64,000 nt of DNA, taken from contig NZ_JAQSIO010000003.1 in the NCBI RefSeq assembly GCF_028649455.1, forward strand, positions 1-64,000, in the 5' to 3' direction. Under the pieces are notes generated by a model. That model ran no database searches. It had not been told where the DNA came from and was given only the letters and a program-made list of their open reading frames with translations. This DNA is from Curvibacter microcysteis. GTDB lineage: Bacteria; Pseudomonadota; Gammaproteobacteria; Burkholderiales; Burkholderiaceae_C. The position numbers and the translations under genes are program-made. This document shows positions 1-64,000 of the stretch, one piece after another (position 1 is the first letter of the stretch; every line of letters starts with the position of its first letter).

Positions 1-969
1 CGCGGTGTCGGCATTGGTCTTGACGGTGCTGGTCAACTCCTCCATCGAGGCGGCCGTCTCTTCGAGGTTGCTGGCTTGGGACTCGGTGCGCTGGCTCAGG
101 TCGGCGTTGCCGGTGGCGATTTCAGCCGAGCCCGTGGCGATGCTGTCGCTGCTGTGGCGAACCTGGCTGACCACGTCGACCAGGCGGTCGTTCATGTGCT
201 GCAGGGCTTGCAGCAGCACCGCCGGCTCGTCAGTGCCTTCGGTGTGGATGGTGGAGGTCAGGTCGCCTGCCGCCACGGTCTCGGCCACCTGCATGGCTTC
301 GTTCAGCGGCGCTGTGATCGAGCGGGTGAGGGCCATGGACAACAGCACGCCCAGAACGAGGGCAATGGCAATCAAGACCAGGGTCAGCTGCACCGCTTGA
401 ACGTAGTCGCGGTTGGCCTGTTCATTGGCCAGGGCTGCGCCTTGGTCGTTGAGGGCGATGTTTTTTTGCAAAGCTTCATCCGTGGCCAGAAATGCTTTGC
501 CAGCGTCAGTGGTCGACAGCTTGCGCGCTTCACGCTCACCCGCGTCACCGCTGGCGGACAGGCTCAAGACTTTTTTATCGATCTCGAGGTAGGCGGCCCA
601 ACGTTCTTTGGCGGTATTCCAGAGCTGCTGCTCTTCAGGGGATGAGATCAGCTTTTCGTAGCGAGCAAAAGTGTCGGGCACGCGGGTGCTCAGGACCCGA
701 TCATGCCGTTCTTGCTGTGTTTTTTTGAGCTCTGGTGTGTCTTCGAGGATGTGTCGCAGTGTGACTCGCCGCACTTCATTGATGGCGGTGCGAACCTCAC
801 CCAAGGCTTTGATGCTGGGCAACCAGTTGGTGCCCAGTTCGTTGGCATTGGCATTCACCCGCCGAATTTCATAGAGACCCACACCTCCGATCAGGCTCAG
901 CAGCAGCAGGATCAGGCCAAAGCCCAAGCCCAGTCGGGCGCCAATCTTGAAGTTTCGAAGGAATTGCAT
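1..969 (-). CDS. Methyl-accepting chemotaxis protein, C-terminus cut by window edge
   Basis: This is an inner-membrane chemoreceptor that passes ligand signals to CheA/CheW. The frame is open from the ATG at 969 to the window edge (323 codons), so the distal signalling tip is missing. Visible parts in order are: a first transmembrane helix at about residues 10-30, a periplasmic four-helix-type sensor region of about 150 residues, a second transmembrane helix at about 190-213, a HAMP linker, and the start of the cytoplasmic coiled coil with the methylation-helix stretch SQRTESQASNLEETAASMEE. The architecture is the Tar/Tsr type. It differs from the dCache receptor at 35844-37700, although both share the ATGN-DLS-RTE signalling signature. 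The ligand cannot be predicted. The gene has a long, AT-rich upstream region. Confidence 0.93.
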   Translation of the reverse strand, partial: MQFLRNFKIGARLGLGFGLILLLLSLIGGVGLYEIRRVNANANELGTNWLPSIKALGEVRTAINEVRRVTLRHILEDTPELKKTQQERHDRVLSTRVPDTFARYEKLISSPEEQQLWNTAKERWAAYLEIDKKVLSLSASGDAGEREARKLSTTDAGKAFLATDEALQKNIALNDQGAALANEQANRDYVQAVQLTLVLIAIALVLGVLLSMALTRSITAPLNEAMQVAETVAAGDLTSTIHTEGTDEPAVLLQALQHMNDRLVDVVSQVRHSSDSIATGSAEIATGNADLSQRTESQASNLEETAASMEELTSTVKTNADTA

Positions 970-1308
970 GGGGGTGACTCTTTGACGATGGAAATGATTG
1001 AAAAATACTTTTCTCTGGTGTAAATGATATCACAGAATCATTTGCAAGTCACTTAAGGTAATTTGAACAAAAAAACGTATTTTTTTGATCATATTTATGA
1101 AAATCATGCAAGAAATTTTTCCGTGCCACCATGGGTGTACACCCTAGGTGTGAAAAATGATATTTTTTAGGCTGCTCGTCTGAGTCATGGCCAGGGCTCT
1201 AAAGCCTTGTCGGGTGCCGACAGGGGGGCGACGCGACCTCACCCGCGTGGGCCTGCGCCAGCATGGGCGCAGGCCGCCTCGCGTTGGGTGGCGTGACGGG
1301 CCGTTGGC
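970..1308. other. Intergenic region with AT-rich leader and two inverted repeats
   Basis: No convincing gene lies here. Bases 1020-1170 are clearly AT-rich compared with the rest of the window and form the upstream region of the minus-strand chemoreceptor. A perfect 12-bp palindrome GGGTGTACACCC lies at 1133-1144, about 165 bp upstream of the receptor start, and may be an operator. A second perfect inverted repeat has arms at 1250-1259 and 1266-1275 (GGCCTGCGCC and its complement, 6-nt loop). It sits just beyond the stop of the esterase gene and may act as its transcript end, but no T-run follows it. Confidence 0.5.
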
Positions 1309-2235
1309 TTACTTGACCGCCCGACACTGGCGGTCGACGTATTGCAGGGCGTCGGGCAGGGCGTCGCGGAAGACCAGCCATTCATGGTCACCATCGATCA
1401 CCCGCAATTCCACCTGCTTGGGCTGGATCTGGTACAGGCGCCAGTACAGGTTGGCGGACATGGGGGCGATGCCCAGGTAGTCGTGGTCGCCCGACACGAT
1501 CCACATCGGCACCCGGTGGGGGTTGGCGCGGTAGCTGTCCAGGGCCGCAGGGTAGTTGAGGGCCTTCCAGGTCTCGGCATCGAACTGACCATTGCGGGTG
1601 AACTGAGGCGTGCGTCGCGCCGCTGAGGTCTCGGGGGGCAGGGGGTCGTAGATGGCGGGGCTGATGACAGCCGCGCTGCAGAACTTGTCGGGGTAGCGCA
1701 GCGACAGGTTCAGCGCCCCATAGCCGCCCATGGAGAGGCCCCCAATGGCGCGCCCGCTGCGCTCTTTTTGCACGCGGTAGCGCGCTTCAATGTAGGGCAG
1801 CAAGTCGTTCATGATGGCCGTGCCCGCCTTTTCGGCTGCCCCGTCCGCCCACCAGGACGCCGGCCCAGCGGTGGGCATGACCACCACCGAGGGGCGCATC
1901 AGGCCACGCTTGATCAGGCCGTCCAGGGTCTCCACGGCCCCGCCTTTGGTGCGCCATTCGTTTTCATCGCCACCTGCGCCGTGCAGCAGGTAGACCACCG
2001 GGTAACGGCTGTCGCCCGTTTTGTAGGCGTCGGGCAGGTAAACCGTGAATTTGACCGGCCGACCCAGAGCGGTCGATGGGGCCTCGTCGGCCAGCACCTC
2101 GCCAGCCTGGGTGCTGGGCGCCAGGGCGCTCAAGCAGGCCAGCAAGGCGAGCGCGCTGAGCCCGTGCTGGAGGCGGGAGCGTTGCGCCGAGGGCGCTGCA
2201 TGCTGTTTGGGGGATGCGGAAATAGCAAAAACCAT
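1309..2235 (-). CDS. Secreted esterase of the esterase D / PF00756 family
   Basis: This is a predicted periplasmic or secreted alpha/beta hydrolase of 308 residues. A hydrophobic N-terminal segment ending near residue 44 (ALAPSTQAGE) looks like a signal peptide. The mature part carries the family features YLLHGAGGDENEW (oxyanion-hole region) and IGGLSMGGYGA with the nucleophile Ser at about residue 168. A late GDHEW supplies the probable catalytic His. Relatives include S-formylglutathione hydrolase, tributyrin esterases and feruloyl-type esterases; the exported form argues against a formaldehyde-detoxification role. An AAGGAG-type ribosome binding site precedes the ATG. The substrate is unknown. 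Confidence 0.88.
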   Translation of the reverse strand: MVFAISASPKQHAAPSAQRSRLQHGLSALALLACLSALAPSTQAGEVLADEAPSTALGRPVKFTVYLPDAYKTGDSRYPVVYLLHGAGGDENEWRTKGGAVETLDGLIKRGLMRPSVVVMPTAGPASWWADGAAEKAGTAIMNDLLPYIEARYRVQKERSGRAIGGLSMGGYGALNLSLRYPDKFCSAAVISPAIYDPLPPETSAARRTPQFTRNGQFDAETWKALNYPAALDSYRANPHRVPMWIVSGDHDYLGIAPMSANLYWRLYQIQPKQVELRVIDGDHEWLVFRDALPDALQYVDRQCRAVK

Positions 2236-2425
2236 GGGTGTCTCCTTGTGCTGGGGTCAGGCACTCCAACGCCAGCGGTTGGCGTGGTGCCTGGGCCATT
2301 CTGCGGTGGTCTCGGCCGTTATGCACCGCTCGTCGGAGACACCTCCCGCCCCGTGCCGGGCCATTTGGGGGCTGTGGCGAAGTCTTTGTCGCTGCTGCGT
2401 CGTTGCCAGCGGCCACAATCGGGGT

Positions 2426-3601
2426 ATGACTGACATTTCAAGCGTTTCCTGGACCGACGCCTCCGGCCAGCCCCAGCTCGCGCGCTGGCGTTCCGAGGCC
2501 GGCGTGCCGGCCCCCACCAAATGGACTCTGGCCGACGACACCCTGAACGCCAACACGGCCTACCGCCTGGTTTGCGAGGGCACAGCCCTGATCTGGCAGG
2601 GTGACTTCCAGAACGCACGCCAACTGTTGCAAGCGCTGGCGCGCCGGGTGGACCGCAAGCCGCGCAAGCTCAAGGCCCCGGCCACCCAATTGGCCGAGGC
2701 GTTTCACCAGCACCGCCAGGGCCAGGCCCAGCGGGCCCGCTTGCTGGGCATGTTGCTGGTGCCCGTGGCGGCAGACCGCAGCGTGCCCTTGCGCCGCGCG
2801 CCCGATGTGCGTCAAGCCTTGGCCGAGGTCTGGGGCCCGGCCGATGCCCAACCTTCCCTGGTGACCCTGCGTGAACTGCAAGGCCTGGTGGGCGCTCACG
2901 AGTGGCGTAAAAAAGGGGTGGAGATCCCTGCGCTGGGCAAGGGGCCGAACAACCGCATCCACCCGCATTACGGTGTGTTTTCGCCGGTGCGCGGTGAGTA
3001 CGTCGATCTGGTGCGCCAGGCGCCCTGGCCGGCCGCGATGGCGGGCGACGCCGTGGCTTTTGACATTGGGGTGGGGACTGGCGTGCTGTCGGCCTTGCTG
3101 GCGCGGCGCGGTGCCCGCCAGGTGTTGGCCACCGACCAGGACCCCCGTGCCCTGGCCTGTGCCGAGGCCAATCTGCGCCAACTGGGTGTGGCCAACGCGG
3201 TGCGTTTGTTGCAGCAGGATCTGTTCCCCGGGGGCCAGGCCGCCTTGGTGCTGTGCAACCCACCTTGGCTGCCGGCCCGCCCCAGTTCACCCATTGAGCA
3301 TGCCGTCTACGACCCGGACAGCCGCATGCTGCGCGGGTTTCTGGCGGGCCTGGCCTCGCATCTGATGGCGCAGGGTGAGGGCTGGCTGATCTTGTCTGAC
3401 CTGGCCGAGCATTTGGGGTTGCGCACGCGTGAGCAACTCATGGGCTGGATTCAAGAGGCTGGGTTGCAGGTGCTGGGCCGCCTGGATGCACGTCCCCAGC
3501 ACCCCAAGGCCAGCGATGCCAACGACCCGCTGCACCGCGCGCGGGCCGCGGAAGTCACCTCGCTGTGGCGCCTGGGGCATGCGTCCCCGTCGGGCGTTTG
3601 A
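2426..3601 (+). CDS. Class I SAM-dependent methyltransferase, PrmC/HemK-like
   Basis: The protein has 391 residues. A Rossmann methyltransferase domain fills the C-terminal half: the SAM-binding motif DIGVGTGVLSALLARRG lies at about 212-228, an acidic strand end ATDQD follows, and the NPPW substrate motif lies at about 278. NPPY/W is typical of enzymes that methylate a planar amide or amino nitrogen, such as PrmB/PrmC and some nucleic-acid methylases. The N-terminal 200 residues are not recognised. The frame stays open upstream, but codon content there is poor and overlaps the divergent esterase promoter, so the ATG at 2426 was chosen. The substrate is unknown; annotation as a release-factor or ribosomal-protein methylase would be guesswork. 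Confidence 0.85.
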   Translation: MTDISSVSWTDASGQPQLARWRSEAGVPAPTKWTLADDTLNANTAYRLVCEGTALIWQGDFQNARQLLQALARRVDRKPRKLKAPATQLAEAFHQHRQGQAQRARLLGMLLVPVAADRSVPLRRAPDVRQALAEVWGPADAQPSLVTLRELQGLVGAHEWRKKGVEIPALGKGPNNRIHPHYGVFSPVRGEYVDLVRQAPWPAAMAGDAVAFDIGVGTGVLSALLARRGARQVLATDQDPRALACAEANLRQLGVANAVRLLQQDLFPGGQAALVLCNPPWLPARPSSPIEHAVYDPDSRMLRGFLAGLASHLMAQGEGWLILSDLAEHLGLRTREQLMGWIQEAGLQVLGRLDARPQHPKASDANDPLHRARAAEVTSLWRLGHASPSGV

Positions 3602-3708
3602 TTCGTTCGGTGGCCCCAAACGGGGGGCACCGGCGCGCCGCCATGAAGGTTTGGCCGGGTTTGTCCCGGGCTGCAGTGGGGGCGTCAGGCGCTACGATCC
3701 CGTTTTTA

Positions 3709-3722
3709 TGAAACTGGTTTCA
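3709..3722. promoter_or_regulatory. PtxS-type operator upstream of the regulator gene
   Basis: The 14-bp palindrome TGAAACTGGTTTCA matches the PtxS operator core (TGAAACCGGTTTCA) at 13 of 14 positions. It lies 38 bp before the TTG start of the LacI-family gene, which fits autoregulation. A weaker copy, TGAGACTGGTTTTG, lies at 3744-3757 directly before the start codon. Two further copies are at 4961-4996. Confidence 0.8.
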
Positions 3723-3759
3723 GCGCCAAGCGGCTTGGCGTGTTGAGACTGGTTTTGAC

Positions 3760-4899
3760 TTGACCCGAATAGCCCTTCCTGTGCCAGCCTCCTCCGCTCC
3801 CAAACCGACCACTGCAGCCCCCGCTGTGCCCAGCCCGGGGCGTGCCACCATCGCCGACGTGGCGCGTGAGGCCGGCGTGTCCAAGGCCACGGTCTCTCGA
3901 TTCCTGAATCACCGCGACACCTTGCTGTCGCCCGACATCGCGGCCCGGGTGGAGCGTGCCGTCAGTGCCCTGGGCTATTCGCCGAGCCCGATGGCGCAGG
4001 CGCTCAAGCGCGGGCGCAGCCGCTTGATCGGCCTGGTGGTGGCCGATGTCACCAACCCCTATTCGGTGGCGGTGCTGCGCGGTGCCGAGCAGGCCTGCCA
4101 GGAGGCCGGCTACCTGGTGATGCTGTTCAACCTGGGCAATGACAGCGGACGCGAGCGCGAAGCCATGGCGGCGCTGGCCTCGTATCAGGTGGAGGGCTTC
4201 ATCCTCAACACCCTGGGGCGTGACCCCGACGCGGCCACCGAGGCCACGCGCCAGGGCCGGCCCGTGGTGTTGGTGGACCGGCGCCACAGCGGCATGCAGG
4301 CTGACTTTGTCTCGCTGGACAACGCCCAGTCGGTGCAGATGGCCCTGGCCCATTTGCAGGCTCAAGGTTGGCGAGAACTGCTTTATGTGACCGAGCCGGT
4401 GCGCGGCGTCAGTTCACGCGCCGAGCGCGAAGCCGCCTTCCGCGAAGCCTGCCACCAGTCGCAACAGGGCGGGGTGGGGCCTGCACTGGCAGGGCAGACC
4501 TTTGAAAGCCACGAAGCCCTGCCTGAGGCCCCCGAGGCCCCGATGCAGGCCCTGATGTCCGCTCTGCAGGCCCTGCGTGAACGGGCCGGTGCGCGGCCAG
4601 CCGCGGTGCTGTCCAGCAACTCGGTGGTGACCCTGCGCCTGAGCGCGGCCATGGCCCGCCTGGGCTGGCAGTGGGGGCGCGAGCTGGGCTTGGTTGGTTT
4701 TGATGACACCGACTGGGCGCCCCATGTGGGGCCGGGCATCAGCACCATCGCCCAACCCACCCACGATCTGGGCCGCCTGGCCGCCAGCTGCCTGCTGGAG
4801 CGTCTGCGCGGCCTGACCTTGGCGCCGCGCCAGATCCTGCTGCCCGGCACCTTGCTGGCCCGTGGCTCGTCCCAAGCGCTGAACCCTGAGCGCCTCTGA
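3760..4899 (+). CDS. ptxS: LacI-family repressor, PtxS-like
   Basis: This is a 379-residue LacI/GalR regulator. The helix-turn-helix (ATIADVAREAGVSKATVSRF) spans about residues 29-48, and the hinge and periplasmic-binding-protein-like effector domain follow (LIGLVVADVTNPY, about 87-99). PtxS represses 2-ketogluconate genes and is released by 2-ketogluconate; that role is inferred from the operator sequence and from the kgu-like genes downstream, not from the protein alone. The start appears to be TTG at 3760, without a clear ribosome binding site; GTG codons at 3781 and 3826 are alternatives that would still keep the helix-turn-helix. The N-terminal Ala/Pro extension of about 27 residues is longer than usual for the family. 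Confidence 0.88.
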   Translation: MTRIALPVPASSAPKPTTAAPAVPSPGRATIADVAREAGVSKATVSRFLNHRDTLLSPDIAARVERAVSALGYSPSPMAQALKRGRSRLIGLVVADVTNPYSVAVLRGAEQACQEAGYLVMLFNLGNDSGREREAMAALASYQVEGFILNTLGRDPDAATEATRQGRPVVLVDRRHSGMQADFVSLDNAQSVQMALAHLQAQGWRELLYVTEPVRGVSSRAEREAAFREACHQSQQGGVGPALAGQTFESHEALPEAPEAPMQALMSALQALRERAGARPAAVLSSNSVVTLRLSAAMARLGWQWGRELGLVGFDDTDWAPHVGPGISTIAQPTHDLGRLAASCLLERLRGLTLAPRQILLPGTLLARGSSQALNPERL

Positions 4900-4960
4900 A
4901 CCCTGGCGTGCGCAAGCGCTGCGTTCAGACAGCGCCTCAGGGTTTCTTCTGATTTCAAAC

Positions 4961-4996
4961 TGAAACCGGTTTCTTAAACTTGTGAAATCGGTTTCA
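4961..4996. promoter_or_regulatory. Tandem PtxS-type operators controlling the transporter/kgu operon
   Basis: Two palindromes lie between the regulator and the first transporter gene: TGAAACCGGTTTCT at 4961-4974 (perfect over its inner 12 bp) and TGAAATCGGTTTCA at 4983-4996. Their centres are 22 bp apart, two helical turns, so two repressor dimers could bind the same DNA face. Both lie about 90-125 bp upstream of the permease start. No clear -35/-10 pair could be assigned. Confidence 0.82.
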
Positions 4997-5085
4997 GTCG
5001 GCTGCATCCAGCCGGCCAAACCAGGGCTCAACCGGGCCAGCCGCGCGCACTTGAAGCGCGTCGGCCGGCCTCAGTGGAAATCAAC

Positions 5086-5757
5086 GTGAACTACAGCTTT
5101 CAATTTGAAGATGTGCTGGCCGCCTGGCCGCTGCTGCTCAAGGGCACCTGGATCACGGTGCAGCTGTCGCTGCTGGCCACCGTGCTGGGCCTGGCCGTGG
5201 CCATCCTCGGCGCCTGGGGCAAGACGGCTGGGCCACGCCCGCTGCGCTGGCTGATCCAGGTCTACATCGAGCTGATCCGCAACACGCCCTTCCTGGTGCA
5301 GCTGTTCTTTTTCTTTTTTGCTTTGCCGGCCATTGGCTTGCGTTGGAGCGCCTACACCGCGGCGCTGACTGCCATGGTGATCAACCTGGGCGCTTACGCC
5401 ACCGAGATCATCCGCGCGGGGATTGAGGCCATCCCCAAGGGGCAGATCGAAGCCGGGCTGGCGCTCAACCTGAAGCGCTGGGAGATCTTCCGCTTCATCA
5501 TCCTCAAGCCGGCGATCAAGGCCATTTACCCGGCACTGACCAGCCAGTTCATCTTGCTGATGCTGAGCTCGGCGGTGGTGTCGGTGATCTCGGCTGACGA
5601 CCTGACCTCGGTCGCGGCCAACCTGCAGTCGCAGACCTTCCGCAGCTTTGAGATCTACATCGTCCTGGCCTTGATCTACCTGGGCCTGTCGATGCTGTTC
5701 TCGGCCTTGTTCAAGCTGATTTACCAGTGGGGACTGAACTACCCCGACCGGCGCTGA
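5086..5757 (+). CDS. ABC transporter permease, polar amino acid (HisM/GlnP) class
   Basis: This is an inner-membrane permease of about 223 residues with five or six hydrophobic helices. It carries the class signatures ELIRNTPFLVQLFF (about residues 62-75) and the EAA loop GAYATEIIRAGIEAIPKGQ, which contacts the ATPase. The GTG at 5086 is preferred because GGAAA lies just before it and relatives begin with NYSFQF; a GTG at 5074 would add four residues. It is the first gene downstream of the paired PtxS-type operators and is followed by a second permease, a binding protein and an ATPase. By family it would move amino acids, but the context suggests a sugar acid such as 2-ketogluconate. Confidence 0.92.
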   Translation: MNYSFQFEDVLAAWPLLLKGTWITVQLSLLATVLGLAVAILGAWGKTAGPRPLRWLIQVYIELIRNTPFLVQLFFFFFALPAIGLRWSAYTAALTAMVINLGAYATEIIRAGIEAIPKGQIEAGLALNLKRWEIFRFIILKPAIKAIYPALTSQFILLMLSSAVVSVISADDLTSVAANLQSQTFRSFEIYIVLALIYLGLSMLFSALFKLIYQWGLNYPDRR

Positions 5758-5813
5758 GCCGCTTCACCCAGCCCGGCCCCGCCCCGACCCCCAGGTCATT
5801 GGAGATTTGTCCC

Positions 5814-6467
5814 ATGCGCAGCTTTGGTTTGTCTGAGTTCTTGTTCATTCTGGAAGCGGCCCGCTGGACGCTGGCCCTGTCCCTGCTGGCCTTTGTCGGC
5901 GGGGCCTTGGTCGGCCTGGCCGTGGCCTTGGCGCGCACGTCGGAGTCGCGTTGGGCGCAGTGGGCGGCCGGCCTGTTCATTCAGGTCTTCCAGGGCACGC
6001 CCTTGCTGCTGCAACTGTTCCTGATCTTCTTTGGCGCTCCGGTTCTGGGCCTGGACATCAACCCTTGGGTGGCCGCGGGCCTGGCGCTGATCTTGAACAG
6101 CGGTGCTTTCCTGGGTGAAATTTGGCGCGGCTGCATCCAGGCGGTGCCGCGCGGCCAAAGCGAGGCGGCGCATGCCCTGGGCCTGTCGTACCTGAGCCGC
6201 ATGCGCGATGTGGTGTTGCCCCAGGCCTGGCGCATCGCCGTGCCGCCCACCGTGGGCTATGGCGTGCAGATCATCAAGGGCACCTCGCTGGCCGCCATCA
6301 TTGGCTTCACCGAGATCACGCGCGCCGGCCAGATCATCAACAACGCCACCTTCCAGCCTTTGTTGGTCTTCAGCGCCGTGGCCGCCATCTACTTTGCCCT
6401 GTGCTGGCCCCTGTCCCTGCTGGCCGCGCGCATGGAGCGGCGCCAGGCGGCGGCCCAAGCGCGTTGA
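5814..6467 (+). CDS. ABC transporter permease, polar amino acid class (second subunit)
   Basis: This 217-residue membrane permease pairs with the product of the preceding gene as a heterodimer. It shows the same class motifs: FQGTPLLLQLFLIFFGAPVL near residue 57 and the EAA loop with SGAFLGEIWRGCIQAVPRGQ. The ATG at 5814 follows a good GGAG ribosome binding site. The frame is open back to 5727, but that part overlaps the end of the upstream gene and lacks the hydrophobic start. Specificity is not evident from the permease. Confidence 0.92.
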   Translation: MRSFGLSEFLFILEAARWTLALSLLAFVGGALVGLAVALARTSESRWAQWAAGLFIQVFQGTPLLLQLFLIFFGAPVLGLDINPWVAAGLALILNSGAFLGEIWRGCIQAVPRGQSEAAHALGLSYLSRMRDVVLPQAWRIAVPPTVGYGVQIIKGTSLAAIIGFTEITRAGQIINNATFQPLLVFSAVAAIYFALCWPLSLLAARMERRQAAAQAR

Positions 6468-6534
6468 GGCCGCTGTTGAACCTCTTTCTCTTTGCTTTCC
6501 CTTCCTTTGACTTTCATTCCACCAGGAGACTGCC

Positions 6535-7353
6535 ATGACCCGTTCTGTGACCCCCCTCTCGCACGGCCTGAGCCGCCGCACCCTGAGCGCGACCTTGGTC
6601 GCTTCGGCCCTGGGCGCCTTCTTGCCCAGCCTGGGCACTGCCCAAACCCTGGAGGAGCTGAAGAAGAAGGGTGAGATCACCATTGGCTTGCTGGTCGATT
6701 TCCCGCCCTATGGCACGACCAACGCGCAAAACCAGCCCGACGGCTACGACGCCGACGTGGCCAAGCTGCTGGGCAAGGACTTGGGCCTGAAGGTCAACCT
6801 GGTGCCGGTGACCGGCCCCAACCGCATTCCTTTCCTGCTCACCAACAAGCTCGATCTGTTGGTGGCCTCGCTGGCCATCACGCCCGAGCGCGCCAAGCAG
6901 GTGCAGTTCTCGACGCCTTACGCGGCGGCGACCATCGTCTTGTTTGGCGCGGCCAAGTCGGCGATCAAGAGCGCTGCGGATCTCAAGGGCCTGCGTGTGG
7001 GCGTGGCCCGCGCCAGCACCCAGGACGTGGCGGTGACCAAGGCCGCGCCCGAGGGCACGGAAATCCGCCGCTTTGACGACGACGCATCGGCCATGCAAGC
7101 CCTGTTGTCAGGCCAGGTGGATGCGATTGGTTGCTCGGTCACTGTGGCCGCCCAAATCAACAAGCGCGCACCAGCAGGCGCCTTTGACGTCAAGTTCAAC
7201 CTGCTGCAGCAAGCCATGGGCATGGCCATGCGACCCAACCAGGCCGAGCTGCTCAAGGTGGTCAACGACTTCGTGGCGCGCAACACCGCCAATGGCGAGC
7301 TCAACAAGCTCTACCGCAAGTGGCTGGAAACCGACCTGCCCAAGCTGTCCTGA
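6535..7353 (+). CDS. Periplasmic substrate-binding protein of the ABC transporter
   Basis: This 272-residue family-3 solute-binding protein (SBP_bac_3) captures the transporter's substrate in the periplasm. The N-terminus contains [15 protein letters not shown] followed by a GTAQT cleavage region, which resembles a twin-arginine signal although the downstream hydrophobic stretch would also suit Sec. The mature part shows [15 protein letters not shown] and the domain-hinge [15 protein letters not shown] typical of amino acid binding proteins. It sits between the permeases and the ATPase in the PtxS-controlled operon. If the operon imports 2-ketogluconate, this protein sets the specificity and is the most informative one to test. 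Confidence 0.92.
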
Positions 7354-7394
7354 GCCCCGCTACCCCTTCCGCCGTTCATCAGCCCTTTGCCGCC

Positions 7395-8180
7395 ATGACC
7401 CACCTTGCCCCTGCCGCGTCCGCCAGTGCCGACCCCATCATCCGCCTCGACAAGGTGTCCAAGTGGTACGGCCAATTCCAGGTGCTGACCGACATCAGCC
7501 TGAGCGTGCAGCCGGGTGAGCGCATCGTGATTTGCGGGCCTTCGGGCTCGGGCAAATCGACCCTCATCCGCTGCATCAACCGGCTGGAGACGGTGCAGCA
7601 GGGGCGCATCGTCGTCGATGGCATCGACCTCACGGCCGGTGGGCGCAACGTGGACGCGGTGCGCCAGGAGGTGGGCATGGTGTTCCAGCAGTTCAACCTG
7701 TTCCCGCACCTGACCATCTTGCAAAACTGCACGCTGGCGCCCATGCGATCGCGTGGCCTGAGCCAGGCCCAGGCCGAAGAGGTGGCCATGAAGTACCTGA
7801 GCCGGGTTCGCATCCCGGACCAGGCGCACAAGTACCCCAGCCAACTGTCCGGCGGCCAGCAGCAGCGCGTGGCGATTGCGCGTGCGCTGTGCATGAACCC
7901 CAAGGTGATGCTGTTTGACGAACCCACTTCGGCACTGGACCCGGAAATGGTCAAAGAGGTGCTGGACACCATGATCGGTTTGGCCGAGGACGGCATGACC
8001 ATGCTGTGCGTGACCCACGAAATGGGTTTTGCGCGCAGCGTGGCCGACCGCGTGATCTTCATGGCGGACGGCCAAGTCATCGAGCAGGCACCGCCCGCGC
8101 AGTTTTTTGGCCAGCCTCAGCACGACAAGACTCGGCAGTTCCTGGGCCAGATCCTGTCGTCCCATCAGGCGGCGGCATGA
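7395..8180 (+). CDS. ABC transporter ATP-binding protein, polar amino acid (GlnQ/HisP) class
   Basis: This 261-residue ATPase powers the transporter. It has a Walker [10 protein letters not shown] (about residues 53-61), Q-loop in [11 protein letters not shown], signature [15 protein letters not shown], Walker [15 protein letters not shown] and H-loop VTHEMGFA. The D-loop and FNLFPH strings are those of the amino acid uptake class. The stop overlaps the ATG of the next gene (ATGA), so transporter and sugar-acid enzymes are translationally coupled. The frame extends 25 codons upstream into the end of the binding protein gene; ATG 7395 is the better start. Confidence 0.94.
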
Positions 8181-8986
8181 GCGGTGTCGCCCAAGAAGGC
8201 TTTTCGGCGCTGATTTCCCTCACGGCCTTTGGGGCCAGCGAAGTGCAGCGCCTGGGGCAATTGCATTTCACCGAACTGGCCCATGCGGCTGGCGCCGATG
8301 GGGTTGAGGTTCGGGGTGAACTGCTGCGTGGTGCAGCCTCGGAGCTGCAAGACCTCGCGCAAGCCACCTCCGCGCTGGGCCTGCAGCGGGTTTATTCGAG
8401 TCCGCAAGGCCTTTGGCAAGATGACGGCACCTTGGACCAGGCCGCCTTGGCGGCTGCTTTGCAGGCCGCTCAGACCTTGGATGCACCGCGCCTGAAAATG
8501 TCGATGGGGGGCTTTGGCCCGGCCTCGGTCCCCAGCTTGGCGCGCTTGCGTGCGTGCCTGGCGGATGTTTCTGCCGTCGAGTTGGTGATCGAGAACGACC
8601 AGACCCCGAGCGCGGGCACTTTGGGCGCCATGCAGTCTTTTTCGGCCGCCTGTGCCCAGGCAGGCCACCCCTTGGGCCTGACCTTCGACATGGGCAATTG
8701 GCATTGGACCGGCGAATGCCCCTTGCAGGCCGCGCAGGCCTTGGCGCCTCAGGTGAGCTATGTGCATTGCAAGGGCGTGCTGCGCCAGCCCCAACGCTGG
8801 GTGGCCGTGCCCCTGGCGCAGTCCCAAGCGCCTTGGCGCGCCGTCTTGCGGGCCCTGCCGGCCCAGGTGCCCTGGGCCATTGAGTACCCTTTGCAGGGTG
8901 AGGACTTGTTGGCCGTCACCCGCACTGAATTGGCCTTGCTGCGGGCCGAAGCCCAGCGGGTGCTGGAATGCCGCGCAGTCTTGTGA
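8177..8986 (+). CDS. kguE: KguE-like sugar phosphate isomerase/epimerase (TIM barrel)
   Basis: This protein of 269 residues belongs to the xylose isomerase-like TIM-barrel family (AP endonuclease 2 superfamily). Metal-site-like residues occur in [21 protein letters not shown] and SYVHCKG, with a late IEYPL. In Pseudomonas the kgu operon begins with kguE, a poorly defined epimerase of this family, followed by the kinase and reductase. The same partners are found here, which is the main ground for the symbol. The start overlaps the preceding stop by 4 bp. The reaction has not been shown for this family member and may be isomerisation or lactone handling of 2-ketogluconate derivatives. Confidence 0.78.
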
Positions 8987-9062
8987 CCGCCAGCCATGGT
9001 TCAGGTCGCGCTGTGGCCCGATGGGCCATCGGTCCCATCCTCCTACTGAAGAAAGTGTTGTC

Positions 9063-10034
9063 ATGAGTTCTTCCACCAGCCCGTCCAGTTTGGATGTGAT
9101 CACCTTCGGCGAGGCCATGATGTTGCTCGTGGCCGATCGACCCGGCCCCTTGGAAGAGGCGCAGGCTTTTTACAAGCGCACCGCTGGCGCCGAGACCAAT
9201 GTGGCCATTGGTTTGGCGCGCCTGGGCCTGCGGGTTGGTTGGGCCAGCCGCCTGGGCACCGACTCCATGGGGCGTTACCTGCTGGCCTCGATGCAGGGCG
9301 AGGGCATTGACTGCTCGCATGTGATTTGCGACGCCACGCAGCGCACCGGCTTCCAGTTCAAAGGCCGGGTCACCGATGGCAGCGATCCCCCGGTGGAATA
9401 CCACCGCAAGGGCTCAGCAGCGAGCCAGATGGGGCTGGCTGACATTGATGAGCCTTGGCTGCTCAGCGCCCGCCATTTGCATGCCACCGGGGTGTTTGCG
9501 GCCGTGTCGGCAAGCACCTTGCCCGCAGCGCGGCGCAGCATGGCCTTGATGCGCGCGGCGGGCCGCAGCGTCTCTTTCGATACCAACCTGCGGCCCACGC
9601 TGTGGGGCAGCGCCGATCTGATGCGGCGGGAGATCAACCAATTGGCCAGCCTGGCCGACTGGGTCTTGCCCGGCATTGACGAAGGTCGCTTGCTGACAGG
9701 GTTGGACAGTGCACAAGACATTGCTCAGTTTTACCTGGCCCAAGGCGCGCGCCTGGTGGTGGTCAAGCTGGGTGCCGAGGGCGCTTACTACCAGGGCAGC
9801 CACCAAGGCCAGTCTGTGTCGGGGCACGTCGAGGGCTTTCCCGTGGCCGAGGTGGTCGACACCGTGGGCGCGGGCGATGGCTTTGCCGTCGGCGTGGTCA
9901 GCGCCTTGCTGGAAGGGCTGGACGTGGCCCAAGCCGTTCGACGTGGCGCCTGGATTGGCGCGCGCGCGGTGCAGGTGCTGGGCGATACCGAGGGCCTGCC
10001 CACGCGGGCGATGCTGCTGGAGGCTAGGCTGTGA
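9063..10034 (+). CDS. kguK: PfkB-family 2-ketogluconate (or 2-keto-3-deoxygluconate) kinase
   Basis: This 323-residue ribokinase-family sugar kinase has the substrate-side motif FYKRTAGAETNVAIGLARLG near the N-terminus and the PfkB signature DTVGAGDGFAVG with the catalytic Asp near residue 269. By family it resembles 2-dehydro-3-deoxygluconokinase. The neighbours (KguE-like, KguD-like, PtxS-type operators) favour 2-ketogluconate as substrate, giving 2-keto-6-phosphogluconate. The ATG at 9063 was chosen because the longer frame reads through the end of kguE without family similarity. Its stop overlaps the next start by 4 bp. Confidence 0.87.
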   Translation: MSSSTSPSSLDVITFGEAMMLLVADRPGPLEEAQAFYKRTAGAETNVAIGLARLGLRVGWASRLGTDSMGRYLLASMQGEGIDCSHVICDATQRTGFQFKGRVTDGSDPPVEYHRKGSAASQMGLADIDEPWLLSARHLHATGVFAAVSASTLPAARRSMALMRAAGRSVSFDTNLRPTLWGSADLMRREINQLASLADWVLPGIDEGRLLTGLDSAQDIAQFYLAQGARLVVVKLGAEGAYYQGSHQGQSVSGHVEGFPVAEVVDTVGAGDGFAVGVVSALLEGLDVAQAVRRGAWIGARAVQVLGDTEGLPTRAMLLEARL

Positions 10035-11047
10035 GCGTCAGCGCCTTCGCGTCCCCGCAGCGCCGCCGGGTGCTGGTGTTCCGTGAGTTGCCGGCACAGC
10101 AATTGGCGCTTTTGCAGGCCCAGTATGAAGTGACCGTGGCCAATCCCCGCCTGCCGGCGCATCAAGCTGCTTTTGAGGCGGCCCTGCCGCTGGCCGAGGG
10201 GATGATCGGCTCCAGCGTGCCCATCACGGAGGCCATGCTGGACCAAGCCCCGCATTTGAAAGTGATCTCGAGCATCTCGGTGGGCGTGGACAACTACCCT
10301 TTGGCGGCACTGCGTTCGCGTGGCATCACCCTTTGCCACACGCCGGGCGTGCTGACCGAGACCACGGCTGACACGGTGTTTGCGCTGATCATGGCCAGCA
10401 GCCGACGCTTGGTGGAGCTGGCCTTGCATGTGCGCGAGGGGCACTGGCAGCGCAACATCGATGAGTCCCTGTTTGGTCGCGATGTGCACGGCAAAACCCT
10501 GGGCATTCTGGGCTTTGGCCGCATCGGCCAAGCCCTGGCTCGTCGCGCGGCGCTGGGCTTCAACATGCCGGTGCTGTACCACGCGCGACGCGAGGTGGAC
10601 GTGGCGCAGCAAGCGCCTGAACTGTTGGGCCGGGTGCAGCACCGACCCTTGGACGAGGTGCTGTCCCAGGCCGACATCGTGGCCGCGGTGTTGCCCTTGA
10701 CCCCGGCCACCCGGGGCCTGATGAACGAAGCCACTTTTGCACGCATGAAGCCGGGGGCCATCTTCATCAATGGTGCGCGTGGAGCCATCGTGGACGAGGC
10801 TGCCTTGCTCCGAGCCCTGGACAGCGGTACGTTGGCCGCCGCGGGGCTGGATGTGTTTGCGACCGAGCCTTTGCCCATGGACTCCCCCTTGCGTCAGCAC
10901 CCGAGGGTGACGGCCTTGCCGCACATCGGGTCGGCCACCCACGAAACCCGTGAAGCGATGGCCGCCATGGCCACCCGCAACCTGCTGAAAGCCCTGGCGG
11001 GCGAGGCGCCCGAGGGCCTCTATGCCGAGGGCCCTGAGCCGCTTTGA
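10031..11047 (+). CDS. kguD: KguD-like 2-ketogluconate / 2-keto-6-phosphogluconate reductase
   Basis: This is a 338-residue D-isomer-specific 2-hydroxyacid dehydrogenase. The NAD(P)-binding motif LGFGRIGQALARR lies at about residues 159-171. The catalytic Arg is in INGARGAIVDE, and the His is in LPHIGSATHETRE. Such enzymes (KguD, GhrB/TkrA) reduce 2-keto-6-phosphogluconate or 2-ketogluconate, the last step before the pentose phosphate or Entner-Doudoroff pathway. Translation starts with GTG at 10031, overlapping the kinase stop by 4 bp. It is the final gene of the operon; a gene on the other strand ends 22 bp further on. Confidence 0.88.
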   Translation: MSVSAFASPQRRRVLVFRELPAQQLALLQAQYEVTVANPRLPAHQAAFEAALPLAEGMIGSSVPITEAMLDQAPHLKVISSISVGVDNYPLAALRSRGITLCHTPGVLTETTADTVFALIMASSRRLVELALHVREGHWQRNIDESLFGRDVHGKTLGILGFGRIGQALARRAALGFNMPVLYHARREVDVAQQAPELLGRVQHRPLDEVLSQADIVAAVLPLTPATRGLMNEATFARMKPGAIFINGARGAIVDEAALLRALDSGTLAAAGLDVFATEPLPMDSPLRQHPRVTALPHIGSATHETREAMAAMATRNLLKALAGEAPEGLYAEGPEPL

Positions 11048-11069
11048 GACCCGCCGCAGCCCACCGGGC

Positions 11070-12254
11070 TCAAACGCTGGCGACGCTTTCGCGCTCGCTG
11101 CGGCTTTCGAGTGAGGGTTTGAACATCGAGAACTTTTCTGCCTGCATGCGCTGCATGGCGATGCTGGCCAGGGCGGACTGATCGAGGCCATCCACAGGCC
11201 ACATGGCCATGCCGATGTTCACCTCCAGCTGCGCAGAGGCTTGCTTGAGCTGCAGTGGGGTCAGCAGGTTTTGGCGCAAACGTGAGATGGCGCCGCGCAG
11301 GTGGTCTTGGCTCGGGGTGTGGTGCAAGAGGATCACGAATTTGTCCTCCCCCAGATGGCAGGCGAAGTCGGCGTCGCGAGCGAACTGGCGCAGGCGCATG
11401 CCAAAAGCCCGCAGCACGTCGGTGTCCATTGACGAAGCCCGCAAGCCGTTGGCCCGGCGCAGTTCATCGATGTCAATCAGCAAATAACTGAAGCGCAGCC
11501 CCGTGCGTTGGCTGCGCGCGATTTCTTGGCGCAACACCTCCTCGAGGTAATGGGGGCCGGGCAGGGTGGTGATGGATTCTTCCCGCTGCAAGTCACGCGC
11601 AGCGCGTTGGGAGCGCAGGTAGCACCCCATGTGGACGCAATAGGTCCAACCCATCAAGAACAGCATCAGGGCCAGGCAAACCAAATCGTGGATGGGGTGC
11701 AAGGCCAGTGTGCTCGGGAGCTTGATTTGCGCACTGATGCCAGCGCGCATGGCCAGCACGGCGGCCATGCCCAACATGAAGAAGGCTGAAATGGTATTGA
11801 CCAGCCGTTCGTCTGGCCTGCCGGGGCGCAGCATGGCGATGGCGCAGCCCAGCAAGAGCAGCGCATAGGTGCTGTCTTGAAACACCTGCAAAGTGATGGG
11901 CTCGTCCAAGGTCAGCCAGGACAGCGCCATGAAAACAGGCAGCACCAGCAAGCCAATGCGCCAACGTTGTTGCGAGGAACGCAGCATGAAGCACAGGGCG
12001 CCTTCGAGCAGCATCAGCGAGGCCGTGAACAGAAGACTGCCTCTCAACAGGGTCGTCAGGCCTGGGTTGGGGAGCTCGTAGCGAGACAGGGTCAGCAAGC
12101 CCAGTCCCAGCCCACCCAGGCTGGCCGCGCCAGCCCACCAGGCCAGTCCAGGCATTTTGGGGTTGATGCGCCAAACGGTCACCAGCAGCACGGCCGACAT
12201 GGCTGCAAGCATCACCACCAGCAAGTACAGGGTAGGACGGTCAAATAGGGGCAT
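11070..12254 (-). CDS. Membrane GGDEF-domain protein with degenerate active site
   Basis: This 394-residue protein has about six N-terminal transmembrane helices (residues 8-205) followed by a GGDEF-like domain (about 235-380). The canonical diguanylate cyclase signature is replaced: residues 302-306 read GEDKF instead of GG(D/E)EF. The metal and base-contact segment reads DIDELRRAN (from 261) instead of DIDxFKxxND. The phosphate-binding Gly and catalytic acidic residue are therefore lost, and the protein is probably not a cyclase. It may be a GTP-binding or c-di-GMP effector, or a protein-interaction domain. A recent loss of function is unlikely, since the frame is intact and codon use looks like its neighbours'. 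Confidence 0.85.
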   Translation of the reverse strand: MPLFDRPTLYLLVVMLAAMSAVLLVTVWRINPKMPGLAWWAGAASLGGLGLGLLTLSRYELPNPGLTTLLRGSLLFTASLMLLEGALCFMLRSSQQRWRIGLLVLPVFMALSWLTLDEPITLQVFQDSTYALLLLGCAIAMLRPGRPDERLVNTISAFFMLGMAAVLAMRAGISAQIKLPSTLALHPIHDLVCLALMLFLMGWTYCVHMGCYLRSQRAARDLQREESITTLPGPHYLEEVLRQEIARSQRTGLRFSYLLIDIDELRRANGLRASSMDTDVLRAFGMRLRQFARDADFACHLGEDKFVILLHHTPSQDHLRGAISRLRQNLLTPLQLKQASAQLEVNIGMAMWPVDGLDQSALASIAMQRMQAEKFSMFKPSLESRSERESVASV

Positions 12255-12503
12255 CAGGAGGGGGGGCGGTTCGCCAGCGTCCCCCTGATCTCGTCTTGCA
12301 GGTGCAGATACAGGGACGTGACGACCGTTCGATGGGTCACATCTTTTTGATTATCGTCATCAAATGCAAAAAATGATATGAATGGTGACCATCGGTCTGG
12401 TTGGTCGACTGAACACCCGCCGGACGTCCTCAGGCGTGAATTCCGCACGGAAACCAGTGCAGGATTTGGACAGTCTTGGGGCCCGTCGATGCCCAAGACC
12501 CCC

Positions 12504-13994
12504 TTACGGTTTGATTCGCATCTGAACCGCTTCAGTGCGCTCAATGCCACTGACTCGGCGACGTTCGATGTAGATGGACTTGTCCCCTGTGCTCCACAGG
12601 ACAGATTTGGGGACTTCTGCGGTCACCATCCCAGGGCTGATCTGGGTGCTCAGTCGCTTGCCATCCATCACCACCACGCTGCCCTCCGGGGGGGGCGCGC
12701 CCTCAATCTTGATCCACAGGGCTGAGCGTCCATTGGGTTGCTGGTTGAACGGCACTCCGGCGCGGCTTTCTCTGGGGCCAAAGTCGATCAACTGGGTGGG
12801 CATGGCCTGGAGGGGGGCCATGTCCCAGGCGTTGGAGGCCCAGCGCGCGCCGAGGCATACCGCCAGCAGTGACACCAGAAAAACGGTGAGGGTGCGATGG
12901 CGCTTCAGGGCCTGGACCCAGCCCAGGCTGCTGACATCTTTTCCCATGGCGATGGCTGGTTTCTCCACACAGCGCCAGCTGAAGGCGGCAAACACGGTGG
13001 CCAGCGCCACCGCGCCCGCGCTCAGTCCATAGGGGCTGAGCACCACAGGACTGGCCGCCATGACCAACTGCTGGCTGGGCCAGCCGTAGATGTAAATGCC
13101 ATAGCTGAGGTCATGGCGAGGGCGCCAGAGGGCGCCCAAGGCGGCAGATTGACCCACCATCAGCACGATCCAGACCGCCGAGGTGTAGAAAAACAAGGCA
13201 TGCAGGCCGCCCCGGGTGAGCAGGGCGGCGGAAATCAAGAGGACGCCTTGCCAAAGGGCCAAACGGATACGGGACGAGAGCCCGTAGACCATCACCCCCG
13301 CCAGGAACATCACCGCCGCGCTGCGGCTGTAGTCGGCGTTGAACAAGGTGGTTGGCAGCAGCTCGACCAGCCCGGGGGTGAGTGCCATCAGAATGGCGAC
13401 GGCCCCGGCGATGGCGATTCGGCGGCGCGTCCGGATCAAGTCCAAGGCACCGAGGGCCGCCAGCACCACGTACATCTTGGCCTCCATGGGCAGGGTGTGG
13501 ATGGAGCCGTTCAGGGTGGGGAGTGGGTTTTTTCCCATCACGCCTTCGATATCCCAGCGAAGATCAAAAACACTGTTGCCCAGGATGTAGCGGTAGAACC
13601 CGTCAAAAGTCAGGTAGTTGCGCAGAGGCAGCTCGCTCATGGCTGCCATGAGGGTGGCGGTCAGCGCCAGACAGACAAACAAGCCCGGCCAGATGCGAAA
13701 AAAGCGTTTGAAGACAAAGTTGGGGATGTAGGTGTCCTTGTGGAAGCTTTGTGCCACAAAGAGCCCGCTCAAAAAGAAGAACAGCAGCACCGCCAAACCA
13801 CCGACGCTGGTCAAGGGGGCAAGCGCCCGGTCGATGGGGTCTGAGTAGCCCGGCGACAGGGCAAACGAGTGGTGGTAGATGACGCTTGCCGACAGAACCA
13901 GACGCACCAAGGTGTAGTTGTTGTCGTGGCTTTCGATGGTGTCGCGCAGGGTGCGGGCTCGGGGCGGGAGGGGCGTCATGGGGGAGGGCGTCAT
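12504..13994 (-). CDS. Acyltransferase 3 (OafA/YrhL-type) membrane protein with C-terminal extension
   Basis: The protein has 496 residues and about ten transmembrane helices. The N-terminal part reads NNYTLVRLVLSASVIYHHSF, with the conserved His pair of acyltransferase-3 proteins, followed by a hydrophobic core (GGLAVLLFFFLSGLFVAQSF). Such proteins move acyl groups onto exported carbohydrates such as O-antigen or exopolysaccharide. After the last helix (about residue 385) there is a soluble region of about 110 residues, probably periplasmic, that is not a recognised SGNH hydrolase. No polysaccharide genes are adjacent, so the acceptor is unknown. An alternative ATG lies five codons downstream. 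Confidence 0.87.
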   Translation of the reverse strand: MTPSPMTPLPPRARTLRDTIESHDNNYTLVRLVLSASVIYHHSFALSPGYSDPIDRALAPLTSVGGLAVLLFFFLSGLFVAQSFHKDTYIPNFVFKRFFRIWPGLFVCLALTATLMAAMSELPLRNYLTFDGFYRYILGNSVFDLRWDIEGVMGKNPLPTLNGSIHTLPMEAKMYVVLAALGALDLIRTRRRIAIAGAVAILMALTPGLVELLPTTLFNADYSRSAAVMFLAGVMVYGLSSRIRLALWQGVLLISAALLTRGGLHALFFYTSAVWIVLMVGQSAALGALWRPRHDLSYGIYIYGWPSQQLVMAASPVVLSPYGLSAGAVALATVFAAFSWRCVEKPAIAMGKDVSSLGWVQALKRHRTLTVFLVSLLAVCLGARWASNAWDMAPLQAMPTQLIDFGPRESRAGVPFNQQPNGRSALWIKIEGAPPPEGSVVVMDGKRLSTQISPGMVTAEVPKSVLWSTGDKSIYIERRRVSGIERTEAVQMRIKP

Positions 13995-14127
13995 GCCATG
14001 GGCATGGCGACGGGCTGGGTGTTGTTACTTTTTGTTTCGATGATAGCAATCTGCCTGTGCGCTCTTTGCGCAGCCACAAGTCGGCTGAGCCGCGCGCGAA
14101 ATGCCGCCAGCGCAGGCGGCTCGGCAA

Positions 14128-14436
14128 TCAAACGCACAGCGCCAGCTGCCGCAGCAACGCCTCCAAGGTTTTCACCCCATCGCCCAAGGACAGGCCATAC
14201 AGGTTCTCAGTGCCCCGCTTTTCGCACACCACCAAGCCGGCTTCGCGCAGCACTTTGAGGTGGTGGGAAATGGCGGGCCGGCTCAGCGGCAAGAGGGCAG
14301 CGATTTGGCCCACGTTGAGCCCCTGTGCTTCGCTGAGCAGCATCACAATTTGCTGGCGCGGCGCCTCACTCAAGGCCTGCAGCAGCGGCGTGGTCTGGGC
14401 AAAGTGCAGGGCCAGGCTGCGGGTGTCAGCGTGCAT
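14128..14436 (-). CDS. ArsR-family winged-helix regulator
   Basis: This 102-residue regulator consists of one winged-helix domain. The recognition region is VGQIAALLPLSRPAISHHLKVLREAGLV at about residues 42-69. It lacks the CxC metal motif of arsenic or cadmium sensors; the only cysteines are one after the recognition helix and one at the C-terminus, so it may not be a metal sensor. It follows a small membrane protein gene on the same strand after 15 bp, probably in one transcript. No obvious metabolic target gene adjoins it. Confidence 0.87.
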   Translation of the reverse strand: MHADTRSLALHFAQTTPLLQALSEAPRQQIVMLLSEAQGLNVGQIAALLPLSRPAISHHLKVLREAGLVVCEKRGTENLYGLSLGDGVKTLEALLRQLALCV

Positions 14437-14451
14437 GGCGAGCGTGTCTGT

Positions 14452-14718
14452 TCAACGCTTGGCTTGGTGGCGTTGCCAGGCGTACTGACCGACAAAGGCC
14501 AGGCCCAGCACCAGGCTGAACCAGCCGACCAAGCTGGAGCCCCCCACCGCTTGTTGCAGAGCTGGTGACTTGATGAAGCTCGGCGACAGCAGCACCGCCA
14601 GCCCAATCAGCGCGCACAGAACGCCTTTGTGCAGCAAGGCTTGGTTAACGGCTTTATTCCGATGAGGCGAGGCAATCGGTGTTTCAGCGGGCTTGTGGGT
14701 TTTTGATTTTTTGGACAT
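14452..14718 (-). CDS. Small two-helix membrane protein of unknown function
   Basis: The predicted product has 88 residues. A basic, lysine-rich N-terminus (MSKKSKTHKP) is followed by two hydrophobic stretches, at about residues 33-52 and 60-78, and a basic end (RHQAKR). This suggests an inner-membrane hairpin. The frame stays open upstream to 14841, but that part overlaps the divergent dehydrogenase leader and is unlikely to be coding; the ATG at 14718 gives a compact protein. It lies directly before the ArsR-type regulator and may be its partner. The family is not recognised. Confidence 0.6.
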   Translation of the reverse strand: MSKKSKTHKPAETPIASPHRNKAVNQALLHKGVLCALIGLAVLLSPSFIKSPALQQAVGGSSLVGWFSLVLGLAFVGQYAWQRHQAKR

Positions 14719-14865
14719 TGAACCTGAATTGTGCGGCATCCCAGGCGCTGTCACGAACGTACGCGACGCGCCTGGGCCCCGCCTTTTAAACTGATCACAA
14801 GGAGGGCCATCCCTTCGTTCATCCCCGAGCGGCCTCCACAACAGCCATTACAAGGATTCCATCTC

Positions 14866-15777
14866 ATGAGCAAGCTTGATTTCACCGGCCGTGTGGCCAT
14901 CGTCACAGGCGCAGGCGGCGGCATGGGCAAGCAGCACGCCCTGGCTCTGGCCCGGCGTGGTGCCAAAGTGCTGGTCAATGACTTGGGCGGCGCGGTCGAT
15001 GGTGCCGGCGCTTCGGTGAGTGCGGCTCAGGCGGTGGTGGATGAGATCCGTGCCGCCGGTGGCGAGGCCCTGGCCAATGGCGCCTCGGTGACCGATGCGG
15101 CGGCCGTGGAAGCGATGGTTCAGCAGGCGCTGGATGCTTGGGGCCGGATCGACATCCTGGTCAACAACGCTGGCATCTTGCGCGACAAGAGCTTTGCCAA
15201 GATGGACTTGAGCGATTTCAAACTGGTGGTCGATGTGCACCTGATGGGCGCGGTCAACTGCACCAAGGCCGTTTGGCCGCACATGAACGCGCAAAAGTAT
15301 GGCCGCATCGTGATGACCACCTCGTCCAGTGGCCTGTACGGCAATTTTGGCCAGAGCAACTATGGCGCCGCCAAGCTGGCCCTGGTCGGCCTGATGCAGA
15401 CCCTGAGCTTGGAGGGCGCGAAGAACAACATCCACGTCAACTGCCTGGCGCCCACCGCCGCCACGCGCATGACCGAGGGCCTGATGTCGGCCGAGGTGCT
15501 GGCCGCGCTCAAGCCTGAGGCCGTGGTTCCCGCGATGCTGGTACTGGCCGCTGAAAGCGCGCCCACCCGCACCATCCTGTGTGCTGGCGCTGGTACCTAC
15601 GAAGCTGCCCACATCACCTTGACCGAGGGCCTGCACCTGGGTCTGACCGAGGACACCCCGGAACGCTTGGCCGAGCGCTTGGCCGAGGTCACTGATCGCT
15701 CGGGCGAGCAAGTGCCGCAAAGCGGCGCCGCCCAGGGCACCAACGAGGTCGGCAAGGCCCTGGCCGCCCAGCGCTGA
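14866..15777 (+). CDS. Short-chain dehydrogenase, peroxisomal MFE-2-like 3-hydroxyacyl-CoA type
   Basis: This 303-residue NAD(P)-dependent dehydrogenase has the cofactor motif TGAGGGMGKQHA (about 13-24), NNAG (about 99-102), and the catalytic TSSSG and YGAAK segments. The long loop VNDLGGAVDGAG after the second strand and the size resemble the dehydrogenase domain of multifunctional enzyme type 2, which oxidises (R)-3-hydroxyacyl-CoA in beta-oxidation. The ATG at 14866 follows a ribosome-binding-like AAGGA. The gene stands alone; no thiolase or hydratase gene adjoins it, so the substrate stays open. Confidence 0.87.
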   Translation: MSKLDFTGRVAIVTGAGGGMGKQHALALARRGAKVLVNDLGGAVDGAGASVSAAQAVVDEIRAAGGEALANGASVTDAAAVEAMVQQALDAWGRIDILVNNAGILRDKSFAKMDLSDFKLVVDVHLMGAVNCTKAVWPHMNAQKYGRIVMTTSSSGLYGNFGQSNYGAAKLALVGLMQTLSLEGAKNNIHVNCLAPTAATRMTEGLMSAEVLAALKPEAVVPAMLVLAAESAPTRTILCAGAGTYEAAHITLTEGLHLGLTEDTPERLAERLAEVTDRSGEQVPQSGAAQGTNEVGKALAAQR

Positions 15778-15865
15778 GGGGCCCGTCTCGGGCCCTCAAG
15801 CGTTCGGCGTTCGTCTGCGCGCTGGCGCAGCAACCCGTGGGCCTTGGACCTGCTGCTGGCGGCCC

Positions 15866-16765
15866 TCAGTCGTCATCGCCGCCGCTGAGCAGCCCGCCCA
15901 GCACACTGCCGCCGGCCAGACCACCCAGCAAGGAGCCTTCTTCCTTGGACCCGCCGCGCTGCGGTGCGGCGGCAAAAATGCGCGAGGCCAGGCGCGAGAA
16001 GGGCAGGCTTTGCAGCCACACCGTGCCCGGACCGCTGAGCTTGGCCAGGAACAAGCCCTCGCCACCGAACAGCGCTGTCTTGATCTTGCCCACGTATTGG
16101 ATTTCGAAACTCACGCTGGGCGTGTAGGCCACCACACAGCCGGTGTCGACCAAGAGGGTCTGGCCTGCTTGCAATTCGCGTTTGACCACGGTGCCGCCAG
16201 CATGCACAAAGGCCAGCCCGTCGCCATCCAGGCGCTGCATGATGAAGCCCTCGCCGCCAAAAAAGCCGGTGCTCAGCTTCTGTTGCACGGCAATGCCCAG
16301 GGACACGCCGCGCGCCGCGCACAGAAAGGCGTCTTTCTGGCAAATCAAGGTGCCGCCCAATTGGCGCAGGTTCATCGGCAGGATCTTGCCGGGGTAGGGG
16401 GCCGCAAAGGCCACGCGCTGCTTGCTTGGCGCATTGTTGGTGTAGACCGTGGTGAACAGCGATTCACCGGTGACCAGGCGCTTGCCCGCCCCCAATAGCT
16501 TGCCGAAGAAACCGCCTTGCTGGGCGCTGCCGTCGCCAAACACCGTGTCCATGGCAATGCCCCCATCCATGAACATCATGCTGCCGGCTTCGCCAATGGC
16601 GGCCTCGCCGGGGTCGAGTTCCACCTCGACAAATTGCATCTCTGCACCGCGAATTTCGTAGTCGATTTCGTCCATGGCCATGGCCAGTTCTCCATTGAGG
16701 CTGTCGTCCTGAAAAGGCCGAGCCGGCGACGCCGGCGCAGCGCCGTCATCGTAACCAAATTGCAT
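15866..16765 (-). CDS. AIM24 / TIGR00266-family protein
   Basis: This protein of 299 residues (from the ATG at 16765) belongs to the AIM24-type double beta-barrel family. The middle has repeated Gly-rich hairpins: [28 protein letters not shown] and [16 protein letters not shown], the characteristic duplicated motif. The C-terminus is a flexible Gly/Ser tail ending in GGDDD. Members are widespread, but their molecular function is not known. An upstream in-frame ATG at 16834 would add 23 residues; neither start has a clear ribosome binding site. Confidence 0.85.
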
Positions 16766-16966
16766 GTCATGTCGGCCTGCCCGGCGCTGCATTGATGGGG
16801 TCACGGCCGTGGCACGGAATGGCCTTACATTCAAACCAAAATGCCAATGGCTGCACGGCCTGCATGGGATGGGCCTGGCAGCTCAAGGCTGCTTGATGCA
16901 GGCCACTGCAAGCCCCGCCAGTCCGTGCTAACTTCCGCGCACCAAAAATACAAGGCTCCAAACACC

Positions 16967-18520
16967 ATGACCCCTTTGCAGTCCCGCCTCAACGACCTCA
17001 CCCCCGCCCGACTGGGTGGCATTCGACGCGGGATTGAAAAGGAAAGCCTGCGCGCTTTGCCCGGCGGTGGTTTGGCGCTGACCCCGCATCCGCTGGCCCT
17101 GGGCTCGGCCTTGACCCACCCCAGCATCACGACTGACTACAGCGAGTCCCAGGTTGAGCTCATCACCGGTGCCCAAGCGGATGTTGAGGACACGCTGGAC
17201 GAGCTGACCCAGATCCACCAGTTCGTCTACCGCGTGCTGCAGCAGCAGGGCGATGAAATGCTGTGGGTGTCGAGCATGCCTTGCGGCCTGCCCACCGATG
17301 AAACCATCCCCTTGGCCCGTTATGGGTCTTCCAATGTGGGGCGGGCCAAGAGCGTTTACCGCATGGGCTTGGGGCACCGCTACGGCCGGCGCATGCAGAC
17401 CATCTCGGGCATCCACTACAACTGGTCGCTCCCAGGGGTGAGCAGCGAGCAGTACTTTGCGCTGATCCGCAACTTCCGCCGGCAGGCTTTTTTGCTGCTG
17501 TACCTGTTTGGCGCCTCGCCAGCCTTGTGCCCGACCTTTGTGGCCGGGCGTGAGCACGAGCTGCAAACCCTCAGTGATGGCGCGTTGTACATGCCGCATG
17601 GCACGTCGCTGCGCATGGGGCGCCTGGGCTACCAGAGCGATGCCCAGGCCACCTTGGCGGTCAGCTACAACAGCCTGGAGGGCTATGCCGCGTCCTTGCA
17701 CGAGGCCTTGACCCGACCTTACCCAGCCTACGAGACCCTGGGCGTGCGCAACCCCGGCGGGGACTACAACCAGCTGGCCACGACTTTGCTGCAGATCGAA
17801 AACGAGTTCTACGGCACGATTCGGCCCAAGCGCACCATCTTCCCGGGCGAGCGCCCGCTGCATGCCTTGCGTGAGCGCGGCGTGGAGTACGTTGAGGTGC
17901 GCCTGATGGACCTGGACCCCTTTGTTCCGGTCGGCATCACGGCCCAGACCATGCGCTTTCTGGACGTCTTCCTGCTGCAGTGCCTGCTGGCCGACAGCCC
18001 GCCGGACTCGCCCGCCGAGATCGATGAACTCAAGCACAACCAGCACCACACTGCCGCGCGTGGCCGCGAGCCGGGTTTGACACTGCGCCGGGCGGGGGCG
18101 GAGGTCGCGCTGGTGGATTGGGGGCGCGACATCCTCGACCAATGCGCGCCAATTGCCGCGGCCTTGGACGCGGCACACCGCAGCAGCGATTACAGCCAGG
18201 CCGTGGCCGATGCTCGCCTGGCGCTGGCGCAACCGGAGCGCACGCCTTCGGCCCGGGTGCTGGCGGCCATGGCGGCTGAGCATGACAACAGCTTTGTGCG
18301 TTTTGTGCGTGCCCAGTCCGAACAGACCCGCAGCGCTCTGCTGGCCCAGCCTTGGTGCCTGGAGCAACAGGCCCGCTACTTGGCCTTGAGCCAGAAGTCG
18401 GTGGCGGACCAGCGTGCCATCGAGGTGGCCGACACCTTGTCGTTCGAGGCCTACCGTGAACAGTACGTGTCGGCCGAGCGCTTGGGCCTGCAGCTGCCAG
18501 TCACGCCGGGGCTTGGGTAA
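16967..18520 (+). CDS. gshA: Glutamate-cysteine ligase (class I)
   Basis: The 517-residue enzyme makes gamma-glutamylcysteine from glutamate and cysteine, the first step of glutathione synthesis. Length and sequence match the class I enzyme of E. coli (518 residues). The N-terminal GIEKESLRA carries acidic metal-binding residues, and SMPCGLP, GRRMQTISGIHYNWS and the later TIRPKRTIFPGERP are family blocks. The ATG at 16967 was chosen because the open frame upstream carries no family sequence. gshB is not in the window. Confidence 0.95.
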   Translation: MTPLQSRLNDLTPARLGGIRRGIEKESLRALPGGGLALTPHPLALGSALTHPSITTDYSESQVELITGAQADVEDTLDELTQIHQFVYRVLQQQGDEMLWVSSMPCGLPTDETIPLARYGSSNVGRAKSVYRMGLGHRYGRRMQTISGIHYNWSLPGVSSEQYFALIRNFRRQAFLLLYLFGASPALCPTFVAGREHELQTLSDGALYMPHGTSLRMGRLGYQSDAQATLAVSYNSLEGYAASLHEALTRPYPAYETLGVRNPGGDYNQLATTLLQIENEFYGTIRPKRTIFPGERPLHALRERGVEYVEVRLMDLDPFVPVGITAQTMRFLDVFLLQCLLADSPPDSPAEIDELKHNQHHTAARGREPGLTLRRAGAEVALVDWGRDILDQCAPIAAALDAAHRSSDYSQAVADARLALAQPERTPSARVLAAMAAEHDNSFVRFVRAQSEQTRSALLAQPWCLEQQARYLALSQKSVADQRAIEVADTLSFEAYREQYVSAERLGLQLPVTPGLG

Positions 18521-18672
18521 AATCGAGGTTTGACGCCGCCGGCACCCGCGCCGGCGCTCGCGCACCGACCGCGCCACCCCCGTGGCCGAGCGCTGGGCCA
18601 CCCAGGTGCAGGCCTCGTGAGGGGCCCATCGGCCCCGACCGCCTCAGCCCCCGACAGAAAGAGAACATCCCC

Positions 18673-19635
18673 ATGGCCATCCAATGGTTCCCCGGTCACA
18701 TGCATTTGACGCGCAAGGCCATTGGCGAGCGCATCAAAGAGATTGACGTGGTGATCGAAATGCTGGATGCGCGCCTGCCGGGCTCCAGCGCCAACCCCAT
18801 GCTGGTGGATCTGACGGCGGTCAAGCCCGCGCTCAAGGTGCTCAACAAGCAGGACCTGGCCGACCCCGTGCACACCGAGGCGTGGCTGGCGCATTACAAC
18901 GCCCAAGCGGGCACCCGCGCGATCGCCCTGGGCACGGACAACAAGGCGCCGGCCCACGCTTTGGTCCAGGCCTGCCGCGAGGTGGCGCCGACCCGCGGCA
19001 TCAGCTTGGCCAAACCGATGCGGGTGCTGATTTGCGGCATTCCCAATGTGGGCAAGTCCACGCTCATCAACACCTTGGTGGGCAAGAAGTCGGCCAAGGC
19101 GGCTGACGAAGCAGGCGTCACCAAGAATGAGCAACGCTATGTGCTGGAGGACGGCTTCTACCTCTATGACACGCCCGGGGTGCTATGGCCACGCATCATC
19201 GTGGCGCAAAGCGGCTACAACCTGGCCGCCAGCGGTGCCGTGGGCCGCAATGCTTTTGACGATGCTGAGGTGGCGCTGGAGTTGCTGAGCTACCTCAAGC
19301 AGCACTACGTGCCTGAGTTGGAAGCCCGCTACAAGCTGGGCCTGGCGCCGGGCGCTGTGGCCGATCTGCAAGACGAAGAATTGCTGGACGCGATCGGGCG
19401 CAAGCGCGGCGCCTTGATTGCCGGGGGGCGCATCAACGAGCAAAAAGCAGCGGAGATCGTCATCACCGACTTCCGCACGGGCGCTCTGGGCCGCATCAGC
19501 CTGGAAACCCCGGCTGAGTACGCTCGCTGGCTCAATGAAGGCAAAAAACTCGATGCCGAGCGCACGGCCCGCAAAGACGCATTCGAAGAGGCGCGCAAAG
19601 CGCCAGGTCGCAAGACCCGCAACGCCCGCTGGTAA
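18673..19635 (+). CDS. ylqF: Ribosome biogenesis GTPase YlqF/RbgA type
   Basis: The 320-residue protein is a circularly permuted GTPase acting in large ribosomal subunit assembly. The G motifs occur in permuted order: G4 NKQDL (about residue 57), then G1 GIPNVGKSTLINTL (about 120-133), and G3 DTPGVLWP. The start FPGHMHLTRKAI is the family hallmark. The C-terminal helical part contacts rRNA. An AGAAAGAG stretch before the ATG serves as ribosome binding site. Confidence 0.94.
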   Translation: MAIQWFPGHMHLTRKAIGERIKEIDVVIEMLDARLPGSSANPMLVDLTAVKPALKVLNKQDLADPVHTEAWLAHYNAQAGTRAIALGTDNKAPAHALVQACREVAPTRGISLAKPMRVLICGIPNVGKSTLINTLVGKKSAKAADEAGVTKNEQRYVLEDGFYLYDTPGVLWPRIIVAQSGYNLAASGAVGRNAFDDAEVALELLSYLKQHYVPELEARYKLGLAPGAVADLQDEELLDAIGRKRGALIAGGRINEQKAAEIVITDFRTGALGRISLETPAEYARWLNEGKKLDAERTARKDAFEEARKAPGRKTRNARW

Positions 19636-19686
19636 GAGGCGTCGGGAGGGCTGCTGCCCATTGGGGGCGGCGCAACCAGGCCCATT

Positions 19687-19722
19687 AAAAAAGGCCACGA
19701 CGCTGAGTGGGCATCGTGGCCT
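19687..19722 (-). terminator. Rho-independent terminator of the 48-residue protein gene
   Basis: Read on the minus strand, a perfect 9-bp stem (AGGCCACGA paired with TCGTGGCCT, arms 19692-19700 and 19714-19722) is followed by a run of T (A-run at 19687-19692 on the plus strand). It lies just past the stop codon of the small basic protein. Confidence 0.85.
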
Positions 19723-19734
19723 ATGCAAAGAGAC

Positions 19735-19881
19735 TTATTTATCCTTGACCTTGCCGCGGGGGATCACGGCAGTGACGGGGGGCATGGGCCGGTCCGACAC
19801 GGAAGGTTTGCTGGTGGCGGCCGAAGAATCCTTTTTAGGCTTCTTGGCCATTTTGTTGCTGCGTTGCTCGCCTTTGGCCAT
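19735..19881 (-). CDS. Small basic protein of unknown function (48 residues)
   Basis: This short frame begins MAKGEQRSNKMAKKPKKDSS and ends PRGKVKDK, so it is very rich in Lys and Arg and likely unstructured. Support for a real gene comes from three facts: the lysine-rich string resembles short hypothetical proteins widespread in proteobacteria, the frame ends right before a strong terminator on the same strand, and it fills an otherwise empty gap. It could bind RNA or ribosomes, but no function is known. Confidence 0.65.
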   Translation of the reverse strand: MAKGEQRSNKMAKKPKKDSSAATSKPSVSDRPMPPVTAVIPRGKVKDK

Positions 19882-19964
19882 GATGCCTCCATAACAGGTC
19901 TCGGGATGACACCTGAGCCGCCATGTTAAGGCATGAAAGGGCCTATTTAAGGCCCCGACGGTCC

Positions 19965-20339
19965 TTATTCGGACTCAGCCGAGACTTCGCGGGTCTTGCG
20001 GTTGTAGCGCAGGGTGATCTTGTGCACTTCGCACAGGTTGAAGTCTTCCCACACCACTTCCGAGCTGTCGTCTTCGAACACGACCTTGATGTCTTGCATG
20101 CAGTTGGCGGCGTCGGAGAACTTGAACAGACGCGACTTGGCGTTGCCCAGCGTGCCGTCACCGAGGCGGTCCTTGCCCCAGGCGTCACGGTTGGCGGCCG
20201 AAATGTAGACCTCGGAGATCGAGTAACCCGTGCGGTTGACCAGGGTGAAGTCCGCTGCGCCGGCTTGGGCGGTCGAGGAGAAGGCCGTGGCGGCCAACAG
20301 CAGACTGGACAGAGCGATGTTTTTGAACGAAGCGATCAT
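19965..20339 (-). CDS. Exported hypothetical protein with two conserved-looking cysteines
   Basis: The 124-residue product has a clear signal peptide (hydrophobic residues 8-22, then SSTAQAGA). The mature region starts DFTLVNRTGYSISEVYISAA and reads as a small beta-rich domain. Two cysteines (in AANCMQDIK and FNLCEVHK) could form a disulphide in the periplasm. Relatives are common hypothetical proteins in proteobacteria. No neighbour suggests a role. Confidence 0.8.
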   Translation of the reverse strand: MIASFKNIALSSLLLAATAFSSTAQAGAADFTLVNRTGYSISEVYISAANRDAWGKDRLGDGTLGNAKSRLFKFSDAANCMQDIKVVFEDDSSEVVWEDFNLCEVHKITLRYNRKTREVSAESE

Positions 20340-20422
20340 GGGGGTTTTGAAACAAATACTTACAAGCCCGCATCATGGAGGAAGCGAGGCGCTTCGTCCA
20401 TAGCGTCGACGCAACAAGTCTC

Positions 20423-20451
20423 AAAAAACAGCGGCCGCTCGGGCCGCTGTT
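20423..20451 (-). terminator. Rho-independent terminator after glnS
   Basis: A perfect 10-bp stem (AACAGCGGCC and its complement, arms 20427-20436 and 20442-20451, 5-nt loop) is followed on the minus strand by six T (plus-strand A-run 20423-20428). It lies 19 bp beyond the glnS stop. Confidence 0.9.
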
Positions 20452-20469
20452 GGAGCGCTGGGGCTGGGC

Positions 20470-22275
20470 TTATTTGCCCCAGCTGTCTTTCAAGCCGACG
20501 GCCCGGTTGAAAACGGGCTGGCCCGGCTGGTGGTCCAGTCGGTCGGCCACAAAGTAGCCATGGCGTTCGAATTGGAACTGCGCGCCCGCAGCACAGCTGG
20601 CGAGGGCGGGTTCGACGTAGGCCGTGACGGTGCTCAGGCTGTTCGGGTTCAGGCTGGCGAGGAAGTCCTTGCCGCCCGCATCGGGCTGGGCTTCAGAGAA
20701 CAGGCGGTCGTACAGTCTGACTTCCGCTGCCACGCCGTCGGCTGCGCCCACCCAGGTGATCACGCCCTTGACCTTGATCGCGTCGGCACCCGGGGTGCCG
20801 CTCTTGGTGTCGGGCACCAGCAGGGCCTGCACCTCGGTGATCTGGCCGTTGGCGTCGCGTACCGCGCCCTGGCATTCGATCACATGGCCGTACTTGAGGC
20901 GCACCTTGTTGCCCGGGTAGAGGCGGTGGTAGCCCTTGGGCGGCACGTCCTCGTAATCGCCCCGTTCGATCCAGAGTTCCTTGCCGAACTGGAAGCTGCG
21001 TCGACCCAATTCAGGGTGGTGCGGGTGCACCGGGGCGCCGCAGGTGTCCAGGGTGCCGGCACCCATGAGTTCGTCCCAGTTGGTGATGACCAACTTGACC
21101 GGGTCCAGCACGGCCATGGCGCGGGCCGCCTTGCTGTCCAGGTCGTCGCGCAGCGCACCTTCCAGCGTGCTGTAGTCGATCCAGCTGTAATCCTTGGTCA
21201 CGCCGATGCGTTCGCAGAACAACTGAAGCGCTTCCGGGCTGTAGCCGCGGCGGCGCAGGCCCACGATGGTGGGCATGCGCGGGTCATCCCAGCCTTGCAC
21301 ATGGCCTTCGTTCACCAGTTGCGCCAGCTTGCGCTTGCTGGTGATCACATAGGTCAGGTTCAGGCGCGAGAACTCATACTGCTTGGGCGGCGGCGAGGCC
21401 AGCAGACCACCTTCGATCAAGCGCTCCATGAGCCAGTCGTAGAACGGGCGTTGGTCTTCAAATTCGAGGGTGCAGATGCTGTGGGTGATGTTTTCCAGCG
21501 CGTCCTCGATTGGGTGCGCGAAGGTGTACATCGGGTAGATGCACCAGGTGTTGCCCGTGTGGTGGTGCTCTGCGTGCTTGATGCGGTAAATGGCTGGGTC
21601 GCGCAGGTTGATGTTGGGCGCGGCCATGTCGATCTTGGCGCGCAGCACGGCTGCGCCGTCGGGCAGTTGACCGTCTCGCATGGCACGGAACCGGGCCAGG
21701 TTCTCCGCCGGGCTGCGGTCGCGGAAGGGGCTGTTCACGCCGGGCTTGCTGAAGTCGCCGCGGTTGGCTCGCATCTCGTCGGCACTTTGCTCATCCACAT
21801 AGGCATGACCAGCCTCGATCAGGTACTCGGCTGCACGGTACATGAAGCCGAAGTAGTCGCTGGCCTGGTACAGGTGGGCGGTCTTTTGGCCTTGGTATTC
21901 GCTGTCCCAGTGGAAGCCCAGCCATTGCACCGCGTCGAGGATGGACTCCACGTACTCCAGGTCTTCCTTTTCGGGGTTGGTGTCGTCAAAACGCATGTGG
22001 CAAACGCCACCGTAATCGCGCGCCAGGCCGAAGTTCAGGCAAATGCTTTTGGCGTGGCCAATGTGCAGGTAACCATTGGGCTCGGGGGGGAAGCGCAGGC
22101 GCACCGGGGCCGGGTCCAACGGGCCAGCGGCGTGGTGGGCGGCATCGCCCGGCGTGCCTCCCCAGTGACGGTTCGCGTGAACGTGATGGGCCAGGTCGCT
22201 TTCGATGATCTGGCGCAGGAAGTTACTCGGCTTGACGGCGTCTTTGTTGTCAGGTGTGGGGGTGTTCGAACTCAT
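20470..22275 (-). CDS. glnS: Glutaminyl-tRNA synthetase
   Basis: This 601-residue class I synthetase charges tRNA-Gln. The HIGH motif appears in PEPNGYLHIGHAKSI (about residues 63-77), and the KMSKS counterpart is TSKRKLAQLV near 311. C-terminal beta-barrels that read the anticodon follow (DYEDVPPKGYHRLYPG). An N-terminal stretch of about 50 residues contains the family block NFLRQIIESDLAHHVHANRHWGGTPGD. The gene has its own downstream terminator and looks monocistronic. Confidence 0.97.
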   Translation of the reverse strand: MSSNTPTPDNKDAVKPSNFLRQIIESDLAHHVHANRHWGGTPGDAAHHAAGPLDPAPVRLRFPPEPNGYLHIGHAKSICLNFGLARDYGGVCHMRFDDTNPEKEDLEYVESILDAVQWLGFHWDSEYQGQKTAHLYQASDYFGFMYRAAEYLIEAGHAYVDEQSADEMRANRGDFSKPGVNSPFRDRSPAENLARFRAMRDGQLPDGAAVLRAKIDMAAPNINLRDPAIYRIKHAEHHHTGNTWCIYPMYTFAHPIEDALENITHSICTLEFEDQRPFYDWLMERLIEGGLLASPPPKQYEFSRLNLTYVITSKRKLAQLVNEGHVQGWDDPRMPTIVGLRRRGYSPEALQLFCERIGVTKDYSWIDYSTLEGALRDDLDSKAARAMAVLDPVKLVITNWDELMGAGTLDTCGAPVHPHHPELGRRSFQFGKELWIERGDYEDVPPKGYHRLYPGNKVRLKYGHVIECQGAVRDANGQITEVQALLVPDTKSGTPGADAIKVKGVITWVGAADGVAAEVRLYDRLFSEAQPDAGGKDFLASLNPNSLSTVTAYVEPALASCAAGAQFQFERHGYFVADRLDHQPGQPVFNRAVGLKDSWGK

Positions 22276-22424
22276 CCACCCATTTTAGAGCGTGGGGGCT
22301 CCCGGGTTTGGTTACGCGTTGAAACAAGTCCAGCCGCTGAAAGGACAACCGCCCTCCGATCTGCGGCGTTACCAACCTCACATAGGTCGGTTTTTACCGA
22401 TCATCGATTTTGAAGGAGATGCTC

Positions 22425-22817
22425 ATGCGATTCCAATCCGTTCGATTTCTGGCCATCGCTGGCGCCGTGGCGCTGGCTTCCTTGGGCTTCTGGGGCACGG
22501 CACAGGCCCACGGCGGTGGGGGCGTTTCGTGGTCGGTGGGTGTTGGCTTGCCGGGCGTCAGCGCTGGCTTGGTCTCTGGAGGCCCGGTTTACCTGGCGGC
22601 AGCCCCGGTGTACGCGCCTGCACCGGTGCGCTACGGCCCGCCGCCCGTGAACTACGCGCCAGCCCCCATCCACTATGCGCCGCCACCCGTGGCCTATGGC
22701 CCGGCACCGGTCTACTACAACCCGCAGCTGGTGTACGTGCGACCAGCGCCGGTCTATGGCGGTCCCCCCATGGGCGGCAACTGGGGACATTTCCGTCACC
22801 ACCACCACTGGCGTTGA
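22425..22817 (+). CDS. Exported Tyr/Pro-repeat protein
   Basis: The 130-residue product has a signal peptide (FLAIAGAVALASLGFWGTAQAH) and a mature part made of degenerate repeats of the form APVxYxPPPVxYAPAP, ending in a His-rich tail (HFRHHHHWR). A strong AAGGAG site before ATG 22425 sets the start, rather than an upstream ATG at 22410. Low-complexity proteins of this kind are common in Burkholderiales and are probably located in the cell envelope. The His tail might bind metals. A 7-bp hairpin (22823-22829 with 22837-22843) follows the stop without a T-run. Confidence 0.8.
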   Translation: MRFQSVRFLAIAGAVALASLGFWGTAQAHGGGGVSWSVGVGLPGVSAGLVSGGPVYLAAAPVYAPAPVRYGPPPVNYAPAPIHYAPPPVAYGPAPVYYNPQLVYVRPAPVYGGPPMGGNWGHFRHHHHWR

Positions 22818-23041
22818 GCAGGGCCCCGAGCTCCCATCGGGGCAGCTCACTCACGGGGTGAGCGCCAGGATCGCTCTGCCCGGCACCTGCCTGCGGTTTG
22901 CACGCCATCGAGCTGACCATTCACCGGCAAAATAGCGGCTTTTGGCGTGAGACCGCTTGGGGCTGTGGCCCAGCCTGGGGCGGACCGAGACCGCGCCGCA
23001 AGGCGCGGAGTCCGACGCCCAGACCTGCCGGAGTGAATGAT

Positions 23042-23485
23042 TTGAAAACTGTTTTTGTCCTGAACGGCCCCAACCTCAATTTGTTGGGCACCCGCGAACC
23101 CAGCGTCTACGGCGCACAAACCCTGGCCGATGTCGAACAACTGTGCCGTGACGCCTGCGCCCGGCTGAACTACCAACTGGTGTTCCGCCAAAGCAACCAC
23201 GAAGGCGAACTGGTGGATTGGCTGCACGAAGCGGGTCGGCTGCATGCTGCGGGCGAACTGGCGGGCGTGGTCTTCAATGCGGGTGCTTACACCCACACCA
23301 GCGTGGCCCTGCACGACGCCACCAAGGGCACCGGCATCACCTTGATCGAGCTGCATATCAGCAATGTGCACGCGCGAGAGGCCTTCCGCCACCACTCTTA
23401 CCTGGCGCCCGCTGCGCGCGGCGTGATCTGTGGCCTGGGTGTGGCGGGTTATCCCCTGGCGATTGAGGCTTTGGCGCGCATTTGA
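23042..23485 (+). CDS. aroQ: 3-Dehydroquinate dehydratase, type II
   Basis: The 147-residue enzyme dehydrates 3-dehydroquinate in the shikimate pathway and forms dodecamers in the family. It shows VFVLNGPNLNLLGTREPSVYG (with the catalytic Tyr), RQSNHEGELVDW, GVVFNAGAYTHTSVAL and ELHISNVHAREAFRHHSY. The likely start is TTG at 23042, because GGAG lies 8 bp before it; a GTG at 23033 is possible. Relatives often sit next to accB/accC, which are not present here. Confidence 0.94.
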   Translation: MKTVFVLNGPNLNLLGTREPSVYGAQTLADVEQLCRDACARLNYQLVFRQSNHEGELVDWLHEAGRLHAAGELAGVVFNAGAYTHTSVALHDATKGTGITLIELHISNVHAREAFRHHSYLAPAARGVICGLGVAGYPLAIEALARI

Positions 23486-23558
23486 GCGTGCTGCGCCGGT
23501 GCGTGGTGCCGGCGCCTTGTTGGCAGGCCCGCCTGTGCGCGGGCTGGAGATGTTTCCC

Positions 23559-24443
23559 ATGATGAATGAGCTTTACCCCGGCCCGACTCTGGCCGCGCCA
23601 GCGCTGCCCGACTGGGTCCAGCAGTTGGCCCAGCAAGCGCGGCGCGTGAGCACCTCTTGCGGCGATGGTGACCTGGTCTGGCACGTGTGGGGTCAGCCTC
23701 GAGAGGGCGTGCCGCCGCTGGTGCTGTTCCACGGGGGCAGTGGCAGTTGGACGCATTTTGTGCGCAACATCGAGGCCTTGGTCGGCGCCGGGCGTGAGCT
23801 GTGGGTGCCTGACCTACCCGGTTTCGGCGATTCCGCGGTGTCGCCCCTGGGCGGTGACGCTGACGCCATGGTGGAGCCCTTGTACGAGGGCTTGCGGTCC
23901 TTGCTGGGGCCGCGCCCTTGTGATCTTCTGGGCTTCTCGTTTGGCGGTATGACGGCGGGCCTCTTGCTGGCAGCCCACCCCGAACTGGCCTCGCGCCTGG
24001 TCTTGGTGGGGGCGCCGGCCATGGGGGTGGTGCCGCAGCGCCAGTTTGAGCTCAAGGCCTGGCGGCACCTGCTGACGCCCGAGGCGCAGGCGGACATCCA
24101 CCGCTACAACCTGGCCGCGCTGATGTTGCATGACACCACCTTGATCGAGGGTCTGGCGCTTCAGGTGCACGCCGCCAATGTGAGGCGCGATCGTCTGCCA
24201 CGCCGCCGCCTGGCCCACACCGACATCCTGGCCCGCTCATTGCCTTCGGTGTCTTGCCCTGTCTGGGCCATCTACGGTGAACACGACGCCTTGTACAAGA
24301 GCTGGATCACCCAATTGGCCTCGGCTTTTGAGGCCAGCACGCCCGATTTCCGGGGCTTGACCTTGGTTCCCGAGGCCGGCCACTGGGTGCAGTTCGAGCG
24401 CCCGGAGGCCTTTCACTCGGCCGTGTTGGCGGCCCTGGGCTGA
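23559..24443 (+). CDS. Alpha/beta hydrolase of unknown substrate
   Basis: This hydrolase has about 294 residues. The oxyanion region is LFHGGSGSWTHF (about residues 54-65), the nucleophile motif LLGFSFGGMTAGLLL has Ser near 128, and the closing VPEAGHWVQFERPE supplies the catalytic His. The start at 23559 follows GGAGA with good spacing; 23550 and 23562 are alternative ATGs. It resembles esterases and ring-fission-product hydrolases, but family resemblance does not decide the substrate. It lies 74 bp after aroQ on the same strand. Confidence 0.85.
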   Translation: MMNELYPGPTLAAPALPDWVQQLAQQARRVSTSCGDGDLVWHVWGQPREGVPPLVLFHGGSGSWTHFVRNIEALVGAGRELWVPDLPGFGDSAVSPLGGDADAMVEPLYEGLRSLLGPRPCDLLGFSFGGMTAGLLLAAHPELASRLVLVGAPAMGVVPQRQFELKAWRHLLTPEAQADIHRYNLAALMLHDTTLIEGLALQVHAANVRRDRLPRRRLAHTDILARSLPSVSCPVWAIYGEHDALYKSWITQLASAFEASTPDFRGLTLVPEAGHWVQFERPEAFHSAVLAALG

Positions 24444-24453
24444 CCCGCTCGGC

Positions 24454-25353
24454 TCAGGCCCATCCAGGTTGTTGAAAGGCCTGGGCCAGAAAGTCCACCA
24501 TCGCGCGCACCTTGCTGGAGAGGTGTTTGCGGCTGGGGTAGACCGCATGGATGTCCAGCGGCGGGCGTTGGTACTGTGGCAACACGGGCACCAAGTGGCC
24601 CAGGCGCACATCCTCGCCCACCAAAAAGGCGGGCTGCAGGACGATGCCTTGGTCCGCCAATGCCGCGGCGCGGCAGGTGTCGCCGCTGTTGGCCCAGAAG
24701 CGCGGTTTGACCGTGACGGTCTCGCTCTGGCCCTCGGCCGTCTCAAAAGTCCAGGTGTCACCCCACGAGGCGTAGGAATAGGCCATGACGCTGTGCCGCG
24801 CCAGGTCCTGCAAGCAGGTGATGGGCTCGGCGCGGGCCAGGTAGCCAGGCGAGGCGCACAAGACCATGCGGTCGCTGGCCAGGCGGCGTGACACCATCGA
24901 GGTGGCCTGCAGGCGACCGATGCGCACGGCCAGATCAAAGCCCTCGTCGACGAGATCCACCATGCGGTCGTTCAGGGTGATTTCCAGTTCCACCTCGGGG
25001 TAGAGCTTCAAAAACTCGCCCCACAAAGGCGCGAGGTGGAGGTTGCCAAAGCTCAGCGGCGCATTGATGCGCAGTCGCCCGGTGGGCTTGGCAGACGTGG
25101 CGCTGGCCTCGGCGTTGGCCTCTGCGAGGTCGTCGAGGATCTGCTTGCAGCGCTCGAAATATGCGGTGCCGGAGTCCGTCAGCGACAGGCGCCGGGTGGT
25201 GCGGTTGAGCAAGCGTGTGCCCAGTTGGCTTTCCAGTTCCAGCACCAAGCGGGAGATGACCGCTTTGGACAGGTTCAGTCGGTCGGCGGCTTTGACGAAG
25301 CTGCCGTGCTGAACCACGGCGGTGAAGGCTTCTATTTGTCGGAGTTGGTCCAT
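24454..25353 (-). CDS. LysR-family transcriptional regulator
   Basis: This 299-residue regulator has an N-terminal winged helix (FTAVVQHGSFVKAADRLNLSKAVISRLVLELE, about residues 9-40) and a LysR effector domain. It belongs to the large subgroup with TTRRLSLTDSG and YFERC at residues 53-70. It is transcribed away from the dioxygenase gene at 25468, and a dyad in the shared gap suggests it controls that gene. It ends 10 bp from the stop of the convergent hydrolase. Confidence 0.9.
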   Translation of the reverse strand: MDQLRQIEAFTAVVQHGSFVKAADRLNLSKAVISRLVLELESQLGTRLLNRTTRRLSLTDSGTAYFERCKQILDDLAEANAEASATSAKPTGRLRINAPLSFGNLHLAPLWGEFLKLYPEVELEITLNDRMVDLVDEGFDLAVRIGRLQATSMVSRRLASDRMVLCASPGYLARAEPITCLQDLARHSVMAYSYASWGDTWTFETAEGQSETVTVKPRFWANSGDTCRAAALADQGIVLQPAFLVGEDVRLGHLVPVLPQYQRPPLDIHAVYPSRKHLSSKVRAMVDFLAQAFQQPGWA

Positions 25354-25393
25354 GGTGGGGTCGGCGGCTGGGTGTTATTGTCTTTGTCAGCAC

Positions 25394-25407
25394 AACAATC
25401 AATTGTT
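25394..25407. promoter_or_regulatory. Dyad in the LysR/dioxygenase intergenic region
   Basis: AACAATCAATTGTT is an inverted repeat with 6-bp arms and a 2-bp spacer, and is AT-rich within a GC-rich background. It lies between the divergent regulator and dioxygenase genes, 41 bp before the regulator start. The position suits a LysR-type binding site. A weak promoter TTGGTT-17 bp-TACAGT for the dioxygenase gene lies at 25418-25446. Confidence 0.5.
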
Positions 25408-25467
25408 TATGTGCCGATTGGTTTCCGATTCGCTTCAGCCTACAGTAGTTCCCAGGAGTTGAAAACC

Positions 25468-26316
25468 ATGTCTGAACACCATCCCTTGTCCTCGGTGACG
25501 CGCACAGCGTCTGGGTCCTCGCGCTTGCCGGCCTTGTTTGTCTCGCACGGGGCGCCTTTGTTTGCCCTGGAGCCTGGTGAAACCGGCCCGGCACTGACCC
25601 AACTGGGCCAGCGTCTGCGCGCAGAGCACCCGGTGCGGGGCGTGGTCGTCATGTCACCGCATTGGATGGCGCACGGGGTGCAGGTCATGACCGCGGTTCA
25701 GCCTGCCACCTGGCACGACTTTGGCGGTTTTCCGCGACCCTTGTATGCCCTGCAGTACCCCGCAGCGGGTGACCCGGCTTTGGCCCAACGCGTGCTGGAC
25801 TTGTTCCAGACCGCCGGTGTCGCCGCGCAAGGCGATGCCAAGCGGCCTTTTGACCACGGTGCCTGGGTGCCGCTGATGCATTTGTTCCCGCAGGCCGATG
25901 TGCCCGTGGTGCAGGTGGCCTTGCCCGCCGAAGCCGGCCCGGCCGAGGTGCTGGCCTTGGGGCAGGCCTTGGCGCCGCTGCGTGACGAAGGCATTCTGGT
26001 ACTGGGGTCGGGCAGCATGACGCACAACCTCAGCGAGTTCTTTGGCGGCGCCCGGGAACCCGCGCCCTATGTGCTGGCGTTTTCGCGCTGGATCGAGGAC
26101 GCGCTGAGCCGGGGCGATGTCCCTGCGCTGCTGGACTACCGCCGCCGCGCCCCGGGCGCTGAGCGTGCCCACCCCAGTGAAGACCATTTTTTACCGCTGT
26201 TTTTTGCCCTCGGCGCCGCCGGCCCTCAAGGTCGCCCTGACTATGTCAGCCGCGAGGTGATGTACGGCATCCTGGCGATGGACGCCATGACCCTTCAGGA
26301 AAGCGCCCATGTCTGA
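25468..26316 (+). CDS. Class III extradiol dioxygenase, DODA/YgiD type
   Basis: The 282-residue protein belongs to the LigB-like extradiol ring-cleavage dioxygenases that need non-haem Fe(II) or zinc. Candidate metal ligands are the His in FVSHGAPL (about residue 28), the His in MSPHWMA (about 66), and later His/Glu residues. FDHGAWVPL and GSGSMTHNL are family blocks. Relatives open catechol rings such as DOPA. An AGGAG site precedes ATG 25468. It overlaps the downstream carboxylesterase by 8 bp, so the two are coupled. The physiological substrate is unknown. Confidence 0.88.
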   Translation: MSEHHPLSSVTRTASGSSRLPALFVSHGAPLFALEPGETGPALTQLGQRLRAEHPVRGVVVMSPHWMAHGVQVMTAVQPATWHDFGGFPRPLYALQYPAAGDPALAQRVLDLFQTAGVAAQGDAKRPFDHGAWVPLMHLFPQADVPVVQVALPAEAGPAEVLALGQALAPLRDEGILVLGSGSMTHNLSEFFGGAREPAPYVLAFSRWIEDALSRGDVPALLDYRRRAPGAERAHPSEDHFLPLFFALGAAGPQGRPDYVSREVMYGILAMDAMTLQESAHV

Positions 26317-26992
26317 CACCTTCCAAGCCGACAGCCTGGGCCTGAAAGCCCTTTACCGACCGGCCGCAGCAGCGGCACCCCAGCCCTGGCTGTTGGTGCT
26401 TTTGCATGGCGTGGGCAGCAACGAGGCGGACTTGTTCAGCCTGGCCCCCTGGGTGCCGCCGCAGTTCCACTTGTTGAGCTTGCGTGCGCCGTTTCCGATG
26501 GGCCCCAATGCGTTTGCTTGGTTCCAGTTTGGCGTCTTGCCCAATGGCCAGCGCCAAATCAACGCGGCCCAGGAGGCGCAAAGCCGTGCCTTGCTCAGCG
26601 AGGTCATCGCCCGGGCCGCGGCCCAGCTTCAGGTGCCCGTCGAGCGGGTGGTGGTGGGGGGCTTCAGCCAGGGCGGGATCATGGGGCTGAGCCTGCTGCT
26701 GACCCGCCCGCAGGACCAGCGCGCGGCCCTGGTGATGCACAGCCGGCTGTTGCCGGAGGCCGTGGCCTTGCAGGCGCCTGCCGAGGCCTTGGCAGGGCGC
26801 AGCCTGTGGTTGAGCTATGGCACGGAGGACGAGGTGCTGCCGCCTTCACACACCCAAGCCATTGTTGAGCATGTGCGCGACCTGCCCATGGATCTGCAGG
26901 GTGCCGGCTTTCCGGGCGGACACACCTTGAGTCGCCCTGAGCTCGACGCGGTGTCGCAGTGGCTGACCCAGCTGAGCGAGGCGGTGCGCTGA
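26309..26992 (+). CDS. Carboxylesterase / phospholipase-type hydrolase (YpfH-like)
   Basis: The 227-residue alpha/beta hydrolase has LLVLLHGVGSNEADL near the N-terminus, the nucleophile block VVGGFSQGGIMGLSL with Ser at about 117, an Asp in YGTEDEVLP and the catalytic His in GFPGGHTL. It belongs to the acyl-protein thioesterase/carboxylesterase family. The start lies inside the dioxygenase gene (8-bp overlap). A dioxygenase and such a hydrolase are also paired in the quinone-responsive mhq genes of Bacillus subtilis, which hints at hydroquinone or quinone handling; this is inference only. Confidence 0.9.
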   Translation: MSDTFQADSLGLKALYRPAAAAAPQPWLLVLLHGVGSNEADLFSLAPWVPPQFHLLSLRAPFPMGPNAFAWFQFGVLPNGQRQINAAQEAQSRALLSEVIARAAAQLQVPVERVVVGGFSQGGIMGLSLLLTRPQDQRAALVMHSRLLPEAVALQAPAEALAGRSLWLSYGTEDEVLPPSHTQAIVEHVRDLPMDLQGAGFPGGHTLSRPELDAVSQWLTQLSEAVR

Positions 26993-27002
26993 GCGCAGAC
27001 CC

Positions 27003-27872
27003 TCAGGGGATGCGTCGGAAAAACGCGTCGTACAGGGTCAGCAGGGCCGGGAATTCCAGCGCGAAGCGCGGGCGGTTCACAAAATAGGCCTCGCCAGTCA
27101 CGGCGTAGAACTCATCCAGTGCCTCGGCGGCATAAGCGTCCAGCCAGGGCTGGGCCTGGCCAAAGCGCTCGGCGCGGATGACTTGCTCGCGAAAATCCTC
27201 CCAGGCCGGGGTCAGCACCGCCAGCCAGGCCTCGCGGGACGCGCGAGCCAGCGATTGACCCAGAAAGCCCGGCGGCAGGGGCGGGCAGCCATCGGCCTGA
27301 CCATCGGCCAGGTCCATCTTGTGCAGGAACTCGTGGATCACCACGTTGTAGCCTTGCTCGGCTGAATCGGCGGCAGCTTGCACCTCGGGCCAGGACAGCA
27401 TCACCGGGCCACCATGCATGGCTTCGCCCGCCAGTTCTTCCTGCCATTCGTGCACCACGCCGTCCTCGTCCACCTGCTCGCGCCGTGCCACGGCCAGGCC
27501 GGGATGCAGCACGATGCCGACAAAGTCGCCGTACCAGGTTTGAACTGGCGTGGGGTCGTTCAGGTGCAGCAAAGGCAGGCAGGCCTGTTGGGCGACCGTG
27601 AGGGCCATGACATCGTCCACAGCGAGGCCGTGGGCACCATGGAACTCTTTGTGTGCCAGGAAGGTGGCGCTGTGCTGGCGCAGAGCTTGTTGTTCCTCTG
27701 AGCTCAGTCCATGCATGAAGCGTTGGGTGCTCCAGACGCTTTGCCACAAGGTGTCTGGAATGGGGGGCGGTGCCGCCCCGAGCCAGGGCCGGGCAAGGGC
27801 CAGCCCCAGCAACTGCCTCAGGCGGGCCCAGGGGCTCGGGGCGGTCAGCGGTGCTGGTGAGCCAGTCGTCAT
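27003..27872 (-). CDS. mtfA: Zinc metallopeptidase of the MtfA (M90) family
   Basis: The 289-residue protein carries the zinc motif NVVIHEFLHKMD (His-Glu-Phe-Leu-His), an upstream GPVMLSWPEVQ segment and a late AEALDEFYAVTGEAYF that supplies a further Glu. E. coli MtfA is a cytosolic peptidase that binds the Mlc repressor and so influences glucose uptake. The start ATG at 27872 overlaps the lpxH stop (ATGA), so these two genes are probably coupled. The frame extends upstream, but only inside lpxH. Confidence 0.9.
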   Translation of the reverse strand: MTTGSPAPLTAPSPWARLRQLLGLALARPWLGAAPPPIPDTLWQSVWSTQRFMHGLSSEEQQALRQHSATFLAHKEFHGAHGLAVDDVMALTVAQQACLPLLHLNDPTPVQTWYGDFVGIVLHPGLAVARREQVDEDGVVHEWQEELAGEAMHGGPVMLSWPEVQAAADSAEQGYNVVIHEFLHKMDLADGQADGCPPLPPGFLGQSLARASREAWLAVLTPAWEDFREQVIRAERFGQAQPWLDAYAAEALDEFYAVTGEAYFVNRPRFALEFPALLTLYDAFFRRIP

Positions 27873-28681
27873 GTTGGCTTGAGCGGGCCCGACGCGCAGG
27901 CCTGGGCGGGGCTCAGGCGCTGGCATTGACCGGTTGCCAGGTCCAGGCGCAGCACTTCAGCGCGCGCTGGGCTGGCCGCCAGGTCCCAGTCGCTGAGCAC
28001 TTCGCGGTACAGGCCATCACCCAGGTCATGCCGGCGCGGGCGGTGGGTGTGGCCGTGGATCAGCGTTTGGGCTTGGGCCGCTTGCAGCCAGGCGCGCGTG
28101 GCGTCGGTATCCAGGTCGGCGTAGGTGGCGCCTGAGCGCTTGCGTGCCTCGCTGTCTTGGCGCAACTGCCGCGCAAAGGCTTGGCGCTCGGCCAGGGGGC
28201 GGGCCAAGAAGGATTTCTGCCAGTCGTGGCGCCGCACCTGAGCGCGAAAGCGCAGGTAGTCGTGGTCGTCCAGACACAGTGCGTCACCGTGGCTCAGCAG
28301 CCAGGCAGGGCCGTTGGCACTGCGCAGGCAGGTGGGGTCACTCAGCGGGTGCAGGCCAGAGGCTGCCAGAAACCGAGATCCCAGCAAGAAGTCGCGGTTG
28401 CCCGCCATGAAAAACATCGGGCGCAGTGAGGCAGCTTGTTGCAACACGCGCTGGCATTGCGCTTCGAAGCTGTCAGGGGTGGCCGCGTCGTCGCCCACCC
28501 AGACCTCGAAAATATCACCCAGCAAGAACAGCGCATCGGCCGGGGTGTGAAGCAGGAACTGCTGCCAGGCCTCGAAGGTTTGGGGCTCGGTGGGGTGAAG
28601 GTGCAGGTCGGAAATGAAATCGACCGTGCGCCAGCCAGTGGGTGCAGCAAGCACCACGGGCTGAGGCACGGTCGAGGGCAT
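27869..28681 (-). CDS. lpxH: UDP-2,3-diacylglucosamine diphosphatase
   Basis: The 270-residue metallophosphatase cleaves UDP-2,3-diacylglucosamine to lipid X in lipid A synthesis, at the inner face of the cytoplasmic membrane. Its calcineurin-like motifs are all present: FISDLHLH, LLGDIFEVWVGDD, MAGNRDFLLG, LLSHGDALCLDD and LIHGHTHRPRRH. The ATG at 28681 is preferred over a TTG two codons upstream. It follows ppiB on the same strand after 19 bp and overlaps mtfA. Confidence 0.95.
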   Translation of the reverse strand: MPSTVPQPVVLAAPTGWRTVDFISDLHLHPTEPQTFEAWQQFLLHTPADALFLLGDIFEVWVGDDAATPDSFEAQCQRVLQQAASLRPMFFMAGNRDFLLGSRFLAASGLHPLSDPTCLRSANGPAWLLSHGDALCLDDHDYLRFRAQVRRHDWQKSFLARPLAERQAFARQLRQDSEARKRSGATYADLDTDATRAWLQAAQAQTLIHGHTHRPRRHDLGDGLYREVLSDWDLAASPARAEVLRLDLATGQCQRLSPAQACASGPLKPT

Positions 28682-28700
28682 GAACAAGTCAGGCCGACGC

Positions 28701-29207
28701 TTACAGCGCCACGGCCTTCTCGATCACCACGTCGTCCTTGGGCACGTCGTCATGGAAGCCCTTGCGGCCGGTCTTGACAGCCTTGATCTTGTCGACCACT
28801 TCGGTGCCTGCCACCACCTTGCCGAACACGGCATAGCCCCAGCCAGAGGAGGTGGGGGCGGTGTGGTTCAGGAAGCCGTTGTCGGCCACGTTGATGAAGA
28901 ACTGGGCGGTGGCCGAGTGCGGCGCATTGGTGCGCGCCATGGCCACGGTGTAGTTGTTGTTCTTCAGGCCGTTGTTGGCTTCGTTGTCGATGGCCGCATC
29001 GGTGGGCTTTTGTTCCATGCCGGGGGCAAAGCCGCCGCCTTGGATCATGAAGCCGGGGATGACACGGTGGAAGATGGTCTTGTCGTAGTGACCCTTCTTC
29101 ACGTAGTTGAGGAAGTTTTCGGCGGACTTGGGCGCTTTTTCAGCGTCGAGTTCCAGCGTGATCACGCCGTAGTCCAGGATGTGCAGTTCGACTTGGGGGT
29201 TGCTCAT
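28701..29207 (-). CDS. ppiB: Cytoplasmic cyclophilin-type peptidylprolyl isomerase
   Basis: The 168-residue protein has the cyclophilin core without a signal peptide. Active-site residues lie in [17 protein letters not shown] (about 50-66), and the substrate-site block [13 protein letters not shown] follows near 98. It catalyses cis-trans isomerisation of prolyl bonds in the cytoplasm. An AAGGAA site precedes the start. It follows the exported paralogue, and the ppiA-ppiB-lpxH order is common in betaproteobacteria. Confidence 0.95.
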
Positions 29208-29225
29208 GAGCGTTCCTTGAGGGGT

Positions 29226-29819
29226 TTATTTGATTTGGGTGGCGGCCGTGATGGTGACGGGCGTTTGGGGCACGTTTTGGTGCGGACCCTTGTTGCCTGT
29301 GGGCACGGCCTTGATCTTGTCGACCACGTCCATGCCGCTGACCACCTTGCCGAACACGGCGTAGCCGTAGCCATCCGGGTTGGGGGCGTTGAGCATGGCG
29401 TTGTCCACCACGTTGATGAAGAACTGGGCCGTGGCCGAGTTCGGGTTGCCGGTGCGGGCCATGGCAATGGTGCCCCGGTCATTCTTGAGGCCACCGGAGG
29501 TTTCCAGCGCAATGGGGCTGCGGGTGGCCTTTTGGTTCATGTCGGCCGTGAAGCCACCGCCCTGGATCATGAAGTTGCCCATGACGCGGTGGAACACGGT
29601 GCCTTCGTAGTGCTTGTCTTTGACGTACTGCAGGAAGTTCTCGACCGTCTTGGGTGCCTTGTCTGGGTACAGCTCCAGCACGATGTCGCCGGCGCTGGTG
29701 CTCAGCTTGACTTGGGGGGCGGTCTGGGCTTGGGCCAGGCCCGTGCTCAGGGCCAGAGCGCTTGCCAGAACCGAGCCAATCAGGGCACGGCGGGCAGGCC
29801 AAATAGAGCTCAGCATCAT
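29226..29819 (-). CDS. ppiA: Periplasmic cyclophilin-type peptidylprolyl isomerase
   Basis: The 197-residue protein repeats the cyclophilin core of the next gene ([30 protein letters not shown]) but adds a signal peptide ([18 protein letters not shown]). It should fold periplasmic and outer-membrane proteins. The start overlaps the stop of the L,D-transpeptidase gene by 4 bp; a second ATG follows at once (29816). Confidence 0.94.
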
Positions 29820-31078
29820 CCAATCACTCCTTCAAAAAAGATTCGCCACTGCTGGCCTTGTCGCAGCCAGTACTGGCGTTTGGTGGTCCCGCGCTTGCTG
29901 CCGGTGACCAGTTCGCCAAAGGTTACCACCATCGTTTCTGCGCTGTCAGACCAGCGCAAAAGGGACAGGTCCTTGATCTCGAAGCCCCGACCTGCGGCTT
30001 GCTTGATCTCTTGCTGCAGGGTCGGTGTCCATTCGGCCAGGCTTTTGCCGTAACTGTTGAAGTCCGGGGTGTAGTAGCCCAGCAAGCGAGGCACGTCACC
30101 GGCCGCTTTGGCCGCTTGCCAGCCGTTGAACACCTCTTCAAAACCTTTGCTGGCAGCGCGCGCCTGGGCGGGGGGCACCCACTGCAGGCTGGGGGCGATC
30201 ACCACCGGTGTGGCGCGCACCTCGACCGTGGCCAGCAGGCGCTGCAGGTCGGGGTTGGCCATGACCACGCAGCCGTCGGTGGACTGTGGCGCACGCGCAA
30301 ACTGCGAGGGCGGTGTGCCATGCAGCCAGATGCCGCTGCCAGTTTTACCCCGGCGGCTGTCGTAAGGGTTGGGGTAATTGATGGGCAGGGCGCCGGCGCC
30401 GTAGAAGTCTTTCAGCGTGCGCGGGTCCAGGTTGCTCGTGATGAAGTACACGCCCAACGGGGTGCGTTGGTCGCCTTCAGTGCCTTTTTCGATGCCCAGC
30501 TTGCCCACCGAGATGTAGTAGTCGGCAATCAGTTTCGGACCCTGCGGGCCGTTCTCGAACAGGTACAGGCGTGCACGCGAGGTGTCGACCGCGATGGCGT
30601 GGCGATGCCGAGCCGACAAGGACACAAACTGGGAGGGCACTGTTTGTGCGGGCGGACGTTCGCTCAAGGCCTTCAGGCGCAGACGGGCCTCTTCACGCAG
30701 GTCTTTGAGCTGGGCTTCGGCGGCACGTGCCGTGGTGTCTGGAACATCGCCCGCCGTGCGCAGGGGCCGGGTCTGGGCCGTGAGCAAGTCACCGTGCACC
30801 AGTTGAGCCAACTGAAAATTAGGGTGTTCTTGCACCAAGGCGTCGGCCAGGCGCAGCGCTTCGCGGCTGCGACCCGCCCCGATCAGGCGGTAGATTTCGA
30901 TCAGTCGTGCTTCAGCCTGGCCGTCGCGCAGGGCGGCGGGCGAATTGAAGGCATTGCCGCTGACCGCTTTGGCCCGAGGCTGTGCGGCCAGCACCGAACC
31001 GCCGAACAGGCTCAGGCCGATCAGCCAACTGGCGGTCGCACCCAGCAGGGCGCAGCGTGCAAAAAAAGGTCGATTCAT
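29816..31078 (-). CDS. Exported L,D-transpeptidase (YkuD) with C-terminal NTF2-like domain
   Basis: The 420-residue protein starts with a signal peptide ([15 protein letters not shown]). A helical region follows (about 40-150), then a YkuD domain (about 155-300) whose active site is [20 protein letters not shown] followed by Cys at about residue 270. The Asp replaces the usual His or Arg after Ser-Thr. The last 115 residues form an NTF2/SnoaL-like domain, as in Cds6-type proteins, similar to the end of the upstream TPR protein. Such enzymes cross-link peptidoglycan or attach proteins to it. The ATG at 31078 gives a proper signal peptide. Confidence 0.9.
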
Positions 31079-31169
31079 GGTCGCAAGCCAGGCGCGGCCC
31101 CCCCAGGCCAGCAACCCCAGCCTGGCGGCAGGGGGGCGGGCGCAGACGGCACCGGGCCCGGTCAATCGA

Positions 31170-32267
31170 TCAGCCGCCAGTGGACTCGCGCACGATCACC
31201 CAGCGGTCGCCAGCCTTGGCCAGGTCCAGCGTCTTGCGGCTGGACACGTTCAAGGTATCGGCGCTGTATTCCTGGCGGAAGCGTGCCGTGGCTTTGCCTC
31301 CCGTGACGCTGACCGACAGGTCGTGCAGCTTCACATTGATGCGGGCCTTGCCCAGAATGCGGGCGCGGCGCTCGTCTTCCCAGGCCTTGCGGTTCATCTT
31401 GCCCGGCGGATCAAACTCCTTGCCGTAGGCGGCCAGGTAGCCCGACACATCACGTGCCGACCACACCGTGGCCCAGTGGCGCACGGCGGCTTCCACGTCC
31501 TTCTCGGCGCCGGTCGCGGCGCTGGCGGCGGCTGGCGCGGGTGCGGGCGCTGGGGCTGGGGCTGGCGTGGCAGCGGGTGCAGCCGCTGCGGGAGCCGCTG
31601 CCGCGGGGGCTGGAGCCGGAGCCGGAGCGGGGGCTGGGCTGGGCGCTGGGGCTGCAGGCGCGGGCGCTGGTTTGGGCGCTGCGGCCACGGGCGCCGGCGC
31701 CGGTGCCGGGCTGGTGGCCGGCTTGCTGCCTGGCTTGGCCGTTGGCGTGAACAAGTCGCGGATCAGGGCCAGCTTGGGCTGGATGGCCGCGTTGTTGCCG
31801 CTGTCGAGTTGCAGGGCCTTGCTGTAAGCCTGGCTGGCCAGCTTGGCATAGACATCACCCAGGTTCTCGTGGGCGGTGGCGTAGCTGGGGTTGGTTCGGA
31901 TGGCCATTTCCAACGCGGTGCGGGCCTTGTCGTACTGGTTCTGGCTGGCGTAAAGCACGGCCAGGTTGTTGTACGGTTCGGGCAGCTCCGGGAACTCTTG
32001 CGTCAGCGCCGTGAAGGTGTTGATCGCGTCATTGGGTTTGCCCGCTTCGGATTGGATCACCCCCTTGATGAACCGCATTTGCGGGTCCTTGGGCTTGCCG
32101 GCCAGGTATTGGTCGGCACGGGTCAGGGCTTCGGACGTTTTGCCGGCCCGCAGCAACTGGGTGACGTCGCCATAATCGTCGGCGTGCGCCCCGAAGGAAG
32201 CACCCATCAGGGCGGCCAGGGCCAGCATTCGAAGGCGGGCGGGAACGGTGCAGCGAGCTTGAGTCAT
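31170..32267 (-). CDS. Exported TPR protein with Ala/Pro linker and NTF2-like domain
   Basis: The 365-residue protein has a signal peptide ([16 protein letters not shown]), about three TPR repeats (residues 35-165), a low-complexity Ala/Pro linker (about 185-255) and a C-terminal NTF2/Cds6-like domain of about 105 residues beginning [20 protein letters not shown]. The same domain ends the downstream L,D-transpeptidase, and the two genes are 91 bp apart on one strand. This suggests a joint periplasmic or cell-wall role, with the linker spanning peptidoglycan. The Ala/Pro coding repeat makes plus-strand 31500-31740 look like a repeat array. Confidence 0.82.
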
Positions 32268-32452
32268 GGAGCCTCGTGGGGTTTGCGCGATGGCAAGCGC
32301 TGACAGGGGCGCTTATACTGGGGCGGATTGTAGCCGAGGGGTCTGCCCGTTTTGCATTGCGGTCAGCGGCGCTGCAATACCCCCTTTCTTCCTGTTTTTT
32401 CGAGCTTGCCCGGCCCATGAGGTCGAGGCATCGCCGTCCGCCAAAAAAGCCC

Positions 32453-33832
32453 ATGAGCCTGCGCATCTACAACACGCTGACGCGTGATCTGCAAGCGTTT
32501 TCCCCGATCGAGCCTGGTCATGTCCGCATGTACGTTTGTGGCATGACCGTGTACGACCTTTGCCACCTGGGGCATGCCCGCTCCATGGTGGCTTTTGACG
32601 TGGTCCAACGCTGGCTGCGCGAGTCCGGTTTTCGGGTCACTTACGTGAGAAATATCACGGACATTGACGACAAGATCATCCGACGGGCGGTGGAAAACGG
32701 TGAGACCATCCGCTCCCTGACCGACCGCATGATCGACGCCCTGCACCAGGACGCCGACGCCCTGGGCGTGCAGCGCCCCACCCACGAGCCCCGTGCCACG
32801 GAGTATGTGCCGCAGATGCTCAGCATGATCGGCCGCCTCGAAGCCAAGGGCTTGGCTTACCGCGCCGGCAATGGCGACGTGAACTACGCGGTGCGCAAGT
32901 TCCCCAGTTATGGCCGCTTGAGTGGCAAGTCGCTGGACGAACTGCGCGCCGGTGAGCGCGTGGCGGTGGACGACGGCAAGCTGGACCCGCTGGACCCGGT
33001 GCTCTGGAAGAGCGCCAAGCCCACCGAGCCCGCAGACGCCAAGTGGGACAGCGAGTTCGGCGCGGGCCGACCGGGCTGGCACATCGAGTGCTCGGCCATG
33101 GCCTGCGAACTGCTGGGTGAGACCTTTGACATCCATGGCGGCGGCGCTGACCTGCAGTTCCCGCACCATGAGACCGAGATCGCCCAGAGTGAAGGCGCCA
33201 GTGGCAAGACTTTCGTCAACACCTGGATGCACAACGGCTTCATCAACATCGACAACGAGAAGATGTCCAAGAGCTTGGGCAATTTCTTCACGATCCGCGA
33301 TGTGCTGAAGGCGTTCGATGCCGAGACCGTGCGGTTTTTTGTGGTGCGCTCGCACTACCGCAGCCCTTTGAATTACAGCGACGCCCATTTGCAAGACGCC
33401 CGCAACGCCTTGCGCCGCCTCTACACCGCGCTGGATCAGGTGTCGGCTGAGCCAGAGGCCGTGATCGATTGGACAGGCCCTTACGCTGCGCGCTTCAAGG
33501 CGGCCATGGATGAAGACTTTGGTACGCCCGAGGCCGTGGCCGTCCTGTTTGATCTGGCCACCGAGGTCAACAAAACCCGTTCACCGGTTCTGGCTGCGCA
33601 GTTGCGCGCTCTGGGCGGCTGCCTCGGCTTGCTCCAGGGGGACCCTAAAGCTTTTTTGCAGGCTGGTGCCAGCCTGGACGACGATGCCATCCAGCAGCTG
33701 ATCGAACAACGGGCTCAAGCCAAAAAAGGCAAGGACTTTGCGGAGGCTGACCGCATCCGCAACGAGTTGCTGGCCCAAGGCATTGTGCTCAAGGACGGCT
33801 CCGACGGCACCCGCTGGGAGATGGCTTCGTGA
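32453..33832 (+). CDS. cysS: Cysteinyl-tRNA synthetase
   Basis: The 459-residue class I synthetase charges tRNA-Cys. The HIGH motif is [15 protein letters not shown] (about 36-50), and KMSKS is exact in [12 protein letters not shown]. Zinc ligands are the Cys in YVCGMTVYD, the Cys in WHIECSAM and the His/Glu in [10 protein letters not shown]. The C-terminal helical domain binds the anticodon. The ATG at 32453 precedes the typical [11 protein letters not shown] start; the open frame further upstream reads through the promoter region of the divergent TPR gene. Confidence 0.97.
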
Positions 33833-33903
33833 GCGCTTTGTTGTTCAAGCCCCGTGGCCTGTGGCTTGGGTTAGCGCTGTCCGCGATGGGGATGGGCTGA
33901 TTC

Positions 33904-34596
33904 ATGCCGTCCACCCCTAAGAAAGTGGCCCCGCCCGCGGTGGCCCAGGTGCCATCGAACGCCTTGGCGGCAGAGGTGTTCACGCCCGACTACTGGCAGG
34001 ATGCCTGCAAGCACCTGGTCAAAAAGGACCGGGTCATGAAGCGGCTCATTCCGCAGTTTGGTAATGCCTGCCTGCAAACCCGTGGGGATGCCTTCACCAC
34101 CCTGGCCCGCAGCATCGTCGGCCAGCAGATCTCGGTGAAGTCGGCCCAGTCGGTTTGGACGCGTCTGACCGCGCTGCCCAGCAGCATGACGCCGGCCAAT
34201 GTGCTCAAGCTCAAGGTCGACGACATGCGTGCCGCTGGCCTGAGTGCGCGCAAGGTCGAGTACCTGGTGGACCTGGCGCTCAACTTTGACGCGGGCTCGG
34301 TGCACGTCAAGGCGTGGGAAGAGATGCCTGACGAGGACATCATTGCCGAATTGATCGCCATCCGAGGCATTGGCCGCTGGACTGCCGAGATGTTTTTGAT
34401 CTTCCACTTGATGCGGCCCAACGTGCTGCCGCTCGATGATGTGGGTTTGATCAAAGGCATCAGCGACAATTATTTTTCAGGCGATCCTGTCAGCCGCAGC
34501 GATGCGCGCGAGGTCGCTGCGGCCTGGGCGCCGTATTGCAGCGTGGCAACTTGGTATATTTGGCGCTCGCTGGACCCCCTGCCGGTCGCCGCTTGA
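33904..34596 (+). CDS. AlkA-type DNA-3-methyladenine glycosylase II
   Basis: The 230-residue helix-hairpin-helix glycosylase removes alkylated bases. The hairpin is [18 protein letters not shown] at about residues 151-168, and the catalytic Asp follows in PLDDVGL (178-179). The N-terminal DNA-binding helices include [16 protein letters not shown]. No methyl-acceptor Ada domain is fused. It lies 71 bp after cysS and shortly before accA; the three may be cotranscribed. Confidence 0.92.
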
Positions 34597-34690
34597 GTGC
34601 GGCGCAGGGGCCTTGCGGCCTGCCCTCGGGGCGAGCCGCCGCACCGCACCAGCCACAGGGGCTGGCGGTGGAAACCACAGGAGAATGACG

Positions 34691-35668
34691 TTGGCGAAAA
34701 AAACCTTTCTTGATTTCGAGCAGCCGATTGCCGAACTCGAAACCAAAATCGAAGAACTGCGCTACGTGCAAAACGAGTCGGCGGTCGACATCTCTGAAGA
34801 AATCGATCAGCTGAGCAAAAAGAGCCAGCAGCTCACCAAAGACATCTACAGCGATCTGTCGCCTTGGCAGATCACAAAAATTGCCCGCCACCCCGAGCGT
34901 CCCTACACGCTGGACTATGTGCGCGAGCTGTTCACCGACTTCATCGAGATGCACGGTGACCGCCACTTTGCCGACGATCTGAGCATCGTGGGCGGTTTGG
35001 CGCGTTTCAATGGCCACGCCTGCATGGTGATTGGTCAGCAAAAAGGCCGTGACACCAAAGAGCGCGGTCTGCGCAACTTCGGCATGAGCAAGCCTGAGGG
35101 CTACCGCAAGGCCCTGCGCCTCATGAAGACGGCTGAAAAGTTCAAGCTGCCGGTGTTCACCTTTGTTGACACCCCAGGCGCCTACCCCGGCATCGACGCT
35201 GAAGAGCGCTGTCAGTCCGAGGCCATTGGCCGCAATATTTTCGAGATGGCGCAGCTCGAAGTGCCCATCATCACCACCATCATTGGTGAAGGCGGCTCGG
35301 GCGGCGCATTGGCCATCTCCGTGGCCGACCAGGTTTTGATGCTGCAGTACTCGGTGTACTCGGTGATCAGCCCGGAAGGCTGTGCTTCGATTCTGTGGAA
35401 GACCAGCGAACGAGCCCAGGACGCAGCCGATGCCCTGGGCATCACTGCGCACCGCCTCAAGGCTTTGGGCCTGGTCGACAAGATCGTCAGCGAACCCGTG
35501 GGTGGCGCTCACCGTGATCCCAAGCAGATGGCCGCCTTCCTCAAGCGCGCCCTGAATGACGCGTGGCGCCAGTTGGCTGACCTGAAGCCCAAAGAGCTGG
35601 TGGACCGCCGGTACGAGCGCCTGCAAAGCTATGGCCGCTTCTCGGACACCAAGGCCGACAGCCGCTGA
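34691..35668 (+). CDS. accA: Acetyl-CoA carboxylase carboxyltransferase subunit alpha
   Basis: The 325-residue protein forms the carboxyltransferase with AccD and makes malonyl-CoA for fatty acid synthesis. Family blocks are [46 protein letters not shown] and [15 protein letters not shown] at 34691 is likely the true start: AGGAG ends 7 bp before it, whereas the ATG at 34685 lies only 1 bp from that site. The gene ends in a strong terminator. accD is not in the window. Confidence 0.95.
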
Positions 35669-35710
35669 GCCCCGCCCGGTTGCCAGAGGCCATTTGGGTC
35701 TCCAGCTCAG

Positions 35711-35738
35711 AACGCCTGCCCTTCGTGGCAGGCGTTTT
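35711..35738 (+). terminator. Rho-independent terminator after accA
   Basis: Perfect 10-bp stem (AACGCCTGCC with GGCAGGCGTT, arms 35711-35720 and 35727-35736, loop CTTCGT) followed by TTTT. It lies 42 bp past the accA stop. Confidence 0.9.
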
Positions 35739-35843
35739 GCTTTGGGGTCCTGGGCAGCACCTAGGGGCTTTGATTGACGTTTTGTCGCAATCTCGGCATA
35801 AGCTTTGCTCTGCGTTCGTCCCCACACAACACAGAGGAAGTTC

Positions 35844-37700
35844 ATGGCCCTCCTAAAAACACTGCGCGGACAGATTTTGGTGGCATCGGTCGGTAGCCTC
35901 GTGGTGGGCTTGCTGGCGCTGACCTTGTCCAACTACCTCACGGCCCGCAGTCGGGTCATGGCGGGTCTCATTGAAGAGAGCCAGGCGACGGCGCAAAGCC
36001 ATGCGCAGACCATCGAGGAATGGGCCAAGGCCCGGGCCTTGTTGGTCAAGGCCTCCACGGCTGCGGTGGACGATGCCGAACCCGCCAAAGCCTTGCTGAT
36101 GATTCAGAACGCGGGGGAGTTCTCCACCGCCTACTTTGGGTATGCCGACAAACACTTCGTGTTTGCTCAGCCGCGCAACTTGCCGGCTGACTACGACCCC
36201 ACCGCCCGACCTTGGTACCGCCAGGCCGCGGCAGCGGGCAAAGGCGTGGTCACGCCGCCCTATGTGTCGGCCTCCGACCAGCAACTGGTGGTCACCTTTG
36301 CGGAGCCAGTCATGGCCGGCGGCCAGCTGAAGGCTGTGGCCGCGGGCGATGTGTCCATGCAGGCGGTGGTGGCCAACGTGAAGTCGATTCAGCCCACGCC
36401 AGCGAGTTTTGCCTTTCTGGCCAGTGCCGACGGCAAGGTGATTGCCCATCCCGATGCCGCCCTGACCCTCAAGCCCCTGTCGGATTTGGCCCCGGGTCTG
36501 AGCAGCGAACTGCTGCAAAAGGCGATTGGCGCCAAAGACCTGCTGCCTGTGGCGGTCGGCGGGCGAGACCGGTTGCTCACCGTGGTGCCGGTCGCGGGCA
36601 CCACCTGGCATTTGGTGGTGGCGCTGGACGAGTCCGAGGCCCTGGCGCCCATGCGCAGCCTGCTGGCATCTTCCGTGGTGGCGGGCATCGTGGTGTTGGC
36701 CGTGGCCACGTTGCTGCTGGGCTGGGGGTTGTCCAGCCGCTTGGCGCGCTTGAGTCAGTTGCGTGACGCCATGCGGGAAGTGAGCTCGGGTGACGGTGAC
36801 CTGTCCCGCCGCATTGATACCTCCGGGCATGACGAACTGGCGGACATTGCCAGCAGCTTCAACAGCTTTGCCAGCAAGCTCTCCGTGGTGCTGGCGCAAA
36901 TCCGCGACGCCAGCGGCTCGGTTCGACTGGCGTCGGAAGAGATTGCCACTGGCAACCAGGACTTGAGCAGCCGCACCGAGTTGACGGCCTCGAGTTTGGA
37001 AGAAACCTCCAGCTCGATGCAGCAACTCACCGACACCGTGCGCGGCAATGCCGAGGCCACCTTGCAGGCCAACCAGTTGGTGGCCCAGGCCTCGACTGTG
37101 GCGGAGCAGGGTGGGGCGGTGGTGGGCCAGGTGGTGCAGACCATGGAGCAGATCAACGCCGCCTCCAAGAAGATCGCCGACATCATCGGCGTCATCGATG
37201 GCATTGCCTTCCAAACCAACATCCTGGCCCTGAACGCTGCCGTTGAAGCGGCCCGCGCGGGTGAGCAGGGCCGCGGCTTTGCGGTGGTGGCGGGGGAGGT
37301 GCGTTTGCTCGCCCAGCGCAGTGCCCAGGCGGCGCGTGAGATCAAGGACTTGATCTCCACCTCGGTGGACCGGGTGGACGATGGCGCGCGCCTGGTCCAA
37401 AACGCCGGCAGCACCATGAGCGACATCGTGACGGCCGTGCAGCGCGTGGCACGCATCATGGCCGAGATCCAAAGCGCCACCAGCGAGCAAAGCAACAGCA
37501 TCGGCGAGATCAGCCAGGCGGTGAACCATTTGGACCAGATGACCCAGCAAAACGCTGCCCTTGTCGAGCAAAGCGCGGCGGCGGCCTCAAGCCTCAAAGA
37601 TCAATCGGTGCGCTTGTCTAGCGTGGTGGGCGAGTTCAAGCTGGCCCACCAGGACGGGGGCGGTCGCTCGCGCTCCCTGCAACTGGGCTCCTCAGTCTGA
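35844..37700 (+). CDS. Methyl-accepting chemotaxis protein with dCache sensor
   Basis: The 618-residue chemoreceptor has a first transmembrane helix at about 10-30, a periplasmic double-Cache region (about 35-270; includes [11 protein letters not shown] and [15 protein letters not shown]), a second helix near 275-297, HAMP, and a complete signalling domain. The hairpin tip is intact ([37 protein letters not shown]). The DPTARPWY string is the dCache ligand-pocket motif found in receptors for amino acids, organic acids and purines. There is no CheR/CheB-tethering pentapeptide at the C-terminus. A GAGGAAG site precedes ATG 35844. Confidence 0.95.
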
Positions 37701-37782
37701 CAAGCGCTGGCATCTCCACCGCCGTCCTGGGGGGGCGCGCCGGCCTGGCATGGGGCGGCAGGGCTGCTATAAACGCCAGCCC

Positions 37783-38730
37783 ATGAGCCACCCCTTCGAC
37801 ACCGCCTTTGCCGCTTTTGCGCCTGCCTTGCCCTTGGGCGTGGCCTTCAGTGGCGGTGCAGACTCCAGTGCCTTGCTGTTGGCCTGTGCGCGCCGCTGGC
37901 CGGGACAGGTGCATGCCTTGCACGTGCACCATGGCTTGCAAGCAGCGGGTGACGACTTTGCTGCGCATTGCGAGGCCATGTGCGAGCGCTGGCAGGTGCC
38001 CCTGGTGCAGCGCCGCGTCGATGCCCGCCATGCCCCCGGCGACAGCCCCGAAGAGGCTGCGCGCCAGGCCCGCTACCACGTGTTTGACCAAGTGCTGCTG
38101 CAAGAGTGGGCGGCGGTGGGCATCCGCACCGTGGCCCTGGCTCAGCACGCAGATGACCAAGTGGAGACCATCTTGCTGGCCCTGTCACGCGGGGCCGGTC
38201 TGCCGGGTTTGGCGGCCATGCCGGCGCGCTGGCAGCGCGCGGGGGTCGCATTTGAGCGCCCGCTGCTGGGGCTGCCCGGTGAAGCGCTGCGCGACTGGCT
38301 GCGCGCCCAGGGTGAGACCTGGATTGAAGACCCCAGCAACCAAGACCTGCGCTACACCCGAAACCGCATCCGGCACCAACTGTTGCCCGCTTTGCAGAGC
38401 GTGTTTCCGCAGCACCGGGCGACGATGGCGCGCAGTGCCCGCCACGCCGCCCAGGCCCAAACCCTGCTGACCGAGCTGGCCGACGAGGACCTGAAACGCG
38501 TCGGCAGCCCGCCCGCCATTGCCCTGCTGCAAGGTTTGAGCCCCGCGCGTCAGGCCAATGTGCTGCGCCATTGGCTGCGCCTGGCGCACGGCTGCCAACC
38601 CAGCGAATTGCAGCTGCAAGAGCTGCTGCGGCAGGTGGCTGCTTGCACCACGCGTGGCCACCGCATTCACCTCAAAGTGGGGCGCGGCCAGGTGCTGCGC
38701 GAAGGGGGTGTGCTCGGTTGGTACAATTAG
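37783..38730 (+). CDS. tilS: tRNA(Ile)-lysidine synthetase
   Basis: The 315-residue enzyme converts C34 of the minor tRNA-Ile to lysidine, so that it reads AUA. The PP-loop ATP-binding motif is FSGGADSSALLL (about 22-33), and ALAQHADDQVETILLALSRG is the second family block. The C-terminal tRNA-binding part is shorter than in E. coli (about 430 residues), which is usual for many relatives. The ATG at 37783 begins the conserved region closely. lysC follows after 100 bp. Confidence 0.93.
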   Translation: MSHPFDTAFAAFAPALPLGVAFSGGADSSALLLACARRWPGQVHALHVHHGLQAAGDDFAAHCEAMCERWQVPLVQRRVDARHAPGDSPEEAARQARYHVFDQVLLQEWAAVGIRTVALAQHADDQVETILLALSRGAGLPGLAAMPARWQRAGVAFERPLLGLPGEALRDWLRAQGETWIEDPSNQDLRYTRNRIRHQLLPALQSVFPQHRATMARSARHAAQAQTLLTELADEDLKRVGSPPAIALLQGLSPARQANVLRHWLRLAHGCQPSELQLQELLRQVAACTTRGHRIHLKVGRGQVLREGGVLGWYN

Positions 38731-38830
38731 TGGGTTTTGGTCCCCACTTTTTGCACGAAAACGGGCGGCGCACCAAAACGACATTGCAACCTGCGCCGCT
38801 GATTTCCGAGTTTCGTACCCCGACACACCA

Positions 38831-40099
38831 ATGGCATTGATCGTTCACAAATACGGCGGCACGTCCATGGGCTCGCCCGAGCGCATCCGCAACGTGGCCA
38901 AGCGCGTCGCCAAATGGGCCCGCGCCGGCCACCAAATGGTGGTGGTTCCGAGCGCCATGAGCGGCGAAACCAACCGCCTGCTGGGTCTGGCCAAAGAGCT
39001 GGCTCCGTCCAAATCTTCGGCCGCTTACAACCGCGAGCTGGACATGCTGGCCGCCACCGGCGAGCAAGCCTCCTCGGCCCTGCTGGCGATTGCCCTGCAA
39101 GCGGAAGGCATGGAGTCCGTCAGCTATGCTGGCTGGCAAGTGCCCATCAAGACCAACAGCGCCTTCACCAAGGCCCGCATTGAGTCCATCGATGACGACC
39201 GCGTGCGCGCCGACCTGGCCGCCGGCAAGGTGGTGGTCATCACGGGCTTCCAGGGCGTGGACGAAGAAGCCAACGTCACGACCCTGGGTCGTGGCGGCAG
39301 CGACACCTCGGCCGTGGCCGTGGCTGCTGCCATGAAGGCGTCCGAATGCCTGATCTACACCGACGTTGACGGCGTCTACACCACCGACCCTCGCGTCGTG
39401 CCCGAAGCGCGTCGCCTGCAGACCGTGAGCTTTGAAGAAATGCTCGAAATGGCCTCGCTGGGCTCCAAGGTGCTGCAGATCCGCTCGGTCGAATTTGCTG
39501 GCAAATACAAGGTGCCGCTGCGCGTGCTGTCGAGCTTCACCCCGTGGGACATTGACATCAACGAAGAAGCCAAGTCCGGCACGTTGATCACTTTTGAGGA
39601 AGACGAAAAAATGGAACAAGCCGTCGTATCCGGCATCGCGTTCAACCGTGACGAAGCCAAGGTCTCTGTCCTGGGCGTGCCCGACAAGCCAGGCATCGCG
39701 TACCACATCCTGGGCGCTGTGGCCGATGCCAACATCGAAGTCGACGTGATCATCCAGAACATCAGCAAAGACGGCAAGACCGACTTCAGCTTCACCGTGC
39801 ACCGTGGCGAGTACGCCCGCACCGTTGAACTGCTGAACACCAAGGTGCTGCCCAGCCTGGGCGCCGCCGAAGTGGTGGGCGACACCAAGATCTGTAAGGT
39901 GAGCATTGTCGGCATCGGCATGCGCAGCCATGTGGGTGTGGCGAGCAAGATGTTCCGCAGCCTGTCGGAAGAGGGCATCAACATCCAGATGATCTCGACC
40001 TCGGAAATCAAGACCTCGGTCGTGATCGACGAGAAGTACATGGAACTGGCCGTGCGCGCTCTGCACAAGGCCTTCGATCTGGATCAGCCAGTTTCCTAA
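38831..40099 (+). CDS. lysC: Aspartate kinase
   Basis: The 422-residue enzyme phosphorylates aspartate, the first step to lysine, threonine and methionine. The kinase domain starts IVHKYGGTSMGSPERI and includes TLGRGGSDTSAVAVAA and YTDVDGVYTTDPR. Two C-terminal ACT domains (from about 265) allow feedback inhibition by lysine and/or threonine. The monofunctional length (about 420) fits the type with overlapping alpha/beta subunits. No lysine riboswitch is visible in the 100-bp leader. A tRNA gene lies 36 bp downstream. Confidence 0.96.
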   Translation: MALIVHKYGGTSMGSPERIRNVAKRVAKWARAGHQMVVVPSAMSGETNRLLGLAKELAPSKSSAAYNRELDMLAATGEQASSALLAIALQAEGMESVSYAGWQVPIKTNSAFTKARIESIDDDRVRADLAAGKVVVITGFQGVDEEANVTTLGRGGSDTSAVAVAAAMKASECLIYTDVDGVYTTDPRVVPEARRLQTVSFEEMLEMASLGSKVLQIRSVEFAGKYKVPLRVLSSFTPWDIDINEEAKSGTLITFEEDEKMEQAVVSGIAFNRDEAKVSVLGVPDKPGIAYHILGAVADANIEVDVIIQNISKDGKTDFSFTVHRGEYARTVELLNTKVLPSLGAAEVVGDTKICKVSIVGIGMRSHVGVASKMFRSLSEEGINIQMISTSEIKTSVVIDEKYMELAVRALHKAFDLDQPVS

Positions 40100-40135
40100 A
40101 ACGCTCTAAAAATAGGGCATAATAGCGGAATTGCT

Positions 40136-40228
40136 GGAAACGTGACCGAGTGGCCGAAGGTGCTCCCCTGCTAAGGGAGTATGGGGTGTAGAGCCTCATC
40201 GAGGGTTCGAATCCCTCCGTTTCCGCCA
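40136..40228 (+). tRNA. tRNA-Ser (anticodon GCU)
   Basis: The 93-nt gene has a 7-bp acceptor stem (GGAAACG with CGTTTCC), a long variable arm typical of serine tRNAs, the T-loop GGTTCGAATCC and an encoded CCA end. The anticodon loop CTGCTAA gives GCT, reading AGC/AGU. A -10-like CATAAT lies at 40118-40123, and a terminator follows. Confidence 0.97.
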
Positions 40229-40239
40229 GCAGTTTTAGA

Positions 40240-40264
40240 AAACGGACCTTCGGGTCCGTTTTTC
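40240..40264 (+). terminator. Rho-independent terminator after tRNA-Ser
   Basis: Perfect 9-bp stem (AAACGGACC with GGTCCGTTT, 40240-40248 and 40253-40261) closed by a stable TTCG tetraloop and followed by more T. Confidence 0.92.
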
Positions 40265-40694
40265 GTTGGTGCCCCCACGGGGCGCCTGCCGCAGCAGCGC
40301 GGCAAACCGATCAAGCGCGAAATTGATGGCCCGTGCGATGGCCGGTGGCTGTCGGATGTACCAAGATACTCCGGCAACAAACGCGGCATCTCGCGGCATC
40401 CCGAACTCAAGCCAGTGGTCCCGAGCCCATGCTGGCATGCCTGACCCCGAGAGGCTGCTCCAGAGGGCTTCAGTGGCAGTCCGTCGCCTGCCAGCGGGGC
40501 CGTCTTTCTCCTGGCTGTGGAGCGCTTGAGCGCCGCTTCCGTCATGCGCGCCCGTCCGTGGTTTCCCTCAAAGACAGCGCCTGGACCGAAGCTCCTGGGG
40601 TCAACCTAGCGACAGCGCTGTTGGTATGACTATTGCAAGTATGTGTCGGTGCGGTGTAAAACTGCATGCCGTTTTGTTGTCACAGGAATTTGGA
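40265..40694. other. 430-bp stretch without a recognisable gene
   Basis: No convincing gene was found between the tRNA terminator and the gamma-glutamyltransferase gene. On the minus strand one frame (stop 40235, ATG 40438) reads like protein, with ARDHWLEFGMPRDAAFVAG and ARAINFALDRFAALLRQ, and it stays open further upstream. It runs across the tRNA terminator at its end and has no ribosome binding site. It could be a decayed gene fragment. The last 75 bp hold the leader of the next gene. Confidence 0.4.
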
Positions 40695-42650
40695 ATGAAT
40701 AAGAAAGTTTGGCTTTGGGCGCTGACGCCAGGGGTGGTGGCGTTGTCGCTGTATGGCTGCGGGGGCTCCGGCTCCAGCTTGATCGTGGACTCCAATGCCC
40801 AGAGTTGCTCTGTGGTCTCCAGCTCAGGCTCGCCCGTGGTGGTGGGTTCCGGGCTGGCGGGTGATCCTGCGGCCCCCGAGGCGGCTTCGGGCTACCGCCT
40901 GGGCTACAAGGCCAAGACTTCGAGCCATTACATGGTGGTCGCCAACACGCCTTTGGCCACCAAGGCGGGTTGCGATGTGCTGAAGGCTGGCGGCACCGCA
41001 GTGGATGCCGCTGTGGCCGTGCAGGCCGTGCTGGGGCTGGTCGAACCCCAGTCCAGTACGATTGCGGGCAGTGCCTTCATGGTGTACTACGACGCGGACA
41101 CCAAACAGGTCGTGGCCTACGACGGTCGAGAGGCAGCGCCTGCCGCCGCCACGGGCTACTACTTGGCGCGCCAGAACCAGGCCGACGCATCGTCTCCCGC
41201 GCCGGTGCCCAACGCCCGCCGCAGTGGCCGGTCGATTGGCGTGCCAGGCGTGATGAGCATGTTGGACCTGGCCCACAAGGAACATGGCAAGCTGGCTTGG
41301 GGTCCGTTGTTTGATGAAGGCGTCAAACTGGCCACCAACGGCTACAAAATCCCCACCCGCATGGGCGACGCAATCGCCGCCAACGCCGCCAGCCTGCGGC
41401 TGGATGCCAATGCGGTGGCCGCGTTTTTCAATGCCGACGGCACACCCAAAACCAGCGGGACCGTGACCACCAACCTGCCGTACGCCCAGTCGTTGCGTGC
41501 GATTGCTTCAGGTGGTGCTGCGGCGATGTACTCCGGCGCCATGGCTGAAGCCATTGTGGCCAAGGCGGCACAGGCTGTGGGTGACGACACGGCCAAGACA
41601 CCCATCACTCCGAGCTTGATGACCGTGGCCGATCTCAAGGCCTACAAAGCGAAGAAGCGTGAGCCGGTGTGCACCACATACCGCAGCAGCTATTACATCT
41701 GCACCATGGCACCGCCCTCGTCCGGCGGCATCGCCATCGCGCAGTCGCTGGGTATTTTGGAGAATTTCGACCTCTCCGTTTACGGCCCGACCAATCCCGC
41801 CAACGAAGGGGGCATACCGAACGTGATGGGCGTGCACTTGGTGTCCGAAGCCGAGCGTCTGGCCTACGCCGACCGCGACAAGTATGTGGCGGACACTGAC
41901 TTCGTTCCGTTGCCTGGCAATGGGGTTTCGTCGATGATCGACAAGGCCTATCTCAAGCAACGTGCCTCGCTGATCAATGCCAATGGCAAGTCCATGGGGA
42001 CCGCTGCAGCGGGCAATTTGGGTGACGTGCCGCTGGGCATCGACAAGACTGTGGAGCAGGGCACCACCCATTTCTCCATCGTGGATGCGTATGGCAATGT
42101 CGTGTCCATGACCTCGACCGTGGAGTCCAGCATGGGTTCGTTCCACATGGTGGGGGGGTTCTTGCTGACCAACCAGCTGACGGACTTCTCGGTCCTGCCC
42201 ACAGACACCGCGGGTGTGCTGGTGGCCAACCGCGTGGCCCCCGGCAAGCGCCCTCGCAGCACCATGGCCCCCACGGTGGTGTTCAAGGGCACAGCGCCCG
42301 GCGATTTCGTGATGGCGACCGGCTCGCCAGGTGGTGGCACCATCATCCAGTACGTACTCAAGACCGTGATCGGTGCCCTGGACTGGGGACTTGATGCGCA
42401 GCAGGCCACCTCGCTGGTGAACATCGGCGCGACCAACAGCGCCACCACCAACGTGGACGGCGCCAACACGTCGCTCAACCTGACGGGGCTGATCGCCGAT
42501 CTCAAGGCCAAGGGCCACACGGTCAACAATGCCGCGCAGTCCAGTGGCGTCTCCACCATCATGCGGGTCTACCGCAATGGTCAGCTCAAGCTTGAAGGTG
42601 GAGTGGATCCACGCCGCGAGGGCATTGTGCTGGGTGACGGCGCGTTGTGA
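40695..42650 (+). CDS. ggt: Lipoprotein gamma-glutamyltransferase
   Basis: The 651-residue Ntn-hydrolase cleaves gamma-glutamyl bonds, for example of glutathione. An export signal ends in the lipobox LYGC (Cys near residue 22), so the protein is probably lipid-anchored in the periplasm or outer membrane. Autocleavage is expected before Thr-457 in EQGTTHFSIVDAYGN, which becomes the nucleophile; STVESSMGS and GSPGGGTIIQYV are active-site blocks. ATG 40695 follows CAGGAA. The protein is longer than E. coli GGT (580 residues) because of the N-terminal part and inserts. It has its own terminator. Confidence 0.93.
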   Translation: MNKKVWLWALTPGVVALSLYGCGGSGSSLIVDSNAQSCSVVSSSGSPVVVGSGLAGDPAAPEAASGYRLGYKAKTSSHYMVVANTPLATKAGCDVLKAGGTAVDAAVAVQAVLGLVEPQSSTIAGSAFMVYYDADTKQVVAYDGREAAPAAATGYYLARQNQADASSPAPVPNARRSGRSIGVPGVMSMLDLAHKEHGKLAWGPLFDEGVKLATNGYKIPTRMGDAIAANAASLRLDANAVAAFFNADGTPKTSGTVTTNLPYAQSLRAIASGGAAAMYSGAMAEAIVAKAAQAVGDDTAKTPITPSLMTVADLKAYKAKKREPVCTTYRSSYYICTMAPPSSGGIAIAQSLGILENFDLSVYGPTNPANEGGIPNVMGVHLVSEAERLAYADRDKYVADTDFVPLPGNGVSSMIDKAYLKQRASLINANGKSMGTAAAGNLGDVPLGIDKTVEQGTTHFSIVDAYGNVVSMTSTVESSMGSFHMVGGFLLTNQLTDFSVLPTDTAGVLVANRVAPGKRPRSTMAPTVVFKGTAPGDFVMATGSPGGGTIIQYVLKTVIGALDWGLDAQQATSLVNIGATNSATTNVDGANTSLNLTGLIADLKAKGHTVNNAAQSSGVSTIMRVYRNGQLKLEGGVDPRREGIVLGDGAL

Positions 42651-42713
42651 TGCCATTGCCTTGATCAATCATCACGGCAGCCCCGAGCGGCTTGCCTTGC
42701 TGAGTCTTGAATG

Positions 42714-42748
42714 AACGGCGCACTGTGTAGGCAGTGCGCCGTTTTTTT
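42714..42748 (+). terminator. Rho-independent terminator after the gamma-glutamyltransferase gene
   Basis: Perfect 12-bp stem (AACGGCGCACTG and its complement, arms 42714-42725 and 42732-42743, 6-nt loop) followed by a run of seven T. Confidence 0.93.
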
Positions 42749-42846
42749 CATGGGCTTGCAACCGCCATCCATTGGAACGCCTCGGCCGGCTCCAAAGGAC
42801 GCTTGTCCGATCCAAACCGTCCAGGCTCTGGGCGAGCCATCAATGT

Positions 42847-43188
42847 TCAAAGCTCGGTGGCCAGCCTGACGGCACGCACACGCGCAGGCCTTTGCTGACG
42901 CCGGAGCGATCGTGTCACCGCGCGTGTGGCGCGCCCCAGAGAGAGGTCCAGCGCTGTACGCCAGTCGTTGGCCAAGGTGGTGATGACGACCGCCCCCGTG
43001 CCCACCGTTCGCAGTTCAAGCTGGCAGCGCTTGTCCACACCACCCCGGGGGCCGTTGATGTCGGAGAGTTGCACTTTGACCTTCGGCACAAGGGCGCTCA
43101 GGCGCCGCATGGCAAACCTCACGCGCGCCACGGACGGCTCGCGCAGCTGACTACCTTCAGGGTGGCGTGATTCAAAAATGACCTGCAT
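42847..43188 (-). CDS. S30AE (HPF/RaiA)-like protein
   Basis: The 113-residue protein resembles ribosome hibernation factors of the S30AE family. It starts MQVIFESRHPEGSQL and has the two-helix, four-strand pattern with DINGPRGGVDKRCQLEL in the core, followed by a basic C-terminal helix (RATRAVTRSLRRQQRPAR). HPF and RaiA bind the decoding centre of idle 70S ribosomes; similarity here is moderate, and a stress-related variant is more likely than the housekeeping HPF, which normally lies beside rpoN. It is divergent from the NhaR-type regulator. Confidence 0.65.
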   Translation of the reverse strand: MQVIFESRHPEGSQLREPSVARVRFAMRRLSALVPKVKVQLSDINGPRGGVDKRCQLELRTVGTGAVVITTLANDWRTALDLSLGRATRAVTRSLRRQQRPARVRAVRLATEL

Positions 43189-43255
43189 GACGGGTTCCAG
43201 TGAGTGAGAGGAGACTCAAAGATAGGGGTGGACTGGCTTCGTGAAAAGCAGATAA

Positions 43256-43277
43256 TTTCAGATCTAAACTCCTGAAA
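43256..43277. promoter_or_regulatory. Dyad before the NhaR-type regulator gene
   Basis: TTTCAG and CTGAAA flank a 10-bp spacer (43256-43261 and 43272-43277). This includes a T-N11-A pattern suited to LysR-type regulators, 9 bp upstream of the regulator's ATG and in the gap shared with the S30AE-like gene. Autoregulation is plausible. Confidence 0.45.
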
Positions 43278-43285
43278 ATACAGCG

Positions 43286-44170
43286 ATGAGCGCATCCTTC
43301 AACTACAAGCACCTGTATTACTTTTGGGTGGTCGCCAAAGAGGGCGGCATTTCCAAAGCCGCCGAACGATTGGGCATGGCCGTGCAAACCATCAGTGCCC
43401 AGGTCAGGGAGTTGGAGCGTTCGCTGGGTTACGCGCTGCTCAAGCCGGCGGGGCGCGGGTTGGTACTGACCGATGCTGGCATCGCCGCCATGCAGCAGGC
43501 GGACCAGATTTTCCAGCTGGGCGAGAGTCTGCCAGCGCGGGTGCGCGACGCGGTCAGCGCGCCGATGGTTCGCCTGGCCGTGGGGATCTGTGATGGCCTG
43601 TCCAAGCTGGTCGTGCGCAGCCTCCTGAACCCCGTCATGGAGGTCAAACACCTGCGGCTGCTGTGCCATGAGGGTGAGTTGGACGACCTGCTGGGTGAGT
43701 TGGCGCTGCATCGACTGGATGTTGTGTTGTCAGACCGACCCGCACCGGTCAACCCCAACATCAAGCTCTACAGTCATGCCATGGGGACCTCGTCCATTGC
43801 CTGGTATGGCACTGCAGCCATGGCCAAAGCCTGCAGCAAGAACTTTCCGCACAGTCTGGCCGATGTCCCGGTGTTATTGCCCACGGGGCACACGGCACTG
43901 CGGGCGCGTCTGGACCATTGGTTTGAGCAGCAGGGGGTTCGCCCTCGGGTGGTTGGTGAGTTCGAGGACAGCGCCCTGCTGAAAACCTTTGGCGCCAGTG
44001 GCATGGGGGTGTTTCCCGTCTCGGAGCTGGCCCACGAAGAGTTGCAAGCCCACTATGCGGTGCGCCGCATCGGGGCCTGCGAGGGGGTGACCGAACATTT
44101 CTATGCCATCGGCACCGAGAGAAAGGTGCAGCACCCCATGGTGCAGCGCCTGCTTCAGGCCGCCGACTGA
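43286..44170 (+). CDS. nhaR: NhaR-type LysR-family transcriptional activator
   Basis: The 294-residue regulator begins FNYKHLYYFWVVAKEGGISKAAERLGMAVQTIS..., the N-terminal pattern specific to the NhaR branch of the LysR family. In E. coli NhaR activates the Na+/H+ antiporter gene nhaA under sodium and alkaline stress. No nhaA is in the window; the neighbours are an S30AE-like gene (divergent) and an Alx/TerC gene (convergent), both plausible stress targets. The effector domain ends near residue 290 as usual. Confidence 0.88.
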   Translation: MSASFNYKHLYYFWVVAKEGGISKAAERLGMAVQTISAQVRELERSLGYALLKPAGRGLVLTDAGIAAMQQADQIFQLGESLPARVRDAVSAPMVRLAVGICDGLSKLVVRSLLNPVMEVKHLRLLCHEGELDDLLGELALHRLDVVLSDRPAPVNPNIKLYSHAMGTSSIAWYGTAAMAKACSKNFPHSLADVPVLLPTGHTALRARLDHWFEQQGVRPRVVGEFEDSALLKTFGASGMGVFPVSELAHEELQAHYAVRRIGACEGVTEHFYAIGTERKVQHPMVQRLLQAAD

Positions 44171-44213
44171 GGGCCTCACGGCCCACCCCCCGGGGGGAGG
44201 GCGGCTGGCCTTT

Positions 44214-45173
44214 TCAAGCTTTGGGCGGGCGCTCAGCCGTGCGCAAGCTCAGCACCATGGTCAGCACCAGAATGCCGACCACCACGCCCAGCGAGACGAA
44301 CACGGGCACTTTGTAGACATCAATCAGGCACATCTTGGCGCCGATGAACATCAGGATCACCGCGAGCCCATAGTTGAGCAGGTGAAACTTGTTGGCCACG
44401 GCTGCCAGCAAGAAATACATGGCACGCAAGCCCAGGATGGCGAACACGTTGCTGGTCAGGACAATGAACGGGTCGCTGGTGATGGCAAAGATGGCCGGGA
44501 TGGAGTCAACCGCAAAGATCACGTCGGTCAGGGCAATCAGGCAGATCACCATGAACAACGGTGTGGCGATCTTCTTGCCGTTCTCCACAGTCCAGAAATT
44601 TTCACCGTCGTAGTGCTTGCTGACGGGAAGCAGACGACGCAGCAATTTGAGGGCAGGGTTGTCGTCGAGCGAGGGCTCCTTGCCTGCCGCCCACCACATC
44701 TTGACGCCCGTGAGCAGCAGGAAAGCGCCAAAAACGTAAAGGACCCAGTGGAACTCCGAGAGCAGCCACCCGCCCACGAGAATCATGACCGTGCGCAGCA
44801 CGATGGCGCCAATGATGCCGATCATCAGCACGCGCTTTTGAAAGGGCGAGGGGACAGCGAAGTAGGTAAAGATCAGAAGAAAGACAAAGATGTTGTCGAC
44901 TGCCAGTGACTTCTCGATCAGGTAGCCGGTGAGGAACTCCAGCGAGCGTGTGTTGGCGACCTCGGTGGACCCCGTCGTGTCCTTGACGGCCCACCACAAA
45001 AGACCATTGAACACAAAGCTCAACCCAATCCACACCAGCGACCAGTTGAGGGCTTCTTTGACCCCCATGTCATGTGCGCCTTGCTTGCGCAACACGACGA
45101 AGTCGATGAACAACGATACCAAGACAACGGCACCGAAGGTGAGCCATAACCAGAGTGGAGCGATGGTTTGCAT
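44214..45173 (-). CDS. alx: TerC/Alx-family inner-membrane protein
   Basis: The 319-residue membrane protein has about nine helices. The family signature with acidic intramembrane residues is SLAVDNIFVFLLIFTYF (about residues 88-104), and the second half repeats it as ALTDVIFAVDSIPAIFAIT. Proteins of this family export Mn(II) or act in metal and alkaline stress; E. coli Alx is the closest type. ATG 45173 follows AAGGA. No yybP-ykoY riboswitch fold was recognised upstream. Confidence 0.9.
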   Translation of the reverse strand: MQTIAPLWLWLTFGAVVLVSLFIDFVVLRKQGAHDMGVKEALNWSLVWIGLSFVFNGLLWWAVKDTTGSTEVANTRSLEFLTGYLIEKSLAVDNIFVFLLIFTYFAVPSPFQKRVLMIGIIGAIVLRTVMILVGGWLLSEFHWVLYVFGAFLLLTGVKMWWAAGKEPSLDDNPALKLLRRLLPVSKHYDGENFWTVENGKKIATPLFMVICLIALTDVIFAVDSIPAIFAITSDPFIVLTSNVFAILGLRAMYFLLAAVANKFHLLNYGLAVILMFIGAKMCLIDVYKVPVFVSLGVVVGILVLTMVLSLRTAERPPKA

Positions 45174-45433
45174 AGGAGTCCTTGGCATTCAAGGAGGGTG
45201 AAGAGGATGTTTGAAAATATAGTTAATAAATCAGAAGTTATGTGATTGAATACTTCGTAAAAACAGGAGTGTCATGGCGTCGCAGGCTGTGGTGGCACAG
45301 TCGTCGGATCCAAGCACCATCGCGGTCGCTGAAACCTTTGATTCGCCCGATCGGTCAAGCCGACCCCATTTTTGTTGGCCCCGGCCCTCGGCAGATCAAT
45401 GCCCACTTTCCGTGATCCAAGGGCCAGAAACGA

Positions 45434-45458
45434 AAACACCTGGGCGCTGCCCAGGTGC
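45434..45458 (-). terminator. Rho-independent terminator after the Tim44-like gene
   Basis: On the minus strand, a perfect 9-bp stem (CACCTGGGC with GCCCAGGTG, 45438-45446 and 45450-45458; 3-nt loop) is followed by TTTT. It ends 25 bp beyond the stop of the gene at 45483. Between this and the alx start (45174-45433) no gene was recognised. Confidence 0.85.
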
Positions 45459-45482
45459 ATGAAGTAGATTCAAACCTCCAGC

Positions 45483-46430
45483 TCAGTCGAGCTGCTGAAT
45501 CCCGGCCACAACCCAACCGCCTTGGCCTGTGAGGGGCTTGCTCAGGTGCCAGACCTCATCAAAGACCTCATCGTCGATGCCCGCACCGTATCGGATGAAG
45601 CCAGTGAACTGAACGCTCACCAAGTAGCCTTGTGGCTCTTGCACCACTTCCAGCACTTTGGCGTTCAGTTGCAAGACCTCACCGCGCTGGGATGCGGTAC
45701 CGCGTTCGCTGAGTTCCTGCTTCAATTGGGCCAGCATCTCCGGGGAGGTGAAGTCCCGCAGGTCATCGACGACACCCGAGTCATAAGCCGCCTGGAGACG
45801 GATGAAGTTGGACTTGGCATGGCGCTCAAAGCCTGCCTGGTCAAAATCGGCTGGCACAGAAACGGTCGACCCCGTGGGTTGGAGGGCTGAGCCGATCAGG
45901 GAGCCGGACCCTGCGCTCGTAGCGCTGGCACTGGATGGCATTGAAACTTTGTAGGTGTTCTGGGCCTGTGGCGCCTGTGCGTTGTCAGCGAGGGGGGCAC
46001 CCGAGCCGATGCTGGCGGGCACCAGTCCCGGGGGCATTTGTCCCTCCGACTTTTGGGTCTGGGCGCGCCGACGCAGGACGAAGCCAATGAGTGCCATGAC
46101 GGCAAACGCCAGCAAGCCCATCATCATCATCGAGGCCAGTTCGTCGCCGAAGCCGAAATGAGAGGCCAGGGCTGCGATACCCAAACCGGCCGCCAGGCCT
46201 GCCAGTGGTCCAGCCCAAGAGGGCTTGCTGGCGGCGGCGGCGCCGGCTGCCGGTGCCGCACTGGGGCTGGCTTGGGCAGCGGGCGCGGCCGGTGCCTTGT
46301 TTTGCACGGATTCGCGCTGCGTGCCCACGGACTTGCCTGCGCCCATGCGTTTGGCGGCTTCGGCCTCCATGGACAAGGACGCCAAGCCCAGTGAAAACAC
46401 CACGGCCAATAGAGATAAGAATTTTTTCAT
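45483..46430 (-). CDS. Tim44-like domain membrane protein
   Basis: The 315-residue protein has a signal or anchor helix (SLLAVVFSLGLASLSMEAEA), a low-complexity Ala/Pro region, two hydrophobic stretches (about 75-125) and a C-terminal Tim44-like domain (about 190-315; DFDQAGFERHAKSNFIRLQAAYDSGVVDDLRDF). Bacterial members with this layout are common in Burkholderiales; their role is unknown. ATG 46430 follows AAGGAG; an upstream ATG at 46484 lacks a site. Confidence 0.87.
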   Translation of the reverse strand: MKKFLSLLAVVFSLGLASLSMEAEAAKRMGAGKSVGTQRESVQNKAPAAPAAQASPSAAPAAGAAAASKPSWAGPLAGLAAGLGIAALASHFGFGDELASMMMMGLLAFAVMALIGFVLRRRAQTQKSEGQMPPGLVPASIGSGAPLADNAQAPQAQNTYKVSMPSSASATSAGSGSLIGSALQPTGSTVSVPADFDQAGFERHAKSNFIRLQAAYDSGVVDDLRDFTSPEMLAQLKQELSERGTASQRGEVLQLNAKVLEVVQEPQGYLVSVQFTGFIRYGAGIDDEVFDEVWHLSKPLTGQGGWVVAGIQQLD

Positions 46431-46484
46431 GGAAAGCTCCTTGGTAGCGAGTACAGGCTGAACAGTACGCATGAAGAGCTTCAA

Positions 46485-46839
46485 GAAAAAGCTGGGTTTA
46501 GTGGATCATCGTTCCTAAAAAAACTGAATGAATTGAGATTTGATTGGAGAATCAAGGAAATGCACTTGGCTCTCCCTGAACCCCGTGAGGCCCTGCGTTG
46601 AGCAACGCTCGCAGCACGTCAATTCCTGGAGGACTCGCCTCATCGTGCTGCGACTGACTCAGCACCGGGCAGGTACGCGCTCTGCCTGCTCGGCCAGCAC
46701 CGCCGCCTTGAACTCGGCCAGAGCGGACGTTGCCGCTTTGGGGTGTTTGTCAAATTCGGCCACAGCCAATATGGCCGGTGCCGGATTGGTCAACCACGCC
46801 AAGTTGCGGACCGCGATGGCGCGTCGATCAGCCGCATCG
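46485..46839. other. 355-bp stretch without a clear gene
   Basis: The left end (46485-46560) is AT-rich and is the upstream region of the Tim44-like gene. Further right, one minus-strand frame (stop at 46659) reads protein-like, with AVRNLAWLTNPAPAILAVAEF and FKAAVLAEQAERVPARC, but it has no start of its own and overlaps the end of the binding-protein gene. It may be the C-terminal remnant of a lost gene. Nothing else was recognised. Confidence 0.4.
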
Positions 46840-47646
46840 TCACTTGGCGGTGGCCGCGGGCTCCATGCCCGTGCTGCGCACAATGCCGGCCGCCGCTGGG
46901 GCCGCCAGGTAGCGGATCAGGTGGCGGGCGGCCTCGGGCTCCTTGGCCCCCGTGGCCAAGCCGGCCGAGAAGAACACGCGTTGTTGCACCTCGTCAGGCA
47001 AGGCCCCCACATAGTCCAGCTCTTTGAAGGGCAGCAGTTCGCTCACCTGCTGGAAGCCGATTTCGGCCTCCCCACGCTGCACCACGGCACCCACGCGCTC
47101 GCTGTAGATCTTCTTGGCCTTGTCCTTGACCTGTTCGGCCACGCCCAGGCGTTGGAACAGTTCAGTGGACAAATACGTGCCACTGGCGCTGGCCGAATAG
47201 GCGATCGACTTGGCATTCAGCAGGGTCTGCTTGAGGCCATCCACCGTGCTGATGTCGGGCTTGGGCGTGCCTTTGCGCACGCTCATGCCGATCATGGAGC
47301 GAGCCAGGTCCACACGGCTGCCCGCCTGCACCTTGCCCTGTTGGATGAGGCCATCGAGTCCCGAGTCGGCCAAGATCACGATGTCGAACTGCTCACCGCG
47401 CGCCATGCGGCTGGGGATCGAGTCGGGCGCGTTGCCGATGGAGGCGCCGCGTTCGGTCACCACTTTGTGGCCAGAGGCCTGCTCGTACAGCGGTATCAGC
47501 TGGTCATAGGCGGCCGAGAAGCCGCCCGAGGTCACCACGCGGATCTCGGCGGCGCTGGCCGCGAGGCTGGCGCCCAGGGCCAGGCCCAGGGCGGTGACGA
47601 GCGCGAGGCGGCGGCTCAGGCCGGTGAAGGTGCGGTGAAGTGTCAT
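46840..47646 (-). CDS. Orphan ModA-like periplasmic substrate-binding protein
   Basis: The 268-residue protein has a signal peptide (LVTALGLALGASLAASAA) and a type 2 periplasmic binding fold of the molybdate-binding (ModA) sort: IRVVTSGGFSAAYDQLIPLYE at the start, then RGEQFDIVILADSGLDGL and SVRKGTPKPDIST. No modB or modC gene is near. It follows a Bug-type binding protein gene on the same strand after 47 bp. Members without transporter genes often bind organic anions instead of molybdate. Confidence 0.85.
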   Translation of the reverse strand: MTLHRTFTGLSRRLALVTALGLALGASLAASAAEIRVVTSGGFSAAYDQLIPLYEQASGHKVVTERGASIGNAPDSIPSRMARGEQFDIVILADSGLDGLIQQGKVQAGSRVDLARSMIGMSVRKGTPKPDISTVDGLKQTLLNAKSIAYSASASGTYLSTELFQRLGVAEQVKDKAKKIYSERVGAVVQRGEAEIGFQQVSELLPFKELDYVGALPDEVQQRVFFSAGLATGAKEPEAARHLIRYLAAPAAAGIVRSTGMEPAATAK

Positions 47647-47693
47647 GTCAGGTCTCCGGTTCGTTTTTGTTCAGTGCAGCGAGGTGTGCCGGT

Positions 47694-48674
47694 TCAATCG
47701 GCCGTGATTTTGCGTTCGCGGATCACTCGGCCCCACTTGGCGTGTTCCGCCGCGATGAAGCGACCCAGTTCGTCGCGGGTGCCTGGCGCCGGGCTTTGAC
47801 CATGCTTGAGCAGGCCTTCTTTCACGTCGGGGCTGTTGAGCACCTTGACGATCTCGGCGTTCCAGCGGTCGAGCATGGGCTTGGGCACCTTGGCCGAGGC
47901 CACGAAGGCGTACCAGTTGGTGGCATTGAAGCCGGGGTAGGTCTCGGCCACGGTGGGCACATTCGGCAAATAGGACGGGCGGCTCAGGCCGGTCGTGGCC
48001 AGCGGGATCAGCGCGCCGCTTTCAATGTGTGGCAGTGCCGTGGGCGGTGCCGCGTAGAAAGCCGCCACGCGCCCGCCCAACACGTCTTGCAAGGCAGGAG
48101 CACCGCCCTTGTAGGGGATGTGGACGGTGTCAATGCCCGCCATGTCGTTGAGCAGTTCACCTGCCAGGTGTGCGGCCGAGCCCGAGCCGGTGGAGGCGTA
48201 GTCGAGGCTGTTGGGCTTTTTCTTGGCCTGCGCCACGAATTCAGGCAAGGACTTGATCTTGGTGCCGGCGTGAACCACCAGCACATTGGGGAAGTTCACC
48301 CCCATGGCCACGGGTGCCAGGTCTTTGAGCGGGTCGTAATTCACCTTCATCAAGTGGGGGGCGATGGCCAGGGGCCCAATCGAGCCAAACAGCAGCACGC
48401 TGCCATCGGCCGGGCCATTGGCCACTTGCTGGTGCGCCACGTTGCCGCCGGCCCCTGGCTTGTTGTCCACGACCACGCTTTGGCCGATGTTCTCTCCGAG
48501 CTTCTTGGCGATCAGGCGTGCCGCCGTATCGGCCGAGCCGCCAGCGGCAAAGCCGACCACGATGGTCACTGGTTTCTTGGGGGGGAAATCAACCGTTTGG
48601 GCTTGGGCCAAACTGGCGGCCAGGGGCAGCAGGGTGAGCGAGGCCGCAGCCCGCAGAAGATGGCGTTTGTTCAT
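47694..48674 (-). CDS. Bug/TctC-family tripartite tricarboxylate transporter substrate-binding protein
   Basis: The 326-residue binding protein has a signal peptide (AAASLTLLPLAASLAQA), the TctC start DFPPKKPVTIVVGFAAGGSAD, and VDNKPGAGGNVAHQQVANGPADGSVLLFG. Bug proteins bind carboxylates and amino acids and are greatly expanded in Burkholderiales; most, like this one, lack adjacent tctA/tctB membrane genes. ATG 48674 is chosen because it gives the signal peptide. It is probably cotranscribed with the ModA-like gene. Confidence 0.92.
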   Translation of the reverse strand: MNKRHLLRAAASLTLLPLAASLAQAQTVDFPPKKPVTIVVGFAAGGSADTAARLIAKKLGENIGQSVVVDNKPGAGGNVAHQQVANGPADGSVLLFGSIGPLAIAPHLMKVNYDPLKDLAPVAMGVNFPNVLVVHAGTKIKSLPEFVAQAKKKPNSLDYASTGSGSAAHLAGELLNDMAGIDTVHIPYKGGAPALQDVLGGRVAAFYAAPPTALPHIESGALIPLATTGLSRPSYLPNVPTVAETYPGFNATNWYAFVASAKVPKPMLDRWNAEIVKVLNSPDVKEGLLKHGQSPAPGTRDELGRFIAAEHAKWGRVIRERKITAD

Positions 48675-48991
48675 GGTGTGTCTCCAATGCCCCAGGAGGG
48701 GCCCTGGCAGCAATCAAAAACGCGAATCCTAGGGGGCTTCTAGTGATCTGTATATTGCATAGATCTGATGAACTAACGCATGGTATGCATTAATTTTGGG
48801 CGGCCGCGACTGGGTTCACCGGCACCCGGTCACGGTCGCCTCAGGGGCTGTGCCGACCCAGACCCTGCGGCCCACGGCGCTGCCGGGGCCTGGCTGGAGC
48901 ACGAGCGTGGGGACGGCCTGGCACCACAGGGCGGTCCAGGCCTTTGGGGGCCTCTGCCGCAGTCAGCGCTTGCGGCGGCAGTGTCCCGGTT
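48675..48991. other. Leader region of the Bug gene, no coding sequence seen
   Basis: The gap between the Bug-type gene and the end of the large surface-protein gene holds no supported gene. An inverted repeat GATCT-N11-AGATC at 48745-48765 lies 71 bp before the Bug start, in an AT-rich patch, and has the T-N11-A shape of a LysR-type site. A smaller dyad GCAT-GGT-ATGC lies at 48778-48788. The rest of the region is GC-rich and featureless. Confidence 0.45.
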
Positions 48992-51982
48992 TCAAGCCGC
49001 AGTGCGCTTGCCGGACTTGCCAGCCAGCGTCCCACGGCGGCGGCGCTGCGCGCCCCAGCCCGTCGCGGCCAGCACGGTCGATAAGCTCAGCAAACCCCAG
49101 GTCGACAAGGTGGGCACCGAGGCCACGGCTGGCAGGATCACCGGGATGATGGGGTCCTGGATCTGGCCGTTGATCGAGGCATCGGTGTCAAACGCGCCGC
49201 CGTCGGTCAGTGAGAAGCTGATCTTGGTCTTGTTGCCCACCTGCACCACCGAGGTCGCCACATTCACCCATTGGTTGGTCAGCCGGTTCTTCTTCAAGGC
49301 GCCGTTGATCTGGGGGTGGTAGGGCAGGAACAGTTCGAAGTTCTCGGTGCTGCCGCCCAATACCACCGGTATGCCCGAGGCGGTGAAAGAGAAGGCACCA
49401 TAGGGTGCCGTGCTGGCCGTGGCTGGGGCGTCCTGGGGCAGGGCGTTGGCCGCCACTGCGCTCAGCGGGCGGCCGGCCGCACTCACCACGGTGGCAAAGC
49501 CGCTGCCGATGGCGGTGGGCAGCGAGGCCACGTGGGCTTGCTGGTTGTCTGGCGTGCCGTCGCCATTGCCATCCCCGGTACCGCCGCCGCTGGCGCTGGG
49601 GACCTGGCTCTCGGTCGAATCGCTGACGCCATCGGTGTCCACATAGCTCGCCGTGCTGCCCAGGGTGACGGTGTCCAGGCGGCTCTTGCGGTAGGGGTCG
49701 GACAGGTCTTTTGCCGCGGTGCCGTCACCGTAAAACACCACGTCGCCGGCGTCGCTCAGGATGCCGATGCTCACGTTGTCGGTCAGCGCGGTGCTGGGCT
49801 CGATCAAGCCCTCGGGGGACGCGCTCATGCCCCCCAACAAGCTGGTGAGGGCGGTGCTGCGCAAGGCCAGGTTGGTGGCCTCCCCGTTGGCGCCCACGCT
49901 GCCGTCCCAGGTGTAAAGCCGGAAGTCCTTGGGAGCGACGCCGGTGGCGCCATCCGGCGGGCCGGCGATGATCAGGTACTGGTTGTCCACGGTGCGGCGG
50001 ATCTCCCGGATGCCGCGCCCACCCAGGTTCAGGCGAATGGGCGTGCCGAATGTCGCGCTGCCAGCGGTGCCGCCATTGGCCTGCAGCAGCGTGTTGAAGT
50101 TGGTCACCGGGATCAGCAAGGCGTGGGTGCGTCCGGTGCTGCTGCCCGCCGTCGCGGCGCCTTGGCCCGGGGCGGCCACCAGCGGGGCCCGAAAGCCCAG
50201 CCAGGCAGCGGCGCTGTTGGGCGACACGGTCATGCCCTCAATGCTGAAGCCGTCCAGGTTGGCGGACTCGGGCGCAAGGCCGGCCCCCGCGCTGGTGCTC
50301 AAGCCCAGGTAGGCTGCACCCAGTTGGTGGCCGTTGGCGTTGTCCCAGGCCAGCAGGTCGGTGCGCAGGTGCTTGTAGTAGCCCACAAAGCTCAAGGTGG
50401 TGCCGGCGCCCGAGCCGATCAGGTCGGTGGCGAACAGGCGCCAACGGTCGGGGCGGATGCCCCCGTTCTTGTTGTTGCTGTGCGAGCCGGTCCAGTACAC
50501 GCGGGTGCCCAGGGCAAAGCCGGCTTCCAGGTCGGTCTCGCCGTCGCAAGAGGCGCCGGTGATGCTTTCGCAGTTGGCCCCCGCACCCACCCCCATGGTG
50601 CCGCCGATGGAGGTCAGGGGGAACACGGCCACCGCCGGGCCCGAGCGTCGGCGGTCAAACAACATGATCTGGTTGGCCGGTTCGTCATCAGCCAGCAGCA
50701 CATGGTTGTCGTCGACCTTGACGGCGGTGGACAAGTCCGACCGCCCGCTTGGCCACACCGTGCTGGCATTGGCGCTGGCCGAACTGCTGGCGGCGTACTT
50801 GATCACCCGGCTGGCGCTGGCATTGCCCTCGTTGCGCACGGTGACGGTGATGTCGGCATAGCCCACCCCGACCGGCGTGACCTTGAGCGTGACCGTGCCG
50901 TTGCTGTTGCTCACGCTCAGGCCACTGTTGGCCACCACGGCGGCGTTGCTGCTGCTGGCGCTCACCACCAAGGCGTTGGCCGCGCTGACGGCGTCGGACA
51001 CCGAGAACACCGTCCCCGTGTTGGCGTAGTGGTCGCGGCTGTCGCCCACCACGCCCGACAAGGGCGTGTTGTTGCTCAAGCCCGTGAACACCGGCGGGGT
51101 GCCGCACGAGCCTGCATTGAGCGGGACCTGTCGCGTGTCAGAGTAGGCGCTGGCGCCCCCCTCATTGAGGGCCAGCACACGGTAGCTGACGCACACATCA
51201 CCCGACAAGCCGCTGATGGCTTGGCTCAGCGACGCGGCGGTCAACGCGATGCCCCCACCGCCGCTGCTGCCGTCGGCGCGCAGCAGGGTGCTGAAGTTGT
51301 CGGTGGACAGCTCCAGCACATGGCTGCTGGCATTGGCACCCGCCTGCCAGTTGGCCGTGAAGCCTGTGCCGGTCACCGCGCTGGCTGCCTGGGTGACCGG
51401 TGCACTGGGCACCGTCGCATTGGAGCGCCGTCCGGGCGAACCCACATCCCCGTTGCTGGCGACGCTGCCATGGCTGTCGGCGGCGGTGGACACGGTGGCG
51501 GCGCTGTTGTTGCTCGTCCACCCGAACGAGGACCCGGGGGTCGCTGCGCCAAAGCCTTGCCGCGTCAGCTCGGTGCCAGTGCTGTCGAACACCACCACCC
51601 CATCGCTCGTGGCGGACAGGCCCACGGAGGAGCCACTGTAAGTGCCCACCCGCACCCGGGGGAAGGCTGCGCCCCATTTGTTGCGGAAGGCCGTGATGGC
51701 TGAGGCGTTGCCCTCGATGAAGATCACCGATTCACCCGGCCCAATGGCATCCAGGCCGGCCATGGCCACGGAGGCGCTGAACAGATAGCTGTTGTCGTCC
51801 ATCTTCAGGCCACTGAGGCTGACGACCGTGTTGCCGGTGTTGCTCAGCTCAAACCAGTCGGCGGTGACGGTGGGCGCGCTGTTGGACATGGCTTCGGTGA
51901 TCACGAGGTCAGCGCGCGCTGACAGGCCCGCCAGGGCCAGGGCCAGCGCGAGGGCGCTGGGCCGGAAAAACTTGAATGCCAT
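48992..51982 (-). CDS. Large exported protein: lamin-tail, fibronectin-like, DUF3616-like, IPTL-CTERM tail
   Basis: The 996-residue protein has a signal peptide (SALALALALAGLSARA), then a lamin-tail-like domain (about 25-165; LVITEAMSNSAPTVTADWFELSN region), a fibronectin-III-like segment (about 190-285), a Gly/Ser-rich beta region, and a DUF3616-like propeller (about 405-700; with NQYLIIAGPPDG). A calcium-type DGNGDGTPDNQQ follows. The C-terminus has VPTLSTWGLLSLSTVL plus an Arg cluster, the IPTL-CTERM pattern: a short motif, a hydrophobic helix and basic residues. It is probably sorted and processed at the cell surface. The function is unknown; phytase-like or nuclease-associated roles are possible. 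Confidence 0.85.
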   Translation of the reverse strand: MAFKFFRPSALALALALAGLSARADLVITEAMSNSAPTVTADWFELSNTGNTVVSLSGLKMDDNSYLFSASVAMAGLDAIGPGESVIFIEGNASAITAFRNKWGAAFPRVRVGTYSGSSVGLSATSDGVVVFDSTGTELTRQGFGAATPGSSFGWTSNNSAATVSTAADSHGSVASNGDVGSPGRRSNATVPSAPVTQAASAVTGTGFTANWQAGANASSHVLELSTDNFSTLLRADGSSGGGGIALTAASLSQAISGLSGDVCVSYRVLALNEGGASAYSDTRQVPLNAGSCGTPPVFTGLSNNTPLSGVVGDSRDHYANTGTVFSVSDAVSAANALVVSASSSNAAVVANSGLSVSNSNGTVTLKVTPVGVGYADITVTVRNEGNASASRVIKYAASSSASANASTVWPSGRSDLSTAVKVDDNHVLLADDEPANQIMLFDRRRSGPAVAVFPLTSIGGTMGVGAGANCESITGASCDGETDLEAGFALGTRVYWTGSHSNNKNGGIRPDRWRLFATDLIGSGAGTTLSFVGYYKHLRTDLLAWDNANGHQLGAAYLGLSTSAGAGLAPESANLDGFSIEGMTVSPNSAAAWLGFRAPLVAAPGQGAATAGSSTGRTHALLIPVTNFNTLLQANGGTAGSATFGTPIRLNLGGRGIREIRRTVDNQYLIIAGPPDGATGVAPKDFRLYTWDGSVGANGEATNLALRSTALTSLLGGMSASPEGLIEPSTALTDNVSIGILSDAGDVVFYGDGTAAKDLSDPYRKSRLDTVTLGSTASYVDTDGVSDSTESQVPSASGGGTGDGNGDGTPDNQQAHVASLPTAIGSGFATVVSAAGRPLSAVAANALPQDAPATASTAPYGAFSFTASGIPVVLGGSTENFELFLPYHPQINGALKKNRLTNQWVNVATSVVQVGNKTKISFSLTDGGAFDTDASINGQIQDPIIPVILPAVASVPTLSTWGLLSLSTVLAATGWGAQRRRRGTLAGKSGKRTAA

Positions 51983-52099
51983 GGATGCTCGAATTGCGAA
52001 AAATAAACGGCGAGCTTCCAAGGTTTCAGTGACATGGCCGTGTCATGCCGGTCTGATCCTGGGGGCATGACGGGCGTCTCTTGACGTGGTTGGGTGGGT

Positions 52100-52147
52100 G
52101 TTCGGGTTTCCGAACGCGAGCCCGGCGCTGGGTTCGGTTTTCCGTGT
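52100..52147 (+). promoter_or_regulatory. Two upstream activating dyads for DctD
   Basis: Two sites of one design are seen: a perfect one, GTTCGG-GTTT-CCGAAC (52100-52115), and a partial one, GTTCGG-TTTT-CCGTGT (52132-52147). Their centres are 32 bp apart, three helical turns. They lie about 65-110 bp upstream of the sigma-54 promoter, the normal distance for enhancer-binding proteins. The shape, six-base arms with a 4-bp spacer, resembles DctD sites in rhizobia. Confidence 0.75.
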
Positions 52148-52209
52148 GTCTGAGCTGGGTTGAACAGAAAAACCTGTTTGAAATCAAGCCTCTGGAAGTG
52201 GGTGTGGAC

Positions 52210-52225
52210 TGGCACGCTCCGTGCA
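52210..52225 (+). promoter_or_regulatory. Sigma-54 promoter of dctA
   Basis: TGGCACGCTCCGTGCA matches the sigma-54 consensus TGGCAC-N5-TTGCA except for one base. The -24 GG (52211-52212) and -12 GC (52223-52224) are separated by the required 10 bp. It implies a dctA leader of about 155 nt. Confidence 0.85.
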
Positions 52226-52391
52226 AAACAAGAGGCGGCCGCGCTTCGCGTGGCCCTGAATATCCTGGAGACAAGAACGGACCTGACTCAGGCAGAGCCC
52301 CCCGGTGCGGGGGCGCGCGCACGGGCAGGGGCGGTCAAGTGGCCAGGGCATTCCGCCCCCGGACGACAGATCGCATCCAACTGAAAACAAC

Positions 52392-53699
52392 ATGAAACTC
52401 AATCGCTTGACCACCCTGGTCATCCTGGCCATGGTTCTGGGCGTGCTGGTCGGCTACGCCTGCCACGAATTCGCCCCCAGCCCTGAAGCCGCGAAAGACA
52501 TCGCGGGCTACTTCAGCATCCTGACCGACATCTTCCTGCGCATGATCAAGATGATCATCGCGCCCTTGGTCTTCGCGACCCTGGCCGCTGGTTTGTCCAA
52601 CATGGGGGACTCCAAGACCGTGGGCCGCATCGGCAGCCGCGCCGTGGCTTGGTTCCTGGGCGCTTCGATGGTGTCTTTGGTGCTGGGCTTGGTGATTGCC
52701 AACCTGCTGCAGCCGGGCGCCGCCCTCAGCGTGCCGCTGCCCGATGCCGGGGCCAGCACCCAGTTGAAGACGGGCTCGCTGAACCTCAAGGAGTTCATCA
52801 CCCAGGTCTTCCCCAAGAGCATCGTGGAGTCGATGGCCACCAACTCGATCTTGCAGATCCTGGTGTTCTCGCTGTTCTTCGGCCTGGCCCTGGGCCATTT
52901 GCACAACCAGGCGGCGCGCTCCCTGGTGGCCACGCTCGATGAAGTGGTGCATGTCATGCTCAAGGTCACCGACTACGTGATGCGCTTCGCCCCGGTGGGT
53001 GTGTTCGGTGCCGTGGCCGGTGCCATCACCACCCAGGGCATCGGCATGCTGAGCGTGTTTGGCCGCTTCATGCTGAGCTTTTACCTGGCCCTGGCCGCCC
53101 TGTGGCTGGTGCTGATCGTGGCCGGCTACCTGGTGCTGGGCCGCGATGTGTTCCGCCTGGTCAAGCTGGTGCGCACGCCGATGCTGATCGGTTTCTCGAC
53201 CGCCAGCAGCGAATCGGTCTACCCCAAGCTCATGGAACAGCTCGAGAAGTTTGGCGTCAGCCCGCGCGTGACCGGCTTTGTGCTGCCGCTGGGTTATTCG
53301 TTCAACCTCGATGGCTCGATGATCTACACCACCTTCGCGGCCATCTTCATCGCCCAGGCCTATGGCATCGACATGCCGCTGAGCGCGCAGATCACCATGT
53401 TGCTGGTGCTGATGGTCTCGAGCAAAGGCATTGCCGGCGTGCCGCGTGCCTCGCTGGTGGTGGTGGCGGCCGTGTTGCCCATGTTCAAGCTGCCTGAAGC
53501 CGGCGTGCTGCTGATCTTGGGCATCGACCACTTCCTGGACATGGGTCGCACCATGACCAACGTGTTGGGTAACGCCATTGCCACCGCGGTGGTCGCCAAG
53601 TGGGAAGGGGCCATTTCGCCCGTCGACCCGGCCCTGGCTGACGCGGAAGAAGCGCTGCCGGTGGACGGCGACGACACCGTGCGGCCCGCGCGCGCCTGA
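52392..53699 (+). CDS. dctA: C4-dicarboxylate/cation symporter
   Basis: The 435-residue inner-membrane carrier takes up succinate, fumarate and malate with protons or sodium. DAACS-family blocks are MIKMIIAPLVFATLAAGL (about 55-72), the serine-rich STASSESVYPKLMEQLEKFGV, FNLDGSMIYTTFAA, and a late DHFLDMGRTMTNVLGNAIAT. It is preceded by a sigma-54 promoter and activator sites and followed on the same strand by its two-component regulators. ATG 52392 is the family-typical start. Confidence 0.94.
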   Translation: MKLNRLTTLVILAMVLGVLVGYACHEFAPSPEAAKDIAGYFSILTDIFLRMIKMIIAPLVFATLAAGLSNMGDSKTVGRIGSRAVAWFLGASMVSLVLGLVIANLLQPGAALSVPLPDAGASTQLKTGSLNLKEFITQVFPKSIVESMATNSILQILVFSLFFGLALGHLHNQAARSLVATLDEVVHVMLKVTDYVMRFAPVGVFGAVAGAITTQGIGMLSVFGRFMLSFYLALAALWLVLIVAGYLVLGRDVFRLVKLVRTPMLIGFSTASSESVYPKLMEQLEKFGVSPRVTGFVLPLGYSFNLDGSMIYTTFAAIFIAQAYGIDMPLSAQITMLLVLMVSSKGIAGVPRASLVVVAAVLPMFKLPEAGVLLILGIDHFLDMGRTMTNVLGNAIATAVVAKWEGAISPVDPALADAEEALPVDGDDTVRPARA

Positions 53700-53757
53700 G
53701 GCGATCCAGCCCCTGCCTGGGGGCTGGCGGCACTGCTACCATCCCCTGTTGCCGCCC

Positions 53758-55659
53758 ATGCCCCCAAGCCCTTTTTCGCGCGCTTTGCGCCTGCTGCCTG
53801 CTTTGCTCCTGCTGCTGGCCCTGATGGGGGCCAGCGGCCTGGGGGCCTACCAGATCGCGCAGCGCCTGGGCCTGGCCGACATGCAGGCCACGGGCCTGCA
53901 CCGCTTGGAGCTGTACGCGGCCAGCCTGGAGCGCGAGATCGGCAAGTACGCCTTCCTGCCCGGCACCCTGGAGCTGCAAAGCGAGGTGCTGGACCTGCTG
54001 TCCCACCCGGCCGGCGCCAAATCACCCAACCGGGTCAACGCCTACCTGGAGCAGCTCAACGACCGGGCCGGCACCCTGGCCATTTACGTCATCAACCCCC
54101 AGGGGAAGGTGCTGGCGACCAGCAACTGGCGCCGCGCCGACAGCTACCTGGGCGAGAACCTGTCCTTTCGGCCGTATTTCCGCGAGGCCATGGCCAACGC
54201 CAATGGCCGCTTCTTTGGCATTGGCACCACCCGTGGCGAGCCCGGCTACTACCTGGCCTCCACCCTGGTGGACGCGCGTGGTACCCAGGGCGTGGCCGTC
54301 ATCAAGGTCAGCCTGGACCAGCTGGAGCAGTCCTGGACCACGGTGGAAGCGCCGGTGCTGGTCAGCGACGAGAACGGCGTCGTCATCCTGGGCTCGGTGC
54401 CCGACTGGAAATTCACCACCTTGCGCCCGTTGGACGAGGCCACGCGCAAGGCCTTCGACCAAACCCAGCAGTACAACCGCCGCGCCTTGAAGCCCCTGGG
54501 CCTGCGGGAGTTGCGTGAGCTGGACCATGGCGCGCGCCTGGTCAGCATTGCCAAAGAGCGCCCCGAGATGGTGTCGGTCTACCCGGTGGCCGGGCGGTTT
54601 TTGGCGCAGTCGCGAGCTTTGCCGGGCACCCCCTGGACGCTGACCGTGCTGTCCCACCTGGAGCAGGTGGACGAGATCGCCCAAAGCCACGCCCTGATTG
54701 CCCTGATTGGCGCCGCCCTGCTGTGTGTGCTGGGCGTCATGCTCAACGAGCGTCGCCGCCACCTGAAAGACCGCCTGGCCGCGCGCGAGGCCTTGCAGGC
54801 CGCGCACGACGAGTTGGAGCGCAAAGTGGATCAGCGCACGGCCGACCTGTGGGCCAGCAACCACCGCCTGCAAGCCGAGGTGGCCGAGCGCACCCGCACC
54901 GAAGCCCACCTGCGCGCCACCCAGGACGAGTTGGTGCAGGCTGGCAAACTGGCCGCCATTGGCCAGCTCTCGACCGGCATCGCCCATGAACTGAACCAGC
55001 CCCTGACCGCGCTGCGCACCTTGTCGGGCAACAGCCTGCGGTTCTTGGAGCGCGGCGACCTGGCCACCACCCGAACCAACCTCGAGCGCATGGCCCAGCT
55101 GGCCGACCGCATGGGCCGCATCACGGGGCAGTTGCGCTCTTTTGCCCACAAATCGCCCGCCGCGCGCCGCCCCGTGCCGCTGGACCAGGCCTTGGACAAT
55201 GCGCTGGCCGTGCTGGAAGCCCGCCTCACGCAGAGCCAGGCCGAGTTGCTGCGCCAGGTCGACAGCCCCGCGCCCGTGGCCTTGTGTGACGGCAACCGGC
55301 TGGAGCAGGTGCTGATCAACCTGATCGGCAACGCGCTGGACGCCGTGCACGGCAGCGAGCGCCCGCACATCGAGATCCGCTGCCATCAGCTGGCCGACCG
55401 GGTGTGCGTGCAGGTGCGCGACCATGGCCCCGGTTTGGCCGAGGCGGTGCAGGCCCATTTGTTTGAACCCTTTTTCACCACCAAGGAAGCCGGTGTGGGC
55501 CTGGGCCTGGGCCTGGCCTTGTCGGCGGGCATGGTGCGTGAGTTCCAGGGCAGCCTGAGCGGGGCCAACCACCCCGAGGGCGGTGCTGTGTTCACGCTGG
55601 AGCTGCCCCTGGCCACAGCCTCTGGCGCGGAGCAGTGGCCCCCTTCCGATAGCGCTTAA
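53758..55659 (+). CDS. dctB: C4-dicarboxylate sensor histidine kinase
   Basis: The 633-residue kinase has a transmembrane helix at about 9-30, a periplasmic double PDC (Cache) sensor (about 35-310; with NLSFRPYFREAMAN), a second helix at 315-333, a coiled coil (about 345-400), the H-box GQLSTGIAHELNQPLTALR with His-410, and the ATP-binding N box NLIGNALDAV and glycine box GVGLGLGLALSAG. It should sense dicarboxylates and phosphorylate DctD. The gap to dctA is 58 bp. Confidence 0.92.
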   Translation: MPPSPFSRALRLLPALLLLLALMGASGLGAYQIAQRLGLADMQATGLHRLELYAASLEREIGKYAFLPGTLELQSEVLDLLSHPAGAKSPNRVNAYLEQLNDRAGTLAIYVINPQGKVLATSNWRRADSYLGENLSFRPYFREAMANANGRFFGIGTTRGEPGYYLASTLVDARGTQGVAVIKVSLDQLEQSWTTVEAPVLVSDENGVVILGSVPDWKFTTLRPLDEATRKAFDQTQQYNRRALKPLGLRELRELDHGARLVSIAKERPEMVSVYPVAGRFLAQSRALPGTPWTLTVLSHLEQVDEIAQSHALIALIGAALLCVLGVMLNERRRHLKDRLAAREALQAAHDELERKVDQRTADLWASNHRLQAEVAERTRTEAHLRATQDELVQAGKLAAIGQLSTGIAHELNQPLTALRTLSGNSLRFLERGDLATTRTNLERMAQLADRMGRITGQLRSFAHKSPAARRPVPLDQALDNALAVLEARLTQSQAELLRQVDSPAPVALCDGNRLEQVLINLIGNALDAVHGSERPHIEIRCHQLADRVCVQVRDHGPGLAEAVQAHLFEPFFTTKEAGVGLGLGLALSAGMVREFQGSLSGANHPEGGAVFTLELPLATASGAEQWPPSDSA

Positions 55660-55669
55660 GCTCCCCACC

Positions 55670-57013
<1,344 letters not shown>

Positions 57014-57034
57014 GGGCGCTGGCCCCGGCGGGCG

Positions 57035-57730
57035 TCAAGCGGTGGTGTTGGCGCCCGTCAACTGGGTCAGCAAGCGCTGGGCTGCGGCTTCCGAAGAGCC
57101 GGGGTTCTGGCCCGTGATCAGCAGCTCATCGGCCACCACATAAGAGCCCCAATCGGCGCCCTTGGAGTAGCGGCCGCCCTTGGCGATCAGCATGTCTTCG
57201 ACCAGGAAGGGCACCACGTCGGTGAGCTCGACGGCGGCCTCTTCGGTGTTGGTGAAGCCGGTGACCTGCTTGCCTTCCACCAGGGGGCGGCCGTTGGGGG
57301 CCTTGACGTCACGCAGCACGCCGGGGGCGTGGCAGACCAGGGCCACGGGTTTGTCGGCAGCGACAAAGGACTCGATCAGTGCCACCGAGTGCGGGTCGGC
57401 CACCAGGTCCCACAACGGGCCATGGCCACCAGGGTAGAAGACGGCGTCGAAGTCGGCTTGCGAGACGCTGTCCAGGCGGACCGTGCTGGCCAGTTGGGCC
57501 ATGGCGTCGGCGTCTTTTTCAAAGCGGCGCGTCAGCTCGGTCTGGAACATGGGTTCGTTGCTCTTGGGGTCCAGCGGCGGTTGGCCGCCCAGGGGCGAGG
57601 CCAGCACGATGTGGGCGCCGGCGTCTTTGAAGACGTAGTAGGGGGCGGCCAGCTCTTCGAGCCAGAAGCCCGTCTTCAGGCCGGTGTTGCCGAGTTGGTC
57701 GTGGGAGGTGAGGACCATCAAAACGTTCAT
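57035..57730 (-). CDS. DJ-1/PfpI-family protein (Hsp31/glyoxalase III-like)
   Basis: The 231-residue class I glutamine amidotransferase-like protein has the nucleophile elbow ALVCHAPGVL with Cys at about residue 132, preceded by the Glu-containing FYPGGHGPLWDL. The N-terminus MNVLMVLTSHDQLGNTGLKTG and the length match the Hsp31-like branch, some of which convert methylglyoxal to lactate without glutathione. It lies downstream of a NemR-like regulator with a matching operator dyad before its start, fitting a role in electrophile defence. Confidence 0.9.
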   Translation of the reverse strand: MNVLMVLTSHDQLGNTGLKTGFWLEELAAPYYVFKDAGAHIVLASPLGGQPPLDPKSNEPMFQTELTRRFEKDADAMAQLASTVRLDSVSQADFDAVFYPGGHGPLWDLVADPHSVALIESFVAADKPVALVCHAPGVLRDVKAPNGRPLVEGKQVTGFTNTEEAAVELTDVVPFLVEDMLIAKGGRYSKGADWGSYVVADELLITGQNPGSSEAAAQRLLTQLTGANTTA

Positions 57731-57768
57731 TGCATTCTCCAGTGGGTGTCAAACATGAATCAAAAAAA

Positions 57769-57796
57769 TAGACCGGTCTACTAGTAAATCGGTCTG
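57769..57796. promoter_or_regulatory. NemR-type operator before the DJ-1 gene
   Basis: TAGACCGGTCTA (57769-57780) is a perfect palindrome. It forms the left half of a larger 28-bp dyad centred at 57782.5 on TACTAGTA, whose right half reads ATCGGTCTG. The site lies 39 bp before the DJ-1 start. The TAGAC/GTCTA arms match the site upstream of the regulator (58463-58477). Confidence 0.75.
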
Positions 57797-57834
57797 AAAA
57801 AGCACCTCGGGTGAGGTGCGGTGAGGGCCTGGTC

Positions 57835-58440
57835 TCAGCCAGGAATTTGCAAAAGTCGGTGGGTGCTGTTCAGGGCGGCGTCAAAGGGTTGGGGGCTGCG
57901 CTCGACCTTGGCCAGGATGCTGGCGCCAACCCAGAGTTGGTAAAGGCTCTCCGCCAGCTCAGCGGCGGGGGCTGGGCTGCTCAGGGACTGTTCCGCCTGG
58001 GCTTGTGCAATCGCGCCAGCCAAGCGGGAGATGATGCCCTGGGTGCCTTGCTTCATCGCGGCCCGCATGGCCTCCGACAGGTCGGCCACTTCAGCGCCCA
58101 GTTTCACAGCCAGGCACTTGCCTTGGCACTCGAGCACTGACTGGGTGTTCTTCCAGTCGTCAAAATAGGTCAGCAGGCGCTGGGCCCAAGTCAGGTCGGT
58201 GCGGCCCAGGGTGCAGTCGATTTCGGCCCAATAGGCGTCAAAGTACGCGAGCAGCAAGGCTTCGCCAAAGGCTTCTTTGGAACCAAAGTAATGGTAGAAC
58301 GAGCCTTTGGGCACACCGGCCGTGGTCAGGATCTCATTGATGCCCACCCCCGAGAAGCCCTTGTGGGCCATGATTTGTTGACCCACCGCCAGGATGTTGC
58401 GGCGCACGTCGGAGGTGTCTGGGAGGGCTAGGCTGGGCAT
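57835..58440 (-). CDS. TetR-family regulator, NemR-like
   Basis: The 201-residue repressor has the helix-turn-helix GVGINEILTTAGVPKGSFYHYFGSKE at about 31-56. The effector domain contains CQGKCLAVKLGAEVADLSEA, close to the E. coli NemR region whose Cys106 reacts with electrophiles and chlorine compounds; here Cys-109 would be the counterpart and Cys-105 a near neighbour. It is expected to repress itself and the DJ-1 gene from two matching dyads. The gene it faces on the other strand is the large lipid-biosynthesis protein. Confidence 0.88.
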   Translation of the reverse strand: MPSLALPDTSDVRRNILAVGQQIMAHKGFSGVGINEILTTAGVPKGSFYHYFGSKEAFGEALLLAYFDAYWAEIDCTLGRTDLTWAQRLLTYFDDWKNTQSVLECQGKCLAVKLGAEVADLSEAMRAAMKQGTQGIISRLAGAIAQAQAEQSLSSPAPAAELAESLYQLWVGASILAKVERSPQPFDAALNSTHRLLQIPG

Positions 58441-58462
58441 GGGGGCGAGTATAGCCTTGAAT

Positions 58463-58477
58463 TAGACCGGTCGTCTA
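58463..58477. promoter_or_regulatory. NemR-type operator in the divergent promoter region
   Basis: TAGACCGGTCGTCTA has TAGAC and GTCTA arms around a 5-bp centre, the pattern I recall for E. coli NemR. It lies 23 bp before the regulator's ATG and 160 bp before the start of the divergent multidomain gene. Confidence 0.75.
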
Positions 58478-58636
58478 CAACATTTTGAAGGGCCCCAAGA
58501 ACAGACTGGTGCGCTGCACAGCGGCGTCTGCGCCACAGTGCGGCCCGGTGTGTGCTGGGTCTCTAACGGTGGGCTGTCAGCCTCGCCTTACAGTCGGGGT
58601 CCCGCTCCGCCCGAGCTCCCTCCGCCTTTGCCCGCC

Positions 58637-61600
58637 GTGACCGACATCAAGACCTTGCAGACCTTCACCGAGGTGCTCCCCTGGCGTGCGCAGACCTGCC
58701 CGGACGACCTGGCCTACGCTTTCTACAGCGAAGACCTGTCGCAGCGGCAGGACCTGAGCTACCGCGAACTGCACCAGCGCGCGCTGGCGCTGGCGGGTCG
58801 CCTGGCCCGGGAGCACGCGCCGGGCGAGCGGGTGCTGATGCTGTTCGCGCCCGGTTTGTCGTTTGCCTTGGGTTTTTGGGCCTGTCTCTACGCGGGGCTG
58901 CTGCCCATGCCGGTCTACCCGCCGAACCGCCAGCAGCGCGCCGAGCGCTTGTTGGCCATCGCGCGCGACGCGCAGGCCAGCGGGGTGCTGACCACGGCTG
59001 CGCTGGCCCCCAAGTGCCAGGTGTGGCTGGACACGGCGCTGGCGCAACACGACTTTGCCCTGACGGTGGTGGACGAGGACATCGCCGAGGTCGACCCTGC
59101 ACCACCATCGCCGTCTGGGGCGCCCGGGGCCATCCGGGCCTTGCCGCACCGTGCGCGTCCCGAAGACCCGGTGTTCATCCAGTACACCTCGGGCTCCACC
59201 GGGGCGCCCAAGGGCGTGGTGGTCACCCAGCGCAGCCTGGTGCACAACCAGCATTCGATCACCGAAGGTTTTGCCTTGAGCCGGGCGTCCATCGGGGTCA
59301 GTTGGCTGCCCATGTACCACGACATGGGCTTGGTGGGCGGCTTGCTCAACCCGGTGTTCACGGGTTACCCCGTGCACTTGATGGAGCCCATGGCCTTCAT
59401 GCGGCGACCGGCCACCTGGCTGGACTTGCTGTCCGCCACCCGGGCCACCGTGAGTGGGGCGCCCGATTTCGCCTACGCCCTGTGCGTGCGCAAGCTCAGC
59501 GAGGCCGACTGCGCGGGTCTGGACTTGAGCGCCTGGACCTTGGCTTTCAGCGGTGCCGAGCCGGTGCGGGCCCGCACCCTGGCCGCCTTTGCCGACCGCT
59601 TTTCGCCGGTGGGCTTCCGGGCCCAGGCCTTTTGTCCCTGCTACGGCATGGCCGAAGCCACCTTGTTCATCAGCGCCCGGCGGGGTGGGGTGGCCTTGCC
59701 CGTGGCGTCGGACACGCACGCGCCAGCGCCTTCCGCACCTCTGGGGGCTGCCCAGTTGGCCTCAGCCGAGGTGGGCTCCGATGTCCGCCCGGATGGGGCG
59801 GCTTCGGCGCGCGCCTGGGTGAGCTGCGGTCAACCGGTGCAGGGCACCCAACTGATCACCGTGGACCCGGACACCCTGCGCCCCGTGCCGGAGGGGCAGG
59901 TGGGCGAGATCTGGGTCCGCGGCGACAGCGTGGCGGCGGGCTACTGGGCTCAGCCCGAGGCCAGCCAGGCCGCATTTGCGGCCCACACGGCCGACGGGCA
60001 AGGGCCTTTTTTGCGTACCGGCGACCTGGGGCTGCTGGCGCACGGCGAGCTGTGCGTCACGGGGCGGCTCAAGGACTTGATCATCCTGCGCGGGCGCAAC
60101 TGCTACCCCCATGACATCGAAGACCTCGTGCAGGCCTGCGACCACGCGCTCACGCCCCAGCGGGTGGCGGCTTTTTCCGCTGAACTCGATGGCGAGGAAA
60201 AGCTGGTTGTGGTGGCCGAGCTGACGCGCCAGGCCCTGCGCCAGTGCCAGTCCGAGAACGGCGTGGCGCTGGCCGATGCCGTGGTGGCCCGCATGCAGGC
60301 CGCGCTGGGCGAGGCCCTGGGCCTGAGCCTGGCGCAGGTGCTGCTGCTCAAGCCGGGCCACCTGCCGCTGACCTCGAGTGGCAAGGTCCGTCGGTCCACC
60401 TGCCGACAGGCCTGGCTGGACCAGCAGCTGGCGCCGGTGCACCAATGGCCTGCCGCAGCGGCCGCGCCCGGCCACCGCCTGCGTTGGCCAGACCCGCCCG
60501 AGGCCAGCCCAGGCGCCGCCCCCGCGCCGGCGGCGGCGGTGCCGGCCTTGGATGGCGCCGGCCCCCCGCAGCCCGGTGCCGTGCCGCGCCATGCACCGGA
60601 CTCCGCCCAGCGCGCTCAGGCGCTGATCGACTGGCTGCGCGGCTTTGCCAGCCGCCACCTGAACAGCGCCTTGATGGACGAGCGCCGCAGCCTGTCGCCC
60701 CATGTGGTGCTGGCGCTGGGCAACCAGGGCATCCTGGGCATGAGCATCCCCACCGAATGGGGTGGTTTGGGCCTGCGCGACGAGGACAGCCTGCGCGTCA
60801 TCCAGCAGCTCGGGGCCATCGACCTCAGCCTGGCCGCTTTTGTCGGCGTTCACCTCGCGCTGGGGGCTGGCCCCTTGCTGAGCCACGGCAGCCCCGCGCA
60901 GAAGGCGCAGTGGCTGCCCGCGCTGGCGTCGGGTCGCCAGCTGGCCGCCTTCGCCCTGACGGAGCCGGGCGCCGGCTCCAACCCGCGTCAGTTGCAGGCG
61001 CTGGCCCGCCCGACCGCCCTCGGCTGGTCCTTGACGGGGGAGAAATGCTGGATCGGCAACGCCGCCTGGTCGCAGGTGATCACCGTCTTCGCTCAGACCG
61101 AGGCCGGGCCAGGGGCCCCGTTGGGCATGTCGGCCTTTCTGGTGTCCGCCGACAACCCCGGGCTGCACATGGGCCCCGAGGCGCTGACCATGGGCATGCG
61201 CGGCATGGTGCAAAACGCCTTGTCCTTGCGCCAGGCGCCGCTGGCCGACGACGCCTTGCTGGGCATCGCCGGGCGGGGTTTTGAGGTCGCTCAGGCCGCC
61301 ATGTGCACCGGGCGCCTGGGCATTGCTGCGATGAGTGTGGGCGCCCTGCAGCGCTGTGCCCAACTGCTGCTGCGCTACGCCAGCGCGCGCACGGTCAACA
61401 CCGGGCGCTTGCTCGACAACCCCGTCACCCGCGAGCGCCTGCACTGGATCACCCAGGCCGCCACCGCCGTGTCGGCCTGGGTTCAGGCGCTGGCCCAGGC
61501 GCGCGACCAGGGCCAGGACTGGCCCGATGAGGCCTACGCCGTGGCCAAAATCGCCGGGCCCGAGTGCCTGGGCCAGGCGGTGGACTGGCTCATGCAGGGC

Positions 61601-64000
61601 CTGGGCGGGCGCGGTTACATCGAGAGCAATGGCGTGCCCCAGTTGCTGCGCGACGCGCGCTTGCTGCGCATTTTCGAGGGCCCGACCGAGACCCTGCAGA
61701 TGCACCTGGGCTTGTCGCTGATGCACCAGGCCGAGGGTTTGCTGAAACTGTTCGAGCAGTCACTCCAGGCCCCCCTGGCTGCCCAGCGCTTGCGCAGCTT
61801 GCGCGACCGGGGCCAGGCCTGGCTGGACGCTGCCGAGCCCGCGGCAGGCGGCCGGGCGGTGAGCACCCGCAGCCTGGCCTGGCACCTGGGGCGCATCGTG
61901 GTCTGGCTGGCGCTGGGGGCGGTGCTGGAGGGGCCACGGGGCCAGCTCGCGGGGGCGCCAGCCCGTTCGGCCCAGGCCTGGGCACGCCGTGAAGAAGACC
62001 GGCTCACCGGCGCCTTGGACGACGCACTGCGCCACACCCGCGAGGCCGGTGCGGCCGGGCTGGAGGCGCAGATCGAGGCCTTTGCCGAGGCCATCGGCGA
62101 CGTCCACCCCCGCTTGCCTGGCGAGGACCATGGGCGCGATCCGCTGCTGTTCCCGGGCGACGCAGTGGCGCCGTCCGCGCCGTCCACCCTGTGGGCGGCC
62201 CAGGCCCCGGGTCTCGGGCCTGAGGCTGCCGCTTCGCCCGCGCCGCCCCCGGCCGCCGAGCCCGGCGGGGACGCCCAGGCGCAGGCCCTGTGTGACTGGC
62301 TCTGCGCCTGGCTGGCGCGCGAGCTCAAAGTGCCCTTGGAACGGGTCGATCCGCAGCAGTCGCTGATGGCCAGCGGCCTGGATTCGCTCAGTGCCACCGA
62401 ATGTGCGCTGGCCTTGGAGGCCCACCTGGGCCGGCCGGTGTCGATGGACCTGTTCTGGGAGGCCGGGTCGGTGGCGGCCTTGGCGCAGTGCCTGTGCCAA
62501 GACCCGCTGGCCAAGACCGGGCCCGAGGCTGGGGCCGAGGTCGTGGTCCCAACGTCCGCCCCGGTCGCGCCCCCTTCCTCAGACCTGGCCACTGCCGGCC
62601 TGCTGGCTCGCGCCGAGGCCTCCGAGACCCCTGCAACGCCAGGGCGCTGGGGCCCCATGGCCGCAGGCCCCAGCCTGAGTGTGTTCTTTTTTGGTGGCGA
62701 GCAGGGGCGCCTGGACGCCGACCAGGCCTACGCCCTCATCATCGATTGCGCCCGGCTTGCAGACGAGGCGGGTTTCGAGGCGATCTGGACGCCGGAGCGC
62801 CACTTCCACGCCTTCGGCGGGCACTTTCCCAACCCCTCGGTGCTGGGGGCGGCGCTGGCTCGGGAGACCCGGCGCATCGACCTGCGTGCCGGCAGCGTGG
62901 TGCTGCCCTTGCACCACCCCGCCCGGGTGGCCGAGGAATGGGCGCTGGTGGACCGCCTGTCCGGGGGGCGCGCGGGCGTCGCCGTGACCCCTGGCTGGAG
63001 CCCCAAGGATTTTCTGCTGCAGCCCCAGGCCCATGCCGCGCGCTTTGAGGCCCTGCCCGAGCAGGTGGACCTGCTGCGCCGCCTGTGGTCGGGTGAGTCG
63101 GTTTCGTTTGTCGATGCCCACGGCCAGCCTGTGCAGACCCAGACTTACCCGCGCCCGGTGCAGCCCGAATTGCCCCTGTGGCTGACCTGCAACCGCCGGG
63201 TCGAGGGCTTTGCCCAGGCTGGCGCCCTGGGGGCGCGGGTGCTGACCGCGCTGTTGAGTCAAACCCTGGAGGAGCTGGCGCAGAAGATCGGGGTCTACCG
63301 CGAGGCGCTGCAAGCGCACGGCCATGCCCCTCAGCGGGGTCGCGTCACTTTGATGCTGCACACCTATGTGGCGGATGACCTGGCGCAGGCCCGGGAGGAC
63401 GTGCGCCAGCCGCTGACGGACTACCTGCGCAGTTCGGTCGATCTGTGGCAGCAGGGCAGCACCGACCTGGCCAGCCTCAGCGAGGCGGCGCGCGAGCAGC
63501 TGCTGTCCTTTGCCTTCGAGCGCTACCTGCAGCACAGTGCGCTGATCGGCCCGCCCGACCATTGCCAGCGCCTGATCGACCGGGTCCATGCGGCGGGGGT
63601 CGATGAAATTGCCTGTCTGCTCGACTTCGGCTTGGGCCCGGTGCAGATCAAGGCCAGCCTGCAGCGCCTGGCGGGTTTGCAGCGTGCGGTGCCGCTTGGA
63701 CAGCCCGCACCCGCACCCGCGGCGGCCCCCCTGAAAGCCGCGTTGGTGCCGGGCTGGGGACGGGTGTTGCACCAGCCCCCGCAGTCCCGGGGGCGGCTGA
63801 TTTGCTTCCCCGCCGCGGGCGAGGACGCCAGCATGTTCGAGGCCTGGCGCGCGGCCGGTGACCTGCCGTTTGAGATCCTGGCCCTGCAATGGCCCGATCA
63901 CCTGGACGAACTGGAGGCCTTGATGGCCGAGTTGATGCCCAGGCTGCAGCCCCTGTGCCAGGGCCCCTACGCGTTCTATGGCCACAGCTTGGGCGCCTGG
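58637..64000 (+). CDS. Multidomain FAAL-ACAD-ACP-luciferase-like monooxygenase-thioesterase protein, C-terminus cut
   Basis: The frame is open from GTG 58637 to the window end (1788 codons). Domains in order are: a fatty acyl-AMP ligase (1-600; YTSGSTGAPKGV at 183, YGMAEATLFISA, SSGKVRR near 580), with FAAL-type PMAFMRRPATWLDLLSATRA; an acyl-CoA dehydrogenase (655-1060; FEGPTETLQMHL with the putative Glu base); an acyl carrier protein (about 1215-1285; GLDSLSA with Ser-1250); a luciferase-like monooxygenase of MupA/Atu3671 type (about 1347-1685); and the start of a type II-like thioesterase (LICFPAAGEDASMF, GHSLGAW, Ser-1784). It would activate a fatty acid, load it on its carrier, oxidise it, and release or pass it on. 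No clear ribosome binding site precedes GTG; an in-frame TTG lies three codons earlier. Confidence 0.9.
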   Translation, partial: MTDIKTLQTFTEVLPWRAQTCPDDLAYAFYSEDLSQRQDLSYRELHQRALALAGRLAREHAPGERVLMLFAPGLSFALGFWACLYAGLLPMPVYPPNRQQRAERLLAIARDAQASGVLTTAALAPKCQVWLDTALAQHDFALTVVDEDIAEVDPAPPSPSGAPGAIRALPHRARPEDPVFIQYTSGSTGAPKGVVVTQRSLVHNQHSITEGFALSRASIGVSWLPMYHDMGLVGGLLNPVFTGYPVHLMEPMAFMRRPATWLDLLSATRATVSGAPDFAYALCVRKLSEADCAGLDLSAWTLAFSGAEPVRARTLAAFADRFSPVGFRAQAFCPCYGMAEATLFISARRGGVALPVASDTHAPAPSAPLGAAQLASAEVGSDVRPDGAASARAWVSCGQPVQGTQLITVDPDTLRPVPEGQVGEIWVRGDSVAAGYWAQPEASQAAFAAHTADGQGPFLRTGDLGLLAHGELCVTGRLKDLIILRGRNCYPHDIEDLVQACDHALTPQRVAAFSAELDGEEKLVVVAELTRQALRQCQSENGVALADAVVARMQAALGEALGLSLAQVLLLKPGHLPLTSSGKVRRSTCRQAWLDQQLAPVHQWPAAAAAPGHRLRWPDPPEASPGAAPAPAAAVPALDGAGPPQPGAVPRHAPDSAQRAQALIDWLRGFASRHLNSALMDERRSLSPHVVLALGNQGILGMSIPTEWGGLGLRDEDSLRVIQQLGAIDLSLAAFVGVHLALGAGPLLSHGSPAQKAQWLPALASGRQLAAFALTEPGAGSNPRQLQALARPTALGWSLTGEKCWIGNAAWSQVITVFAQTEAGPGAPLGMSAFLVSADNPGLHMGPEALTMGMRGMVQNALSLRQAPLADDALLGIAGRGFEVAQAAMCTGRLGIAAMSVGALQRCAQLLLRYASARTVNTGRLLDNPVTRERLHWITQAATAVSAWVQALAQARDQGQDWPDEAYAVAKIAGPECLGQAVDWLMQGLGGRGYIESNGVPQLLRDARLLRIFEGPTETLQMHLGLSLMHQAEGLLKLFEQSLQAPLAAQRLRSLRDRGQAWLDAAEPAAGGRAVSTRSLAWHLGRIVVWLALGAVLEGPRGQLAGAPARSAQAWARREEDRLTGALDDALRHTREAGAAGLEAQIEAFAEAIGDVHPRLPGEDHGRDPLLFPGDAVAPSAPSTLWAAQAPGLGPEAAASPAPPPAAEPGGDAQAQALCDWLCAWLARELKVPLERVDPQQSLMASGLDSLSATECALALEAHLGRPVSMDLFWEAGSVAALAQCLCQDPLAKTGPEAGAEVVVPTSAPVAPPSSDLATAGLLARAEASETPATPGRWGPMAAGPSLSVFFFGGEQGRLDADQAYALIIDCARLADEAGFEAIWTPERHFHAFGGHFPNPSVLGAALARETRRIDLRAGSVVLPLHHPARVAEEWALVDRLSGGRAGVAVTPGWSPKDFLLQPQAHAARFEALPEQVDLLRRLWSGESVSFVDAHGQPVQTQTYPRPVQPELPLWLTCNRRVEGFAQAGALGARVLTALLSQTLEELAQKIGVYREALQAHGHAPQRGRVTLMLHTYVADDLAQAREDVRQPLTDYLRSSVDLWQQGSTDLASLSEAAREQLLSFAFERYLQHSALIGPPDHCQRLIDRVHAAGVDEIACLLDFGLGPVQIKASLQRLAGLQRAVPLGQPAPAPAAAPLKAALVPGWGRVLHQPPQSRGRLICFPAAGEDASMFEAWRAAGDLPFEILALQWPDHLDELEALMAELMPRLQPLCQGPYAFYGHSLGAW

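Follow-up and report, generated by a model that had tools for sequence, protein, structure and literature searches.

The analysed window, 64,000 nucleotides long, is the first 64 kb of a contig (C3, 682,022 bases) of the 4,822,995-base genome of Curvibacter microcysteis. A single open frame on its forward strand spans 58637–64000 and runs over the end of the window to a stop codon at contig position 64471, and translation from the GTG at 58637 to this stop gives a complete protein of 1944 residues (Table 1). Translation may instead begin at a TTG in the same frame (58628), with which the ATG of the orthologue in Curvibacter sp. HBC61 aligns. The G+C content of the gene is 72.0% versus 65.0% for the window. 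A first-pass annotation of the window had described one continuous frame joining a fatty acid-activating FAAL domain, an acyl-CoA dehydrogenase (ACAD), a carrier domain (ACP), a luciferase-like monooxygenase (LLM) and a thioesterase (TE), the last cut off by the end of the window four residues past its nucleophile. This description was confirmed throughout: the frame is open, its HBC61 orthologue is likewise a single frame, the codon of the nucleophile Ser1784 occupies 63986–63988, and reading beyond 64000 yields the rest of the TE followed by the stop.

Table 1 The five-domain gene and its neighbours (contig positions; residues counted from GTG 58637)
Feature	Position	Residues	Strand	Basis or remark
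DJ-1/PfpI protein	upstream, with TetR		divergent	
TetR regulator	upstream		divergent	AcuR/CurR-like, under both curated cut-offs
Whole gene (window part)	58628..64000		+	open frame; goes on to stop at 64471
FAAL	58658..60448	8-604	+	PF00501; extent is that of the match to 7R7G
ACAD	60614..61726	660-1030	+	PF02771, PF02770, PF00441
Region behind ACAD	61757..62281	1041-1215	+	no Pfam match; 69.0% identity to orthologue
ACP	62294..62494	1220-1286	+	PF00550, 51.1 bits
LLM	62675..63679	1347-1681	+	TIGR04020, 447.6 bits (cut-off 244.45)
TE, first part	63794..64000	1720-1788	+	PF00975; domain reaches ~64450, outside the window
TctC-type solute receptor, SDR, fumarylacetoacetate-hydrolase-like and 2-hydroxyacid-dehydrogenase-like genes	64492-68149		opposite	
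Citrate-synthase-like, then AraC-type protein	downstream, beyond the 2-hydroxyacid-dehydrogenase-like gene			

Within the frame, Pfam recognises AMP-binding, ACAD, PP-binding, Bac_luciferase and Thioesterase domains in this sequence, the window holding the first part of the Thioesterase domain, and the order FAAL-ACAD-ACP-LLM-TE is borne out by Pfam on the window as well as on the whole protein, with TIGR04020 for the LLM. Pfam detected no ketosynthase, condensation, acyltransferase or reductase domain in the 1944 residues, and the annotated lack of a ketosynthase or condensation domain in the visible part hence extends to the full protein. The best solved structure for the FAAL region is 7R7G, itself a FAAL domain, and 12 of the 14 PDB sequences that match this region at E ≤ 1e-60 either carry the name FAAL or are classed as such in a table of PMC11837247, the remaining two (7WUA and 5ICR) being named only as acyl-CoA synthase. 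An alignment reveals an extra segment behind the YGMAE motif that two other FAALs share but one acyl-CoA ligase encoded in this genome lacks; we place the FAAL-specific insertion there, with approximate borders.

The ACAD carries a glutamate of the catalytic type, Glu1014 (61676–61678), in the motif RIFEGPTE, aligned with acyl-CoA dehydrogenases of the PDB, and is 44–52% identical to FAAL-fused ACADs from elsewhere and at most 34% identical to its counterparts among the matches listed in its own genome. The phosphopantetheine serine of the ACP is Ser1250 (62384–62386). The full TE comprises residues 1720–1938 (PF00975, 89.6 bits, model positions 2–225 of 226), and its triad Ser1784/Asp1893/His1921, of which the Asp and His lie outside the window, was assigned by alignment with RifR (3FLA/3FLB), the best solved match of the domain. 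The functional roles of the ACAD glutamate, the ACP serine and the TE triad are well established. The TE resembles stand-alone editing TEs.

The structure of the LLM was predicted with AlphaFold2 from four sequences, and the best of five models was kept (mean pLDDT 79.8, range 38.1–79.8). Its top structural match is 6KET, the OX domain of PuwE, with a TM score of 0.88 and 46% identity. Both Curvibacter proteins retain 51 of 55 near-invariant columns, defined by a conservation of at least 95% across 36 other sequences, the long-branch row L149 being excluded. Three of these positions (F1347L, N1440R and A1451T) are changed in both Curvibacter LLMs and conserved in at least 35 of the 36 relatives, and the position of N1399 is altered in HBC61 only. 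Judging by conservation, the three shared changes may alter activity.

An orthologue of the gene at E ≤ 1e-100 occurs in two of the nine genomes of the genus, its own included, the other being that of HBC61. The HBC61 protein contains the same five domains in one frame and is 83.0% identical over 1928 aligned residues. By domain, identity amounts to 85.1% (FAAL), 93.5% (ACAD), 92.0% (ACP), 88.3% (LLM) and 83.6% (TE), with dN/dS ratios of 0.19, 0.09, 0.07, 0.13 and 0.19, respectively. Between the domains, the ratio is 0.42 in the FAAL-ACAD linker, 0.45 in the region behind the ACAD, 0.88 in the ACP-LLM linker and 0.19 in the short LLM-TE linker. With the exception of stretches of 15 and 2 residues within the FAAL, the alignment gaps fall between domains. 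The low dN/dS of the domains and the placement of the gaps are consistent with a single functional protein that retains all five domains. Furthermore, a one-frame orthologue of the same layout at 83.0% identity, with an overall dN/dS of 0.21, makes chance or misassembly unlikely, and an assembly or frame artefact is ruled out by the recurrence of the five-domain layout in a second species. HBC61 is C. cyanobacteriorum and HBC28 is C. microcysteis, isolates from fresh water with a cyanobacterial bloom (PMC10699270, in excerpt).

None of the eight neighbouring genes examined with profiles is a ketosynthase or another chain-building biosynthetic gene. At the HBC61 locus the upstream genes are retained and the downstream genes differ, the next gene there being ChaN-like. 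A profile search returned no condensation domain anywhere in the genome and no second TIGR04020 match at E 1e-60, and outside this gene the FAAL region has only weak, incomplete counterparts there (best, 54.5 bits). The sole PF01648 match is AcpS, which means that a carrier-activating enzyme exists, although AcpS may not accept the ACP of the five-domain protein. Strict antiSMASH of strains RS43, HBC28 and HBC61 gave terpene and beta-lactone clusters (PMC10699270, in excerpt). Of the two roles offered by the first-pass annotation, that of a start module belonging to a larger cluster is refuted: the gene stops directly after the TE, the eight neighbours are unrelated, the downstream genes differ in HBC61, and condensation domains had no match in the genome.

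The divergent TetR gene was considered as a clue to function and set aside. An operator-like box, TAGACCGGTCGTCTA (58463–58477), lies immediately before the start of TetR, some 150 bases away from the megaenzyme gene, and a second copy with two mismatches lies ahead of the DJ-1 gene. Two other plasmids carry a TetR relative and, behind it, a protein annotated as "type 1 glutamine amidotransferase domain", taken as the DJ-1 counterpart, with no such megaenzyme nearby; a third region carried no annotation. Because the TetR/DJ-1 pair has operator-like boxes of its own and seems to occur elsewhere without the gene, we treat it as a separate module.

The rarity of the layout was gauged by scanning genome contigs with six short peptide patterns. 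Among the best 80 of 317 relatives (79 loci), only HBC61 (L011) has all five domains in one frame; with such patterns and the best 80 of 317, remote five-domain relatives may be missed. Four loci (L027, L028, L073 and L074) match past residue 1280, but no FAAL frame there has an ACAD or LLM match, and none of 234 plasmid records covers 80% of the protein at E ≤ 1e-50. Counting the genome studied here, TIGR04020 matches at E ≤ 1e-60 were present in 4 of 120 and 16 of 399 genomes of the family, 3 of 300 of the order, 4 of 369 of the class and 19 of 398 of the phylum, these sets being overlapping samples. We then collected 52 LLM-bearing frames: the two from Curvibacter, those of 40 other places listed by these TIGR04020 searches, L075 and L078 from the contig scan, and eight of at least 81 plasmid records, with short duplicate loci of the same places left out. 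An ACAD match, a TE match and all five domains were each found in two of the 52, always the Curvibacter pair. The other frames have the LLM in PKS proteins, for instance L132 (FAAL-ACP-KS-AT-aminotransferase-LLM), inserted into the adenylation domain of an NRPS, or in separate genes. Conversely, among 92 frames whose FAAL match reaches 300 bits or more, an ACAD is present in five, namely the two of Curvibacter and those of Gloeocapsa PCC 7428, Gloeothece PCC 7822 and Burkholderia stagnalis. In an LLM tree of 39 rows, which predates 14 further frames from the organism's own family, the Curvibacter pair falls outside the adenylation-inserted group and its nearest row is L148, with a support of only 88/86, so that no substrate is read from the tree.

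No paper on the FAAL-ACAD-ACP-LLM-TE combination was found among the matches listed in searches of the open-licence PMC literature. The FAAL types given in the consulted part of a 2025 review are stand-alone, FAAL-ACP and PKS/NRPS-fused, and its main text contains neither "acyl-CoA dehydrogenase" nor "monooxygenase" (PMC11837247); PMC9431677, in excerpt, concerns separate mycobacterial genes and not one chain. The annotated view that this is not a standard assembly line is supported by these searches. The parts are already known, both the FAAL-ACAD-ACP loader and the LLM of PKS/NRPS proteins; it is their union with a TE in one five-domain chain that looks new. Our searches found no other protein joining FAAL-ACAD-ACP and an LLM with a TE.

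The proteins of Gloeocapsa PCC 7428 (WP_015191275) and Burkholderia stagnalis (WP_347469865) have the same first three domains in the same order, and their ACADs are 49–52% identical to the one here, but they end at the ACP, without an LLM or TE, and lie within larger clusters. In Gloeocapsa, the FAAL-ACAD-ACP protein is accompanied by three PKS, a separate LLM gene and two NRPS, with TonB receptors adjoining; the same parts for loading, dehydrogenating, carrying and oxygenating are present as in Curvibacter, but in an ordinary assembly line. Comparison with FAAL-starting proteins, as the annotation had proposed, thus shows a shared FAAL-ACAD-ACP order that in Curvibacter is followed by an LLM, a TE and a stop instead of an extender. 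A fused FAAL-ACAD protein, Orf45 of the enduracidin cluster (Yin and Zabriskie), is noted in the consulted part of PMC9113097 and resembles the start of the Curvibacter chain, a likeness drawn from the description only.

The closest solved relative of the LLM, the PuwE OX domain (347.2 bits, 46% identity), lies inside a PKS-aminotransferase-oxygenase-NRPS protein whose PKS module makes its substrate, and the 3-amino-2-hydroxy acyl chain of puwainaphycin is proposed to arise through the aminotransferase and oxygenase of PuwE (PMC4219810, in excerpt). MupA of the mupirocin pathway, which gives the family TIGR04020 its name, is, in the parts of its description drawn on here, an ACP-dependent alpha-hydroxylase, but a separate protein that acts in trans and needs a beta-keto chain; it is likened to the LLM here via the family and not by direct sequence comparison. 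The same family includes NRPS with the LLM inside an adenylation domain, here called Atu3671-type, and these have no ACAD or TE match. Adenylation-type matches flank the LLM on both sides in nine of the 14 further own-family frames, with confirmation by Pfam in L104 and L151. The highest identity to the LLM outside Curvibacter among the frames examined (52%) is found at a locus of the same order, L107, where a separate LLM gene accompanies a KS-TE-ACP protein: two genes rather than one, with a KS in place of FAAL and ACAD. A further comparison is offered by HxcO and HcmO of the CDA pathway, the latter a member of another flavin monooxygenase family. This pair is predicted to desaturate and then oxygenate an ACP-bound acyl chain, as we propose here (PMC9136287, in excerpt), but as separate enzymes serving an NRPS, and CDA initiation is described, in the excerpt of PMC9113097, as not proceeding by FAAL and ACP.

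Considering the architecture, the best supported of the two readings offered is that the protein is a self-contained, single-chain enzyme that loads, desaturates, oxygenates and releases a ready-made fatty acid, to which we assign a probability of roughly one half. The annotation's picture of a self-contained machine that oxidises a fatty acid and sets the product free agrees with the architecture, and the catalytic chemistry is what we infer for it. The FAAL would adenylate a free fatty acid and hand the acyl group to the phosphopantetheine arm of the ACP. The ACAD, whose position between FAAL and ACP suggests acyl-ACP as its substrate, would then remove two hydrogens to give 2-enoyl-ACP, passing the electrons to ETF or O2. 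By analogy, the LLM, with O2 and FMNH2 supplied in trans, would introduce one oxygen near the thioester, most likely at the alpha carbon, and hydrolysis by the TE would liberate a free alpha-oxygenated, probably unsaturated, fatty acid.

MupA in vitro hydroxylates the alpha carbon of its own beta-ketoacyl chain on one ACP, in an assay containing FMN, NADH and Fre, and did not hydroxylate a free pantetheine substrate, acetoacetyl-ACP or the chain on a second ACP (PMC10953402, in excerpt). As MupA depends on a beta-keto chain, which none of the five domains would supply, no single product is assigned; a 2-hydroxy, 2-hydroxy-3-ene or 2,3-epoxy acid are the candidates. Since no domain makes a beta-ketone, the double bond is proposed as the activator of the alpha position: speculatively, loss of a gamma proton would give a dienolate, and hydroxylation at C2 a 2-hydroxy-3-enoic acid. 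That the ACAD-made double bond replaces the KS-made beta-ketone for a MupA-type LLM, with release of free 2-hydroxy-3-enoic or otherwise alpha-oxygenated unsaturated acids, is a tentative and rather unlikely extension of the self-contained reading. ACADs beside FAAL and ACP genes are credited with the double bonds in lipopeptide starter chains (delta-2, delta-4 and delta-cis-3, the last by gene disruption), and the consulted part of the same source knows of no mechanistic studies of such ACADs (PMC9113097).

The main rival is epoxidation, since acyl-ACP desaturation followed by epoxidation is predicted for CDA and the cystargamides (PMC9136287, in excerpt). The LLM would in this case epoxidise the ACAD-made 2-enoyl-ACP to a 2,3-epoxyacyl group released as a glycidic acid, and the placement of the ACAD directly before and of the oxygenase directly after the ACP suits such a sequence. 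The precedents are the prediction that HxcO and HcmO furnish the trans-2,3-epoxyhexanoic acid of CDA and the proposal that CtmB alone does so for the cystargamide starter unit (PMC9136287, in excerpt); the oxygenase here is, however, a MupA-type LLM, and MupA hydroxylates the alpha carbon (PMC10953402, in excerpt), so we regard epoxidation as unlikely. MupA's requirement for its beta-keto chain (PMC10953402, in excerpt) lends itself to another alternative, in which the chain comes from outside, either as a beta-keto or beta-hydroxy acid activated by the FAAL or by loading of the ACP in trans, and ends up as an alpha-hydroxylated 3-oxo acid or what this breaks down to. The L107 locus, where the LLM gene adjoins a KS-TE-ACP gene, is in line with this; yet no ketosynthase is present among the eight neighbours examined and it is hard to see what the ACAD would do with a beta-keto chain, which makes an external beta-keto chain distinctly unlikely.

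That the protein supplies a distant, unlinked pathway with its starter acyl group, its TE editing in the type II manner rather than releasing, would agree with RifR as the best solved match of the TE and with the larger clusters around the Gloeocapsa and B. stagnalis proteins. A genome with no condensation match, and the terpene and beta-lactone clusters reported by strict antiSMASH for the three strains (PMC10699270, in excerpt), speak against it, and we consider it very unlikely. As to biological role, the released unsaturated oxygenated acid might be a diffusible signal or weapon among bloom bacteria, and an orphan gene with its own TE is compatible with such a role. DSF-type 2-enoic acid signals follow a comparable logic. 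The source of the isolates, bloom fresh water (PMC10699270, in excerpt), would suit it too, but the neighbours examined include no evident signalling gene and the TetR/DJ-1 pair looks like a separate module, which leaves this role a long shot.

The self-contained reading has its own difficulties: MupA's beta-keto requirement in a protein with no beta-ketone-making domain, the deviation of three LLM positions (F1347L, N1440R and A1451T) from the family, an AcpS that may not accept the ACP, the likeness of the TE to stand-alone editing enzymes, and the presence of the gene in two of nine genus genomes. The whole-cell fatty acids listed for RS43, HBC28 and HBC61 do not include 2-hydroxy or epoxy acids (Table 3 of PMC10699270, in excerpt), so that either the gene is silent or its product is no major acyl constituent of the lipids in these strains.

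If the self-contained reading is true, a single gene suffices to convert an ordinary fatty acid to a free acid oxygenated at the alpha position, a possible one-enzyme route to functionalised acids, and the question arises whether MupA-type oxygenases can function without the beta-ketone that MupA required (PMC10953402, in excerpt). As the strict antiSMASH results for these strains are described as terpene and beta-lactone clusters (PMC10699270, in excerpt), orphan megaenzymes of this kind may be overlooked.

In the LLM tree, the closest neighbour of the Curvibacter domain is the LLM of L148, a small cluster (88/86 support). The LLM of L107, a locus from the same order, is 52% identical to the Curvibacter LLM, and this locus is possibly a compact synthase of an alpha-hydroxy-beta-keto acid. 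In the NRPS of L104, the LLM sits within the adenylation domain.

The Gloeocapsa cluster, which contains a FAAL-ACAD-ACP loader, three PKSs, an LLM, two NRPSs and a tyrosinase, looks like a siderophore-type cluster. At the Gloeothece locus, the separate ACAD is 50.5% identical to the Curvibacter ACAD; beside it lie genes for an ACP and a P450 as well as one with a condensation domain.

Upstream of the megaenzyme gene, the TetR and DJ-1/PfpI genes come with a palindromic box, TAGACCGGTCGTCTA, at 58463-58477 and a near copy of it at 57769-57783. Together with these boxes, the two genes, of which we take the TetR to be NemR-like, look like an autoregulated module for stress or detoxification that appears unrelated to the FAAL-ACAD-ACP-LLM-TE finding.

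Compared loci and the upstream gene pair
Feature	Position	Strand	Remark
Two KAS-III-like genes, AMP-ligase, MupA-type LLM gene	L148:851-10089	-	small cluster
NRPS frame	L104:9284-14701	+	own family (that of Curvibacter); formyltransferase-type N domain and LLM
KS-TE-ACP protein gene and separate MupA-type LLM gene	L107:7892-12624	-	same order; the two genes are adjacent
TetR (AcuR/CurR-like) and DJ-1/PfpI genes	window 57035-58477		palindromic box
Gloeocapsa sp. PCC 7428 plasmid cluster	L130:1143-44174		between TonB receptors
Gloeothece PCC 7822 locus with FAAL-ACAD frame	L095:9974-18809		second, separate ACAD gene
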